From IMG/VR virus record IMGVR_UViG_3300050821_005761, positions 1-42,322 of that record: a stretch of 42,322 bases of DNA; one strand, 5' to 3'. Source of the DNA: a virus. The position numbers and the translations under genes are program-made. Below, piece after piece: positions 1 through 42,322 of this stretch. Below the pieces are notes generated by a model. That model was not told where the DNA came from, did not search any database, and worked only from the letters and a program-made list of their open reading frames with translations. Position 1 is the first letter of the stretch. The number at the start of each line of letters is the position of its first letter.

Positions 1-365
1 AAACCAGAGAGCACAACTGGAGGTTGCACAACTCTGCACTAGGTATAGCGCGGTTGTGTTATAGTATTGATCTCTACTCTACAGTATTCTCTACTTGCTC
101 TATACTGTGTATGAGGGTTCGATTGAACATCTGTACTACTTAGCGCCTCCCCACAGTATTCGTTAAGTAGAGCGCAAGACGAGGCTTGTCAACGCCAAAC
201 CGGGACATAATTGCACCCGCCTCGCCTGGTGATGCACGCCGGCGCGAACCCAATTCTGGGAACGGGAACGAAGCGCGATCGTCACCCGAACGTGCCATAA
301 GGGGGCCGCCAACCAACGAGAGGGTCAATTTCGACCCGCCGGCTGGCGAAACCAAGGAGAACGAC
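1..365. promoter_or_regulatory. AT-rich regulatory leader at the left end
   Basis: No convincing gene. The first 180 bases are much richer in A/T than the rest of the window and carry short repeated words: CTATACTGTG at 100-109, ACAGTATT at about 81-88 and CACAGTAT at 152-159. The first word recurs exactly at 7757-7766 and inverted at 7686-7695. This looks like a promoter/operator region for the plus-strand gene starting at 366. An open frame upstream of 366 has no Shine-Dalgarno (SD) sequence and is not needed. Confidence 0.5.
100..109 (+). repeat. Operator-like word CTATACTGTG, left copy
   Basis: Identical to 7757-7766 and to the reverse complement of 7686-7695. It lies in noncoding AT-rich DNA in both places, so a shared regulator binding site or promoter element is the simplest reading. 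Identity of the binding protein is unknown. Confidence 0.45.
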
Positions 366-863
366 ATGCCTCGAGTGAAAGGCTTCCTCCGCATCATCAA
401 GCGACGCCGACCCGGAGCTCCGGTGGATCCCGACTACGGCATCGACGAAGGCGTTGACCCGGATTACGGCATCGATGAAGGCGCGGGCATCGACAACGAA
501 CTGCCCGAACCGCCTCCGGGAATCTGGCCGCCGCTGACGCCCGAACAGCCGTGGCGACCGATTCCTGGCGGACGACCTCCGCATGTCGGCGGTGGACCGG
601 CGCGTCCCCCTGTCGCAGGCGGTCGCCCTGATCAGGGATTGCCCGGCGAGCCCGAAGAGGAGTTGCCGCCCGGAAGCATCTGGCCGCCCCTCCCGCCCGG
701 CGTCCACGGCAAGTTCCTCGCCCTGGTGCTGATCGGAGCCACCGGGCACGGCGCGCACTACCGCTACGTCGTCGTCGACGCCGACGCGCTCCCCGAGCTC
801 CCGGAGGGATCCCCCGAGCATCCGATCGCCCCTGGCGGCCCGCCGCGTGAGCCCAAGAGGTAG
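366..863 (+). CDS. Proline/glycine-rich hypothetical protein
   Basis: 165 residues. The ATG at 366 is chosen because AAGGAGA lies just upstream; an in-frame TTG at 186 has no SD and would translate the leader. The N-terminus is basic (KRRRPG), followed by a perfect tandem repeat of VDPDYGIDEG, then proline/glycine-rich segments with two copies of an IWPPL motif, and a short hydrophobic beta-type segment (FLALVLIGA) before an acidic/proline tail. It stands alone between the leader and a set of hairpins. I cannot assign a function. Its low-complexity composition suggests a structural or secreted accessory protein, but that is a guess. Confidence 0.6.
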   Translation: MPRVKGFLRIIKRRRPGAPVDPDYGIDEGVDPDYGIDEGAGIDNELPEPPPGIWPPLTPEQPWRPIPGGRPPHVGGGPARPPVAGGRPDQGLPGEPEEELPPGSIWPPLPPGVHGKFLALVLIGATGHGAHYRYVVVDADALPELPEGSPEHPIAPGGPPREPKR

Positions 864-878
864 CTGTAAAATTATGCT

Positions 879-903
879 CCTTTGCTGTCGTTGACAGCGA
901 AGG
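879..903 (+). terminator. Hairpin after the 366-863 gene
   Basis: An 11-bp stem with one G-T pair and a GTT loop begins 16 bases after the stop codon. There is no T-run after it, so it could be a terminator or an RNA processing/stability element. A second small hairpin (GCGTC/GACGC, 940-955) follows. Confidence 0.4.
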
Positions 904-980
904 TAGGCTGTGCGGGGTAAGGCGGGTAGGCTGACGATAGCGTCGCGAAAGACGCGTTCAGCGATCCACGCGAGACGAGG

Positions 981-1005
981 GGCCCACGTCCAAGCGGCGT
1001 GGGCC
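981..1005 (-). terminator. Hairpin ending the minus-strand tail operon
   Basis: GGCCCACG pairs with CGTGGGCC around a 9-base loop, immediately after and slightly overlapping the stop of the holin-like gene. It sits where the convergent plus gene (ending 863) and minus operon meet, so it may serve both directions. No strong T-run. Confidence 0.45.
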
Positions 1006-1304
1006 TACTCCTTTCGGCCAAGCCAATAGACGACCACCGCGCCGAAGCCCGCGCTCAGAGCCCCGACCACGCTCGGCGTGATGTCGTCAGGCGGGATGGT
1101 GAACACCAGGCAGTAGGCGGTCGTCCCCAGCATTCCGAGGACGATCATCACCGAGATGGTCAGCGGTCCCTTGGTCGGGTCGAATTTCCCGGCGAGGAAC
1201 AGAATCACGCCCGTCACCAGGGCGGTGAGGACGATCGTGGCCGCGGCCGGGTAAGGCAGGATCGCGGTCGCCGGCGGCGGGTTGACGAGGCTCGAATCGG
1301 CCAC
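1005..1304 (-). CDS. Small membrane protein, candidate holin
   Basis: 99 residues with three predicted membrane segments at about 22-42, 48-70 and 78-95, separated by short charged loops, and a charged C-terminus ending GRKE. Size, three-segment topology and position at the end of the tail-fibre operon fit a class I holin, which would form pores in the inner membrane and release the endolysin. The best endolysin candidate is far away (11576-12031, other strand). Holins share little sequence, so the call rests on topology and position. Another small membrane protein remains possible. Confidence 0.5.
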   Translation of the reverse strand: MADSSLVNPPPATAILPYPAAATIVLTALVTGVILFLAGKFDPTKGPLTISVMIVLGMLGTTAYCLVFTIPPDDITPSVVGALSAGFGAVVVYWLGRKE

Positions 1305-1305
1305 G

Positions 1306-1512
1306 TCAGGCCGGGCGGCCTCCTGGCGCCGCCTCCTCGTCAGCCCCGTTGCCGCGCTTCGCCGCGTCGGCGCGCTTGACCGACATCTCGGCTCCCACCC
1401 GAAGCTGCTCGCCGATTCCCATGATCAACGGGTTCGCCTCGGCCCAAGGTGCTCGCGAAAGGATCGCGAGCACCTGTTGCCATTGTTCGATCGGCAGGCG
1501 GACCTCGATCAT
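1306..1512 (-). CDS. Small hypothetical protein
   Basis: 68 residues, starting MIEVRLPIEQWQQV. The ATG at 1512 overlaps the stop of the upstream glycine-rich protein as ATGA, with a purine-rich GGGGGGAAGG stretch before it. An amphipathic helical N-terminal half is followed by a low-complexity charged tail. It is tightly coupled to the tail-tip gene upstream and to the holin candidate downstream, so it belongs to the tail/lysis transcript. Function unknown. Confidence 0.55.
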   Translation of the reverse strand: MIEVRLPIEQWQQVLAILSRAPWAEANPLIMGIGEQLRVGAEMSVKRADAAKRGNGADEEAAPGGRPA

Positions 1513-2303
1513 CCTTCCCCCCAGCCATAGGCGACCCGAGCTTGCGGCGGACAACCACAACCACAGTCGCCGGTCGTAACCAAGACATACTCCGTCACCA
1601 GACAGAAGCCAGCGGCTCCCGCGCCGCCCGAAGGCGTGACCGCCGAATTGTTGGAAACCGCGCCGCCGCCGCCCGCGCCGGGGCTCAGGCCAGCGCCGCC
1701 GTTCGACACTGCGCCCGTGCCGTTCAGCGTATTCGCTTCTGTCGCGCTGCCGCCGCCGAGCGGGGCTGCGCCCCCTTGTCCGCCAAGGACCGCAACCTCC
1801 TCAGCCGTCAAAGCGTAGCCGCCGGTCTGACCGCCGTTGCCAGCGAAGGCGATGTCGCCAAGCCCGGCCGGAGCGCCCGCCCCGCCATAGCCGCTCGTCG
1901 CGTTTGCGCCCACCGGCCCGCCCGTCACCCCGCCCTTGCCGCCGTAGGCGACGCAGATCGCGCCGAACGAGGTCACGCCGCCCTCGCCGCCGCCAGCCCC
2001 TTGCGCCGCCGAGCCGGGGGCGCCGCCCTCGCCAATGGTCACGATCACCCCGCCGCGCACCATCGCCGCCAAGACGGTGGAGCGCGAATAGCCGCCTGAC
2101 CCGCCGCCGCCGCCGCCGATCGACAGAAAGACCGCCGTCGGGATTGCGCCGCCGCCGCCTGCGCCGCCGCCCCAAGTCTCGATAGTCGCGGAGATGAGCC
2201 CGGCCGTGGGCATGTAAGGCCCGCTCGCGCTAAACGGTCGGGTGATGACTTGCATCTGCGTGAGCGGCCAATTCTGGACGGGAGGCGGGCAAGGCGCGTT
2301 CAT
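1509..2303 (-). CDS. Glycine-rich tail-tip or fibre protein
   Basis: 264 residues. After about 40 residues with an ordinary composition the rest is extremely Gly/Ala-rich with long GG runs (for example GGGAGGGG and GGGGGGSGG), typical of phage tail-fibre tips with a polyglycine sandwich fold that contact host receptors. The C-terminus has a cysteine cluster (CGCGCPP). It starts within the last codons of the large tail fibre (2300-2303 overlap), so the two are translationally coupled. Role as receptor-binding tip is inferred from composition and position; the sequence shows no catalytic motif. Confidence 0.6.
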   Translation of the reverse strand: MNAPCPPPVQNWPLTQMQVITRPFSASGPYMPTAGLISATIETWGGGAGGGGAIPTAVFLSIGGGGGGSGGYSRSTVLAAMVRGGVIVTIGEGGAPGSAAQGAGGGEGGVTSFGAICVAYGGKGGVTGGPVGANATSGYGGAGAPAGLGDIAFAGNGGQTGGYALTAEEVAVLGGQGGAAPLGGGSATEANTLNGTGAVSNGGAGLSPGAGGGGAVSNNSAVTPSGGAGAAGFCLVTEYVLVTTGDCGCGCPPQARVAYGWGEG

Positions 2304-4834
2304 GCTGGGGCTCCTTCGAGCGCCGCGACCCGCGCGGCGAGTTGCTTGACGGCGTTGACGAGGGCGTAGATCAGCGGTCCAGCGTCCAACGACCGGAGGT
2401 CTGTGACCGCCCGGCCGTCAATGAAGCCCGCCCGCTTCGTCACCATTCCGGGCATGACCTCCTCGACCTCCTGCGCGACCAAGCCGACGAATGTCCTGCC
2501 CGCGTCCGCCGCCCATTTGTTCATCGACGGTTCGCCTTGGGTCAGGCTGTCGTTGCCCTTGTAGCGGTAGGCGATCGGGCGCAGCGCGATCACTTCGGCC
2601 AAGCCGTCCTCATAGTCGCTATCGACCGTCTTGATCCGCGCGTCGGAGAGGGAGAGCCATGGGCCGCCGCCGGTCTGATAGCCGAGCCCCTGCGAGACGA
2701 TGAAATTGTGGCCGCCGCCAGCGGCGACGCTGACATCGCCAGCCAGAGTGATCGAGCTACCGAGCGGGTTGTTCGTCCAGATGCACTGATTGTTCGCCTG
2801 ATTGAAAAAAAACTGCGAGCCGAGCCCGCCCGAGGAATTGTAGAGCGCCCACCCGCCGATCGAGGTTCCCGGCGCGGTGATCGAGATGTTGCCGGTGAGC
2901 GTGACCGACCCGCTGGCGATGCTGCCCGATCCCATCTGGCCGCTGATGGAAACATTGCTGTTGAAGTTCGCTGTCGCGTTGACGTTGACGTTGGAGCCGT
3001 TGAGGTTGATGACGCTCGTCGGACCCATGGCGATGTTCGCGCCGCTGTAATTGTCGGTCCACGTCGAAGATCCGCTGGTGACGTTGAAATAGAACGAGGT
3101 CCGATTGGTCGAGCCGTCGTTGAAATAGAGCGCCGGGTTGGCCGCCGTGCCTTTGAAGATCGAGAACGTGCCGTTGTTGATCTGCGCCGAGCTGGCGGAC
3201 AGCCCCGCGTTGACGGCCAAGTTGCCGGTGATGGTGCCGCCCGACAGCAACAGATAGCTGGCGAGCGCGGACGCGGCGGCGCGCGAGGTGTCGGTCGGAT
3301 GGACGTGATCGGATCGAGCCCATGTCGAGCCGACGCCGACGGCGGCGGTGCCGTCCATGAGCGGCAGCGAGGTCGAGGCGAGCGGCACAGTCGGCAGCGC
3401 AGCCATGACAAACGCGGTGGTGGCAAGTTGCTGGGTGTTCGTCCCCGGCGCCGCCGTGGGGCCGAGCGGCGTCCCGGTGAAGGTGGGCGACATGGCGGGC
3501 GCGCCGCCCGCCGCGGAGATGTCGTTGGCGAGAAGCGTCACCGCGCCAACGCGCCCGTTGAAGCTCAAGACGCCAGCGTCGGTGGATGGGATCGCCGCCA
3601 GCACGAACGCGGTGGTGGCGATCTGATCGGTGTTCGTTGTCGGCGCGGCGGTCGGGGCAGTCGGAACCCCAGTGAAGGCGGGCGAGTTGAGCGGCGCGAA
3701 GCCCGAGCCGATCGCTTGCGCCACGAACGCCGTGGTGGCGATCTGGTTGGTGTTCGTCCCCGGCGCCGCCGTCGGACCCGAAGGCGTCCCGGTGAAATTG
3801 GGCGACAGCAAGAGCGCCCCGCCAACCGCCGTCAGGTCAGCCGCCGTGAAGACGACAGCGCCAGTGCGCGTGTTGAACGAGGCGACGCCGGTCACGCTGT
3901 CGGCGACGGCGTTCATGACGAAGGCGGTGGTCGCGATCTGCCCGGTCGATTGGCCTTGCGCCGCCGTCGGCGCGGTCGGATAGCCGGTGAAATTGGGGCT
4001 ATCGAGCGGCGCGTAAATGGCGTCAGCCACCGCCGTCACGTCGGCTGTGGTCAGCGTCACGACGCCGCTGCGCCCGTTGAAGCTCGAAACGAACACTTCG
4101 GACGCCAGAAAGCCGCTTAGGAACTCGTTGATCGCCGTGTTGACGAACGCCGTGGTGGCGATCCGCTGCGAGTTTGAGGCGGGTTCCGGCGTCGGCGCGG
4201 TCGGGCATCCGCCAAACTCTGGCGACCAGATCGGAGCTCCACCCGCGTAGAGGATGTCCCACGTCCCGAGCGTCACCGGGCCAATGCGCCCGTTGAACGA
4301 GGCGACGGTGTTCGCGCCCACCCAGCCCGCCGTCGCCGCCTCATTCGGCGCCATCGGATCTCGAGGCAGCGTGATCGAGCCCATGGTCAGCACCAGCTGG
4401 CCGATCGGACTAAGCTGCATTAGTTGGGTGAGGGCGGCCTCGCTGCCGGCCGAGCCGAACGGCCCGGCGTCCCAGACAAACCCGGCTGTGCCGTCAAAGC
4501 CGAAGGCGGCGGCCGGGCCATTCCCGGTGTAGGCGAACGCGTTGCGGGTCGACGAGAAGTAGCAGTTCCAGTTGTGTGTGGCGCCGAGATTGACGACCAG
4601 GTTGTCGGTGAAGATCTGCATCGGCACGGCGTCGGCCGGCGCATAGCCGGTCGAGACGTCGAGCGGCCCGCCGCCGGTCGCGAGCGCGGTCGCCACCAAG
4701 GCCTGGGCGCTGATCGACAGGTACGGCCCGCCGATTCCGCGCTGCAGGAGCAGCTGGTCGCCCTGCAGGGCGTCGGCCGTCGGCGGATAGCCGGCGATCT
4801 GTCGGACGTCGAGGATCAGATCGTCGCTGGGCAT
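2300..4834 (-). CDS. Tail fibre with C-terminal Peptidase_S74 chaperone
   Basis: 844 residues. The ATG at 4834 (MPSDDLILD) shares its A with the upstream stop (TGATG). An N-terminal particle-attachment region of about 175 residues is followed by tandem repeats (about 179-480) of the form SFNGRxGxVTL ... SPxFTGxPxxPT ... QIATTAFV, then a beta-rich shaft with NVNATANFNSN-like repeats. The C-terminal 115 residues begin SDARIKTV and continue with LRPIAYRYKG and GLVAQEVEEVMP, the signature of the S74 intramolecular chaperone. In that family the domain trimerises the fibre and cleaves itself off at the serine of the SDxR motif (S730 here). This is the main host-recognition fibre candidate. Confidence 0.88.
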   Translation of the reverse strand: MPSDDLILDVRQIAGYPPTADALQGDQLLLQRGIGGPYLSISAQALVATALATGGGPLDVSTGYAPADAVPMQIFTDNLVVNLGATHNWNCYFSSTRNAFAYTGNGPAAAFGFDGTAGFVWDAGPFGSAGSEAALTQLMQLSPIGQLVLTMGSITLPRDPMAPNEAATAGWVGANTVASFNGRIGPVTLGTWDILYAGGAPIWSPEFGGCPTAPTPEPASNSQRIATTAFVNTAINEFLSGFLASEVFVSSFNGRSGVVTLTTADVTAVADAIYAPLDSPNFTGYPTAPTAAQGQSTGQIATTAFVMNAVADSVTGVASFNTRTGAVVFTAADLTAVGGALLLSPNFTGTPSGPTAAPGTNTNQIATTAFVAQAIGSGFAPLNSPAFTGVPTAPTAAPTTNTDQIATTAFVLAAIPSTDAGVLSFNGRVGAVTLLANDISAAGGAPAMSPTFTGTPLGPTAAPGTNTQQLATTAFVMAALPTVPLASTSLPLMDGTAAVGVGSTWARSDHVHPTDTSRAAASALASYLLLSGGTITGNLAVNAGLSASSAQINNGTFSIFKGTAANPALYFNDGSTNRTSFYFNVTSGSSTWTDNYSGANIAMGPTSVINLNGSNVNVNATANFNSNVSISGQMGSGSIASGSVTLTGNISITAPGTSIGGWALYNSSGGLGSQFFFNQANNQCIWTNNPLGSSITLAGDVSVAAGGGHNFIVSQGLGYQTGGGPWLSLSDARIKTVDSDYEDGLAEVIALRPIAYRYKGNDSLTQGEPSMNKWAADAGRTFVGLVAQEVEEVMPGMVTKRAGFIDGRAVTDLRSLDAGPLIYALVNAVKQLAARVAALEGAPA
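3400..4300 (-). repeat. Tandem repeats inside the tail fibre
   Basis: Five ATTAFV-containing units, each about 50-75 codons, encode alternating SFNGR and FTGxPxxPT blocks. The units are close enough in DNA sequence to allow recombination between them and so change in fibre length. Confidence 0.7.
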
Positions 4835-5196
4835 CAGCTGGTGTCCGCGCAAAGGACCAGGCAGGTCCGAGGCCAGGCGTTGCCCTGCGTGTCGACGGCG
4901 GTCCACTTGAGTTGATAGTCGGTGCCGGAAACGCCGCCGGAAAGGGTAGCGTAAATCGCGCGGCCGCGCACGCTCACCGGGCCGATCGTCCAGTCGGCCG
5001 AGGCGTCCGCCGGCGCCGCGGTGTTGGTCAGGACCGCCAACGTTCCCGATTCGACCCCAACGCCGACGGGCACCACGAACGAATAATCAAGCCCAAAAGA
5101 ACAGGTTTCCCCAGGTGGATGCTCGGGACTGTAGCGCCTGGTGACCGGCATCCGTTCCTCGCCTGGTAGCCGCCAGATCCGCTCGGCGAAGTTCAT
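4834..5196 (-). CDS. Probable fiber-tail adaptor protein
   Basis: 120 residues. The ATG at 5196 overlaps the upstream stop (ATGA). The body reads as a small beta-sandwich: WTIGPVSVRGRAIYATLSGG then GTDYQLKWTAVDTQGN, ending in TCLVLCAD. The pattern of a stressed beta domain with GRxxYAxLSGGxxGTDY and D(T)QGN is the one I associate with phage fiber-tail adaptor proteins, which join the tail tube to the fibre. Its place immediately before the tail-fibre gene supports this. The first 15 residues could be dispensable because an internal ATG (MPVTRRYSP) exists, but the overlap favours the longer form. Confidence 0.5.
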   Translation of the reverse strand: MNFAERIWRLPGEERMPVTRRYSPEHPPGETCSFGLDYSFVVPVGVGVESGTLAVLTNTAAPADASADWTIGPVSVRGRAIYATLSGGVSGTDYQLKWTAVDTQGNAWPRTCLVLCADTS

Positions 5197-5537
5197 CCCG
5201 CCAGGCGGCGCGTGTCCTCGACCCAGCGCGCCGTCTGCATCCGGCTCACCCAGACCGCCGGCGTGCCGATCAACGCCCCTTGCGGGTCCGCGACGTAGGC
5301 GGATCCGGGATCTCGCAGAACAGTCGGTGGCGATAGGAGGGAGGGCCCTGGCTCGAGCGGCAGCGCAAACAGCACCCGCTCACGCCCCAGCGGTGCGGGA
5401 CAGCCGACGAGCGACGAATCAGGCGCGACGATCCCGAAGGCGGCCGGGTCAACGACCACCGAGGGTCTAAGGCTGGGGTGTCTGAGGTTTTCCACCGCAA
5501 TCGGCGCCCGGTCTTTGCGCGATGAGATGGGGAGCAT
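5193..5537 (-). CDS. Hypothetical tail-operon protein, start uncertain
   Basis: About 114 residues from an ATG at 5537; a GTG at about 5477 is an alternative and neither has a clear SD. A longer frame to 5735 would run through a strong hairpin and overlap the plus-strand zinc-ribbon gene, so it is rejected. The sequence is a mix of hydrophobic strands (RVLFALPL) and prolines, and ends with MQTARWVEDTRRLAG. It is coupled to the adaptor gene by ATGA. I do not recognise a family. As first gene of the minus tail-fibre operon it probably makes a virion or assembly protein. Confidence 0.4.
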   Translation of the reverse strand: MLPISSRKDRAPIAVENLRHPSLRPSVVVDPAAFGIVAPDSSLVGCPAPLGRERVLFALPLEPGPSLLSPPTVLRDPGSAYVADPQGALIGTPAVWVSRMQTARWVEDTRRLAG

Positions 5538-5542
5538 AGCAT

Positions 5543-5572
5543 CGGGGGCGGCGCCTTGGAACGCCGCCCCCG
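5543..5572. terminator. Ten-bp GC hairpin between divergent operons
   Basis: CGGGGGCGGC pairs perfectly with GCCGCCCCCG around a 10-base loop; TTTCC follows on the plus strand. It lies between the minus tail operon and the plus early operon, where promoters would be expected. It may block read-through from one side or mask the initiation region of the 5193-5537 gene. Confidence 0.5.
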
Positions 5573-5612
5573 TTTCCGAGTCGTGCAAACCAGGAAAAGC
5601 CGTGAACAGGCC

Positions 5613-5930
5613 ATGCCAAACATAGATCGACCCCCCGATTCTGCCAAGCATTTCGAGGAGTCGCTCGAGGCGCTGGTGCGTGGCTCGACGCCTCGCCAGC
5701 CGCCCCCGCCCTACCGGCCTTACCCGGGCGACCACCCCTGCTCAGTGTGCGGATCCGAGCTCGCCTTCGTCGCGACCGGCTGGCCGCGCTCGCCGCAATG
5801 GTTCTGCCGCCAGCACCTCAAGGAGTTTGTCTGTGAGCTCCCCTCCAGCCGACAAGGTCCAAGCCTTCCAAGCCCTGTGCTGGAGCCGCGCCTCGCGCTG
5901 GAGGGCGGGAGCTATCGCGGACGAACATGA
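5613..5930 (+). CDS. Small zinc-ribbon-like protein
   Basis: 105 residues from the ATG at 5613. A putative metal site is CSVC at about 43-46 with a second half FCRQH at about 64-68, giving a C-x2-C / C-x2-H arrangement, with an aromatic-rich stretch between. The C-terminal third overlaps the next gene by 98 bases in another frame and is low-complexity, so the functional part is probably residues 1-75. First gene of the early plus-strand operon; role unknown, possibly DNA or protein binding. Confidence 0.5.
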   Translation: MPNIDRPPDSAKHFEESLEALVRGSTPRQPPPPYRPYPGDHPCSVCGSELAFVATGWPRSPQWFCRQHLKEFVCELPSSRQGPSLPSPVLEPRLALEGGSYRGRT

Positions 5931-6057
5931 CGGCGATCGCTGGATCGGCCACGCCGTCGACCCGCTGCAGGCCTGGGCGGAAGCGCACGGCCTGATCAAG
6001 GAGCTCGGCCAGGACGCGGTCCAGGCGATCATGGCCGAGGCCTTCGCCGATGTCTGA
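5833..6057 (+). CDS. Small hypothetical early protein
   Basis: 74 residues from a GTG at 5833, chosen because AAGGAG lies nine bases upstream; upstream in-frame codons lie inside the preceding gene. The protein is an alpha-helical-looking sequence (DKVQAFQALCW, then a C-terminal helix ending AIMAEAFADV). Its stop overlaps the start of the VapE-type gene (6050), so it is co-translated with it and may act with replication. No family recognised. Confidence 0.55.
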   Translation: MSSPPADKVQAFQALCWSRASRWRAGAIADEHDGDRWIGHAVDPLQAWAEAHGLIKELGQDAVQAIMAEAFADV

Positions 6058-7390
6058 TCCACCGGACGAGGATCTCGACGCCTTCATCCCCGAAGAGGGC
6101 GCGCCGCGGCGCGACAACGTCACCGAAGTCGACTTCAAAAAGCCGCGGAAGCGCAAACCGCCGACGCCGCCGCCAGGCGGCTTCGCCAGCTGGTGGGACA
6201 AGCTGCGCCGCGACAACGGGCGCGTGATCCCGGACCTGGCCAACGTCTTGATCGCGCTGCGCGAGGACCAGGCGCTGGTGTTCGCGATGGCGTTCAACGA
6301 GATGCGCCAACGCTCGATCGCCATGACCGAATGGCCGCTCGGGCCCCGCGCGCTCGCCGGCGAAAAGCCGCCGCACGAAATCGGCGACGACGACATCACC
6401 CGGCTGCAGGAGTGGCTGCAGCACATGGGCTTGCCCCGAATCGGGCGCGAGATCGTCGCCCAGGCGGTCGAGGCGTTCGCCCGCGAGCGCCGCGTCCACC
6501 CGATCCGCGACTGGCTCGACAGCCTGGAGAGCGACGGCGGCGAGCTGCGCCAGAACTGGCTCAGTGTCTGCCTCGGCGTCCCCGACGACCCCTACCACCG
6601 GGCGATCGGCAAGATGTTCCTGACTTCGATGGTGGCGCGGATCTACGAGCCCGGCTGCAAATGCGACTACATGATCGTCCTGGAAGGGCCCCAGGGCGAA
6701 GAGAAATCCCGCTTCTGCCGGGCGCTCGCCGGCGGCGACGAATATTTCTCCGAGCATTTGCCCAGGATCGACAGCGACGCCATCCGCCTGTCGATGCACT
6801 TGCGCGGCAAATGGCTGATCGAAGTCTCCGAGCTCAGCGCCTTCCTGAAGGCCGACCCGGAGGCGATGAAGCACTTCGTCTCCCAGCAAAACGAGCAGTA
6901 CACGCCGAAATACGGCCGCTCCGAGGTGCGCGAGCCGCGCCAGTGCGTGTTCATCGGCACCACCAACGAGGACGAGTACATCCGCGACGTCACCGGCGGC
7001 CGCCGCTATTGGCCGATCAAGGTCCGCTTCGTCAACGTCGACCGGCTGGAGCGGATGCGCTCGCAATTATTTGCCGAGACTGTGCTCGCCTACCGCGCCA
7101 ACGAGGCCTGGTGGCCCCAACGCGACTTCGAAAAGGAGTTCATCACCCCGGTCCAAGACCTCCGACAATGGGAGGACGCGCTGACCGAAAAGGTCGAGGA
7201 GATCCTCGACGGCACGTTTGAGATCAGCATGGCGCAGCTGGGCAATCGGCTCGGTTTTGACAACACGCGCTTCGATACGCCGGCGCAAAAACGCATCGCC
7301 GCCATTCTGAGAAAGGCCGGATGGCGCAAAGGCAGCGCCCATAGAGGACGCTCAATCTGGCGAAAACCCCAACCTGGAGACCCATGGTGA
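6050..7390 (+). CDS. VapE-family P-loop ATPase, probable replication protein
   Basis: 446 residues. An N-terminal basic/proline-rich arm (KKPRKRKPPTPPPGG, 30-44) precedes an alpha-helical region and the VapE ATPase core: P-loop GPQGEEKS (213-220), Walker B-like GKWLIEVSEL (253-262), GTTNEDEY (303-310) and arginine motif TGGRRYWP (315-322). This is the order known for virulence-associated protein E, a superfamily 3-like helicase/ATPase often paired with primases in phages and mobile elements. The P-loop has E-E where most ATPases have x-G before KS, which may alter nucleotide handling. No primase domain is visible in the protein. A palindrome-rich region directly downstream may be its origin. 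Confidence 0.82.
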   Translation: MSDPPDEDLDAFIPEEGAPRRDNVTEVDFKKPRKRKPPTPPPGGFASWWDKLRRDNGRVIPDLANVLIALREDQALVFAMAFNEMRQRSIAMTEWPLGPRALAGEKPPHEIGDDDITRLQEWLQHMGLPRIGREIVAQAVEAFARERRVHPIRDWLDSLESDGGELRQNWLSVCLGVPDDPYHRAIGKMFLTSMVARIYEPGCKCDYMIVLEGPQGEEKSRFCRALAGGDEYFSEHLPRIDSDAIRLSMHLRGKWLIEVSELSAFLKADPEAMKHFVSQQNEQYTPKYGRSEVREPRQCVFIGTTNEDEYIRDVTGGRRYWPIKVRFVNVDRLERMRSQLFAETVLAYRANEAWWPQRDFEKEFITPVQDLRQWEDALTEKVEEILDGTFEISMAQLGNRLGFDNTRFDTPAQKRIAAILRKAGWRKGSAHRGRSIWRKPQPGDPW

Positions 7391-7573
7391 CCCTTGGAGA
7401 CCCTATCCCCCTACTTAGGGGTCTCTCCCCGCGCCCGCCCATATATGCCTTTCCTGGGGGCTAAGTAGGGAAATAGCCTCTCCAGGGTCTCCGTAGGGTC
7501 TCCAGCGCGACCCCCAAAGGGAAGAATTTCCCCAAAAAAAAATGGAGAACTACGGCGCTTTTCTGGGGAAATT
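7375..7573. other. Iteron- and palindrome-rich region, possible replication origin
   Basis: Three direct copies of TGGAGACCC or TGGTGACCC sit at 7375, 7385 and 7395, exactly 10 bp apart, and two inverted copies (GGGTCTCC) at 7485 and 7496. A 10-bp perfect inverted repeat CCCTACTTAG / CTAAGTAGGG lies at 7409-7418 and 7461-7470. A second, AATTTCCCCA / TGGGGAAATT, lies at 7525-7534 and 7564-7573 and encloses a run of nine A. The first iteron overlaps the last codons of the VapE gene. Origin function is inferred from structure and from adjacency to a replication ATPase; operator sites are the alternative. Confidence 0.5.
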
Positions 7574-7892
7574 GGGCAAGTGGCCGCTTCGCGGGGGCGG
7601 CTCTGCCGACCCAGAGACGTTCCGGGATGGTCACCGTGTCAAATAAGTCACAGTGTAGTATAATTGGCGCATGTGGCGCCTCGAGCACAGTATAGTATAA
7701 GTACAACAGAGTAGTTGCAATAATACATCAATCGACTATACTTGATAATACGTAAGCTATACTGTGTGACGCGACTGTGACGGACGTCATGCAAAAGAGC
7801 ATGACAGGCATGCGAACATAGCGCGTGACAACGTCACACAGTTGTGTGAGATTATAGAGGTTTCGAAGAACCTCACACACCTGGAGCGCAAA
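7574..7892. promoter_or_regulatory. AT-rich intergenic region with repeated CACAGTRTAGTATA words
   Basis: No credible gene. From 7640 the base composition shifts sharply to A/T. CACAGTGTAGTATAA (7649-7663) and CACAGTATAGTATAA (7686-7700) differ at one base; CTATACTGTG recurs inverted at 7757-7766, and CACACAGTTGTGTGAG near 7835 is a short palindrome. The same words occur in the left-end leader. Likely promoter and operator DNA for the gene starting at 7893. Confidence 0.5.
7649..7766. repeat. Cluster of CACAGTATAG-type repeats
   Basis: Two direct and one inverted copy of a 10-15 bp word shared with the left-end leader at 100-109. Spacing of the direct copies is 37 bp. Confidence 0.5.
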
Positions 7893-8615
7893 ATGCAAAA
7901 TCGGATATTCTCATTCGACGATAACGCCAAAGCAGCGAAGGCCGCGGGCTTCGGATATCTAAACGCCATTCACTACCTGGCGCCGGCCGAGTCGGGCGGC
8001 GCCGGCAATCTTTGCGCTTTCGCGTCACCTGGTTGCATTGCGCTTTGCCTTGGGTGGTTTTCTGGCCATGCGGCCATCGGCGAATCGAACAACGTACGCG
8101 ACTCGCGAATCGCCAAGACTCGTCGGTTCATGCATGACCGCGCCGCGTATATGGTCGACGTTGTGCGCAGCATCGAAGGCATGCAATCCCGCGCCGCGGC
8201 GCGCAAGGTGAAGCTCTGCGTACGCATGAATGGCTCTAGCGATGTGCCATGGGAGTCGATCAAGACCGTCGACGGGCGGTCATTGCTGGCGCTCTTCAGC
8301 GGCGTCCAATTCGTCGACTACACAAAATCGGTCAAGCGCGCCTTGCGCCACGCGCGCGGTGAAATGCCGGCCAACTATCACTTGACGTTTTCGCGGTCGG
8401 AAACGAATCACCTGGAGTGCATTTGGGTGTTGCAGGCCGGCGGGAATGTTGCGGTTGTTTCCAGCCTGGCGCGGCCGGCGATATGGCATGGGTTCCCGAC
8501 CGTCGACGGCGATAAGCATGACCTGCGTCACCTGGACGGGCGCGGCGTTGTGGTGTGGCTTTCGCCGAAGGGAGCAAAGGCCAAGGCGGACAAGAGCGGT
8601 TTTGTTGTGCGATAA
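7893..8615 (+). CDS. GP88-family phage protein
   Basis: 240 residues from ATG 7893 with GGAG seven bases upstream; earlier in-frame codons lie in the AT-rich control region. The signature AFASPGCIALCLGW (about 46-59), RIAKTRRF (about 86-93) and VRMNGSSDVPWE (about 125-136), followed by a central F-V-D-Y-T-K motif, matches what I know of the phage Gene product 88 family. Two close cysteines (in GCIALC) and a further one upstream could bind metal. The biochemical role of this family is not established. The gene has its own long upstream control region, which suggests separate timing from the VapE operon. Confidence 0.72.
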   Translation: MQNRIFSFDDNAKAAKAAGFGYLNAIHYLAPAESGGAGNLCAFASPGCIALCLGWFSGHAAIGESNNVRDSRIAKTRRFMHDRAAYMVDVVRSIEGMQSRAAARKVKLCVRMNGSSDVPWESIKTVDGRSLLALFSGVQFVDYTKSVKRALRHARGEMPANYHLTFSRSETNHLECIWVLQAGGNVAVVSSLARPAIWHGFPTVDGDKHDLRHLDGRGVVVWLSPKGAKAKADKSGFVVR

Positions 8616-8638
8616 CCTCACACATGGGAGTGACATCA

Positions 8639-8830
8639 ATGGACACTGCAACAGCACTCGAACAAGCAATCACCTACCTGGACCTGGCGCATGGGCGCGA
8701 TGACGCCGACGTCAACGCCGTAATCGAGCGCCTCGAGGCGCTCCTCAATCAGCGCGGGTGCGAGCATTTCGACCCGGCCGTGACCGATGGGTTGTTGACC
8801 CATCTTTGCGACATCGTGATCGACGGATAG
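8639..8830 (+). CDS. Small acidic hypothetical protein
   Basis: 63 residues from ATG 8639, preceded by GGGAGTGACATCA. Mostly helical, acidic (HGRDDADVNAVIERLEALL), with one cysteine. It follows the GP88 gene by 23 bases and is probably on the same transcript. No family recognised. Confidence 0.55.
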   Translation: MDTATALEQAITYLDLAHGRDDADVNAVIERLEALLNQRGCEHFDPAVTDGLLTHLCDIVIDG

Positions 8831-8843
8831 GTGAGTGAAACAG

Positions 8844-9035
8844 ATGACACGCAAGCAGGCATTCGATGAGGCGCGGGCGGCGCGCCTGGCGCGAGATGTG
8901 CGCGAGACAGCGGAAACGCTGGTGGAGGATCGCGGGCGCGCCAACGCGCTGGCGTGGGCCGAGCATTGCGCGGTGCGCGATCCGCACGGCGGATTCTGGC
9001 GCCAGGTTGTCCTCGCGATCGAGGAGGCGCCGTGA
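8844..9035 (+). CDS. Small helical hypothetical protein
   Basis: 63 residues from ATG 8844, with AGGTGAG eight bases upstream; a GTG at 8835 lies inside that SD and is less likely. Sequence begins MTRKQAFDEARAARLARDVRE, strongly helical and charged, ending with GGFWRQVVLAIEEAP. Coupled to the next gene by TGATG. Function unknown. Confidence 0.55.
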   Translation: MTRKQAFDEARAARLARDVRETAETLVEDRGRANALAWAEHCAVRDPHGGFWRQVVLAIEEAP

Positions 9036-9202
9036 TGAGGCGGGGCAACGACTGGGAGCGGCGCTTCGGGCGCCGCCGGCGGGCGATCGATCGCGGGCTC
9101 CTGGCTGCGCTCGAGGCGGCGATCGCGGCCGAGGAGGCGGCCAAGGAGGCCGAGGAGCGGCGGGCGGCGATCGCGCGGGCCTTCGGGCGGCCGGCGGACT
9201 GA
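9035..9202 (+). CDS. Very basic/acidic coiled-coil micro-protein
   Basis: 55 residues from ATG 9035 sharing its A with the previous stop; GAGGAGG lies upstream. An Arg-rich N-terminal third (RRFGRRRRAIDRG) is followed by an Ala/Glu-rich helix (AIAAEEAAKEAEERR) likely to form a coiled coil. Last gene before a strong terminator. Function unknown; the basic arm could touch nucleic acid. Confidence 0.5.
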   Translation: MRRGNDWERRFGRRRRAIDRGLLAALEAAIAAEEAAKEAEERRAAIARAFGRPAD

Positions 9203-9227
9203 GGGCCCTTCGGGGCCCTTTTTTTTT
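9203..9227 (+). terminator. Rho-independent terminator with TTCG loop
   Basis: GGGCCC-TTCG-GGGCCC followed by nine T. Begins at the last codon of the preceding gene and ends the 7893-9202 operon. Confidence 0.92.
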
Positions 9228-9300
9228 GGCTTGGGCGCGGGTTTCGGAATTTCGCCCAAAAACGCGATCGCCGAAATCCAGGAAAAAATCAATCTCCCGA

Positions 9301-9379
9301 TCAGAAATGTAGGCCTAGACGCCACACAGTTGGCGCAGGAGCCGGGTCTGTAATGCCATATGCCATGACACCGGGGAAA
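9301..9379 (-). repeat. 79-bp inverted repeat, internal copy
   Basis: Exact reverse complement of the last 79 bases of the window (42244-42322). On the minus strand it lies downstream of the LuxR-type gene, after a small CCCGC-CAG-GCGGG hairpin (9385-9397). The other copy lies downstream of the DpdA operon, so both are 3-prime of genes in the same sense. No open frame of note; contains palindromic CATATG. Confidence 0.9.
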
Positions 9380-9412
9380 TACCCCCCGCCTGGCGGGCTT
9401 CGTAGGCGATCG

Positions 9413-9637
9413 TCAGAGGTCGTCGCGAGTGAGGATGCCGAGCGCAACTGCGACGGCGGTCGCCTGCGCCAAGCTGGAGCTATTGAGCTTGTGGCGACTG
9501 TTATCGAGATGGGTTTTGACCGTGCCGAACGACACCCCGAGAATGATCCCGATCTCCGCGTAGGTCTTGCCGCGCGCGATCCACAACAGGCACTCGCGCT
9601 CGCGTGGCGACAACTCAAACGGCGATAAATGCCTCAC
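9413..9637 (-). CDS. LuxR-type (GerE) HTH regulator, stand-alone
   Basis: About 74 residues from GTG 9637 (GTGAGG six bases before it); TTG 9655 or GTG 9649 would add a few residues. The sequence LSPRERECLLWIARGKTYAEIG then GVSFGTVKTHLDNSRHKL is a complete LuxR C-terminal DNA-binding domain, with the classic LSPRE start and recognition helix VKTHL. There is no receiver or autoinducer domain. It is transcribed divergently from the 9699 operon with overlapping promoter regions, so it probably controls that operon or the 7893-9202 one. Confidence 0.82.
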   Translation of the reverse strand: MRHLSPFELSPRERECLLWIARGKTYAEIGIILGVSFGTVKTHLDNSRHKLNSSSLAQATAVAVALGILTRDDL

Positions 9638-9661
9638 GAACGCCCTCACCGCCAAGGGGTG

Positions 9662-9689
9662 TTGACCTGGCGCAGTGTCGCCTTATTAT
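9662..9689 (+). promoter_or_regulatory. Sigma70-type promoter for the 9699 operon
   Basis: TTGACC at 9662-9667 and TATTAT at 9684-9689 with a 16-bp spacer. Transcription would start near 9696, only about three bases before the ATG at 9699, and there is no SD, so the message may be leaderless. Confidence 0.6.
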
Positions 9690-9698
9690 GCATGACAC

Positions 9699-10013
9699 AT
9701 GCGCCACTTTCTCGCCCTCGGCCTCGCCCTGATCGCCTCGCCGGCGATCGCCGCCCATTGCCCGCATGGCCAGCTGTGGCGCGTACACATGGACAAGTGC
9801 GTGAGCCTGAGCTCACCGGCCGCGATCGCCTACGTCCCGCTACCGCGTCCGCCACGCATCCACATCGTGCTGCCTGACGATTCCGAGCCGCCGCTCCGAC
9901 CGGAGGACATCAGCCTTACCGTGCCCGACGTCGACCCCGACATCACCGACATTCCGCTGACCGACCCCGATCCGGCGACTATGGCCCTCAAGCAGCAACT
10001 GGAGAAGAAATGA
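9699..10013 (+). CDS. Small exported protein
   Basis: 104 residues. A clear signal peptide (MRHFLALGLALIASPAIAA, cleavage after AIAA) leads to a short domain with two cysteines (CPHGQLWRVHMDKC, about 21-34) that could form a disulphide, then a proline/aspartate-rich tail (LPRPPRIHIVLP, DVDPDITDIPLTDPDP). Periplasmic or envelope location is expected. No SD is present and the promoter abuts the ATG, which suggests leaderless translation. It overlaps the next gene by ATGA. Function unknown; a lysis or exclusion role is possible. Confidence 0.6.
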   Translation: MRHFLALGLALIASPAIAAHCPHGQLWRVHMDKCVSLSSPAAIAYVPLPRPPRIHIVLPDDSEPPLRPEDISLTVPDVDPDITDIPLTDPDPATMALKQQLEKK

Positions 10014-10546
10014 GGCAATGCGGCGACTGCCAGCTGTGCTGCAAATTGCTGCCCGTGCGCTCGGTCGGCAAGGGCGCCGGCGAGCGATGCCAGCACCAGC
10101 GTCACCACAAGGGCTGCGCGGTCTACGCCAAGCTGTTCAAGATCGCGCCCGAGTGCAAGCTGTGGAACTGCCGCTGGCTCCGCGATGAGAGCACCACCGA
10201 GCTCCGACGGCCCGACCGCTCGCACTATGTGATCGATGTCATGCCGGAATACGTCACGCTCTATGATGACGCCGGCGTGGGGACGAAGGTTCCGGTCGTC
10301 CAGATCTGGGTCGACCCAAAATATCCCGACGCGCACCGCGACCCGGCTTTGCGCGACTGGCTCGAACAAGCGAAGGGCTGGGCTGGGCTCGTCCGTTATT
10401 CGGGCCACGATGGTTTCGTCATCTTCCCGCCGAATCTGAGCGCGGATGGTGAGTGGCACGAAAAAGCAAGTAACCATCCCGCCACGGTGAGGCACACCGC
10501 CGCCGACCTGGTTGGCACATTCGGCTGGGGCGCGATGGGCCTATGA
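10010..10546 (+). CDS. YkgJ-like cysteine-cluster protein
   Basis: 178 residues. The N-terminus MRQCGDCQLCCKLLPV, with further cysteines in RCQHQ, GCAVY, ECKLW and NCRW, matches the CxxCxxCC-type cluster of the YkgJ family, thought to bind zinc or an iron-sulphur centre. The C-terminal half has a mixed alpha/beta composition (VVQIWVDPKYPDA, GFVIFPPNL). Overlaps its neighbours by four bases on both sides, so it is co-translated with the exported protein and the methyltransferase. The substrate is unknown. Confidence 0.65.
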   Translation: MRQCGDCQLCCKLLPVRSVGKGAGERCQHQRHHKGCAVYAKLFKIAPECKLWNCRWLRDESTTELRRPDRSHYVIDVMPEYVTLYDDAGVGTKVPVVQIWVDPKYPDAHRDPALRDWLEQAKGWAGLVRYSGHDGFVIFPPNLSADGEWHEKASNHPATVRHTAADLVGTFGWGAMGL

Positions 10547-11187
10547 GCCGGGTCACCCGCGATTACCCGCGCCAGGCCGACGAGGAATACAACACCCCGC
10601 CCTGGGTCGGTGTCACGATCGCGCTCTGGCTCGCGGGCCAGGGCGTGCAAACGATCTGGGAGCCTGCGCCAGGCAGGGGTCAACTCAGCCACGCCCTGGT
10701 GGCGTGCGGGTTTAGTGTCGTCGAAACGGGCGGCGATTTCCTGCAGCTGCCACAGACGCGCCCGTTTGACGCCCTGGTGACCAATCCGCCCTACGGCAAG
10801 CGCGGCGAGCTCGCCGACGCGTTCATCCGCCACGCCCTCGAGCTCGAGGTGCCGATCGCGGCCTTCCTGCTCCGCGTCGACGCCGATAGCGCCAAGACCC
10901 GCGCCGACATCTTTCGCGACTGCCCGTTCTTCGCCGGCAAGATCGTGCTCCTCGATCGCATCGTTTGGTTCGAGCGCGAGGGCGCCGCCGGCCCCAGCGA
11001 GAATCACGCCTGGTTCATCTGGGACCGCTCGCACCAGGCGCGCCGGCCCTGGATCGCCTACGGACGAAAGGGGCCGCGCGATGAAAACAGACCGAGGGAA
11101 GTGGATCACGCTGACCAAGGTCGAGGTCGAGATCGGCGTGCGCATCGGCGTCATGCGCCATCTGAACGCCCTCCGCGAGGGGGCTAA
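10543..11187 (+). CDS. NPPY-type DNA methyltransferase
   Basis: 214 residues. EPAPGRGQ (40-47) fits the SAM-binding motif I and NPPY (81-84) is the catalytic motif IV of N6-adenine/N4-cytosine methyltransferases; no separate target-recognition domain is evident. Predicted to methylate phage or host DNA, which could protect against restriction. The last 35 codons overlap the next gene in another frame and are Arg/Asp-rich low complexity, so the true functional end is probably near residue 180. Confidence 0.78.
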   Translation: MSRVTRDYPRQADEEYNTPPWVGVTIALWLAGQGVQTIWEPAPGRGQLSHALVACGFSVVETGGDFLQLPQTRPFDALVTNPPYGKRGELADAFIRHALELEVPIAAFLLRVDADSAKTRADIFRDCPFFAGKIVLLDRIVWFEREGAAGPSENHAWFIWDRSHQARRPWIAYGRKGPRDENRPREVDHADQGRGRDRRAHRRHAPSERPPRGG

Positions 11188-11569
11188 GGACGCCTACGGA
11201 TTCAAGGGCGACCCCTGGGAGTTGCACATCCAGGGCGCCTGCGCCGAGATGGCGAGCTACAAGGCGATCGGGCGCTACTGGTCGCCGACAATCGACGTGC
11301 GCAAGGAGGCCGGCGGCGACGGCGGGCCATATGAAGTTCGCCGGCGAAGCCAGCAACATTACGATCACCTGATCAAGGAAAGGGATCTGGTGGATGCGCC
11401 CCACATCCTCGCTTGCGGCTTGCTGCCGACCTTCCGCGTCGTCGGCTGGATCTGGGGCTACGAGGCCAGGCGCGACGACTGGTGGCACAATAAACATGGC
11501 GGCAGGGGATGGGCCTGGTGGCCGCCGCAAGAGGAGCTCCACGACCTCGAGGAGCTCCCTGTGCTATGA
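11081..11569 (+). CDS. Hypothetical protein, possible PD-(D/E)XK nuclease fold
   Basis: 162 residues from ATG 11081. ACAEM (53-57) gives a conserved-looking glutamate, followed by GGD (78-80) and EVR (85-87): the E...D...ExR/K spacing is compatible with a PD-(D/E)XK nuclease core, with Arg in the lysine position. A tryptophan-rich C-terminus follows (VVGWIWGY, WAWWPP). It starts 107 bases inside the methyltransferase gene, a close coupling. A nuclease or restriction-linked role is inference; the motif is too weak to be sure. Confidence 0.5.
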   Translation: MKTDRGKWITLTKVEVEIGVRIGVMRHLNALREGAKDAYGFKGDPWELHIQGACAEMASYKAIGRYWSPTIDVRKEAGGDGGPYEVRRRSQQHYDHLIKERDLVDAPHILACGLLPTFRVVGWIWGYEARRDDWWHNKHGGRGWAWWPPQEELHDLEELPVL

Positions 11570-11575
11570 TGGGGC

Positions 11576-12031
11576 ATGACCCAACTCACGCCGCATTTCA
11601 CGCTATCAGAGTTCACGGATTCGCAGACGGCGGCGCGCAAGGGCATCAACAACGTCCCGCCGCCTAGCAGTCTCGAGCGCAAAGGCATCCAACGCACCGC
11701 CGAGGTGATGGAGCGGGTCCGGACGATCCTCGGCGATCGGCCGATTCTGATCAGTTCTGGCTATAGGTCGCCGCCCGTCAATGCGGCGGTCGGGGGCTCT
11801 AAAGGTTCTGCCCACATGAGCGGGCTGGCGGTCGACTTTTCCTGTCCAGGATTCGGCACGCCGAAAGCGATCTGCAAGGCGCTAGAGCCGCATATGCGCG
11901 AGCTCGGCATCGATCAACTAATCCACGAATTTAATACGTGGGTGCATCTTGGGCTGAACGGCTCTGGCACCGATCCGCGTCACATGGCGCTGACAATCGA
12001 CAACAAAGGCACCCGAAGCGGGTTCGCCTAG
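11576..12031 (+). CDS. M15 peptidase, probable endolysin
   Basis: 151 residues. The N-terminal segment FTLSEFTDSQTAARKGI is typical of the M15A family. Zinc ligands and catalytic residues are visible: SGYRS (61-65), SAHMSGLAVD (78-87, H80 and D87) and EFNTWVHLGL (118-127, H124). Enzymes of this type cut the D-Ala-containing peptide stems of peptidoglycan. No signal peptide, so release would need a holin (candidate at 1005-1304). Its stop codon shares the palindrome CTAG (12028-12031) with the convergent minus-strand gene. Confidence 0.85.
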   Translation: MTQLTPHFTLSEFTDSQTAARKGINNVPPPSSLERKGIQRTAEVMERVRTILGDRPILISSGYRSPPVNAAVGGSKGSAHMSGLAVDFSCPGFGTPKAICKALEPHMRELGIDQLIHEFNTWVHLGLNGSGTDPRHMALTIDNKGTRSGFA

Positions 12032-12237
12032 TGGGATATTTCAACTCTCATCAGTTCGTGGACGGATAGATCGCCGGCGAGTTCGAGCGACAACCTTACG
12101 ATCATGTCGGCGCTTTCCTTGTTCAGGTACCACTCCTCCGACTGAGGGTCGCAGTCGTGCTGCGCGTCGCGAAACCTTTTCTCGTCTCGGCGCCACGCCT
12201 TCAGCCGCGCCTGCAACCGCTCCTCCAGCGTCGTCAT
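12028..12237 (-). CDS. Small helical protein overlapping the HTH gene
   Basis: 69 residues from ATG 12237, with GGAGA five bases upstream. Composition is natural for a protein (charged coiled-coil start TTLEERLQARLKAWRRDEKRF, then EWYLNKESADMIVRLSLELAGDLSV), whereas the same DNA read in the HTH frame gives Arg/Gly/Ala low complexity. Thus this frame is probably the coding one here. It may be a separate gene or, through one frameshift, the C-terminal part of the HTH regulator. Confidence 0.5.
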   Translation of the reverse strand: MTTLEERLQARLKAWRRDEKRFRDAQHDCDPQSEEWYLNKESADMIVRLSLELAGDLSVHELMRVEISH

Positions 12238-12517
12238 CCGTCTCTCCATGGATCTGAGCTGCCGGGAACCCGGTCAACTCCTCAAGCGTCCGCGCCTGGT
12301 CGAGGCTCGGCCTGAAGCTTTCGTTCTGCCATTCGTAATACGTGTTTCGTGACACGCCGAGGAAGCGCGCCTTCTCGGCGACCGACTCGCCGGGAACTTT
12401 GGCCAGGACGTCAGCCATCGGCAGCTGCAGCTGTTGGTGCATCTCGCGCAGGAAACGCTGCCAACGCGGGTGCGGCATCACGGCGATCAATTCCTCGATC
12501 AGTTCCAGTGCAGACAT
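12041..12517 (-). CDS. Cro/CI-like HTH regulator with doubtful C-terminus
   Basis: 158 residues as read from ATG 12517 (AAGGAC SD). Residues 1-90 are a good HTH protein: a helical N-terminus (MSALELIEELIAVMPHPRW) and an HTH AEKARFLGVSRNTYYEWQNE with a following helix LDQARTLEELTGF. After about residue 90 the frame becomes Arg/Gly/Ala-rich while another frame (12028-12237) looks coding. It is divergent from the 12588 operon and its control region contains an inverted GTGACAGTCA-type word, so self-regulation and control of the recombination operon are likely. Confidence 0.6.
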   Translation of the reverse strand: MSALELIEELIAVMPHPRWQRFLREMHQQLQLPMADVLAKVPGESVAEKARFLGVSRNTYYEWQNESFRPSLDQARTLEELTGFPAAQIHGETDDDAGGAVAGAAEGVAPRREKVSRRAARLRPSVGGVVPEQGKRRHDRKVVARTRRRSIRPRTDES

Positions 12518-12529
12518 GCTGATGTGTCC

Positions 12530-12558
12530 TTGAGAATCGGGTGACAGTCAAGTAGAGT
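12530..12558 (+). promoter_or_regulatory. Promoter for the recombination operon
   Basis: TTGAGA at 12530-12535 and TAGAGT at 12553-12558 with a 17-bp spacer. Predicted transcription start near 12565 supports translation from the SD-preceded ATG at 12588 rather than 12567. Confidence 0.55.
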
Positions 12559-12587
12559 AGGATGACATGTCCACAGATGGAGGCGAA

Positions 12588-12908
12588 ATGTCGAGTTTAC
12601 GAGAAGCGATGATTCGGGCCGACGCGTCCGAAGAGCAAGACGAGCGAATCGCGCGGACCTGGGGCCCCGAGGCGGTCGGCCGCGCGCTGGTCACAAACGA
12701 CGACGACGACGGTCAGGTGCGCGAGGACGCGCGCCGCGCACGCGAGGAGCTCGAGCGCCAGGCGCGCGAGGACGAGTATGCGAGTTGGGCGATGGAGATC
12801 ATCGTGCGGGCTCGCCAGCGCATCGGACGGACCAAGTGGTCGGCGGCCGAGGGTATAGCGAAGCGACGAATCGTGGAGGCGCTGCGATGCCTGCCCAGCG
12901 ACGACTAG
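12588..12908 (+). CDS. Acidic helical hypothetical protein
   Basis: 106 residues from ATG 12588, preceded by GGAGG; an in-frame ATG at 12567 lies almost at the predicted transcription start. Very acidic start with an aspartate run (NDDDDGQ), then a long charged helix (EDARRAREELERQAREDEY) and a basic C-terminal segment (KWSAAEGIAKRRIVEAL). First gene of the ERF/YqaJ operon, so probably linked to recombination, but no family is recognised. Confidence 0.55.
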   Translation: MSSLREAMIRADASEEQDERIARTWGPEAVGRALVTNDDDDGQVREDARRAREELERQAREDEYASWAMEIIVRARQRIGRTKWSAAEGIAKRRIVEALRCLPSDD

Positions 12909-13159
12909 CCGATGCCCAAGAGAGCGCCCTGGTGATTGCGATGGCGACGACGATCGGCAACGGTTTCTTCTCCGGTCAGAAACCGCACATCATCGGCGGG
13001 GTGCTGGCCGAGCTCATGTCGACCTTCCTATTCAACCACCAGATCCCCAGCGACCCGGTGAGGCAGGAGGCGCTCCGAGAGGAGATCCTGACCGAGTGGT
13101 GCGCCACGGTGCGCGGCCTGGTCGCGGTCGAAGACAACCCGAGCGAGACATTGCAATGA
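12887..13159 (+). CDS. Small hypothetical protein of the recombination operon
   Basis: 90 residues from ATG 12887, overlapping the previous gene by 22 bases, with GGAGGCGC upstream. Mostly helical; a core IGNGFFSGQKPHIIGGVLAELM suggests a compact alpha-helical domain. Its stop overlaps the ERF start (ATGA). Proteins of this size commonly accompany ERF genes in alphaproteobacterial phages, though I cannot name a function. Confidence 0.6.
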   Translation: MPAQRRLADAQESALVIAMATTIGNGFFSGQKPHIIGGVLAELMSTFLFNHQIPSDPVRQEALREEILTEWCATVRGLVAVEDNPSETLQ

Positions 13160-13908
13160 CCGAGACAGAGATCATCGAGCGGCCGACGACCGCCCCAGCG
13201 CAACAATTTGGCGCGTTCCTGATGCAGGCGCTCGCCAATCCGGAGATCCCGGCCGACAAGCTGCAGATCATGCTGCAGATGCGCCGCGAGATCCTGCACG
13301 ACCAGGCCAAGGAGGCCTACCAGGACGCGTTCGCCGCCTTCTCGGCCGAGATGCCGGCGGTCGAGCGGGACGGCATGGTCGAGCTCGTCAAGGACGGGCG
13401 GCCGGCGGGCAAGTTCCCGTTCACGACCTACGAGCAGATGGACAAGATCCTGCGCCCGCTGTTGATCAAGCACGGGCTCTCTCTGCAGTTCTGGTCGAGC
13501 GACGCCGCGAACAAGGAGATGATCATCGTGCATGGCGCGCTGATCGGCCACGGCTGGCAGCGCGAATCGGTCTATCCCGTGCCGCCCGACACGGGGCCCG
13601 GCCGCAACGCGCTGATGGCGCGCGGGTCGTCCCAGACCTACGCCAAGAGGTACATCGCCGACCTGCTCTGCAACATCGTCAGGAAGGGGATCGACGACGA
13701 CGCGCGGCGCGCGATGCAGGCGAGCATCGACCCCAAGCAGGTGGCCGAACTTGCCCGCCTGATCAAGGCGACCAAGACCGACGAGGCGGGATTCCTCAAG
13801 TTGATGGTCACTGACGCCGAGACGCTCGCCGACATCCGGCCGCGCGACTACCCGCGCCTGCGTTTGGCGCTGCAGGAGAAGCAAAAGAAACAAGCAGAGC
13901 GGCGATGA
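13156..13908 (+). CDS. erf: ERF-family single-strand annealing protein
   Basis: 250 residues. After a short arm, the region 37-180 matches the ERF pattern: helical AKEAYQDAFAAFSAEMPAVE, the strand-turn GKFPFTTYEQMDKILRPLL (85-104) and the GSSQTYAKRYIADLLCNI block (157-174). ERF proteins anneal complementary single strands in phage recombination and genome circularisation, working with an exonuclease; the YqaJ gene three genes downstream would supply that. A basic tail (KQKKQAERR) ends the protein. Start at 13156 overlaps the previous stop. Confidence 0.85.
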   Translation: MTETEIIERPTTAPAQQFGAFLMQALANPEIPADKLQIMLQMRREILHDQAKEAYQDAFAAFSAEMPAVERDGMVELVKDGRPAGKFPFTTYEQMDKILRPLLIKHGLSLQFWSSDAANKEMIIVHGALIGHGWQRESVYPVPPDTGPGRNALMARGSSQTYAKRYIADLLCNIVRKGIDDDARRAMQASIDPKQVAELARLIKATKTDEAGFLKLMVTDAETLADIRPRDYPRLRLALQEKQKKQAERR

Positions 13909-13973
13909 GCCACGGGACGCTAATCGTGCGCTCGTCGAGTCAGCCTTGGACCCGGCTCCGCTATTTGTTGGAA

Positions 13974-13992
13974 GGCACGAAAGGCGAAGAAA
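13974..13992 (+). repeat. Duplicated translation leader, copy 1
   Basis: GGCACGAAAGGCGAAGAAA directly before ATG 13995. Matches 14490-14508 at 18 of 19 bases. Holds the SD for the zinc-ribbon gene and decides its start. Confidence 0.75.
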
Positions 13993-13994
13993 TA

Positions 13995-14489
13995 ATGGGC
14001 GAGAGAAAACGACGCGCCGCGTCCGGTTTGGCCGGCGGCGATTGGACGACCACTCGTTTCAATGCGGGGACGTGCCTTCATTGCGGCGAGCCGCTGACCG
14101 GGCTGACCGGCCCTGCCGAGCGCCCGACCATGGGCGCGTTCATGGTTTGCGGCGCTTGCGGCTACGTCATGGAATGGGACGGCGAGAAGAACGTCGAAGT
14201 GTCTGACGAGGCGATGGCGGCAGCGAGCGCCGATCCACATATCGATCGCCTCTTCGCCATCACCCGCGTCCTGCGCAAGCTGCCGTTCGCACCGAAGCGA
14301 ATCGTCATGCTCGAACCGCGCGAACCCGAGATTTGCGAGGAGTGCGGCAAGTTGGAGGAGCTACGCCCCTACGGTCACAAGAAGGCGGACGGCAAGCGCA
14401 AGTGGATCTGCTTTCCCTGCGCGCACAAAGACGAAGCCGAGATGGAGCGCGCCTTCGATGAGCGGATGCGCGGCGAGAACGAGGTCTGA
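13995..14489 (+). CDS. Two-part zinc-ribbon protein
   Basis: 164 residues from ATG 13995, preferred over ATG 13905 because of the duplicated leader just upstream. Four CxxC-type knuckles: CLHCGE and CGACGY form a first ribbon in the N-terminal half, CEECGK and CFPCAH form a second near the C-terminus. Between them lies a helical segment (DRLFAITRVLRKLPF). Likely a nucleic-acid- or protein-binding partner of the recombination genes around it; precise role unknown. Confidence 0.65.
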   Translation: MGERKRRAASGLAGGDWTTTRFNAGTCLHCGEPLTGLTGPAERPTMGAFMVCGACGYVMEWDGEKNVEVSDEAMAAASADPHIDRLFAITRVLRKLPFAPKRIVMLEPREPEICEECGKLEELRPYGHKKADGKRKWICFPCAHKDEAEMERAFDERMRGENEV

Positions 14490-14508
14490 GGCACGAAAGG
14501 TGAAGAAA
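14490..14508 (+). repeat. Duplicated translation leader, copy 2
   Basis: GGCACGAAAGGTGAAGAAA, overlapping the A of ATG 14508. Same element as 13974-13992. Confidence 0.75.
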
Positions 14509-14756
14509 TGACCGGCAAATTTCGAGACTTCTCGGCGATCGAATCGCTCGCAGCGGGCGATACCGAGGCGATGCAGAGGATGCTGGAAGCGGCGATCTTC
14601 ATGGAGGGCTTCGCGCGGGGCGCGGACATGCGGTTCGCCGCGATCGAAGCGAGGCTGAAAGCGTTGGAAGAGCGGTGGAGTCCGGACACGGCGCCGGTCC
14701 ACCAAGTCAGCGAAGAACTGCGCCAGAAGCTGGCCCGCGAGGGGGAAAATCAATGA
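14508..14756 (+). CDS. Small coiled-coil hypothetical protein
   Basis: 82 residues. Helical throughout, with heptad-like segments (GADMRFAAIEARLKALEERW) and a C-terminal helix ELRQKLAREGENQ. It has the same leader as the previous gene and overlaps the YqaJ start by four bases. It may bind the exonuclease or ERF, but this is inferred only from position. Confidence 0.6.
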   Translation: MTGKFRDFSAIESLAAGDTEAMQRMLEAAIFMEGFARGADMRFAAIEARLKALEERWSPDTAPVHQVSEELRQKLAREGENQ

Positions 14757-15472
14757 AGCACATCGATGTCGAACAGGGCAGCGCGGCCTGGTATCGCGTG
14801 CGCCTCGGGGTGCCGAGTGCCTCGCACTTCGACGAGATCATCACGCCAGGCGGCAAGGCCTCGACGCAGTCGCGCAAGTACAAATACCGGCTGATCGCCG
14901 AGCGATTGTTGCGCGAATCGATGGACGACGAGATCGGTCACATCCGGTGGGTCGCGGGAGGCAAGGAGAAAGAGCCTTTCGCTGCCGCGCACTTTCAGGA
15001 GGTTGAGGGCATCGAGCTCAAAAAATGCGGATTCTGCATCACCGACGACGGCCGGCTCGGTGCGTCGCCGGATCGGTTCCTCGGCAATCGTCGCGAGGGC
15101 ATGGAGATCAAGTGCCCCGCTGCGTTCACCCAGATCGGCTACCTGCTCGACGGTCCCGACGAGCGATATACGCCCCAGGTCCAGGGCCAGCTGCTCGTCA
15201 CCGGATTCGACGCCATGCACTTCTTCAGCTGGCACGACCGGATGCCGCCGTTCCACCGAGTCACGCTCCCGATGCCGGTCTACCAGGCGACGATGCGCGG
15301 CATACTCAACCAGTTTTGCGATGAGCTCGATCGCGACACTGAGCGCGCCAGGAGCCTGGGGGCTTACGCGGTGTCGACGGAGATCATCACGCCGGGCGAA
15401 GCGGCCTATTCGGACGAGGAGCCCTATCGAATCGTGTGGCCAGAGGGGGGAGGCGACCTTGGAAGTGCATGA
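14753..15472 (+). CDS. YqaJ-family viral recombinase exonuclease
   Basis: 239 residues. Characteristic order: QGSAAWYRVRLGVPSASHF (8-26), the catalytic glutamate in GGKEKEP (69-75), GASPDRF (103-109, D107), EIKCP (118-122) and YTPQVQGQLLVTG (139-151). These are the metal-binding and lysine residues of the lambda-exonuclease/YqaJ fold, which degrades one strand of duplex DNA to feed an annealing protein, here ERF. Start at 14753 overlaps the previous stop. Confidence 0.9.
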   Translation: MKHIDVEQGSAAWYRVRLGVPSASHFDEIITPGGKASTQSRKYKYRLIAERLLRESMDDEIGHIRWVAGGKEKEPFAAAHFQEVEGIELKKCGFCITDDGRLGASPDRFLGNRREGMEIKCPAAFTQIGYLLDGPDERYTPQVQGQLLVTGFDAMHFFSWHDRMPPFHRVTLPMPVYQATMRGILNQFCDELDRDTERARSLGAYAVSTEIITPGEAAYSDEEPYRIVWPEGGGDLGSA

Positions 15473-15656
15473 ATTTGTCTGCGAGGACTGCAAGTCGGAC
15501 GTGTTCAGTTGGAGCGGCTCGATCGCGCCGACGCGGTGCGCCATGTGCGAGACGGTTCGCGACATCAAGGCGCGCGACGGGATGTCGCTGGAAGCGGAGA
15601 CGGAGTTGCGCAAGATTTTGGGCTGCGAACTGCCCAGGGAGGACGAGGCGACATGA
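15459..15656 (+). CDS. Small zinc-ribbon protein
   Basis: 65 residues from TTG 15459 (GGGGGGAGG six bases upstream) or GTG 15465. FVCEDCKSDVF and RCAMCETV give a C-x2-C / C-x2-C zinc ribbon within the first 32 residues, followed by a helix. It overlaps the end of the YqaJ gene by 14 bases. Function unknown. Confidence 0.6.
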   Translation: MEVHEFVCEDCKSDVFSWSGSIAPTRCAMCETVRDIKARDGMSLEAETELRKILGCELPREDEAT

Positions 15657-15751
15657 CCCAGACATCGCGAGTCGTCTTGGCGTGCTTGTTCATGTTCGCC
15701 GTGCTGGCGACGGTCGCCTGGCTCGGTGCGTCGATCATAGCGTACCGATGA
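15653..15751 (+). CDS. Single-pass membrane micro-protein
   Basis: 32 residues. MTQTSRV is followed by a hydrophobic segment (VLACLFMFAVLATVAWLGAS) that spans the membrane. Its ATG overlaps the previous stop. Last clear gene of the plus-strand early block; function unknown. Confidence 0.5.
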   Translation: MTQTSRVVLACLFMFAVLATVAWLGASIIAYR

Positions 15752-15766
15752 CCCACCCGTGGGTGG
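15751..15766. terminator. Weak palindrome between convergent operons
   Basis: ACCCACCCGTGGGTGG can fold into a short GC stem between the ends of the plus early operon and the minus late operon. No T-run; terminator role uncertain. Confidence 0.25.
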
Positions 15767-15801
15767 CGATGACGCGCGATCTGAAAGCCTATCGGAGGCG
15801 G

Positions 15802-16206
15802 CTAGCGGCTGGCGAGCCAGACCATCGGCAGGACGACGGTCGCGCAATAGACGCCAAGCATGATCAGCGCCGGCGTCTTGACCGGCTCGGCGACGTCCAG
15901 CGAAAGCTTGGCCAAGACGAACGCGCCGACCACCGCGAGGAGCAGGACGAAGCGGACGGCGACAACCGCGACTAGCACGTTCAGCGTGGCGAGGACGCTG
16001 GCCTTCCAGGCGGCGCGGTGGATGTACTCGGCCTGTTGAGGCGTTGGCTTAGGCGGCGTCGTCGCCGTCGCCGTCGTCGTCGCTGTTGCGATCAACTGGG
16101 ATAAACCCGCCGGCTCCGGAACCTGCCTTTCCCCGACGAGCTCCATTGGCCTTCGAGAAGGCCGCGCTGTACTTTCGGACTTCGCTTCCGGGGTCGCCTG
16201 ACTCAT
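15802..16206 (-). CDS. Membrane protein overlapping its upstream neighbour
   Basis: 134 residues from ATG 16206. The first 55 residues are Thr/Ala/Pro-rich (ATATTTATATTPPKPTP), then three hydrophobic segments follow (about 68-88, 86-106 and 112-131). The N-terminal 53 codons overlap the preceding gene in another frame by 158 bases. Final gene of the late minus operon. A holin-like or ejection-linked membrane role is possible; the true start could be further downstream. Confidence 0.5.
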   Translation of the reverse strand: MSQATPEAKSESTARPSRRPMELVGERQVPEPAGLSQLIATATTTATATTPPKPTPQQAEYIHRAAWKASVLATLNVLVAVVAVRFVLLLAVVGAFVLAKLSLDVAEPVKTPALIMLGVYCATVVLPMVWLASR

Positions 16207-16393
16207 TGGCCGCCGCCTTTCGTAGGTTGGCGAACATGATCTGCACCCGTCCTACCGCAATCAGCGCGTTAATGCGCTGGGGAATCGTGATCCCGCCTTC
16301 CTCCGTGTCACCTTCCTCGAGCTGGTCGAGCAGCTTGGCGATCTGGCGGTAGAGCCGCTCATTGACGTTCAGGGGGTCCAGGTTGATTGGCAT
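16049..16393 (-). CDS. Small helical protein of the late operon
   Basis: 114 residues from ATG 16393. Helical core LNVNERLYRQIAKLLDQLEE and TIPQRINALIAVGRVQIMFANLRKA, then a flexible basic/acidic tail ending in an aspartate-rich run. The core resembles small virion or packaging helper proteins, but I cannot name a family. It overlaps the 3-prime end of the upstream gene by 35 bases and the start of the membrane protein by 158 bases. Confidence 0.55.
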   Translation of the reverse strand: MPINLDPLNVNERLYRQIAKLLDQLEEGDTEEGGITIPQRINALIAVGRVQIMFANLRKAAANESGDPGSEVRKYSAAFSKANGARRGKAGSGAGGFIPVDRNSDDDGDGDDAA

Positions 16394-17156
16394 CGTAAGT
16401 CTCCTGCGCGCTCTCGGCCGCTCGGCCGCCGGCGGCGCCCGCCAGGCCTGCAGGAACGGAATGAGCCGCCACTGCGCCAGGGTATTGCGCCATTCGGGCC
16501 GCCCTGCGCGCCAGGCCGCCCAGGCCAAAATGCCCCGAGCCGACGCCCAAAGCGCCCAACGCGCCGAGCACCGGGGCCCATCCGAATCGGCGGACGAGCT
16601 CCTCGAACCCGAGGCCGGCTGCCGTGCCGCCGGCCATGCCCGCGAACTTGCTGGCGACCCGAGGGGCGAGCAGACCGGCCGTCGCCGCGCCGCCCGCCGC
16701 GTTGGTCAGGCGCGATTCGCCCTCTTTGACCGGCTGCGCTGCGCCGGCGGCGCCGCCCCACAGCGTCCTGCCGGCGAACTCGCCGATCGGGCCCGCCGCC
16801 CTCCCCGCCAGGGGTATGGCTTTGGCGATCCCCTTGCCGATCGCCGCCTCGGGCTCGCCGATCAGGAACGGCGCGTTTTCGCCCGCGAAGGAGCCGATCG
16901 CTTCGCTGGCGGTCGCGTTAGGCGACTCTTCGAATTGTTTGACCCGCGGGTCGAGCTCGCTGACGTGCGGTAGGCCCAAGGTGGGGATCTCGTCCGCAAC
17001 CTTGGTGACGCCTTTGGCGAGCCCGCGGCCAAAGCCCTTGGCGGCCGACAAGGCCGAGCCAGTCCAAGAGTCGTCGTCGCCGGCCGGCTGATCTTTGAGG
17101 CGCGCGGCCTCCTCCCAGGGCTTGAGTCCCTTGGCCTCCTCCCAGGGCTTCGGCAT
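16359..17156 (-). CDS. Ala/Gly-rich internal virion protein candidate
   Basis: 265 residues from ATG 17156 (TAATG overlap with the upstream stop). The N-terminus has a repeated KPWEEA motif, a pattern common in ejected internal proteins of podoviruses. The rest is rich in Ala/Gly helices (FGRGLAKGVTKVADEIP; GIAKAIPLAGRAAGPIG; GALGALGVGSG) that could insert into membranes. Inferred to belong to the ejection complex carrying DNA across the cell envelope. Confidence 0.55.
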   Translation of the reverse strand: MPKPWEEAKGLKPWEEAARLKDQPAGDDDSWTGSALSAAKGFGRGLAKGVTKVADEIPTLGLPHVSELDPRVKQFEESPNATASEAIGSFAGENAPFLIGEPEAAIGKGIAKAIPLAGRAAGPIGEFAGRTLWGGAAGAAQPVKEGESRLTNAAGGAATAGLLAPRVASKFAGMAGGTAAGLGFEELVRRFGWAPVLGALGALGVGSGHFGLGGLARRAARMAQYPGAVAAHSVPAGLAGAAGGRAAESAQETYDANQPGPPERQ

Positions 17157-19441
17157 TATTGCACCTGCTCCCAATTCGATTGATCGGTCGGATCCCCGCC
17201 CTTGAATCGATAGCCGCCTCGGGTGAACCCCGGCTTGTAGTCGTCGAGGCTGCGCGGAGCCGCTGGAGGCGCGGCCGGTCTTTCGCGCTGCAGCTGTTGC
17301 AGGATTTCGGTCTGTCCTGGCGCGGCGAGCTCACGCGCGTCGTCGCCCTGTTGCGGCTGATCCATGCCGCTCCTCGAGAACTGGTCGAACATTTTGAACA
17401 TCGCGCCGGGCTGGGCGCCGCTGCCGCCGACGAACTGTTGCTGCAGCTTCTGCATCCGTTCCTGCAGGCGGGCGATCTTGTCGTCCACGTTGGCCTTGAG
17501 GGTGTCGGGGTCCATCGTCCGCCAATTGAGCTCCCGCTCGGAGCCCTCGCGGGCGGTCTGGGTCGGTTTGCCGCCGACCAGGGCGCGCTCGTACTCGGAC
17601 GAAGCCGTTACGACCTCGTTGTCGAGCTTGCCGATCATCGCCCGCTCTTCCGGCGACGATACCAGCTTGCCGATGCCGCGCACCTGGCCGAGCGCCGAGG
17701 CCTGCAGGCTCGGGATATGGTCGAGACTGTCGCGCAGCGCGTGCAGGTGGGAATAGGCGGTCGCCACCGCGACCAGGGTCCTCGCGTCGTTGCCGGCCGA
17801 GAAGTCGGCGAACACCCGAGCTCGGTTGCGGAACGTCTGCTCGTTGAACCCGGGGTCGATCTTCGACCCCAGGCCGAGCACCCGGTTGATCAGCCCCTGG
17901 TAGCGCGCCGATTTCGGCACCTCGGCGCGGCCGGCGACATAGGCCTTGAGGGCGTCGGCGAACTGAGGATCGACCTTCCGGACCGCCGGCAGCACATCGC
18001 CGCCCTTGATCTTCGGGTCGGCCTGGATGCGGTCGAGATCCTTCTCGATCTCGTTGGCTCGCAGTTGCGCGTACTCGAACACTCTCGGCGGCACGCCTGG
18101 CAGGCCTTTCGCCGTCGGCGTGGCAGTGTGGTTGACCAGTTTCTGGGCCCAGTCCTCGATCGGCTGGGCCGCGAAGCCCTTGCCGGTGATCCGGTCCTTG
18201 TCGTTGGCGGCGTCCTGCAGCACCTGCGATGGGGTCGGCGTGAACTGCGCTTGAGGCTGCGCCTGCGCCAGGCGCTGCATACCGGGCACAGGCGCATCGG
18301 AAGCGCCAGCCTCGGCGACCTGGACGCCGGGTTGCCCGCGCGCCTGGGCCTGCGCCTGCGCCTGGTTGTCGGGGACGTCGTAACCGGGATCGACCGGCGC
18401 TTTGTCGCCAGGCCCAGCGCCTGGCAGGGTGGCGGGCCCTTCCGCCGGCGAGCTCGGGGGCGCAGCGCCGCCCTCGGGAGTCATTCCGTCAGCTGACGTC
18501 GCCGGCGTCGAGGTGTCGTCGGGGGCCGCCGGCGGCGGCGTGCCGCCTTCGCGGTAGGGCGCCTCGGCTTTCCGTTGCTCGTCGTCCTTGCGCTGTTGGG
18601 CCACGCTCTCGCGCAGGCTCGTCCCTTGGGCGTCGCGCTCCTTGAGGATGTTCTCGGCCCGCTGCAGGTTGCCGCTCTCGAGCGCCGCCAGCATCGGCTT
18701 GTCGTTGTACTTGGTGGCGACCTCGAACAGCCGGTCATGGAGCTCGGTGGCGTCCTTGGCCTTCGGGTCGCCGCTCCAAGTGCCGACGTCGCCGCCGCCG
18801 AGCGCAAACGCGTCGCGGTAATCCTTCTGCTCCTGGTAGGATTTGTCGTCGAGCGCCTGGGCGCTGATCTTCATGCGCTCCTCCAGGATCCGGAGCGCGG
18901 CCGACTGGCCCTCCATGTAGGCCTTCGAATGCCCCTGGGTCGCCACGCCCAGCATGGCCGCCGTCGGCGCGGTGAAGCCCGATCCGTTCTGGGTGAAAAA
19001 TCGGGCGACGTTGCCGTAGATCCCCAGCACCTCCCACGGCTGGGGCTCGGGGCTGAACTGGCGCGGCTGGCCCCAGTCCTGCCACGACCGATTCGGCAGC
19101 GGCGGGAAGTACCGCTGGATCGGGCGCGGTCGGAACGGCATCGGATGGCGCAGCGAGAGGCCGATTGGCGGCGGCTCGGGCGGTCCATCGCGCGGCGGCG
19201 GATCAAGCGGTGGCGGCGGCTGGTCGGGGATGCCAGGGAACTGTTGCCGCTGGGGAGAGACGGTCGTCGGCTGGTCGGGCGTCCTGACCTGTTGCCCGCG
19301 CTGCCAGACGCCGGTGTCGCTGGCGGCGCCCGCCAGGCTCGAGAGCGGCGAGGGCGCGCCTCGAGGCGGCGTCCAGGAGCTCGGGGGCGGCGCGTCGTCC
19401 TGGGCGTCGGGGCTGTTGTCGGCGTTCGAAGTGTCTGTCAT
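17156..19441 (-). CDS. Large internal virion (ejection) protein
   Basis: 761 residues. The N-terminal 150 residues are Pro/Arg-rich and disordered-looking. A helical region with charged repeats follows (ILEERMKISAQALDDKSYQEQKDYRDAF), then a low-complexity Pro/Ala linker and a long helical C-terminal half with coiled-coil segments (ARLQERMQKLQQQFVG). Ends SNWEQVQ. Large, mostly helical proteins after the tail genes in short-tailed phages are usually ejected with the genome; no enzyme motif is seen here. Coupled by overlap on both sides. Confidence 0.6.
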   Translation of the reverse strand: MTDTSNADNSPDAQDDAPPPSSWTPPRGAPSPLSSLAGAASDTGVWQRGQQVRTPDQPTTVSPQRQQFPGIPDQPPPPLDPPPRDGPPEPPPIGLSLRHPMPFRPRPIQRYFPPLPNRSWQDWGQPRQFSPEPQPWEVLGIYGNVARFFTQNGSGFTAPTAAMLGVATQGHSKAYMEGQSAALRILEERMKISAQALDDKSYQEQKDYRDAFALGGGDVGTWSGDPKAKDATELHDRLFEVATKYNDKPMLAALESGNLQRAENILKERDAQGTSLRESVAQQRKDDEQRKAEAPYREGGTPPPAAPDDTSTPATSADGMTPEGGAAPPSSPAEGPATLPGAGPGDKAPVDPGYDVPDNQAQAQAQARGQPGVQVAEAGASDAPVPGMQRLAQAQPQAQFTPTPSQVLQDAANDKDRITGKGFAAQPIEDWAQKLVNHTATPTAKGLPGVPPRVFEYAQLRANEIEKDLDRIQADPKIKGGDVLPAVRKVDPQFADALKAYVAGRAEVPKSARYQGLINRVLGLGSKIDPGFNEQTFRNRARVFADFSAGNDARTLVAVATAYSHLHALRDSLDHIPSLQASALGQVRGIGKLVSSPEERAMIGKLDNEVVTASSEYERALVGGKPTQTAREGSERELNWRTMDPDTLKANVDDKIARLQERMQKLQQQFVGGSGAQPGAMFKMFDQFSRSGMDQPQQGDDARELAAPGQTEILQQLQRERPAAPPAAPRSLDDYKPGFTRGGYRFKGGDPTDQSNWEQVQ

Positions 19442-21285
19442 CCGGTTGCCGCGTAGTCGTCGGATTGCACGGGCGGTTGCGCCGGCGGGGTGGCGGGTTT
19501 AGCGCCGCCGCCGGCGACCTGCGACCCACCGCCGCCGCCCGTGAACGCTCGGACCAAATTCGGAGCGCCTTCCTGCGTCGCGAGGGCTTGCATGAACCGC
19601 CTCATCCTTGCGGGATCGTTGAGGTTGAGGTCGTCATTCGGCCTGATGCCCATGGTGCGGGCGATATTCGCCGCCGCCGCCGGTCCATTGCTCCCCGGCG
19701 TCCAGCCGCTGCCCGGTGTGGCGATCAGCTGCATCGGCGTCCTCATGCCGCCATTGTACTTGGACAACGCGAGCGAGCGCATCGCATTCCAACCGGCCTC
19801 CGCGTTGGGGAACACGGCGACCTGGTGCCCTTGATCGTTCCCCTTGCCCGCGATCGCGCCGTGCGCCCGCGCCCAGTCCCCCCACATGATGTTGCCAGGA
19901 TTCAGGTTCTGATCGGCGCGAGTTGATCCCGAGCCGGGTCCGGTTCCTTGCGGCACGCCGCCGCTCTGGGTGTTCGCGCCCGCCCAGGCGCCAGGCGTTC
20001 CCCCGCCGCCGCCCTCGTCGCCGCCGGCGAACGCCATCGGCTGGTTGCCGATCACGCCTGGCGCCCAGGCGCCCCAGCCGGGGTGATAGCCGCCGGGATG
20101 GAAGCCCCAGCCGCCCTGCCGGCGCGGGTAGTAGCCTGGCCGAAGGAAACCGCCCCGGAAGCCGACGAAGCCGCGTCTGGTGCCGCGCATAAACGGCATC
20201 ATGCCGTGGAAGGCCCACGGCGGGATACCGCCCCTTCCTCGCCCGCGTCCGCCGATCATCTGGGCGAGCATGGGAAGCAGGGGCGCGGAGGCGAGCGCCA
20301 GGCCGAGGACGTCCCGGAGTATTCCACCCATCCCGTCCGTAGGCCCAGGAACGCCCTGGGGAGCCCCAGGAGGGGCCTCGGGCGTGTCTGGGGCTTGTGG
20401 ATCCTTTTTGGTCGGCAGGTCAGCCGCGGGCGGCGCGGACGCAGCTGGCGGGTCGGTTGCGGTGGGATCAGGTTTCACGTCCGCGGGTGGCGGTTGCGCG
20501 GCTCCCGCGCCTGGCCCGCCCGCCATAATCGTCGGGTCCATCGGCCCAGGGGCCGCCGCCGGCTGGGGCGTCGGGGTGTAGGGCCGCGCCGGCTGATTCG
20601 GCGATCCGCCGTAGCCGTAGGGGAGCTCGCCCGTCTCGGCCGGCGTCGCCCGCATCGTGTTGTAGATCCCGCCGGGGATCCCACCAAGGAAGTTTCGGCC
20701 GCGGCCGATGCCCGGTGGAAGCAACGAGCTCGGGTCGCCAGGCGCGGTGGGCATTCCCTCGATCGTCGGCGGCTCAAGCTGTGGCGGGCCTTGCCTGGGC
20801 GTCGGCCCGGTCGGACCGCCGGCGGTCGGCGGTTGGCCGAGTCCGAAGCTCGTCCGGAGTGCCTTGGCGATCTGGGCTAGAGGCGACTCGTTCTGGTTCT
20901 GTTGCGTCGCCGGCGGCGTAGGCGCGGGCTGGGGCTGGTTCGCTTGCGGCACGCCGCCCGACTGGGTGCCGCCGATGTTCGAGCTCGGGTCGGATCCCGA
21001 GGGCGTGCCGGCGACGTCGGCTTGCGGCGTTATCGATTGCGTTGCCGCCTGGGTGCCGCTCGGATCAATCGTCGTGAGCGCCCCGCCGAGGCCGCTCGAA
21101 TCGCCGAGCAGCGCGGAGGAGAGGCCGGCGTCGGCGAACAGGTTCGCCAAGTCTGGCGTGCCGCCGCCCGCGCCGCTGCCGAACAGGTCGCCGGTGCCGC
21201 CGGTTAGGGCGTCGCCGAGGCTGGCGTCGGCGAACAGGTTCGAGGTGCTGCCGCCGCTCGAGCTCGCGCTGCCTGTGTCGCCCAT
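19438..21285 (-). CDS. Large virion protein with lysozyme-like C-terminal domain
   Basis: 615 residues. N-terminal 200 residues are Gly/Ser/Thr/Gln low complexity, the middle is Pro-rich and then Gly/Arg/aromatic-rich (RGTRRGFVGFRGGF). Residues about 454-582 form a distinct folded domain: NLNPGNIMWGDWARAHGA, QVAVFPNAEAGWNAMRSL and an IARTMGI block. This NNPGNI...FxAGxxAM pattern occurs in phage structural proteins with a transglycosylase or muramidase-like fold. It may loosen peptidoglycan during DNA entry. Catalysis is not proved by what is visible. Confidence 0.6.
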   Translation of the reverse strand: MGDTGSASSSGGSTSNLFADASLGDALTGGTGDLFGSGAGGGTPDLANLFADAGLSSALLGDSSGLGGALTTIDPSGTQAATQSITPQADVAGTPSGSDPSSNIGGTQSGGVPQANQPQPAPTPPATQQNQNESPLAQIAKALRTSFGLGQPPTAGGPTGPTPRQGPPQLEPPTIEGMPTAPGDPSSLLPPGIGRGRNFLGGIPGGIYNTMRATPAETGELPYGYGGSPNQPARPYTPTPQPAAAPGPMDPTIMAGGPGAGAAQPPPADVKPDPTATDPPAASAPPAADLPTKKDPQAPDTPEAPPGAPQGVPGPTDGMGGILRDVLGLALASAPLLPMLAQMIGGRGRGRGGIPPWAFHGMMPFMRGTRRGFVGFRGGFLRPGYYPRRQGGWGFHPGGYHPGWGAWAPGVIGNQPMAFAGGDEGGGGGTPGAWAGANTQSGGVPQGTGPGSGSTRADQNLNPGNIMWGDWARAHGAIAGKGNDQGHQVAVFPNAEAGWNAMRSLALSKYNGGMRTPMQLIATPGSGWTPGSNGPAAAANIARTMGIRPNDDLNLNDPARMRRFMQALATQEGAPNLVRAFTGGGGGSQVAGGGAKPATPPAQPPVQSDDYAATG

Positions 21286-21288
21286 CGT

Positions 21289-21753
21289 CTAAGCTCCAAG
21301 GGCCATACCGAGGCTAGCGTCGTTCAAGATGCTGCCCGCGCCCGACGAGAACTGCGAACTTTGGTTCGCCTGGTTCGCCAGGTTGCTCAACGCGCTGGTC
21401 AGGCCTTGATTGGCGCTCTGGGTCGAGCCGACGCCGATCAGCTGGTTGACCGACGGCTGCAGCGAGGTGTTGATCGCCGGATCGGCGACGGTCTGGGTCT
21501 GCTCCTGGCCGATCGCCGCGTCTTCCAGCTTTTGCTGGCCGGTCAGGTCTTGCCCTTCCATCGTCGAGCCGCCGAGGCCCAGCTGGTTGTAACGGTTGGT
21601 CACCGACTGGGTGTTGTCGCCGGTGGCGCTCATGATCGCCGAGAGATCGAACGGGCTGGGACCGAAGTTGAACGGCGTCCCGGCGCCGCCGCCGGTGACG
21701 TTAAAGCCGGTGCCGCTCGAACCTCCCTTGCCGCTGCCGGTCGGACTGCTCAT
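21289..21753 (-). CDS. Gln/Ser/Gly-rich virion protein
   Basis: 154 residues. Gly-rich N-terminus, then Asn/Gln/Ser-rich helical segments (VTNRYNQLGLGG, TSLQPSVNQLIGVGSTQSANQ, LSNLANQANQSSQ). Similar in composition and motifs to the next gene (21757-22257), suggesting ancient duplication. Part of the ejection-protein run; exact function unknown. Confidence 0.55.
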   Translation of the reverse strand: MSSPTGSGKGGSSGTGFNVTGGGAGTPFNFGPSPFDLSAIMSATGDNTQSVTNRYNQLGLGGSTMEGQDLTGQQKLEDAAIGQEQTQTVADPAINTSLQPSVNQLIGVGSTQSANQGLTSALSNLANQANQSSQFSSGAGSILNDASLGMALGA

Positions 21754-21756
21754 GCT

Positions 21757-22257
21757 TCATCCCGTGGTGTTAAAGATGTCGGCCGCGCCCTGGGTGAAGT
21801 CGGCATTCCCCGCCGCCGTCGTGCTGGCCTTCCCGGCCTGGTTGATCAGGTTGGTCAGGTTCTGGGTCGCCAGGTTCGACAGCGTCGACTCGTTCGAGAT
21901 GCCTTGGATCGCGGCGGTCTGGTTGTTCTCGAACGCCTTCAACATCGCGTCTTGGTTGGTGTCGGACAGTTTGCCTTCGGCGATCGCCTTACCCATCCGG
22001 TTGCCGGTCCCGGCCTGCGTCGCCATCGTCGACATGCCGGTGCCGCTATTGCCGAACGCCGCCCCGGTGGCGACGTCGGCCTCGCTCAAGCCGTAGTCGG
22101 CGAGCGCCTGTTGCTCGGGCGTGATCCCGCCAACCGAGAAGAACGGCGGGAAGTTGACGTTCTGGGGCGAACCGCCGCCTTTGGCGCTGCCGGCGAGGTT
22201 CGCGCCGGTGGTGCCAACTTGAAGAGCGGCTAGGCCGGCTGAAATCGGGTCACTCAT
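21757..22257 (-). CDS. Gln/Asn-rich virion protein
   Basis: 166 residues from ATG 22257 (MSDPISAGLAALQVG), overlapping the upstream stop. Contains a helical region with SNESTLSNLATQNLTNLINQAG, reminiscent of the neighbouring protein. Longer upstream reading in the same frame is out-of-frame shadow of the acetyltransferase-like gene. Likely a structural or ejection protein. Confidence 0.55.
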   Translation of the reverse strand: MSDPISAGLAALQVGTTGANLAGSAKGGGSPQNVNFPPFFSVGGITPEQQALADYGLSEADVATGAAFGNSGTGMSTMATQAGTGNRMGKAIAEGKLSDTNQDAMLKAFENNQTAAIQGISNESTLSNLATQNLTNLINQAGKASTTAAGNADFTQGAADIFNTTG

Positions 22258-22724
22258 GCCAGCCTCAAGCAATAGCGCGGACTGAGCTCCTTCGCCCCCA
22301 GGCGCTTGGCGATCGGCCCGAACTCGACCTCCGTCTCGCTGGTCAGCCGCCATTCGGTGGCGCGCCGCATCTTCGCCCAGTCGATCGAGAAGCGGAGGAG
22401 CTCGATCGCCTGCCACATGCTGCCTCCTTCGGCGACGATGAGCACGACATTGGCCTCGAGCTCGCCAGGCGCCCAGGGGATGATGTTGAGGGCGCCGATC
22501 AGGAAGGCGCCGTCGAGCCGCACCGGCAGGAACACTAGCGGCGCGCGGAGCACGATGTTGCGGAACCAGCCCTCGGTCGCCATCGGGTCGAAACGGTTCG
22601 AATAGCGCCGGCGGCCGAGATCCAGCATCCACGGGATATCAGCCTCGGTCAGGAGGCGCGGCTTTACGGCCCTATCGACAGCATTGCTGCGTAGTGCAGC
22701 TGCAGGTTCACGAAGAGCGACCAT
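22254..22724 (-). CDS. GNAT-like protein in the virion operon
   Basis: 156 residues from ATG 22724, overlapping the upstream gene by 61 bases. RLLTEADIPWMLDLGRRRY resembles the first beta-alpha unit of GNAT acetyltransferases, and VLIVAEGGSMWQAIELLRFSIDWAK fits the central strand and following helix; the usual Q/RxxGxG/A acetyl-CoA loop is not evident. GNAT-like proteins without clear activity occur in tail/ejection operons of several podoviruses. Enzymatic role uncertain. Confidence 0.5.
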   Translation of the reverse strand: MVALREPAAALRSNAVDRAVKPRLLTEADIPWMLDLGRRRYSNRFDPMATEGWFRNIVLRAPLVFLPVRLDGAFLIGALNIIPWAPGELEANVVLIVAEGGSMWQAIELLRFSIDWAKMRRATEWRLTSETEVEFGPIAKRLGAKELSPRYCLRLA

Positions 22725-23035
22725 GTCAATCCGCTTGGCTCCTCGAGGTCGCTGTCTACAAGAATTTGGCCAGCGTTCATACCGACCGCCGTCGACCCGT
22801 GGAATGGCGGCAGGTCGGCCGCCGCCTCGTCATGAGCGTTCTGATGCTTGACCTGCCACATCGACGCCGGCAAGCCGGCGAAGGCCGCGCGCGGGTCGAA
22901 ATAGTACGGCTCGATCGCGAATTGGACGCCCCTGCTTCCGATCGCCTCGAGCATGATCTGATGATTCGCCCGGTGCTCGAGTCCGAACGACGGATTCTGC
23001 TCGGAGCCGCCGACCATCAGCGTGTCAATCGCCAT
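22664..23035 (-). CDS. Hypothetical late-operon protein
   Basis: 123 residues. Balanced composition with aromatic and His residues (NHQIMLEAIGSRGVQFAIEPYYFDPRAAF), no signal or membrane segment. Short overlap with the zinc-ribbon gene upstream. Its position among virion genes suggests a structural or assembly role. Confidence 0.6.
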   Translation of the reverse strand: MAIDTLMVGGSEQNPSFGLEHRANHQIMLEAIGSRGVQFAIEPYYFDPRAAFAGLPASMWQVKHQNAHDEAAADLPPFHGSTAVGMNAGQILVDSDLEEPSGLTWSLFVNLQLHYAAMLSIGP

Positions 23036-23234
23036 CGAGGCCCCAAATGTCCTTCATGCATTTGTCACAAAAGCGCACCGTCCAGCCTTCGGCGTTGGAC
23101 ATGATCAGCGGCACATCGTCCTCGGGGATCACGGCCGAGCAATAGGAGCAGAGGGCGGACGGCACGCTATCCGGCCGCCCCCAGGTCAGACGGTTCCAAT
23201 CGAAGCCCTCTTTCGGCTTGAGCGCGATCGTCAC
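23025..23234 (-). CDS. Small zinc-ribbon protein
   Basis: 69 residues. CSYC (about 29-32) and CDKC (about 56-59) form a C-x2-C / C-x2-C zinc ribbon. Overlaps both neighbours. One of several small metal-knuckle proteins in this phage; function unknown. Confidence 0.65.
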   Translation of the reverse strand: MTIALKPKEGFDWNRLTWGRPDSVPSALCSYCSAVIPEDDVPLIMSNAEGWTVRFCDKCMKDIWGLDGD

Positions 23235-23497
23235 CGGCGGCGCACCCGCTCGCTTTCGTCTTGCGCGCCGGTGCGATCGAGGTCGGTGCCGATCGGGTCG
23301 AAGCCCCTCGGGCTGATCCGGTCGGTGCCGAAGTCGGAGCTATTGCCGCCGGCGACGGCGCCGCGAGGGCCGACGCGCGGCTCGGTTCCGGTTCGCAAAG
23401 GACCGGCGAGTGAGTTGCCTGATTTCAGATAGCCGTCCCTCGTCACGAAGACTGCCGACGGGTCGCGGTTCGTTGGCCATTCGCTTTGCTTTGCCAT
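23231..23497 (-). CDS. Small basic hypothetical protein
   Basis: 88 residues from ATG 23497 (GAGAGG five bases upstream). Gly/Arg/Asp-rich and probably flexible, with TNRDPSAVFVTRDGYLKSGN at the start and a basic end (ERVRRR). In the virion-gene run; no family recognised. Confidence 0.55.
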   Translation of the reverse strand: MAKQSEWPTNRDPSAVFVTRDGYLKSGNSLAGPLRTGTEPRVGPRGAVAGGNSSDFGTDRISPRGFDPIGTDLDRTGAQDESERVRRR

Positions 23498-23507
23498 TAT
23501 CGCCTCT

Positions 23508-24737
23508 CTACTGTGCAAACATCGCGTTCGCTATATCGGCGAAGGTTGGTTGACCTTGAGCCTCCCCTTCCCCTCTGCCTTGAAGCTGCCCGGTGTTGTT
23601 GACGTTGGGCCAGCCGCTCTCCATGCCCTGATAGACATTAGGGACCGCCATCCCAGCAAGGTTGGAAAGCGGCGGGGATCCCCCGAACATGCTCATAATG
23701 AGTTGCATGAGGCCGCCAAAGCCGCCCAGATCCGGCGCCGTCGGCGAGCTCGCCGCGGTGGTGGTGGGCGTCGATACTGTCGAGGGAGCCGCCGGCGTCG
23801 CGTTGGTTTGAGACTGCGCGGTCTGCGCGGCGGGACCGATTCCTCGGTCGGCGGCGCTGGCGATCGCGGGCGCGACCGCTTGCCCTGTGCTCGCATTCGA
23901 CGCGGCGACAGAAGGTCCATCCGGACCAGCCGGTCCAATCATCGACGGCGAGCCCTGCGTCGGTCCCGCGGGCGCGGCGGTCAGACCAGGACTGACCCCC
24001 TCGATGGAGGGGAAGCCCATTGTCATCCCGTGTTGCAGCGATTGCATCAGCGCCTGGGTCGCCAAACCCTGCAATCCACTGTTCAGCGCGGAGATGACCG
24101 ACGGACTGAGGCTGGGCGGGCCGATCGGCGAAACCGCGACCTGTCCCACCGGGGCTGCGTTGCCCAACCCGCCAAGTAAGCCGTTGGGACCAAGGCCAAG
24201 CAGGCTCGCGAGGCCCATCGCCGCCGCGCTGCCGCCGCTCGCTGTTCCGCCGCCGCCTCCGGTCGCGCCGCCTTGGCCGCCGAAGCCCGCCGCGCTCGAT
24301 CCGGGGCCGCCGATGCCCGCGACGCCCGTGCTGACGCCGCCCCGCGGGCCAACACCGGGGCCGCCGACGCCGGGGCCGGTGGCGAACCCCATATTGGCCG
24401 CCGCGGCGTCGGTGACGCCCGTGTTGCCTTGTTGGCCGCCGGGAGCAGTGACGCTCGTTTGGCCAGCGCCGAAGCCTTGGCCGCCGCCGCCAAAGGCGTT
24501 TGCGGCGTCTGCTTCGCCCCCGACAGCCGCCGCCGCCGCCGCGTTCGCCGCTGCGTTACCGCCGCCAGTGACGCCGCCGGTTCCCGGCGCCGCGCCGCCG
24601 CTCGATGTCGAGCTTGTGCCTGACGGAGCGCCGCCTTGTCCGCCCTCACCGCCCGCGTTGCCGGGTCCGCCGGTGCCGTCGCCGTTGTCCCAGCGGACGT
24701 TGAACAGCCACTGTTGGGTGTGGTTGAGCGGACGCAT
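23508..24737 (-). CDS. Gly/Ala-rich repetitive structural protein
   Basis: 409 residues. Begins MRPLNHTQQWLFNVRWDNGD, then hundreds of residues dominated by Gly, Ala, Ser and Pro with collagen-like GxxG runs, and an ordinary C-terminal segment (LGGFGGLMQLIMSMFGG, WPNVNNTGQLQGRGEGEAQG). The composition fits a fibrous or flexible virion component. It starts three bases after the RuvC stop. Confidence 0.55.
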   Translation of the reverse strand: MRPLNHTQQWLFNVRWDNGDGTGGPGNAGGEGGQGGAPSGTSSTSSGGAAPGTGGVTGGGNAAANAAAAAAVGGEADAANAFGGGGQGFGAGQTSVTAPGGQQGNTGVTDAAAANMGFATGPGVGGPGVGPRGGVSTGVAGIGGPGSSAAGFGGQGGATGGGGGTASGGSAAAMGLASLLGLGPNGLLGGLGNAAPVGQVAVSPIGPPSLSPSVISALNSGLQGLATQALMQSLQHGMTMGFPSIEGVSPGLTAAPAGPTQGSPSMIGPAGPDGPSVAASNASTGQAVAPAIASAADRGIGPAAQTAQSQTNATPAAPSTVSTPTTTAASSPTAPDLGGFGGLMQLIMSMFGGSPPLSNLAGMAVPNVYQGMESGWPNVNNTGQLQGRGEGEAQGQPTFADIANAMFAQ

Positions 24738-24740
24738 GGC

Positions 24741-25310
24741 TTAACCCTTCGCGTCGCGCTCTTTCACGACCGCTTCCAGGATGCCGATCGGAGCTCGAAT
24801 TTCGAGGCGCGCCGGCATCGGGAGCGGGAGAACATCGTTGAAGCGCAGAAGGCCGGCGACCCCGATCAGCGCCGCCTCGGCGCGTCCGTCGTCCATCTTG
24901 CGCTTGAACTTGTCGGCCTGCGCCGGCCAGCGGGCAATCGCTTTCGAGCGCGCCATGTCCTTCATGTCTTTGCCGGGCGGGATGCCGACGGTGCGTTTCC
25001 AGGTGACGGGAGTGATGAAGAGCGCGGGGATGGCGGCGGCAGCGAGACAGCCACGGACAACGCCCGCTGCATCTCCGAAGGCGAAAGCGCCGACAGCGCC
25101 CTCCATAGGTCGAGGACCGACCCGTTCAACAAAGGCTCTACCGGCGTGAGACTTGTAGATGATTTCAGCCAGGAGCGGAGCATTGACGGTCCTCCGTTTT
25201 GCCGGGCCGTCGCGCAGGACCGGCATGTCCCACACGTCCTCGAGCTCGCCCCGATCGGAAAGCAGCGCGATCGCGCCCGTCGCGCCGATATCAATCCCGA
25301 GGATGCTCAT
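24741..25310 (-). CDS. RuvC-like Holliday junction resolvase
   Basis: 189 residues. SILGIDIGATGAIALL (2-17, D7), FVERV (60-64, E62) and MDDGRAEAALIG (139-150, D140 and D141) supply the acidic residues of the RNase H-like RuvC fold; TPVTWKRTVGIPPGKD is also typical. It should cut branched DNA so packaging can proceed on linear duplexes. Located among virion genes, i.e. expressed late, which suits a packaging-linked resolvase. Confidence 0.85.
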   Translation of the reverse strand: MSILGIDIGATGAIALLSDRGELEDVWDMPVLRDGPAKRRTVNAPLLAEIIYKSHAGRAFVERVGPRPMEGAVGAFAFGDAAGVVRGCLAAAAIPALFITPVTWKRTVGIPPGKDMKDMARSKAIARWPAQADKFKRKMDDGRAEAALIGVAGLLRFNDVLPLPMPARLEIRAPIGILEAVVKERDAKG

Positions 25311-25479
25311 AGGTCACCTCAAAGCCGGCTTCCTCATAGAACTTTTTGAGCAATGGACTTTGCGAGTAAATAGCGATGATCTTCGCCCTGAGTTCAGGGT
25401 CTTTGGGCAGTACTTCGTCAAGCACCTTGCGGAACTCGGTTTTGATTTCCGGGGTCAGGTCGCGGACAGCCGCTTTCAT
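25291..25479 (-). CDS. Small helical hypothetical protein
   Basis: 62 residues from ATG 25479, overlapping the previous micro-gene's stop (ATGA). Sequence DLTPEIKTEFRKVLDEVL then LLKKFYEEAGFEVTYEH is a compact helical mini-domain. It overlaps the RuvC start by 20 bases, so it may cooperate with the resolvase. Confidence 0.6.
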   Translation of the reverse strand: MKAAVRDLTPEIKTEFRKVLDEVLPKDPELRAKIIAIYSQSPLLKKFYEEAGFEVTYEHPRD

Positions 25480-25646
25480 CGCCCGTTGTCCCGGTGCGGC
25501 CCGGTGCGTCCGCCTGGTCGAGGGGTTCCGCGCTTCGTGCGCCGCCCTTTCCTCGCCGGCGGCGACCAATCAGCGGGCCAAGCGTCGTCGCTCCAGGGCA
25601 TCCTAACGGTCGGACCCCGACCAGGGGCCTTGAAGCGGCGAGCCAT
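25476..25646 (-). CDS. Arg/Pro-rich micro-protein
   Basis: 56 residues from ATG 25646 (TAATG overlap; GGAGGA upstream), ending in ATGA overlap. N-terminus MARRFKAPGRGPTVRMPW, middle WSDDAWPADW, C-terminus very basic (RKGRRTKRGTPRPGGR). Fifth in a chain of basic micro-genes. A nucleic-acid-condensing or virion role is inferred from charge only. Confidence 0.55.
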   Translation of the reverse strand: MARRFKAPGRGPTVRMPWSDDAWPADWSPPARKGRRTKRGTPRPGGRTGPHRDNGR

Positions 25647-25792
25647 TACGGTTTCCTCCGTCCTCGCCGGCCACGCCCGGTGCCTTGCCTATGGCCTCGA
25701 GCTCGCTTGACGCGGGTGGTCGGTCGTTTGGTCGGGAGTTTGCCGGCGGGGTCGACGCGGGAGCGCGGGCCGAGCCGCACGCCTTTCGCCAT
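25646..25792 (-). CDS. Arg/Lys-rich micro-protein
   Basis: 48 residues from ATG 25792 with AGGAGG upstream. Starts MAKGVRLGPRSRV and ends RGHRQGTGRGRRGRRKP; almost no acidic residues. Protamine-like composition. Overlaps both neighbours in the chain. Confidence 0.55.
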   Translation of the reverse strand: MAKGVRLGPRSRVDPAGKLPTKRPTTRVKRARGHRQGTGRGRRGRRKP

Positions 25793-25911
25793 CACATCCT
25801 CCTGCCCTTGCGGTACGAGTAGAGGCGCGGCCTCCAACTCGGCAACCGCCAGCTTCTAGGTTGCAGCTGCCTGCGCAAATTTTGAGTGTTGCGCAGGCCG
25901 GTGCGCTTCAC
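25792..25911 (-). CDS. Arg-rich micro-ORF
   Basis: 39 residues from GTG 25911. Basic with several Trp/Tyr (RSWRLPSWRPRLYSYRKGRRM). A perfect 9-bp stem with 10-base loop (25870-25897) lies inside it, so this DNA may instead act as an RNA hairpin. Its stop TGA overlaps ATG 25792. Confidence 0.35.
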   Translation of the reverse strand: MKRTGLRNTQNLRRQLQPRSWRLPSWRPRLYSYRKGRRM

Positions 25912-25915
25912 AGCC

Positions 25916-25981
25916 CTACCTGCCGCGCTTGCGAGCGCGGATGCGGCGGGCTCGACGGGTTTGTCTGAGGCGTTTAGCCAC
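25916..25981 (-). CDS. Arg-rich micro-ORF
   Basis: 21 residues from GTG 25981; 12 are Arg or Lys (it ends RARKRGR). Four bases separate it from the next start and five from the previous stop. Such density of start/stop signals supports translation. Confidence 0.35.
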   Translation of the reverse strand: MAKRLRQTRRARRIRARKRGR

Positions 25982-25986
25982 GGGAC

Positions 25987-26067
25987 TTACCGCCGGCGAC
26001 CTCTACGACCCCTTCGCCGTCCCCGGCGATCTTCCGTGAAGTCAAGCCAATGCGTATTCGGTCCCAT
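25987..26067 (-). CDS. Arg-rich micro-ORF
   Basis: 26 residues from ATG 26067 with AGGAGAG seven bases upstream. Starts MGPNTHWLDFTED and ends in an Arg/Gly run (RRGRRRGRRGRRR). Best SD of the short members. Confidence 0.45.
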   Translation of the reverse strand: MGPNTHWLDFTEDRRGRRRGRRGRRR

Positions 26068-26077
26068 GGGGGCTCTC

Positions 26078-26119
26078 CTATCGATGATGTCGACGGCCAC
26101 GGCGCGTGTGTCGAGCCAT
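26078..26119 (-). CDS. Arg/His micro-ORF
   Basis: 13 residues, MARHTRRGRRHHR, from ATG 26119 with AAGGTG upstream. First member of the chain, 60 bases after the tail-stabilisation gene. Too short to be sure. Confidence 0.3.
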   Translation of the reverse strand: MARHTRRGRRHHR

Positions 26120-26179
26120 GGCTGCACCTTCGCACTTTCTCGCGCCCTGGATGGCGCGCCCGGCTAGACTGCCACTTCG

Positions 26180-27808
26180 TCAGGCGCCGAACAAGGTCCG
26201 CTCCTCGGCCGATAAGTGGATTCGCTCGAGCGTGAAATCGGGCGAGTTGCTCTGCAGGTCGACCGTCGCCCAGATCCCGGCTCCCTCGATCGGATGCGGG
26301 ATGATGTCGCCGATCGCGCCAGGCGCGAGTTGAAAGTCAACCGCCTGCGTCCCGCCAGGCACGCCGCCGCCGCCGCACGTCACCTGCCCGGTGATCTGCA
26401 CGCCACGCCCGTCGTTGTCGTCGACCTCGGCGTAGATGCGCTTGGCGTTTTTGATCATCAGCTGCGACGAATCTTTGCCGCGCAGCCGCTTGGTCGACAG
26501 CCGCTTGACCAGGGTCGGGTCGGGCTGGGCGAACAGCTGATAGAGGCTCGTCCCGTCGGTCCCGTAGGGGGTGATGACGCTGTCCTGCTCGTAAGAGCCG
26601 ATATTGGTCAGTTCGAGCCCTTGCGAGGCGACGCTCCAAAACTCGTGGCCGCGCGTCGGATGCCACATCAGCTGCAGGTTGCGCGTCACGCCGAACGGAT
26701 CTTTGAACCGCCCATTGAGCAGGAGGACGCGGAATCCAAACATGGTCGCCGGGGCAAAGGTGGGCAAATATTGCGACGCGTCGAGGGTGTTCCAGATGCC
26801 GGTGACCTTGTCGCCGACCGGGCGGCCTTCGCCGCCCTCCATCAGGAAGATTCCAGCGCCGTTGAAGGTCGCCATGTAGCGCCCGACCCGCCCGACCGGG
26901 CGCGGGAAGCGTTGCCCGACCTGGGGATCGACGTTCGAATAGATGAAGTTGGTGGTGAACGGCGCGTCGACCGCGCCCGAGCCGACCAGCGACAGGTTCC
27001 AAATCATGTCGGTCGAACTGTCGCCGTAGACGTAGAGGAAGCCCGACGACTGGCAGGCATCCATGAACGAGTAAGTCAGCCGGTCGCCGAAATAGCCGAG
27101 ACTCCCGCCGCCGTTGATGGTGCTGAAGTCGGCGCCATTTGACGGAGCCGAGAAACTGAGCACGTCCTTGCCGAAGACGAACAGCCGCGACTGGTAGACC
27201 TCCATCGCATAGATCCCCGGCAACCCGGAGGGCATCGGCGGGATCTGGGCGGTCGGGTCCGTTTCCATCAGGTCGGTGAGCCAGTCGGGAGCGGGGTCGC
27301 CGGGCGAGCTCAAGATCGCGCCATCCCAGGCGTAGAGGCCTTGCGGACTGCCGAACAGGACGCCGCCTTGCTGGCCTGTGGTCGAGCCGACAAACTGGGG
27401 CCGCCAGACTTTCGCGCTCGCCCAATATTGCGGCGCTTGTTGGCCGTTCCAAATCTGGCCGTGCGAGCGGAGGCCTGTGATCCTCCGCGTGTTTAGATCC
27501 ACCTCATCAATCGTGCCATCAGAAAGGAACATCCAGCCCATAGCGCCAGGAGGAGGAGCGCCAAACTGAGGCGTCTGGTTGCCGTAGAAACCAAAAAATA
27601 TGCGGACGATCGCCGTCCCTGCCGGCGCGGTGTAGATGACGGGGCCGCGCCCCCAACAGGTCCGTAAATTCCCCGGTCCAATAGCGAAAAAATTCTCATT
27701 CCACCATTCCTCCTCGTCGTCGATCGAGCCCCGCTTCGATTGCTGGTTCAGACCCTTCCACGCGTTCAGGGTCACGATGTCGGGAGGATTCGCGGATTGA
27801 ATCGGCAT
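26180..27808 (-). CDS. Tail stabilisation / needle-hub type protein
   Basis: 542 residues. The start NAWKGLNQQSKRGSI with WWNENFFAIGPGNLRTCWGRGP is typical of short-tailed-phage packaged-DNA stabilisation proteins (P22 gp10 class). The body is beta-strand-rich with repeated YxW and FGxxLY motifs (GGVLFGSPQGLYAWDGAIL; SRLFVFGKDVLSFSAPSNG), like a beta-propeller. It would plug the head-tail channel after packaging. Preceded without gap by the 42-residue gene. Confidence 0.7.
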   Translation of the reverse strand: MPIQSANPPDIVTLNAWKGLNQQSKRGSIDDEEEWWNENFFAIGPGNLRTCWGRGPVIYTAPAGTAIVRIFFGFYGNQTPQFGAPPPGAMGWMFLSDGTIDEVDLNTRRITGLRSHGQIWNGQQAPQYWASAKVWRPQFVGSTTGQQGGVLFGSPQGLYAWDGAILSSPGDPAPDWLTDLMETDPTAQIPPMPSGLPGIYAMEVYQSRLFVFGKDVLSFSAPSNGADFSTINGGGSLGYFGDRLTYSFMDACQSSGFLYVYGDSSTDMIWNLSLVGSGAVDAPFTTNFIYSNVDPQVGQRFPRPVGRVGRYMATFNGAGIFLMEGGEGRPVGDKVTGIWNTLDASQYLPTFAPATMFGFRVLLLNGRFKDPFGVTRNLQLMWHPTRGHEFWSVASQGLELTNIGSYEQDSVITPYGTDGTSLYQLFAQPDPTLVKRLSTKRLRGKDSSQLMIKNAKRIYAEVDDNDGRGVQITGQVTCGGGGVPGGTQAVDFQLAPGAIGDIIPHPIEGAGIWATVDLQSNSPDFTLERIHLSAEERTLFGA

Positions 27809-27937
27809 TCAGATCAGCCCCAGCCATAATCCGAGCTCCAGGGCCGCGCGCCAGGTCGGCTGCAGCCAGAACGGGGGATCACCGTCCCAGCGCCAGTCGC
27901 GCACGTCGTCGATCGCGGCCTCGAGCTCGAGCCTCAC
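27809..27937 (-). CDS. Tryptophan-rich micro-protein
   Basis: 42 residues from GTG 27937, which overlaps the adaptor stop as GTGA; its own stop abuts ATG 27808. Sequence RLELEAAIDDVRDWRWDGDPPFWLQPTW is followed by a Leu-rich amphipathic end. Conserved position between adaptor and stabiliser suggests a small virion subunit. Confidence 0.55.
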   Translation of the reverse strand: MRLELEAAIDDVRDWRWDGDPPFWLQPTWRAALELGLWLGLI

Positions 27938-28668
27938 GCCGAGCGGAGTGTCGCTCCATAGGCGTTCTGCACCATCTGGGGACAGACGACCGAGGCGCAC
28001 ATCGGCAGGTCGCTGTTGAACAGCTCGGCCATGGCTTGAGCGTCCTCCTTCCGCTGTTGCTGGAGGAGGGCCAAACAGGCCGCCCAGTAACTCACCGCGT
28101 CGGTCCATGGGTAGGGGATCGGTTCGATGTCGCCGTCGGTCAGAAGAGGCTTCGGGATCAAGGTCAAGTCAACCTCGAACGGCGCGGCGATCGACGGGAT
28201 CGGCGCGAGGTAGATGGCGGCGCTCGCGCCCTCGCCATATTGCGACCACCAGCCAGGCTGCGAGAAGGTGCCGTAGAAGGTGCCGCCATAGATCCTGAAT
28301 CTGGCTTGAAAATCCGTCCAAACGACCCTTCGCCACATCGGTTTCCAGGTGCCCTTCTGGATCGACCAGATGCCGTCGGCGTCCTGCTCCCACTGGCCGC
28401 CGATGCCGATCGACAGCGACCTGCAGGCGAGGATCGACTGCGCTTGCGGCATCTGCACCTGGACGAGCGCGTTCCACATGCTGAACGGATAGACCTCGCG
28501 CGACGGGATGGTCTGCGTCCCCGGCGGGACCATGCGCAAGCACCCGGAGGCGGCGGCGACGCGGCGACGCGAGCGGTTGATGTAGTTCGTCAGGGTGGGG
28601 ATGCGGAAGAACTGCCCTTCCGAGTCGTTGAGGTGGTTTTGGACCTCAGTGATGTACTGGGCGAGCAT
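27934..28668 (-). CDS. Head-tail adaptor protein
   Basis: 244 residues. YITEVQNHLNDSEGQFFRIP and LTNYINRSRRRVAAASGCLR at the N-terminus are the helical pattern of podovirus head-to-tail adaptors (P22 gp4/tail tubular A class); the rest has beta-rich aromatic stretches (FRIYGGTFYGTFSQPGWW) and a helical C-terminus (VSYWAACLALLQQQRKEDAQ). It should sit on the portal and bind the stabilisation protein encoded next. Confidence 0.68.
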   Translation of the reverse strand: MLAQYITEVQNHLNDSEGQFFRIPTLTNYINRSRRRVAAASGCLRMVPPGTQTIPSREVYPFSMWNALVQVQMPQAQSILACRSLSIGIGGQWEQDADGIWSIQKGTWKPMWRRVVWTDFQARFRIYGGTFYGTFSQPGWWSQYGEGASAAIYLAPIPSIAAPFEVDLTLIPKPLLTDGDIEPIPYPWTDAVSYWAACLALLQQQRKEDAQAMAELFNSDLPMCASVVCPQMVQNAYGATLRSA

Positions 28669-28676
28669 GACGCATC

Positions 28677-29816
28677 TTAACGCTTTCTGCGCGTCGTGCG
28701 CGTCGTGCGCGTCGGTGCTCGACGGGACGGTAGGTCGGTGGGCTCGTCGGCCAGCGCGGCCACATTGACGGTGATGGTGGCGGCCGGGCTCGTCCCGCCG
28801 GCGTTGGTGGCGGTGACGCCCAAGCTCGCCGTCCCGGCTGCGATGCCGGCCGCGCCCGCCGCCGTGACGGTCAGCGCGCCCGCATTGCTGATCGCGTAAT
28901 AGCCGCTGGCGTTGCCAGTCGTGATTGCGAAGGCGGTCGGGCTGTTGCTGGCGACGACCGTGCCGACGGCTTGGTTGGCTGTGAGCGGCAGGGTGAGGTT
29001 GAAGCTCGCGGGAGTGACGACGGGGATGGCGGCGAGGACCGGGCCGACAGGAGCGGCGGCGGCGCTCGTCTCAAGACCATTGGCGTCTCTCGTCGTGACG
29101 ATGCCGCCGATCATCGCCCCCAGATCGGCGGTGACGGTGGTGTAGTTCGCGCCGGTCGCGCCGGCGATCGGCGAGCCGTTGCGCAGCCATTGGCGGGTGT
29201 AGGTGAACGGCGAATTTCCGGTCCATGTCCCGGTGCTGAGGGCGCGGACCTGCCCGACGTGGAGCGTGGTGAGCGGCGTGATGGCGGGCGGGACGGTGTT
29301 GACCGGCCCCCGGTTTGGATTCGGATTCCACGGCAATTGCGGAATGGTGGCGACCGCCGACGGCACGATCGGCGGCGGGTTTTGGCCAGGCGTTGAGGGC
29401 AGTGGCGGCGGCACGGCACCGATCTTGGCGATGTTGGGGTAGACGATCGGCGGCGACGGCGGCGTGGTGGTGAAGGCCGGGAAGAAGGTCGAGATCGCCG
29501 GAACGGTCGCGCTGCCGCCGCCCGTGTATTGCGGCTGGACGACGCCGGGGATCGAGGGCGGGACGGGCGCGGGGCCGACCGCGGGGCCGACGAGCGGGCC
29601 GACCGGAACCAGGACCGGCGCTTGGTTCGCCCCGGCCGGCGGGAAGACCGGGGTGCCGGGCGGATTGCTGATCAGCGGCGGCGGCAGGATCGGCGAGCCG
29701 GTGATGGGACCGGCGGCGGGAACGGTCGCGGAGCCACTGCCGAACACGGGTTGCGGGATGCCGGCGATCGACGGCGGGACGGGCGCGGGCTGGATCGGAG
29801 GCGTGCCGTTGCTCAT
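28677..29816 (-). CDS. Ig- and cadherin-like surface/decoration protein
   Basis: 379 residues from ATG 29816 (ATGA overlap). The N-terminal half has two copies of PAPVPPSI-G-x-QP...GSATVPA and long Pro-rich linkers. About 215-290 is an Ig-like domain (YTRQWLRNGSPIAGATGANY, then DLGAMIGGIVTTRDANG). Next comes a cadherin-like beta domain (LPLTANQAVGTVVASNSPTAF; GYYAISNAGALTVTAAG). The C-terminus is Arg/Thr-rich (RRAPTRTTRTTRRKR). Encoded right after the capsid region, so probably displayed on the head, where Ig domains are known to help phages bind polysaccharide. Confidence 0.62.
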   Translation of the reverse strand: MSNGTPPIQPAPVPPSIAGIPQPVFGSGSATVPAAGPITGSPILPPPLISNPPGTPVFPPAGANQAPVLVPVGPLVGPAVGPAPVPPSIPGVVQPQYTGGGSATVPAISTFFPAFTTTPPSPPIVYPNIAKIGAVPPPLPSTPGQNPPPIVPSAVATIPQLPWNPNPNRGPVNTVPPAITPLTTLHVGQVRALSTGTWTGNSPFTYTRQWLRNGSPIAGATGANYTTVTADLGAMIGGIVTTRDANGLETSAAAAPVGPVLAAIPVVTPASFNLTLPLTANQAVGTVVASNSPTAFAITTGNASGYYAISNAGALTVTAAGAAGIAAGTASLGVTATNAGGTSPAATITVNVAALADEPTDLPSRRAPTRTTRTTRRKR

Positions 29817-30349
29817 ACGCTGTACGCCTGCGTGATCTGGGCGAACCCGCTCCCGGCGATGATGACGTTCTGACCGTCGGCTAGGACCAGCCCAGACGCG
29901 CAGGGAGGAACGAGCGTTGAGCTCGGTGCGGGGACGAACTTCCAGCCGAACCAATTCGGCGGCCGATGTCCTGCGAGCGGCCGGATCGGCGGGTCGGTGT
30001 TCCCGGTCGCGCGCTGCCAGGCGCGGAACGCCTCGACGACATCGTTGTAGCGATGGAACGTCGGGATGAAGGTGTTGGGCGGCGGGCATGGCGGCGGTGG
30101 AGAAGAGCCCGGCGGCGGCGGCGGGATGGATCCCGGCAGCAAGCCGGTTCCCGGCGATCGAGCCGGGTTGGACGTCGAGACGGGCGGGTAGAACATGATG
30201 ACGCAGTTCGAGCCGGTGGCGACGATCCACGCGCCTTTCGGGATCACATAGCCGTTGACGGCGCAGCCGACATTAATCTGGCGCGGCTTCCCGAACGGCG
30301 ACAGCGAAGCGCCGGGTGGACCGGGAGGCCAGGCCTGTACGGGCAGCAT
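29813..30349 (-). CDS. Hypothetical head-operon protein
   Basis: 178 residues. Mixed beta-rich N-terminus (GYVIPKGAWIVATGSNCVIMFY), a proline-rich linker (SIPPPPPGSSPPPPCPPP), then a helix HRYNDVVEAFRAWQRATG and a basic/aromatic C-terminal part. Lies between capsid and the Ig-domain protein with overlaps; probably a virion component. Confidence 0.55.
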   Translation of the reverse strand: MLPVQAWPPGPPGASLSPFGKPRQINVGCAVNGYVIPKGAWIVATGSNCVIMFYPPVSTSNPARSPGTGLLPGSIPPPPPGSSPPPPCPPPNTFIPTFHRYNDVVEAFRAWQRATGNTDPPIRPLAGHRPPNWFGWKFVPAPSSTLVPPCASGLVLADGQNVIIAGSGFAQITQAYSV

Positions 30350-30350
30350 C

Positions 30351-31367
30351 TCAGAACGGCGCTCCTCCCGTTATCCCTTGGATCTGGATGCCAGTGCTCG
30401 GCTTAGAGCAAACCAAATTGAGCGCAGTGAGCGATAGGCCCACGCTCGCAATCTGGCCTTGCGGGATCGTCGAATACCAGCCGGTCCACGCAAAATTTGC
30501 GTCTTCATGGATCACCAACGTGATGTATTTGCTATTGAATCCATAGGCAGTGCCCTGTGGGCAATTCAAGTCAAAGAACAGGGGGGTGTCGCCAAGCAAC
30601 AGGCCTCGGAAGCCACTATTGACGGGGTCATCCTTGCCCCAACGACTTGACGGGTCGTTGTTATACCTTTCGACGCTCATGAAATCCGTCAACAAAGTCG
30701 TCCAGTCCTCGACGGACATCACGACGAAGTCGAGCGCCTCGCCGCCGCTGTTCTTCACCGCCGCCAACATGTTGGGAATGAAGGCCGCCCTCGTCAAAAT
30801 GGCGCCGGCCGCCGGCGTCACCAGGGCTTGCCAGTCTGGATAAGTGGCCCGGCTTAAGCCGCCGAAGGTCGGTGCGGTGGTCGCGTTGCCGTAGGCGTCC
30901 TGAAGGCTGAACATCTGCAGCACGTTGGCCACCGGCGGGCCAAACAGGGCAGTGGTGAGCGCCTGCAGGCTCGAGTTCTTCAGGTCGTTGAGCTTGAGCA
31001 TGAGGCGCGAGGCGACCGCGATCGCGTCCTGGGTCACCAGCTGCTCGAGGCCGAGCGAGCTCACCGGCGTCGCCAGGCAACACATGTTAAATTCCGCATT
31101 GACCGTCGCGGCGACGTCCTGGGGCAGGTTGAACTGGCCGGCGGGCCCAATCCATGAGCTCTGGACGTACTGCCCGGTCTGCACCGGCTGGGTGTACGGC
31201 GAGACGCCGCCAGACGCGCGAATCGCGTTGCGTAGCAACAGGGCAAGCAGGGGATTCTGCTTGTAGATGAGAATCACGACCATCTGGGCGAACACCCGAC
31301 GGACAGTCGCCTGGAGCTCGAGGCCGATCGGACCCGAGGGGATGATGCCAGCGCCCAAGATAGGCAT
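30351..31367 (-). CDS. Major capsid protein
   Basis: 338 residues. Upstream GAGGAAGG gives the start. Sequence features include a helical N-terminal arm (GLELQATVRRVFAQMVVIL), a central SSLQALTTALFGPP helix, FVVMSVEDWTTLL and a C-terminal beta region (YITLVIHEDANFAWTGWYS). It follows the scaffold candidate and lies in the standard place after portal, consistent with an HK97-fold capsid subunit. There is no N-terminal cleaved domain visible, so maturation by a protease is not suggested. Confidence 0.72.
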   Translation of the reverse strand: MPILGAGIIPSGPIGLELQATVRRVFAQMVVILIYKQNPLLALLLRNAIRASGGVSPYTQPVQTGQYVQSSWIGPAGQFNLPQDVAATVNAEFNMCCLATPVSSLGLEQLVTQDAIAVASRLMLKLNDLKNSSLQALTTALFGPPVANVLQMFSLQDAYGNATTAPTFGGLSRATYPDWQALVTPAAGAILTRAAFIPNMLAAVKNSGGEALDFVVMSVEDWTTLLTDFMSVERYNNDPSSRWGKDDPVNSGFRGLLLGDTPLFFDLNCPQGTAYGFNSKYITLVIHEDANFAWTGWYSTIPQGQIASVGLSLTALNLVCSKPSTGIQIQGITGGAPF

Positions 31368-31373
31368 GGGAAA

Positions 31374-31913
31374 TTACCTTCCTCTCGCGCTCTCCTGATC
31401 CTTGTGGATTGCGCCTAAAATCTCCTTTCGTCCCCACGCTTCCGGGTCTTTGGCGATCTCGGCAAAATTTGGCGCGCTCTCATGGTGCCAAAAGCCGGTG
31501 TCATATGTCGGTTCCGACGTCTTTGGGTTCTTAGCTGCCCTGTATCGGGCCGCGACTTCGTAGTCGCCGACGCCCTTGTCTTGCATCCACCCCTCGAGGT
31601 CTTTCATTCCCTCGTCGGTGAATCCGTACTCATCCTGGACCTGTTTGCGCTGGGTCCGCCACTTCTCGTCCTCGCGCGCTCGCTGCGCGGCGGCCTCGGC
31701 GTCCGATCGCTGCTTGCGGTCGGCGTCGATCTGCGCCTGCACCCGGTCCTCGATATCGAGATCCGGGATGGCGAGCGTCGGGTACTTTTTCTTGATCAGC
31801 CTTTTGGCTTCTTTGGTCAGCGCCGGGTCGTTGTAGATCGATTCGACGAAGTCGGCGGTGATCCGCTTGTTCTGCAGGTAGGCGTATTCCTCGTCCGAAA
31901 CCGTGCGCGGCAT
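31374..31913 (-). CDS. Probable scaffolding protein
   Basis: 179 residues, highly charged and helical, with long coiled-coil segments (DRVQAQIDADRKQRSDAEAA and EKWRTQRKQVQDEYG). Immediately upstream of the capsid gene with GGAG before its ATG. Size, charge and position match phage scaffolds that guide capsid assembly. Confidence 0.65.
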   Translation of the reverse strand: MPRTVSDEEYAYLQNKRITADFVESIYNDPALTKEAKRLIKKKYPTLAIPDLDIEDRVQAQIDADRKQRSDAEAAAQRAREDEKWRTQRKQVQDEYGFTDEGMKDLEGWMQDKGVGDYEVAARYRAAKNPKTSEPTYDTGFWHHESAPNFAEIAKDPEAWGRKEILGAIHKDQESARGR

Positions 31914-31930
31914 CTACAACTCCAATGAGT

Positions 31931-31969
31931 GGGGGTGGACATCTAGCCTCAACACGGCTCGCCACCCCC
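31931..31969. terminator. Intercistronic hairpin before the scaffold gene
   Basis: GGGGGTGG pairs with CCACCCCC around a 23-base loop in the gap between the 61-residue gene and the scaffold. No T-run, so it may tune expression or processing instead of ending transcription. Confidence 0.4.
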
Positions 31970-31995
31970 GACCGTTGCGGTCATCGCTTGATCGT

Positions 31996-32181
31996 TCAGT
32001 TGTTGTTGGTCTTACCAACAATATTGGGTTGCAGCGGCACCCCGCCCTCGGGCTTCGGCACCACCTTCGGGATCGCGCCCCACTCGCTCACTTCGGACTG
32101 GGTGTCGACCTGCAGGACGGTGCGAGGCGGCGTCTCAGGCGGCGAAGTGATCGGCGGATCGTAGCTTCGATTTTGAGCCAT
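31996..32181 (-). CDS. Small hypothetical protein after the PEP-CTERM gene
   Basis: 61 residues, with a near-perfect TAGGAGGT SD before ATG 32181. Polar and Pro-rich (ITSPPETPPRTVLQVDTQSE), ending NIVGKTNNN. Its first 16 codons overlap the 3-prime end of the PEP-CTERM gene in another frame. Function unknown. Confidence 0.6.
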   Translation of the reverse strand: MAQNRSYDPPITSPPETPPRTVLQVDTQSEVSEWGAIPKVVPKPEGGVPLQPNIVGKTNNN

Positions 32182-32800
32182 GTTTACCTCCTACCCAAAG
32201 CAGAAGACCGAAACCGAGGAGCATCAGCGCCCAGGTCGAGGGCTCGGGAACGCCGGTCGTCAGCTGGATCGAGCCGCCGAACGACTGCCGCGGCGCTGTG
32301 AAGTCCACGGCGAATTGAGTTTCGTCCGAAGTGAACGCCCCAGTCGCCGCCGAAACCGGCCCAAAAGCGCCGTCGAGCAGCGCGACCGGGAAGGTGTGCG
32401 AAGCGAGCAACCCGCCATTGGCGAAAGTGCTTTCGGTCGTCGGGCCGGGATCGTTGGTCAGCCCGTTAACCGTAAACGTGCTGAGCGTGTTGCCGGTCCC
32501 GGCGATGGCGCTTTGCAGGATGTCGACCGTCAGCGTGTGCGAGCCCGTAAAGCCCACCGCTGCAGTGGCGTCGAGCGTGACGCTTGATAGGTCCGCATTC
32601 GGCAGGATCGGCGAGCCTTGAGCGTTGATGGTGATGTTGGCGAAATTCGCATCATTGGCGGTGAGCGAAGCAGCGCCCGTCGTGATCCCGGTGACGTTGT
32701 CGATCAGCGTCCCGTTGTCGAAAACTTCGATTTGCAGCGTCGCCGCCGCTGGCGTGGCGAGCGAGGCGAGAACTGCGCTGGCAAGAAGCAATCTGTTCAT
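32135..32800 (-). CDS. PEP-CTERM secreted protein
   Basis: 221 residues, AGGGG upstream. A signal peptide (MNRLLLASAVLASLATPAAA, cleavage near 20-21) leads a beta-rich domain with many Thr/Asn/Gly. The C-terminus is VPEPSTWALMLLGFGLLLW (184-202) followed by a basic patch (GGKHGSKSKLR): the PEP-CTERM sorting tag, in which PEP, a hydrophobic helix and a basic tail are recognised by exosortase in the host envelope. Such proteins are exported and anchored or matured at the cell surface of biofilm-forming bacteria. It lies inside the head operon between portal/scaffold genes, unusual for a phage. The terminal 16 codons overlap the downstream gene, so part of the basic tail is provided by captured sequence. 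Confidence 0.85.
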   Translation of the reverse strand: MNRLLLASAVLASLATPAAATLQIEVFDNGTLIDNVTGITTGAASLTANDANFANITINAQGSPILPNADLSSVTLDATAAVGFTGSHTLTVDILQSAIAGTGNTLSTFTVNGLTNDPGPTTESTFANGGLLASHTFPVALLDGAFGPVSAATGAFTSDETQFAVDFTAPRQSFGGSIQLTTGVPEPSTWALMLLGFGLLLWVGGKHGSKSKLRSADHFAA

Positions 32801-32837
32801 AATTGAGCCCCTGGTTTGAGTAGACGGCTCACGGTTA

Positions 32838-33356
32838 TCACGACCCAGGCAGGGGCGTCGATGGCATCGGCGCCTGCGCTGGTCCCTGCGCGCCGTCGCC
32901 GCCGCCCTGTTGGCCGCCGCCGGCGCCCGCCGACTGCATCCGCGCCAGCATCATGTTCTTGATCGTCTGGCGCAGCTGGTCCTGCCAGGCGGTCTTCTGC
33001 ACCCCAGCGCCGGCCCCGAACGCGCCGGTGCCGCCGAGGTGCCGCGACAGCTTGCTTGCGCTCTGCAGGGCGTCGCGGTGCAACGGCGAACCGGGCGGCA
33101 AGCCGAGCGCGGCGTGCTGGATCATCTGGATCGCCTGGTTCAGGAGCGTCATGGAGTCGGCCATGTTGCCGGGACCAGGGGCCGAGATTTGCGGGCCCAT
33201 CTTGTTGCGGGCGAGGAAGGCGAGAGCGCCGCCAGGCGCGGGAGGACCGCCTGGGGCGCCGCCGCCACCTGGAGGACCGCCACCGCCCGGAGGCGCGCCT
33301 GGAGATTGGCCCTGCCCTAGTGAGGGATCGTCGTCTGTTACGTCGCCGTTCGCCAT
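32838..33356 (-). CDS. Gly/Pro-rich head-operon protein
   Basis: 172 residues. A Gly/Pro-rich N-terminus (GGGGPPGGGGAPGGPPAPGG), a folded helical core (NMADSMTLLNQAIQMIQHAA, then LHRDALQSASKLSRHLGG) and a second helix (WQDQLRQTIKNMMLARM). Proteins with this SKLSKH-type core often follow the portal gene in related podophages. Probably portal-associated or assembly factor. Confidence 0.6.
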   Translation of the reverse strand: MANGDVTDDDPSLGQGQSPGAPPGGGGPPGGGGAPGGPPAPGGALAFLARNKMGPQISAPGPGNMADSMTLLNQAIQMIQHAALGLPPGSPLHRDALQSASKLSRHLGGTGAFGAGAGVQKTAWQDQLRQTIKNMMLARMQSAGAGGGQQGGGDGAQGPAQAPMPSTPLPGS

Positions 33357-33373
33357 CTGCTATCACCCGGAGG

Positions 33374-33412
33374 CCGCCCCGCGTCTATCGGGGGGCAATA
33401 CTAGCGGGGCGG
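33374..33412. terminator. Nine-bp hairpin after the portal gene
   Basis: CCGCCCCGC pairs perfectly with GCGGGGCGG around a 21-base loop, in the 116-bp gap between portal and the next gene, the largest gap in the head operon. Probably an attenuator or processing site that lowers or raises downstream head-gene levels. Confidence 0.5.
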
Positions 33413-33472
33413 TCATCCCGTTGGTGCGGTCGCCCTAGGGGATTAAGGGCCGGGACGGCGGAAAAATAGCCC

Positions 33473-35197
33473 CTACTTCGGTTTTCGTCCACCGCCGGCG
33501 GCGGCGCCGCGCCGGCCGCCGACCGGGAAGCCCAGGACGCCCTTGACGAGCTCCTCCGTCTTCTCCTCTTTCGCCGCCGCCGCCTGGGCCTTCTGCCGCT
33601 GGCGCAAGCGCGCGAGCAGGAGCTCGGCGCCGGGCGGGTGCAGCATATGGATTAAGTCTTCGCTGTCGATCGCGCCTGCTCGCGCCAAAGCGATTGCAAC
33701 TTGCCTGTTATCCTCAGCAAAAGCCGGCGACGCTGAGTGCGAGTCAACGGCGACTTGGAATCCGCTGGGGAGTTGGGAGAGGAGGAATTCGGTACCCGTC
33801 TCCGTTTTGTAGACGAGCGCGTCCATGGCTTGCATGACGCGGAGGGCGAGGTAACCGGTGTCGGCCAGTTGTCGCTCAATTCGAGCGGCCTGATCGATAA
33901 GGTGGGGTGATGAAGTTCTAACCAGAGTCTGAGCGTGGACTCCAGCGCGGACGCCGCTTTCGCCTTGTCCCGACATGATCGGGCTGAAGCCAGAAGCTTC
34001 ATCAAACAGGCCGAAAATAAACTCGAGTTCTTGGAGATAGTTTTCCGGCGGCGGTTCCAGTAGTTTCGCGGCCTTTGCGTTAGGATTAGGGTCGTTGATG
34101 AACCCCCCTTCATTGATAATTTTATAGTATTGTTCTTCGGTGATGGAGGTGAATCCGCTGAATACTTGGGGTGCATTGACGTTCCTATCCCACATGACTT
34201 TGATGTCGCGCAGTCTCTTGTTCAACAGATCCTGCAACATCTGCACATCGGCGATGATCGACCGGCCCCAGAAATAGCCAGGCGTGTTCTGGCCCTGGAC
34301 CTTGACGAAGCTTGACTTGCCGGGGACGCGCGACAGGTTGCGCCGGGTGTCGTCGCCCTCGAGCACGATGTCGGGGTAGATCACCTGCATGGTCGTCCAG
34401 TCGCCGTCGCGCTCGCGATCGCGAATCCAGATTTCGCAATGGCGCACCGTCGGCTGGAACCGCCGCTGGGGTCTCCAGGGGGTGGGGACCGGAAACACGT
34501 TGACAATACCGGCGGCCGAGCTCGGGGCGTCGCCGACGTCACCAAGCGGTTGCAAGCCCCCGACCACCATTTGGTGAAAATAACTCTGGTCCTCCTCGTC
34601 CCGCTCGGTGGGCCGCGATTCGTCGATGCGCGCCAGGAGCTCGTCCCGCCGCGGGTGCTCGGACAACATCGCGCGCAGTCGCGACATGGTCGGGAACGAG
34701 ACGTGGCAGAACGCCTCCTGCTCGTCCAAGGAGACGGTCGTCTCGTTCAGCACGCCAAAGTTCTGGGGATGCACGGGTCCGACCCGGAACGAGCCGCCGT
34801 CGCCGTCGGGGATCACTTTGAGCAGCTGGCACCCGTTGACCAAGGCCCAGACGACCGCCTCGGAGAACATCACGTCGGCGTCGGTCTGCCGAAAGTCGGT
34901 CGACAGCTTCTCGCCGACCAGCTGCGCGCGATCGAGGACGTCCTCGTCCTCGCCGGAATCGTAGACCAGCTGGAATCGGACGTCGGTCGGCTGCATCAAG
35001 AAACCCGCCAATTTGTCGACGAATGGCTTGGTCTTGTTGAAGATCGCCGCCTTATTGTCCATGCAGCCCTGGTAGTAGTATTGGGCGGCCCGGCTGTAGA
35101 CCATCCCGCGCTCCTGGCTCGAGGCCATGCACTCGTCGATGATCTCCTTGATCCAGAGTTCGAGGAAGCCTTCCTTTTTCGGGATCTTGAGCGACAT
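33473..35197 (-). CDS. Portal protein
   Basis: 574 residues. WIKEIIDECMASSQERGMVYS and the LVYDSGEDEDVLDRAQLVGE region at the N-terminus, VHPQNFGVLNETTVSLDEQ in the middle, and a long helical C-terminus (LARLRQRQKAQAAAAKEEKTEEL) with a Gly/Arg tail fit portal proteins of short-tailed phages. It forms the ring at the head vertex through which DNA is packaged. It directly follows the packaging genes. The stretch at about 33650-34160 is visibly A/T-richer than the flanks, which suggests mosaic recombination inside the gene. Confidence 0.75.
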   Translation of the reverse strand: MSLKIPKKEGFLELWIKEIIDECMASSQERGMVYSRAAQYYYQGCMDNKAAIFNKTKPFVDKLAGFLMQPTDVRFQLVYDSGEDEDVLDRAQLVGEKLSTDFRQTDADVMFSEAVVWALVNGCQLLKVIPDGDGGSFRVGPVHPQNFGVLNETTVSLDEQEAFCHVSFPTMSRLRAMLSEHPRRDELLARIDESRPTERDEEDQSYFHQMVVGGLQPLGDVGDAPSSAAGIVNVFPVPTPWRPQRRFQPTVRHCEIWIRDRERDGDWTTMQVIYPDIVLEGDDTRRNLSRVPGKSSFVKVQGQNTPGYFWGRSIIADVQMLQDLLNKRLRDIKVMWDRNVNAPQVFSGFTSITEEQYYKIINEGGFINDPNPNAKAAKLLEPPPENYLQELEFIFGLFDEASGFSPIMSGQGESGVRAGVHAQTLVRTSSPHLIDQAARIERQLADTGYLALRVMQAMDALVYKTETGTEFLLSQLPSGFQVAVDSHSASPAFAEDNRQVAIALARAGAIDSEDLIHMLHPPGAELLLARLRQRQKAQAAAAKEEKTEELVKGVLGFPVGGRRGAAAGGGRKPK

Positions 35198-35674
35198 CTA
35201 CCAGACCTTGATGGCTCTCCGTTTCGAGGCCGCGATCAGGTCGGGCTGTTGGCCCGAGTCGAGCGCCGCCTTCAAAACGTCGAGCCCATTGCCTTGCGGG
35301 CCCTCGGCGTAGCGGTGCTGGCGGTGCTGGCGGCCGATGTCAACGGCTTGCTGCAGGGTCTGTTGGGCCGCTTGCCAGGCCGCCGGCGGCAGCGCGCCCG
35401 ACTGATCCTTGTAGCGGACCTTCGGCGTCGCCCCCTGCCTGTTGTCGAACTTGGCGTTGGCCACGTTGTAGTCGTTGGCCATGATGTCCTCGGCGATGCC
35501 GACCGCCTTGGCGCGCAGCGAGCCGCCGATCGCCGGCGGCCGGAAAACCTGATTGACCTCGCGCGCGTCGCAGTCCTCGCAGGACGGCAGCGGCGCGTCC
35601 CACTGGTCGGCCGAGAGCACCACTTCCATCATGTGCCCGCACTCGCCGCACATGTACGACCGCGCGATCGGCAT
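35198..35674 (-). CDS. Zinc-ribbon protein of the packaging operon
   Basis: 158 residues from ATG 35674 (TGATG overlap). YMCGECGHMME and SCEDCDAREVNQVFR form a zinc ribbon, followed by FRPPAIGG and a helical C-terminal half (WQAAQQTLQQAVDIGRQHRQ). Located between portal and Acb2/TerL genes. May be a structural or DNA-binding helper of packaging. Confidence 0.65.
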   Translation of the reverse strand: MPIARSYMCGECGHMMEVVLSADQWDAPLPSCEDCDAREVNQVFRPPAIGGSLRAKAVGIAEDIMANDYNVANAKFDNRQGATPKVRYKDQSGALPPAAWQAAQQTLQQAVDIGRQHRQHRYAEGPQGNGLDVLKAALDSGQQPDLIAASKRRAIKVW

Positions 35675-35829
35675 CAGTATCTCGTCGGCTCGTAGTGGCG
35701 CACCGCCCCGCACTGGTCGCATTGCCAGCCGATCCAGATCACGCCGTCATGCCAGCCCGAGACGGCATGGCCGCCGCACCAGCCGTAGCGGCAACGGAAC
35801 CATTGGATGAGTTGTCGGAGCGCCATCAT
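35674..35829 (-). CDS. Cys/Trp-rich micro-protein
   Basis: 51 residues from ATG 35829 (AGGACGCC just before), whose ATG overlaps the upstream micro-gene's stop. WFRCRYGWCGGHAVSG and WQCDQCGAVRHYE suggest a small metal knuckle. Chain-coupled to its neighbours. Confidence 0.55.
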   Translation of the reverse strand: MMALRQLIQWFRCRYGWCGGHAVSGWHDGVIWIGWQCDQCGAVRHYEPTRY

Positions 35830-35996
35830 GGCGTCCTCGCTAAGGTGACGGGGGCGTTGCGGCGGCTGCGATGGCTCACGGCATGGTGCTTCCACGGGTT
35901 GTTGCGTTTCCTGTTCGACAGGGCGCATGCGCAAGCCCGACACATGCCCGTCTTGCCGGTCCCCTTCACGGGTTTGCTGCAGCGCGGGCAGTTCAT
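35826..35996 (-). CDS. Tiny zinc-ribbon protein
   Basis: 56 residues from ATG 35996 sharing ATGA with the upstream stop. CPRCSKPVKGTGKTGMCRAC is a clear C-x2-C / C-x2-C ribbon, followed by a basic tail (SNRKRNNPWKHH). Fills the space between the DUF3309-like protein and the next micro-gene without a gap. Confidence 0.6.
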   Translation of the reverse strand: MNCPRCSKPVKGTGKTGMCRACACALSNRKRNNPWKHHAVSHRSRRNAPVTLARTP

Positions 35997-36175
35997 ACAA
36001 ACCCCAGCAACCAGAGGATGAGGAACACGACGAGGATCACGCCGACGATCCCCAGACCGCCGTTGCCATAGCCGTAGCCGTACTGCCAGTTTGGATTGAA
36101 GCGCGGCCCGGCGTACCCCCCGAACAGGATCAGGATCAGGAGGATGACGACGACGATGCCAAGCGGGCTGCGCAT
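35993..36175 (-). CDS. DUF3309-like small membrane protein
   Basis: 60 residues with two hydrophobic segments (IVVVILLILILFGGY and IVGVILVVFLILWLLGF) joined by an aromatic Gly/Tyr loop (WQYGYGYGNGG). This is the pattern of DUF3309, common in Rhizobiales and their phages. Function unknown. Confidence 0.68.
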   Translation of the reverse strand: MRSPLGIVVVILLILILFGGYAGPRFNPNWQYGYGYGNGGLGIVGVILVVFLILWLLGFV

Positions 36176-36176
36176 G

Positions 36177-36515
36177 TCAGTCTTTCCAGGTCGCCGCCTT
36201 CACGCTCCACATTTGAGCGCCCTGCGCCTCGGTGATGGCGATCGACCACAGCCGGTGCGCGCCGCTGCCGGCCATGAGCGATTGTCGCTTCATCTCGCAG
36301 AGGTCGATGATCTTCGCGTACTCGCGCTTGAGCTCGTCCACGATCGGATCGCCGCTTGGGTTGAAAGTCAGGCCTACGGCCTTCTCGCCGAAGGTCAGGT
36401 TGTTCCGGCCAATCGGCCTCGGGGACGGCGTCGGCTGCGACTGCACTTCCGGCTCGGTGGGATCGCCAGGCTCGGGTGGATCGGGATCGGGTTTCGGTTG
36501 CGGTGCTTTCGGCAT
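36177..36515 (-). CDS. acb2: Acb2/Tad1-like anti-CBASS cyclic-nucleotide sponge
   Basis: 112 residues from ATG 36515 (TGATG overlap with TerL). After a Pro-rich arm of about 35 residues comes FGEKAVGLTFNPSGDPIVDELK, a helix KREYAKIIDLCEMKRQ, and the signature SIAITEAQGAQMWSVKAATWKD at the C-terminus. This matches the Acb2 family (Vs.4-like), helical oligomers that bind the cyclic nucleotides of host CBASS or Thoeris defence and block signalling. Small size and adjacency to TerL agree with the known setting in other phages. Cyclic-nucleotide binding is known for the family, not shown here. Confidence 0.8.
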   Translation of the reverse strand: MPKAPQPKPDPDPPEPGDPTEPEVQSQPTPSPRPIGRNNLTFGEKAVGLTFNPSGDPIVDELKREYAKIIDLCEMKRQSLMAGSGAHRLWSIAITEAQGAQMWSVKAATWKD

Positions 36516-38323
36516 CAAAATTTCTCCGCTCTGGCTCTCGCGCCCACCTTCGTGTTGATCCGGCGAATGTGCTCCGAGAAGGCGAACGAGAGCACGGTGC
36601 CGGCGTTCTGGGGCGGCGGCTCGCCCTTGACACTATCCCAGGTCAGGTTGCGCGCGATCAGGCCGGCGCGCCGCCACTCGGTCCAGGTATGATGGGCTAA
36701 GACCATCGCGCTGACCAGGTCGTCGTTCTCGCCGGTGTCAGGGCCGGCGCCGATCCAGCCCTCCTCCTCGACGATCGCCTGCATTTGCTGCACCAGGCGG
36801 ATCGAGCGGAACTCCACCCGGCGCAGCATCAGCGAATCGCGGAGCTCCGAATAGACATAGTGCTTATTGTCCTGGTTGGTTTTCCACGCGATGACATTCC
36901 CGGCCCCGCCCAGCGTGTCGGCGCGCCGATACAGGAACCAGCGCACCGCGCCGATCATGTTGAGGATCTGATCCGAATCCTGCTCGGCCTGCAGGATCCC
37001 GCGCTCGGCCAATTGTCGCAGGTTGCGCACCTCGGGCAGGACCGCGGCGCCGACGCCGCTCACCTCGATGTTGGCCAGGTGATCGCGGTAAGCGCCGGCC
37101 AGGTGCGAGAGCACCCAGGCGAACTGGTACGTCAGCGGCTTGTTCGAGGCGAACTCCGCGACTTGAACCAACCGGTCGGCGTAGCAGCGCATGACCTGGA
37201 TGGCGTGGTCGTTAGCGTCCCCCCCGCCGCCCCCCGACGGATCGCCGCCGATGACGTACACGCCCTTTTCCTCGGGGGGCTCCCACACCCGGAGCATCAC
37301 GTCGTCGCGGTTCGTCGTCTGGACGATCCTGGATCCCAGGAAGGCATCCTCGAAGATATACCGGTAGCCCTTGTAGGGCGGCCCTTCCGCTAGACTCTCG
37401 TGGATCTCCAACGTCCGACGGGATGGGAAGAAAGACGAACCCGAGGCGACAAAGCACTGCCTCTCGGTCCACGGATAATGGCGTTCCATGTATTCGGGGG
37501 CGCTGAACTCCGATTCCCGTCTCCACCATGCGACCTGCTCCGGGGTGACCGTCACCTTGTATTGCGCTCGGACCTGTCGCGCGAGCAGAAGCTCGTCGTC
37601 GGTGAGGTGCCCGTCCCAGTAGATCTTGTAGTCGGGGTCTTTCTTGTCGATCGCATAGGTCGGGTTGGCCCAGAACCCGATGAAGATGAACCGCATGTGA
37701 CGGTCCTTCTTCGCTTGCTGGCAGTGGTTGAACCACCAATTGTAGCCGTTGGCGATCGACTCCCAGATATACAGCCGGGACGGATTGAGCCTGGCCAGCG
37801 AGGCCTTCAACGATTCGACGCCGGCGAGCGATTTCCACTGCGCGCACTCGGTCGCGTGCATCATGTTGAGCGCGCGGCTCGCTCCCAGGTCCGGATTGGT
37901 CGCCGCCGCCATCAGGTCGATGACCGACCGATTCGCAAACACCATCGAGTTGCGATTGTCCTTGACCAGCCGGTGCTCGGTCGATCGCCACTCGGTCGGC
38001 AGCGTCTCGAGCAGCGCGGCGAAGATCCGGCGCAGGCGCTCGAGGTTGTCGGTGCGGTCGGCGATGATCGCGCCCTGCACGCCGGGGTTGGCCAGCGCCC
38101 AGAATAATTCGATCACGCTGCAGACGGTGGTGATGGCGACCTGCCTGCATTTGAGGACGACGAACTCATGCACGTCCTCCTCGAGGCCTTTCGCCACCGC
38201 ATCGATCACCAGGCGCTGCGACATCCACGGGTCGACGTGGCACCTACCGCCTTCTTTTGTGTCGATTTCAACCGCCGAGAGCAGGGCGTAGATGCCCTGG
38301 CGGATACTAGGCCGTGCCGCCAT
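36515..38323 (-). CDS. terL: Terminase large subunit
   Basis: 602 residues. ATPase domain: variant Walker A VVLKCRQVAITT (55-66), a Walker B-like NMMHATECAQW (153-163). Nuclease domain: VIGGDPSGGGGGD (357-369, D361), NIEVSGVG (418-425, E420) and the C-terminal NDDLVSAM, supplying three acidic metal ligands. TerL pumps DNA into the head and cuts at genome ends. It starts 17 bases inside the preceding small gene. Confidence 0.88.
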   Translation of the reverse strand: MAARPSIRQGIYALLSAVEIDTKEGGRCHVDPWMSQRLVIDAVAKGLEEDVHEFVVLKCRQVAITTVCSVIELFWALANPGVQGAIIADRTDNLERLRRIFAALLETLPTEWRSTEHRLVKDNRNSMVFANRSVIDLMAAATNPDLGASRALNMMHATECAQWKSLAGVESLKASLARLNPSRLYIWESIANGYNWWFNHCQQAKKDRHMRFIFIGFWANPTYAIDKKDPDYKIYWDGHLTDDELLLARQVRAQYKVTVTPEQVAWWRRESEFSAPEYMERHYPWTERQCFVASGSSFFPSRRTLEIHESLAEGPPYKGYRYIFEDAFLGSRIVQTTNRDDVMLRVWEPPEEKGVYVIGGDPSGGGGGDANDHAIQVMRCYADRLVQVAEFASNKPLTYQFAWVLSHLAGAYRDHLANIEVSGVGAAVLPEVRNLRQLAERGILQAEQDSDQILNMIGAVRWFLYRRADTLGGAGNVIAWKTNQDNKHYVYSELRDSLMLRRVEFRSIRLVQQMQAIVEEEGWIGAGPDTGENDDLVSAMVLAHHTWTEWRRAGLIARNLTWDSVKGEPPPQNAGTVLSFAFSEHIRRINTKVGARARAEKF

Positions 38324-38519
38324 GCGGCTCGTCCGTCGCCTCGGGGCGTGGCTCGTCCTCGTAGATCAGGTCGAGCGCCATCTCGAGGATCTGCAGCCAC
38401 CGCTTGCGATCTTCCTTGGGGAAGTAGTCGCCGGGCGCCGGCAGATGTTCGAGCAGCGCATCGATGAGCGGGTCGAGCGCCATCCCGTTGTCTTCGGGCT
38501 CAATTTTCGCCTTCGCCAT
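38307..38519 (-). CDS. Small protein before TerL, candidate small terminase
   Basis: 70 residues from ATG 38519 (GAGAGG five bases upstream). Acidic, helical: DPLIDALLEHLP, then DRKRWLQILEMALDLIYEDEP. No HTH is visible, so small-terminase function rests only on position and TerL overlap. Confidence 0.45.
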   Translation of the reverse strand: MAKAKIEPEDNGMALDPLIDALLEHLPAPGDYFPKEDRKRWLQILEMALDLIYEDEPRPEATDEPHGGTA

Positions 38520-38529
38520 GGTTGCCTCT

Positions 38530-39681
38530 CTAGCTGACCGGTCCAAGGTCGATGATGACGATTTGCGAACGGTCTGGCAAAATCGCATTGCCGCCAACGA
38601 CCGTGTAGGCGCCGACTGTGGACCCGATGTTGAAGGCGTTCAATTGAACCGGAACATTGAACGCCGTCGCGCCGGTCGCAGGCGAAACAAAGAGATTGGC
38701 TGAAAAGCCCGCGCTGGGATCAGTTCCATTCGGCCCGAAGCCAAAGAGGCGGAGTTCAGGCGAGGGCGAGATGGCGACGCGAGCGCCAATGCCATTGACG
38801 TTGTTGACGCCCTTGAGGTTGCAATTGACGCTGACCATAAGCAGCGACGTGACGCCGGGGCGCGGCGGCAGGGTGCAGGGGATGGTGGCGATGGGCGTCC
38901 AGACGCCGCTGCCGGGGATGTCGATGTCAGCGGGAATGTCATAGACGACCGGCCTAGCGCGGGCGCTGGCCACTGGCGCATAGCGCCCGTCCGCCGTGCG
39001 CAGATTGAGCGCGTCGTCAGCAAGGACCGGATCGCCAACGGCGTTGAGCGGCTTGCCGGTGAAATTAACAGGAACGAAGAACGCGCCAATCGCGGGCTGT
39101 ATCTGCATCACGATAACGCCACCAACGGTTGTCACCAAAAGCTGACTGCCGCCCTTGTAGAAGCCGGTGGTGTTGTCGCCAATCGCGAGGCCCGGATTGA
39201 CGGCGCTGCCGCCATCCCGCGAAATCAGCGGGCCAGTCATCTGCCCGCCCGCTTTGTCGAGGTAGTTCCCGGCTGGAGCGTAGTTTCCGGCTGGCTGGAA
39301 ATTCGCGAGGATGTCGTCGAGCGAAATCCAAGTGATGTCCGATCCGGCGCTCGCCCGCGCCCAGCCGTAGGTCGATCGTCGCGCAGTCAGTCCGGGCGCT
39401 TCCTCGACCACGGGTTGCCATGTTCCCTGATAGCGCCCGTAGTAATTTGAGTCGGAGGGCGCTTCGGGGATGTTGGCGAGGGGTTGGGTGTAGATGTTGC
39501 CGTCGCGGCGTTGCCAGCGACCGGCGAGGAACCCCTGCACCGCCGTGTCGGGGGTCGGCCAAGCGGTCTGGCCCGGCGTTGGCAATTGCTCGACTTGCGC
39601 CTCAAGCGCGGCGATTCGATTGAGCGCGTGGGACAACTGTCGGGTTAGCGCACGCACCTGCCTATCGCTACGGTTGTTCAC
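38530..39681 (-). CDS. Second tail-fibre-like receptor-binding protein
   Basis: 383 residues. N-terminal helix (QVRALTRQLSHALNRIAALEAQVEQL) typical of a trimerising fibre anchor, then beta domains with collagen/fibre motifs (NYAPAGNYLDKAGGQMTGPL, then DNTTGFYKGGSQLLVTTVGG) and a jelly-roll-like end (VPVQLNAFNIGSTVGAYTVVG). It stands at the head of the packaging operon, far from the main fibre at 2300-4834, between two terminators. Likely an alternative host-recognition protein. Confidence 0.6.
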   Translation of the reverse strand: MNNRSDRQVRALTRQLSHALNRIAALEAQVEQLPTPGQTAWPTPDTAVQGFLAGRWQRRDGNIYTQPLANIPEAPSDSNYYGRYQGTWQPVVEEAPGLTARRSTYGWARASAGSDITWISLDDILANFQPAGNYAPAGNYLDKAGGQMTGPLISRDGGSAVNPGLAIGDNTTGFYKGGSQLLVTTVGGVIVMQIQPAIGAFFVPVNFTGKPLNAVGDPVLADDALNLRTADGRYAPVASARARPVVYDIPADIDIPGSGVWTPIATIPCTLPPRPGVTSLLMVSVNCNLKGVNNVNGIGARVAISPSPELRLFGFGPNGTDPSAGFSANLFVSPATGATAFNVPVQLNAFNIGSTVGAYTVVGGNAILPDRSQIVIIDLGPVS

Positions 39682-39704
39682 AACCGTTCTCCCGTGCTAG
39701 ACGC

Positions 39705-39740
39705 GAAAACGCCTCGCCCGTTGTCTCCGGGACGAGGCGT
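39705..39740 (-). terminator. Minus-strand terminator
   Basis: ACGCCTCG/CGAGGCGT with an inner CCCG/CGGG stem, followed on the minus strand by TTTT. Separates the small-gene cluster from the fibre-like gene. Confidence 0.75.
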
Positions 39741-39767
39741 CACGCTTAAGCGTGTCTGGCGATAATC

Positions 39768-39801
39768 GCCACCGGGTGCGCTGACCTGGTGGCGGTTTTT
39801 T
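39768..39801 (+). terminator. Plus-strand terminator
   Basis: CCACCGGGT / ACCTGGTGG (one G-T pair) followed by six T on the plus strand. No plus-strand gene lies upstream within several kilobases, so it would block antisense transcription. Two more short palindromes (39741-39754 and 39758-39770) lie between the two terminators. Confidence 0.7.
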
Positions 39802-39985
39802 ACGACGGGTCTTTCGCGTCCCGTTTGTCGCGCTGGTTGATGATCCAGGATTCGACCGTCTCCTGGATCTCCTGCGCGAGCTCGTTGCGCGCATCCTCGT
39901 TGTTGAGCGTCGGCTCGTCCTCGAGGAAATGCTCGGCCAGGTCATAGCACTTGCTGTCGAAAGACAGCTGCTTCTTCTTCGCCAC
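39800..39985 (-). CDS. Small conserved acidic protein
   Basis: 61 residues from GTG 39985, chosen because GGAGGTG is six bases upstream. AKKKQLSFDSKCYDLAEHFL then LAQEIQETVESWIINQ is a pattern I associate with a small helical protein of unknown function common in alphaproteobacteria and phages. Ends at the T-run of the plus-strand terminator. Confidence 0.6.
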   Translation of the reverse strand: MAKKKQLSFDSKCYDLAEHFLEDEPTLNNEDARNELAQEIQETVESWIINQRDKRDAKDPS

Positions 39986-40007
39986 TAAAATCACCTCCCT
40001 TCCAGTC

Positions 40008-40154
40008 TCAGCTTGATATCCGCCCATTGTTGATCTCGTCCATTTCGCGGTCGACATCACTCATGCGAGCGCGTCTGATTTCCTTCTCGACCCGCTCGAG
40101 CTTGATCGCGATGTAGAGCAACAGCACGACGACGATGACGACGCCGGCGCTCAT
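40008..40154 (-). CDS. Single-pass membrane micro-protein
   Basis: 48 residues, ATGA-coupled to the upstream gene. A hydrophobic N-terminal helix (SAGVVIVVVLLLYIAIKLE) precedes a charged coiled-coil-like cytoplasmic part (RVEKEIRRARMSDVDREMDE). Could be a spanin-like or regulator-anchoring protein; no family recognised. Confidence 0.55.
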   Translation of the reverse strand: MSAGVVIVVVLLLYIAIKLERVEKEIRRARMSDVDREMDEINNGRISS

Positions 40155-40372
40155 CGGAAACCCTCGATCCAGCGCCGGATCGCCGCCGGGTCGCCCTGGT
40201 CGAGGTAGAGCAGGCCTAGACGCAGCATGACATGATTCGACGCCATGCGCGTCTCGGAGTGCTGCTCGAGGTCCGACCCCATCGAGGCGACGGCGCTTTC
40301 CAGATCGCCGGCGTCGAGGTAGGCGAGCGCCCGCTTCTTGATCCACTCAAGGTGTTCGTTGCGCGTCTTCAT
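40151..40372 (-). CDS. Small TPR-like helical protein
   Basis: 73 residues. Helical pairs ALAYLDAGDLESAVASMGSD and MLRLGLLYLDQGDPAAIRRW look like a short TPR or Sel1-type hairpin. Overlaps both neighbours. Role unknown. Confidence 0.6.
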   Translation of the reverse strand: MKTRNEHLEWIKKRALAYLDAGDLESAVASMGSDLEQHSETRMASNHVMLRLGLLYLDQGDPAAIRRWIEGFR

Positions 40373-40590
40373 TTAAACGTCACTCCCTTGCTGAACTGCC
40401 ACTCGAAACACACGCTGTCGTCGTCGCGGCCGATGATGCGAACCATGCGGATCACGCCCATCTGCGCGGCGGGTCTGGTCGCGTAGCTGTGCGCCAGTTT
40501 GACCGCCTCCTCGGCCGACAGGTCTTCGCCGACCTTTTCGTGCCAGTCGTCGGGCAGGTACTGCCAGACGTCGAAACGCTCCTCGGTCAT
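40369..40590 (-). CDS. Small hypothetical protein
   Basis: 73 residues. Acidic N-terminus (EERFDVWQYLPDDWHEKVGED), then IRMVRIIGRDDDSVCFEWQF. Compact single domain, four-base overlap with neighbours, part of the rightmost early-type minus operon. Confidence 0.6.
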   Translation of the reverse strand: MTEERFDVWQYLPDDWHEKVGEDLSAEEAVKLAHSYATRPAAQMGVIRMVRIIGRDDDSVCFEWQFSKGVTFK

Positions 40591-40778
40591 CGCATCCTCC
40601 CCACCGCCTCGCCCGCGACCCGGCCGCGATTGAGCCGTCGCGCAATGCCGAGTTCGCGGGCCTTGTAGACCGCCGTCGAATAGCCAACGCCGATCCGCTC
40701 GGCGCAGCGGTAGAGTGGGACGGCTCGCTCTCGTAACTCGCGGAGCTTGGCGAGCATGTCAGGGGTCCAGATGATCAT
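40587..40778 (-). CDS. GcrA-like HTH protein
   Basis: 63 residues. WTPDMLAKLRELRERAVPLY, RCAERIGVGYSTAVYKAREL and GIARRLNRGR form a Myb/GcrA-like helix-turn-helix with basic tail, a type common in alphaproteobacterial phages. Likely regulates transcription in early infection. Confidence 0.65.
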   Translation of the reverse strand: MIIWTPDMLAKLRELRERAVPLYRCAERIGVGYSTAVYKARELGIARRLNRGRVAGEAVGRMR

Positions 40779-41104
40779 CGGAGCGCCCCCGCGATTTTGG
40801 TGACCAACGTGCGGCCCTTCAGCGTCAGTCCGTAGATTTTCTCGCGCTGGTTGGTGACGTTGGTGCGGCCCTCGACCAGGCCAAGGCCTGGTTGGTTGTT
40901 ACGGTCGACCTCGCCGAGATCGAGCAGATGGCGGGACATCGTCGTCGGCGAGATCCCAGCCCGCTTGGCGTAGTCGTCGACCGTCAACCCTTCCTTCGTG
41001 GCGACGGTGAACAGGCTCATGAGCTTGTTGACCGGCATCTCGCGCACCGGCGCGAGGGCGACGAGCAATTTGCGCCCGAAGTGGTCCAGTTCGTTCAGGT
41101 CCAT
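40775..41104 (-). CDS. MarR-like winged-helix regulator
   Basis: 109 residues. LTVDDYAKRAGISPTTMSRHLLDL is the HTH and REKIYGLTLKGRTLV the wing of a MarR/winged-helix domain. Probably a DNA-binding regulator of its own operon or of the divergent DpdA gene. Confidence 0.7.
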   Translation of the reverse strand: MDLNELDHFGRKLLVALAPVREMPVNKLMSLFTVATKEGLTVDDYAKRAGISPTTMSRHLLDLGEVDRNNQPGLGLVEGRTNVTNQREKIYGLTLKGRTLVTKIAGALR

Positions 41105-41283
41105 CAGACTTCCTCCTTATCGATGACGGGTCCAGGGAACAGGCGCTTGAGCAGCGCCTCGGTGGTTTGGATGCGCGTGGCCAGTTTTCCGTTGTGCTGG
41201 CGTGCGTTCTTCAGCGTCACCAGGCGCGCCTGCAGCGCCTGGTGGATGATGAACGCCTCGCGGTCCTTTAGCTTCACTTTCAT
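41104..41283 (-). CDS. Small basic helical protein
   Basis: 59 residues from ATG 41283 (AGGAGA upstream), TGATG overlap with the MarR-like gene. Lys/Gln-rich helices (MKVKLKDREAFIIHQALQAR and NARQHNGKLATRIQTTEALL). First gene of the rightmost minus operon. Confidence 0.6.
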   Translation of the reverse strand: MKVKLKDREAFIIHQALQARLVTLKNARQHNGKLATRIQTTEALLKRLFPGPVIDKEEV

Positions 41284-41376
41284 TGTGCTTTGTCTCCTAT
41301 GCGCGTCAGGCGACGCCACACAGGTGTAGCATATATATAAGGTGTGTGCAATCGCAGGACAGGATACGGTGTCGAA
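41284..41376. promoter_or_regulatory. Divergent control region for the regulator and DpdA operons
   Basis: 93 bp with an AT island (CATATATATAAGG) and a GC-poor centre, between divergent starts. Candidate minus promoter elements are TTGCAC and TACACC 17 bp apart. No strong consensus; a shared divergent promoter with MarR-like control is plausible. Confidence 0.4.
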
Positions 41377-42102
41377 ATGCAATTTTTCGTCGGGCTCGAT
41401 CGGCCGTTCGACGCGCGCTACGTCCCGCGCGCTTTCATCAGCGCCCATGCGCTCAAGCGGCGCAAAGGGCCATTCGTCGCCAACGACTGGATTCTCGACA
41501 GCGGCGCGTTCACGACGATCGCCACGCACGGCGGCTATCCGGAGCCCGTCGAGGCTTATGCCGGTCTGGTCCGCCGATTCGTAGGTTGCGGCAGGTTGCT
41601 GGCCGCCGTCTCGCAAGACTACATGTGTGAGGCGTTCATGCTGGCGAAGACCGGCTTGACGATCGCCGAGCACCAGGCGCTGACCATCGAACGCTATGAG
41701 CGCCTGGTCGCGCTCGCGCCAGGCGTTTACGTAATGCCGGTGCTGCAGGGCTATGCGCCAGCGGATTACGTCGACCACATCGAGCAGTACGGCGACCGCC
41801 TCGAGCTCGAGGCCTGGGTCGGCGTTGGCTCAGTGTGCAAGCGCAACGGTTCCTGGCGCGCGGTGCGGGATGTGCTCGAGGCGATCCTCGAGGCGCGCCC
41901 CGATCTGCGATTGCACGCCTTCGGGATCAAGACGACGTCGCTCGCCTACGCCGCTGTCCGCGATCGGCTGCACTCGGCCGATAGCATGTCCTGGTCGTTG
42001 GCCGCGCGCCTGCAGGGGCGCAACAATCACGACTGGCGCGAGGCGGCGCGATTCGCGGCGCGGATCGAACGCCAGACGCCACAGCTGGAGCTCGGGTTAT
42101 GA
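41377..42102 (+). CDS. dpdA: DpdA-family 7-deazaguanine DNA transglycosylase
   Basis: 241 residues from ATG 41377 (MQFFVGLDRP). Characteristic motifs: DWILDSGAFTTIATHGGY (37-54, catalytic-type DSGAF), SQDYMCE (79-85), VMPVLQGYAP (119-128), VGVGSVCKRNG (148-158), LHAFGIKTT (179-187) and SADSMSW (200-206). Together they identify the tRNA-guanine-transglycosylase-like DpdA family, which swaps guanine in phage DNA for a 7-deazaguanine derivative and protects it from restriction. No preQ0/queuosine synthesis gene is in the window, so the host would have to supply the base. Overlaps the next small gene by ATGA. Confidence 0.87.
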   Translation: MQFFVGLDRPFDARYVPRAFISAHALKRRKGPFVANDWILDSGAFTTIATHGGYPEPVEAYAGLVRRFVGCGRLLAAVSQDYMCEAFMLAKTGLTIAEHQALTIERYERLVALAPGVYVMPVLQGYAPADYVDHIEQYGDRLELEAWVGVGSVCKRNGSWRAVRDVLEAILEARPDLRLHAFGIKTTSLAYAAVRDRLHSADSMSWSLAARLQGRNNHDWREAARFAARIERQTPQLELGL

Positions 42103-42221
42103 TCGAACACTCGCCGCCCTGGACGACCAATCTCGACCAGCTTGCCTGGTCCGTCGGCGAGCTCGCGGTGATTTTGGGCGTGATCTGGTTCGCTGTGCAA
42201 TATGCGCGAGGATCGCTTTAG
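42099..42221 (+). CDS. Small membrane protein downstream of DpdA
   Basis: 40 residues, ATGA overlap. One membrane helix (ELAVILGVIWFAVQYA) near the C-terminus after a Trp-rich start (MIEHSPPWTTNLDQLAW). Function unknown; co-translated with DpdA. Confidence 0.5.
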   Translation: MIEHSPPWTTNLDQLAWSVGELAVILGVIWFAVQYARGSL

Positions 42222-42243
42222 GAACCCGCCAGGCGCCCTTCAT

Positions 42244-42322
42244 TTTCCCCGGTGTCATGGCATATGGCATTACAGACCCGGCTCCTGCGCCAACTGTGTG
42301 GCGTCTAGGCCTACATTTCTGA
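42244..42322 (+). repeat. 79-bp inverted repeat, right-end copy
   Basis: Exact reverse complement of 9301-9379 and runs to the last base of the window. Upstream flanks of both copies also share CGCCTGGCGGG (in reverse sense) before diverging. Both copies lie downstream of a gene end. Could be a true duplicated 3-prime element, a recombination site, or the point where an assembly stopped. Confidence 0.9.

Follow-up and report, generated by a model that had tools for sequence, protein, structure and literature searches.

The soil phage described here (an IMG/VR virus record of 42,322 bases, called the window below, meaning the whole stretch of DNA that was analysed) encodes a protein of the PEP-CTERM type, a tag that in bacteria accompanies exosortase. 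The gene is cargo in an exchange slot of the head region, its ectodomain is exchanged between phages and held under purifying selection, and no exosortase is detectable in the viral records searched. On balance, we favour the interpretation that the gene is a mobile surface-display cassette, which would use the exosortase of the host to alter the surface or matrix of the infected cell.

The tagged protein and its signals

A preliminary description of this DNA had placed a PEP-CTERM protein at 32135-32800, and a minus-strand reading frame of 221 amino acids lies exactly there, with a Shine-Dalgarno sequence (AGGGG) 7 nt upstream of the AUG codon. The gene and the parts of its product are as follows.

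32135..32800, minus strand: gene for the PEP-CTERM protein (cargo), 221 aa, ATG start; open reading frame, TIGR02595 and PF07589 over cut-off
32741..32800, minus strand: signal peptide, residues 1-20, MNRLLLASAVLASLATPAAA, Ala at -3 and -1; sequence
32255..32740, minus strand: type-1 ectodomain, residues 21-182, all-beta; AlphaFold2 model, approximate dN/dS ~0.10
32231..32251, minus strand: VPEPSTW motif, residues 184-190; TIGR02595/PF07589, homologues
32186..32230, minus strand: hydrophobic helix, residues 191-205; sequence, helix 189-210 in the model
32159..32185, minus strand: basic tail KHGSKSKLR, residues 206-214, spanning the start of the next gene; sequence

The signal peptide, which is of the Sec type and was assigned by eye and by a simple rule, has a charged n-region, a hydrophobic core and an A-x-A site, with A18 and A20 unchanged in 90% or more of the 51 homologues. 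The AlphaFold2 model of the ectodomain (pLDDT 91.5, pTM 0.89) is all-beta and is followed by a C-terminal helix at residues 189-210. Both the signal peptide and the beta-rich domain that had been proposed are thus borne out, the one by the A-x-A conservation among the homologues and the other by the model. Foldseek returned generic beta-sandwiches only, with several carbohydrate-binding modules among the top matches, all at TM <0.5; neither a TM-score of at least 0.5 nor sequence homology to a CBM6/35/61-type sandwich was found, the window protein has no match to a Pfam CBM, and the ectodomain has no sequence relative in the PDB. The ectodomain contains no Cys and no Lys, 0.6% Arg, 16.6% Thr, 8.0% Ser and 6.7% Asn, a composition that matches the bias described for PEP-CTERM proteins, namely few basic residues, low Cys and raised Thr/Ser/Asn before the tag (PMC1569441).

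The PEP motif, hydrophobic helix and basic cluster at the C-terminus are seen by curated models, with scores of 20.1 bits for TIGR02595 (cut-off 16) and 24.9 bits for PF07589 (cut-off 20.7), and the motif that had been read as a PEP-CTERM tag is therefore one that such models recognise. The score for the PEPxxWA-CTERM subtype (NF035944, 32.6 bits) falls narrowly below the cut-off of 35; two homologues, L008 and L077, lie above it with 39.1 bits each, and 49 of the 51 distinct homologues match this model at E<=0.01. The exact VPEPSTW sequence is present in 39 of 51 homologues, substituted in 11 and lost in one (L058), with PEA, PES, PET and PEL among the variants. With one or two positions free to vary, VPExSTW is kept in 50/51 type-1 homologues. 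In the exceptional type-1 homologue (L058:1339-1995, the same as L084), which sits in the slot described below, VPGPVVGAG replaces the PEP motif, and the hydrophobic stretch and basic tail are still there despite the loss. Nor are the homologues known virion proteins, as no PHROG match was obtained for the protein and no homologue from a cultured phage rose above noise. Taken together, the sequence evidence supports the view that the window protein is a genuine PEP-CTERM-type protein, encoded by the phage and acquired.

A cargo slot among the head genes

The gene lies between the portal gene and the scaffold and capsid genes, the position originally given for it, in the following arrangement.

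30351..31367, minus strand: major capsid protein, podovirus-type; NF033394, 94.5 bits (cut-off 80)
31374..31913, minus strand: probable scaffold protein, 179 aa, charged; assigned only by its position before the capsid gene
31996..32181, minus strand: conserved 61-aa gene, one border of the slot; mostly 83-97% identical in relatives
32838..33356, minus strand: 172-aa gene, rich in Gly and Pro, following the portal gene and bounding the slot on its other side; found in relatives whether or not they have the cargo gene
33473..35197, minus strand: portal protein; phrog_156 at E=9.9e-5, P22_portal at E=0.0021, below cut-off
36515..38323, minus strand: terminase large subunit; phrog_2 at E=9.3e-15

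No informative family match was obtained for the probable scaffold protein and none at all for the 61-aa gene, which is one of the best-conserved genes in the head region and keeps its level of identity even where the portal is ~70% identical. Tail fibres and an Erf-like annealing protein are encoded elsewhere in the window, and no integrase was recognised among the part of the window proteins that was scanned. A crude consensus match found neither a sigma-70-like promoter nor a minus-strand terminator at the PEP-CTERM gene, such as a moron with its own transcription signals would have.

Relatives were collected via the capsid protein and via the PEP protein, and the counts that follow are of distinct slots. 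The two borders, the Gly/Pro-rich post-portal gene and the 61-aa gene, are constant throughout the relatives, and what lies between them is not. Among near relatives (portal identity >=76%), the slot holds a PEP-CTERM gene in 31/36 cases, a degenerate version of the tag in one further case (L058) and other sequence in the remaining 4/36. Among relatives with less similar portals, a PEP-CTERM gene occurs in 2/41; the slot in these more distant phages is mostly nearly empty, with a median length of 156 nt. Moreover, the ectodomains in the slot belong to three unrelated families, type 1 in the window, type 2 in phages such as L085 and type 3 in phages such as L102. Presence or absence at one site with conserved borders and unrelated contents is the mark of cargo, and the PEP-CTERM gene is cargo, not a head gene. 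The proposal that it lies inside the head operon is correct as to location but needs amending, for the site is an exchange slot of that operon and many members of this podophage family are without the gene.

Other occupants of the slot were noted by eye. Reading frames that resemble HNH homing endonucleases are found in five relatives that have no PEP-CTERM gene (L074:6350-6787, L087:6284-6730, L111:6782-7234, L119:5396-5797 and L142:6389-7051), two of which, L074 and L087, belong to the four near relatives with other sequence in the slot, and a frame resembling a GH19-type endolysin adjoins the PEP-CTERM gene in two others (L099:6476-7006 and L100:6476-7006). A small Pro/Gly-rich protein (MPFVSGFLR...; L075:5458-6027, L079:5337-5864, L095:6701-7207 and L123:6887-7231) follows several type-3 PEP-CTERM genes and is also present in one relative without such a gene.

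The next gene starts with its ATG at 32181, and the PEP-CTERM gene runs past this point to its stop codon at 32135, so that residues K206-R214 are coded over the start of that next gene. The overlap that had been reported is real, but its reading as something expected of an acquired gene does not stand, as the overlap is confined to the window's closest lineage, which comprises L002, L010 and the window itself; elsewhere among the relatives, for instance in L014 and L018, the PEP-CTERM gene stops short of the 61-aa gene. The overlap is a secondary feature of local rearrangement, and not a signature of acquisition.

Exchange between phages and selection on the ectodomain

A search with the type-1 protein led to ~65 viral loci that encode a clear relative, for the most part with 78-94% identity, and most of these loci have no head gene in common with the window. 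The other lineages, which were defined by marker genes, have their own hallmark genes, including terminase, portal, DNA polymerase, tail fibre and a tail-collar domain. Backbones A and E are counted as one lineage because they have a portal (61-62%) and a helicase (57%) in common; no match to this portal was found in the B, C, D or Ap records. On this basis, the search for such proteins across phages that had been suggested places the type-1 ectodomain in at least five lineages besides that of the window, each of which has a second tagged family in some member. The distribution is as follows, with 0 for type 1, 2 for type 2, 3 for type 3 and 1 for a further family.

Window lineage: families 0, 2, 3
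Lineage A/E: families 0, 1, 2
Lineage B: families 0, 1
Lineage C: families 0, 2
Lineage D: families 0, 1
Lineage Ap: families 0, 1

The place where families substitute for one another is similar within A, in the window lineage and in B, C and Ap, and that of the tagged gene is variable in D and E. Family 1 is large (21 distinct members) and spread over several lineages (L068, L070, L241, L265, L266, L277, L281, L282, L285, L294, L302 and L372).

The same pattern of exchange can be followed within the protein. The type-1 ectodomain of the window lineage is 88% identical to that of other phages and 90% identical inside the lineage, while identity of the signal peptides of type-1 proteins drops from 79% within the window lineage to 53% against other phages, and that of the tails from 43% to 19%. 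Conversely, when different ectodomain families of the window lineage are compared with each other, the ectodomains are 22-23% identical and the signal peptides 58-62%, as against 47% for signal peptides that precede the same ectodomain in other lineages; the tag and tail are without such a contrast (43-46% versus 47%). Between the window and its sister L010, nucleotide identity falls to 78-88% in the ectodomain alone, against 97-100% in the upstream 600 nt and 99% in the tail, which marks an exchange of the ectodomain between the two. These identity patterns therefore indicate that ectodomains are exchanged within a partly lineage-specific frame.

Purifying selection acts on the ectodomain, with a mean pairwise dN/dS of ~0.10, a value that is approximate because dS is near saturation, as compared to 0.18 for the tag and 0.83 for the tail. 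The protein is therefore maintained for a function.

Tagged proteins are not limited to the type-1 family. The DNA pattern VPEP-x-TWA-[ML], run on the viral collection, occurs in at least 120 stretches, and among the matches listed, 114 of ~118 newly fetched loci have a reading frame with the arrangement of the tag by our own rules, 101 of the 114 with a signal-peptide-like start. This tally is an upper view because some contigs may include host DNA. The tagged proteins listed fall into ~50 ectodomain families, four of them large. Five viral contigs (L262, L287, L299, L328 and L350) have two PEP-CTERM-type reading frames with different ectodomains, of ~230-250 and 220-280 aa in four of the five, and the partner in L299 and L350 belongs to family 9.

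A bacterial source of the type-1 ectodomain was not found: a scan of bacterial contigs with a conserved stretch gave, among the matches listed, tag-centred or weak matches, and the ectodomain profile matched nothing in 10 tag-bearing bacterial genomes or in alphaproteobacterial genomes sampled by class (385) and by order (398; the samples may overlap). As a positive control, the profile matched 7/7 viral records. No description of phage-encoded PEP-CTERM proteins was found in the open-access literature searched, a body that leaves most subscription journals outside. One paper on hot-spring viruses includes the family TIGR03118, which has a putative exosortase-interaction domain, in its set of horizontally acquired proteins (PMC11003980).

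Host, function and relation to known systems

The proposed link to an exosortase of the host is in keeping with the distribution of that enzyme. No exosortase (PF09721) was found in 35 viral records, and 19/22 tag-bearing bacterial genomes have one over cut-off, the other three being metagenome-assembled; phages with the tag would therefore need an exosortase-bearing host. By comparison, an exosortase was found in 1/101 Bradyrhizobium-family genomes sampled, namely the tag-bearing starting genome G001. The style of the tag points to Hyphomicrobiales as possible hosts, as do two cultured phages related to lineage A/E, namely Ochrobactrum phage OH and Sinorhizobium phage phiM5. No prophage relatives of the window portal were found in 300 Bradyrhizobium-family genomes.

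In the surface-display interpretation, an exchangeable cargo gene ('moron') would supply the phage's own exosortase substrate, probably late, because it is expressed from the head operon. After Sec-dependent export, the C-terminal helix and basic tail would keep the protein in the inner membrane, and the host exosortase would recognise it at the PEP motif and pass it towards the outer membrane or the exopolysaccharide. There, the beta-sandwich ectodomain may mask or remodel the surface or matrix, the likeliest benefit being superinfection exclusion, or the shielding of progeny from receptors or EPS that infected and lysed cells carry. That the host exosortase recognises the protein is very probable, and a surface or matrix location is likely; masking or exclusion as the purpose is offered more tentatively. 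The preliminary description was right on the tag, and the function it proposed is supported in part. Against this interpretation, expression late in infection leaves little time for the protection of a cell near lysis, the motif is substituted in 11/51 homologues and lost in L058, and the fold matches are weak.

Phage competition is the best fit to a head-operon gene at which no separate promoter was found, to the exchange between lineages and to the varied ectodomains, with modulation of the matrix second. In the latter case, the displayed protein would not exclude other phages but join the exopolysaccharide of the host and change flocculation or biofilm, which would be either loosened to aid dispersal or tightened so that new hosts stay close. 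In bacteria, the formation of flocs and biofilms involves PEP-CTERM proteins (PMC9850573, PMC9012009, PMC12188702), and the best PDB fold matches include several carbohydrate-binding modules. However, those matches are at TM <0.5, and there is no close relative among floc proteins, the floc_PepA model (NF033554) being matched by a few homologues only, and far below cut-off; this role is possible but rather unlikely.

The product might instead be an exosortase decoy, a flood of substrate that leaves PEP-CTERM surface proteins of the host unsorted, among them perhaps phage receptors or components of the matrix; a conserved tag joined to ectodomains that vary without limit is what is expected if only the tag matters. 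Yet the ectodomain is under stronger constraint than the tag or the tail, and the same ectodomain has moved between phage lineages, which is unexpected of a mere carrier; we regard a decoy as improbable. The C-terminus might also be a plain inner-membrane anchor that leaves the protein facing the periplasm, where it could block genome entry by other phages, with exosortase irrelevant. The hydrophobic and basic C-terminus of L058, which has no motif, and the PEA, PES, PET and PEL variants would suit such an anchor, but retention of VPExSTW (variants allowed) in all but one of the type-1 homologues, its presence in unrelated ectodomain families and the company of exosortase that the same tag keeps in bacteria make this a poor prospect. 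That the gene codes for a virion or head-assembly protein of unusual composition, as its place between portal and capsid genes in the window might suggest, is very unlikely given the signal peptide, the lack of a PHROG match and the absence of the gene from 4/36 near and 39/41 other relatives, and this reading was rejected because other lineages carry the type-1 gene away from head genes.

The recurrence of swapped-domain genes across lineages suggests that phages commonly borrow the sorting machinery of the host to place proteins on the cell surface. It is about an even chance that phages whose hosts are soil bacteria with exosortase draw on a common pool of exosortase-tagged surface domains, swappable and kept in dedicated slots; such a display system, present in several lineages, would exploit protein sorting by the host and serve phage competition or control of the matrix. 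Exosortase and PEP-CTERM proteins have so far been studied as a bacterial trait, with substrates mostly without known function, and exchanged cargo in several lineages suggests that phages exploit this sorting pathway. Phage PEP-CTERM proteins offer small, strongly conserved model substrates, and make it testable how infected soil bacteria change their surface. The tag may also serve as a host marker, in that phages that carry it should infect exosortase-positive bacteria.

PEP-CTERM/exosortase and phage cargo genes are each already known separately. With the bacterial PEP-CTERM/exosortase system (EpsH/Xrt) and its PEPxxWA-CTERM subtype (TIGR02595, PF07589, NF035944, PF09721; PMC1569441), the phage proteins have in common the signal peptide, PEP motif, helix and basic tail, and likewise a Cys-poor, Thr/Ser/Asn-rich ectodomain without homologues of known function. 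Unlike their bacterial counterparts, they are encoded in the exchange slots of phages in which no exosortase was found, and the ectodomain is absent from the bacteria sampled. Type-2 phage ectodomains align over nearly the full length of the FxDxF family PEP-CTERM model (NF038126), but fall below its cut-off (48.2 bits for L085, cut-off 50), and the type-1 protein of the window scores only 30.8 bits.

Among the surface proteins that phages encode as morons, in lysogenic conversion or for superinfection exclusion, the lipoprotein Llp of phage T5 is an example that blocks the receptor. As with such proteins, the PEP-CTERM gene is non-essential cargo at a variable site, and its product is predicted to act at the envelope. 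The difference from Llp-type proteins is that a C-terminal exosortase signal replaces the lipoprotein or plain membrane anchor, and that the phage is apparently virulent.
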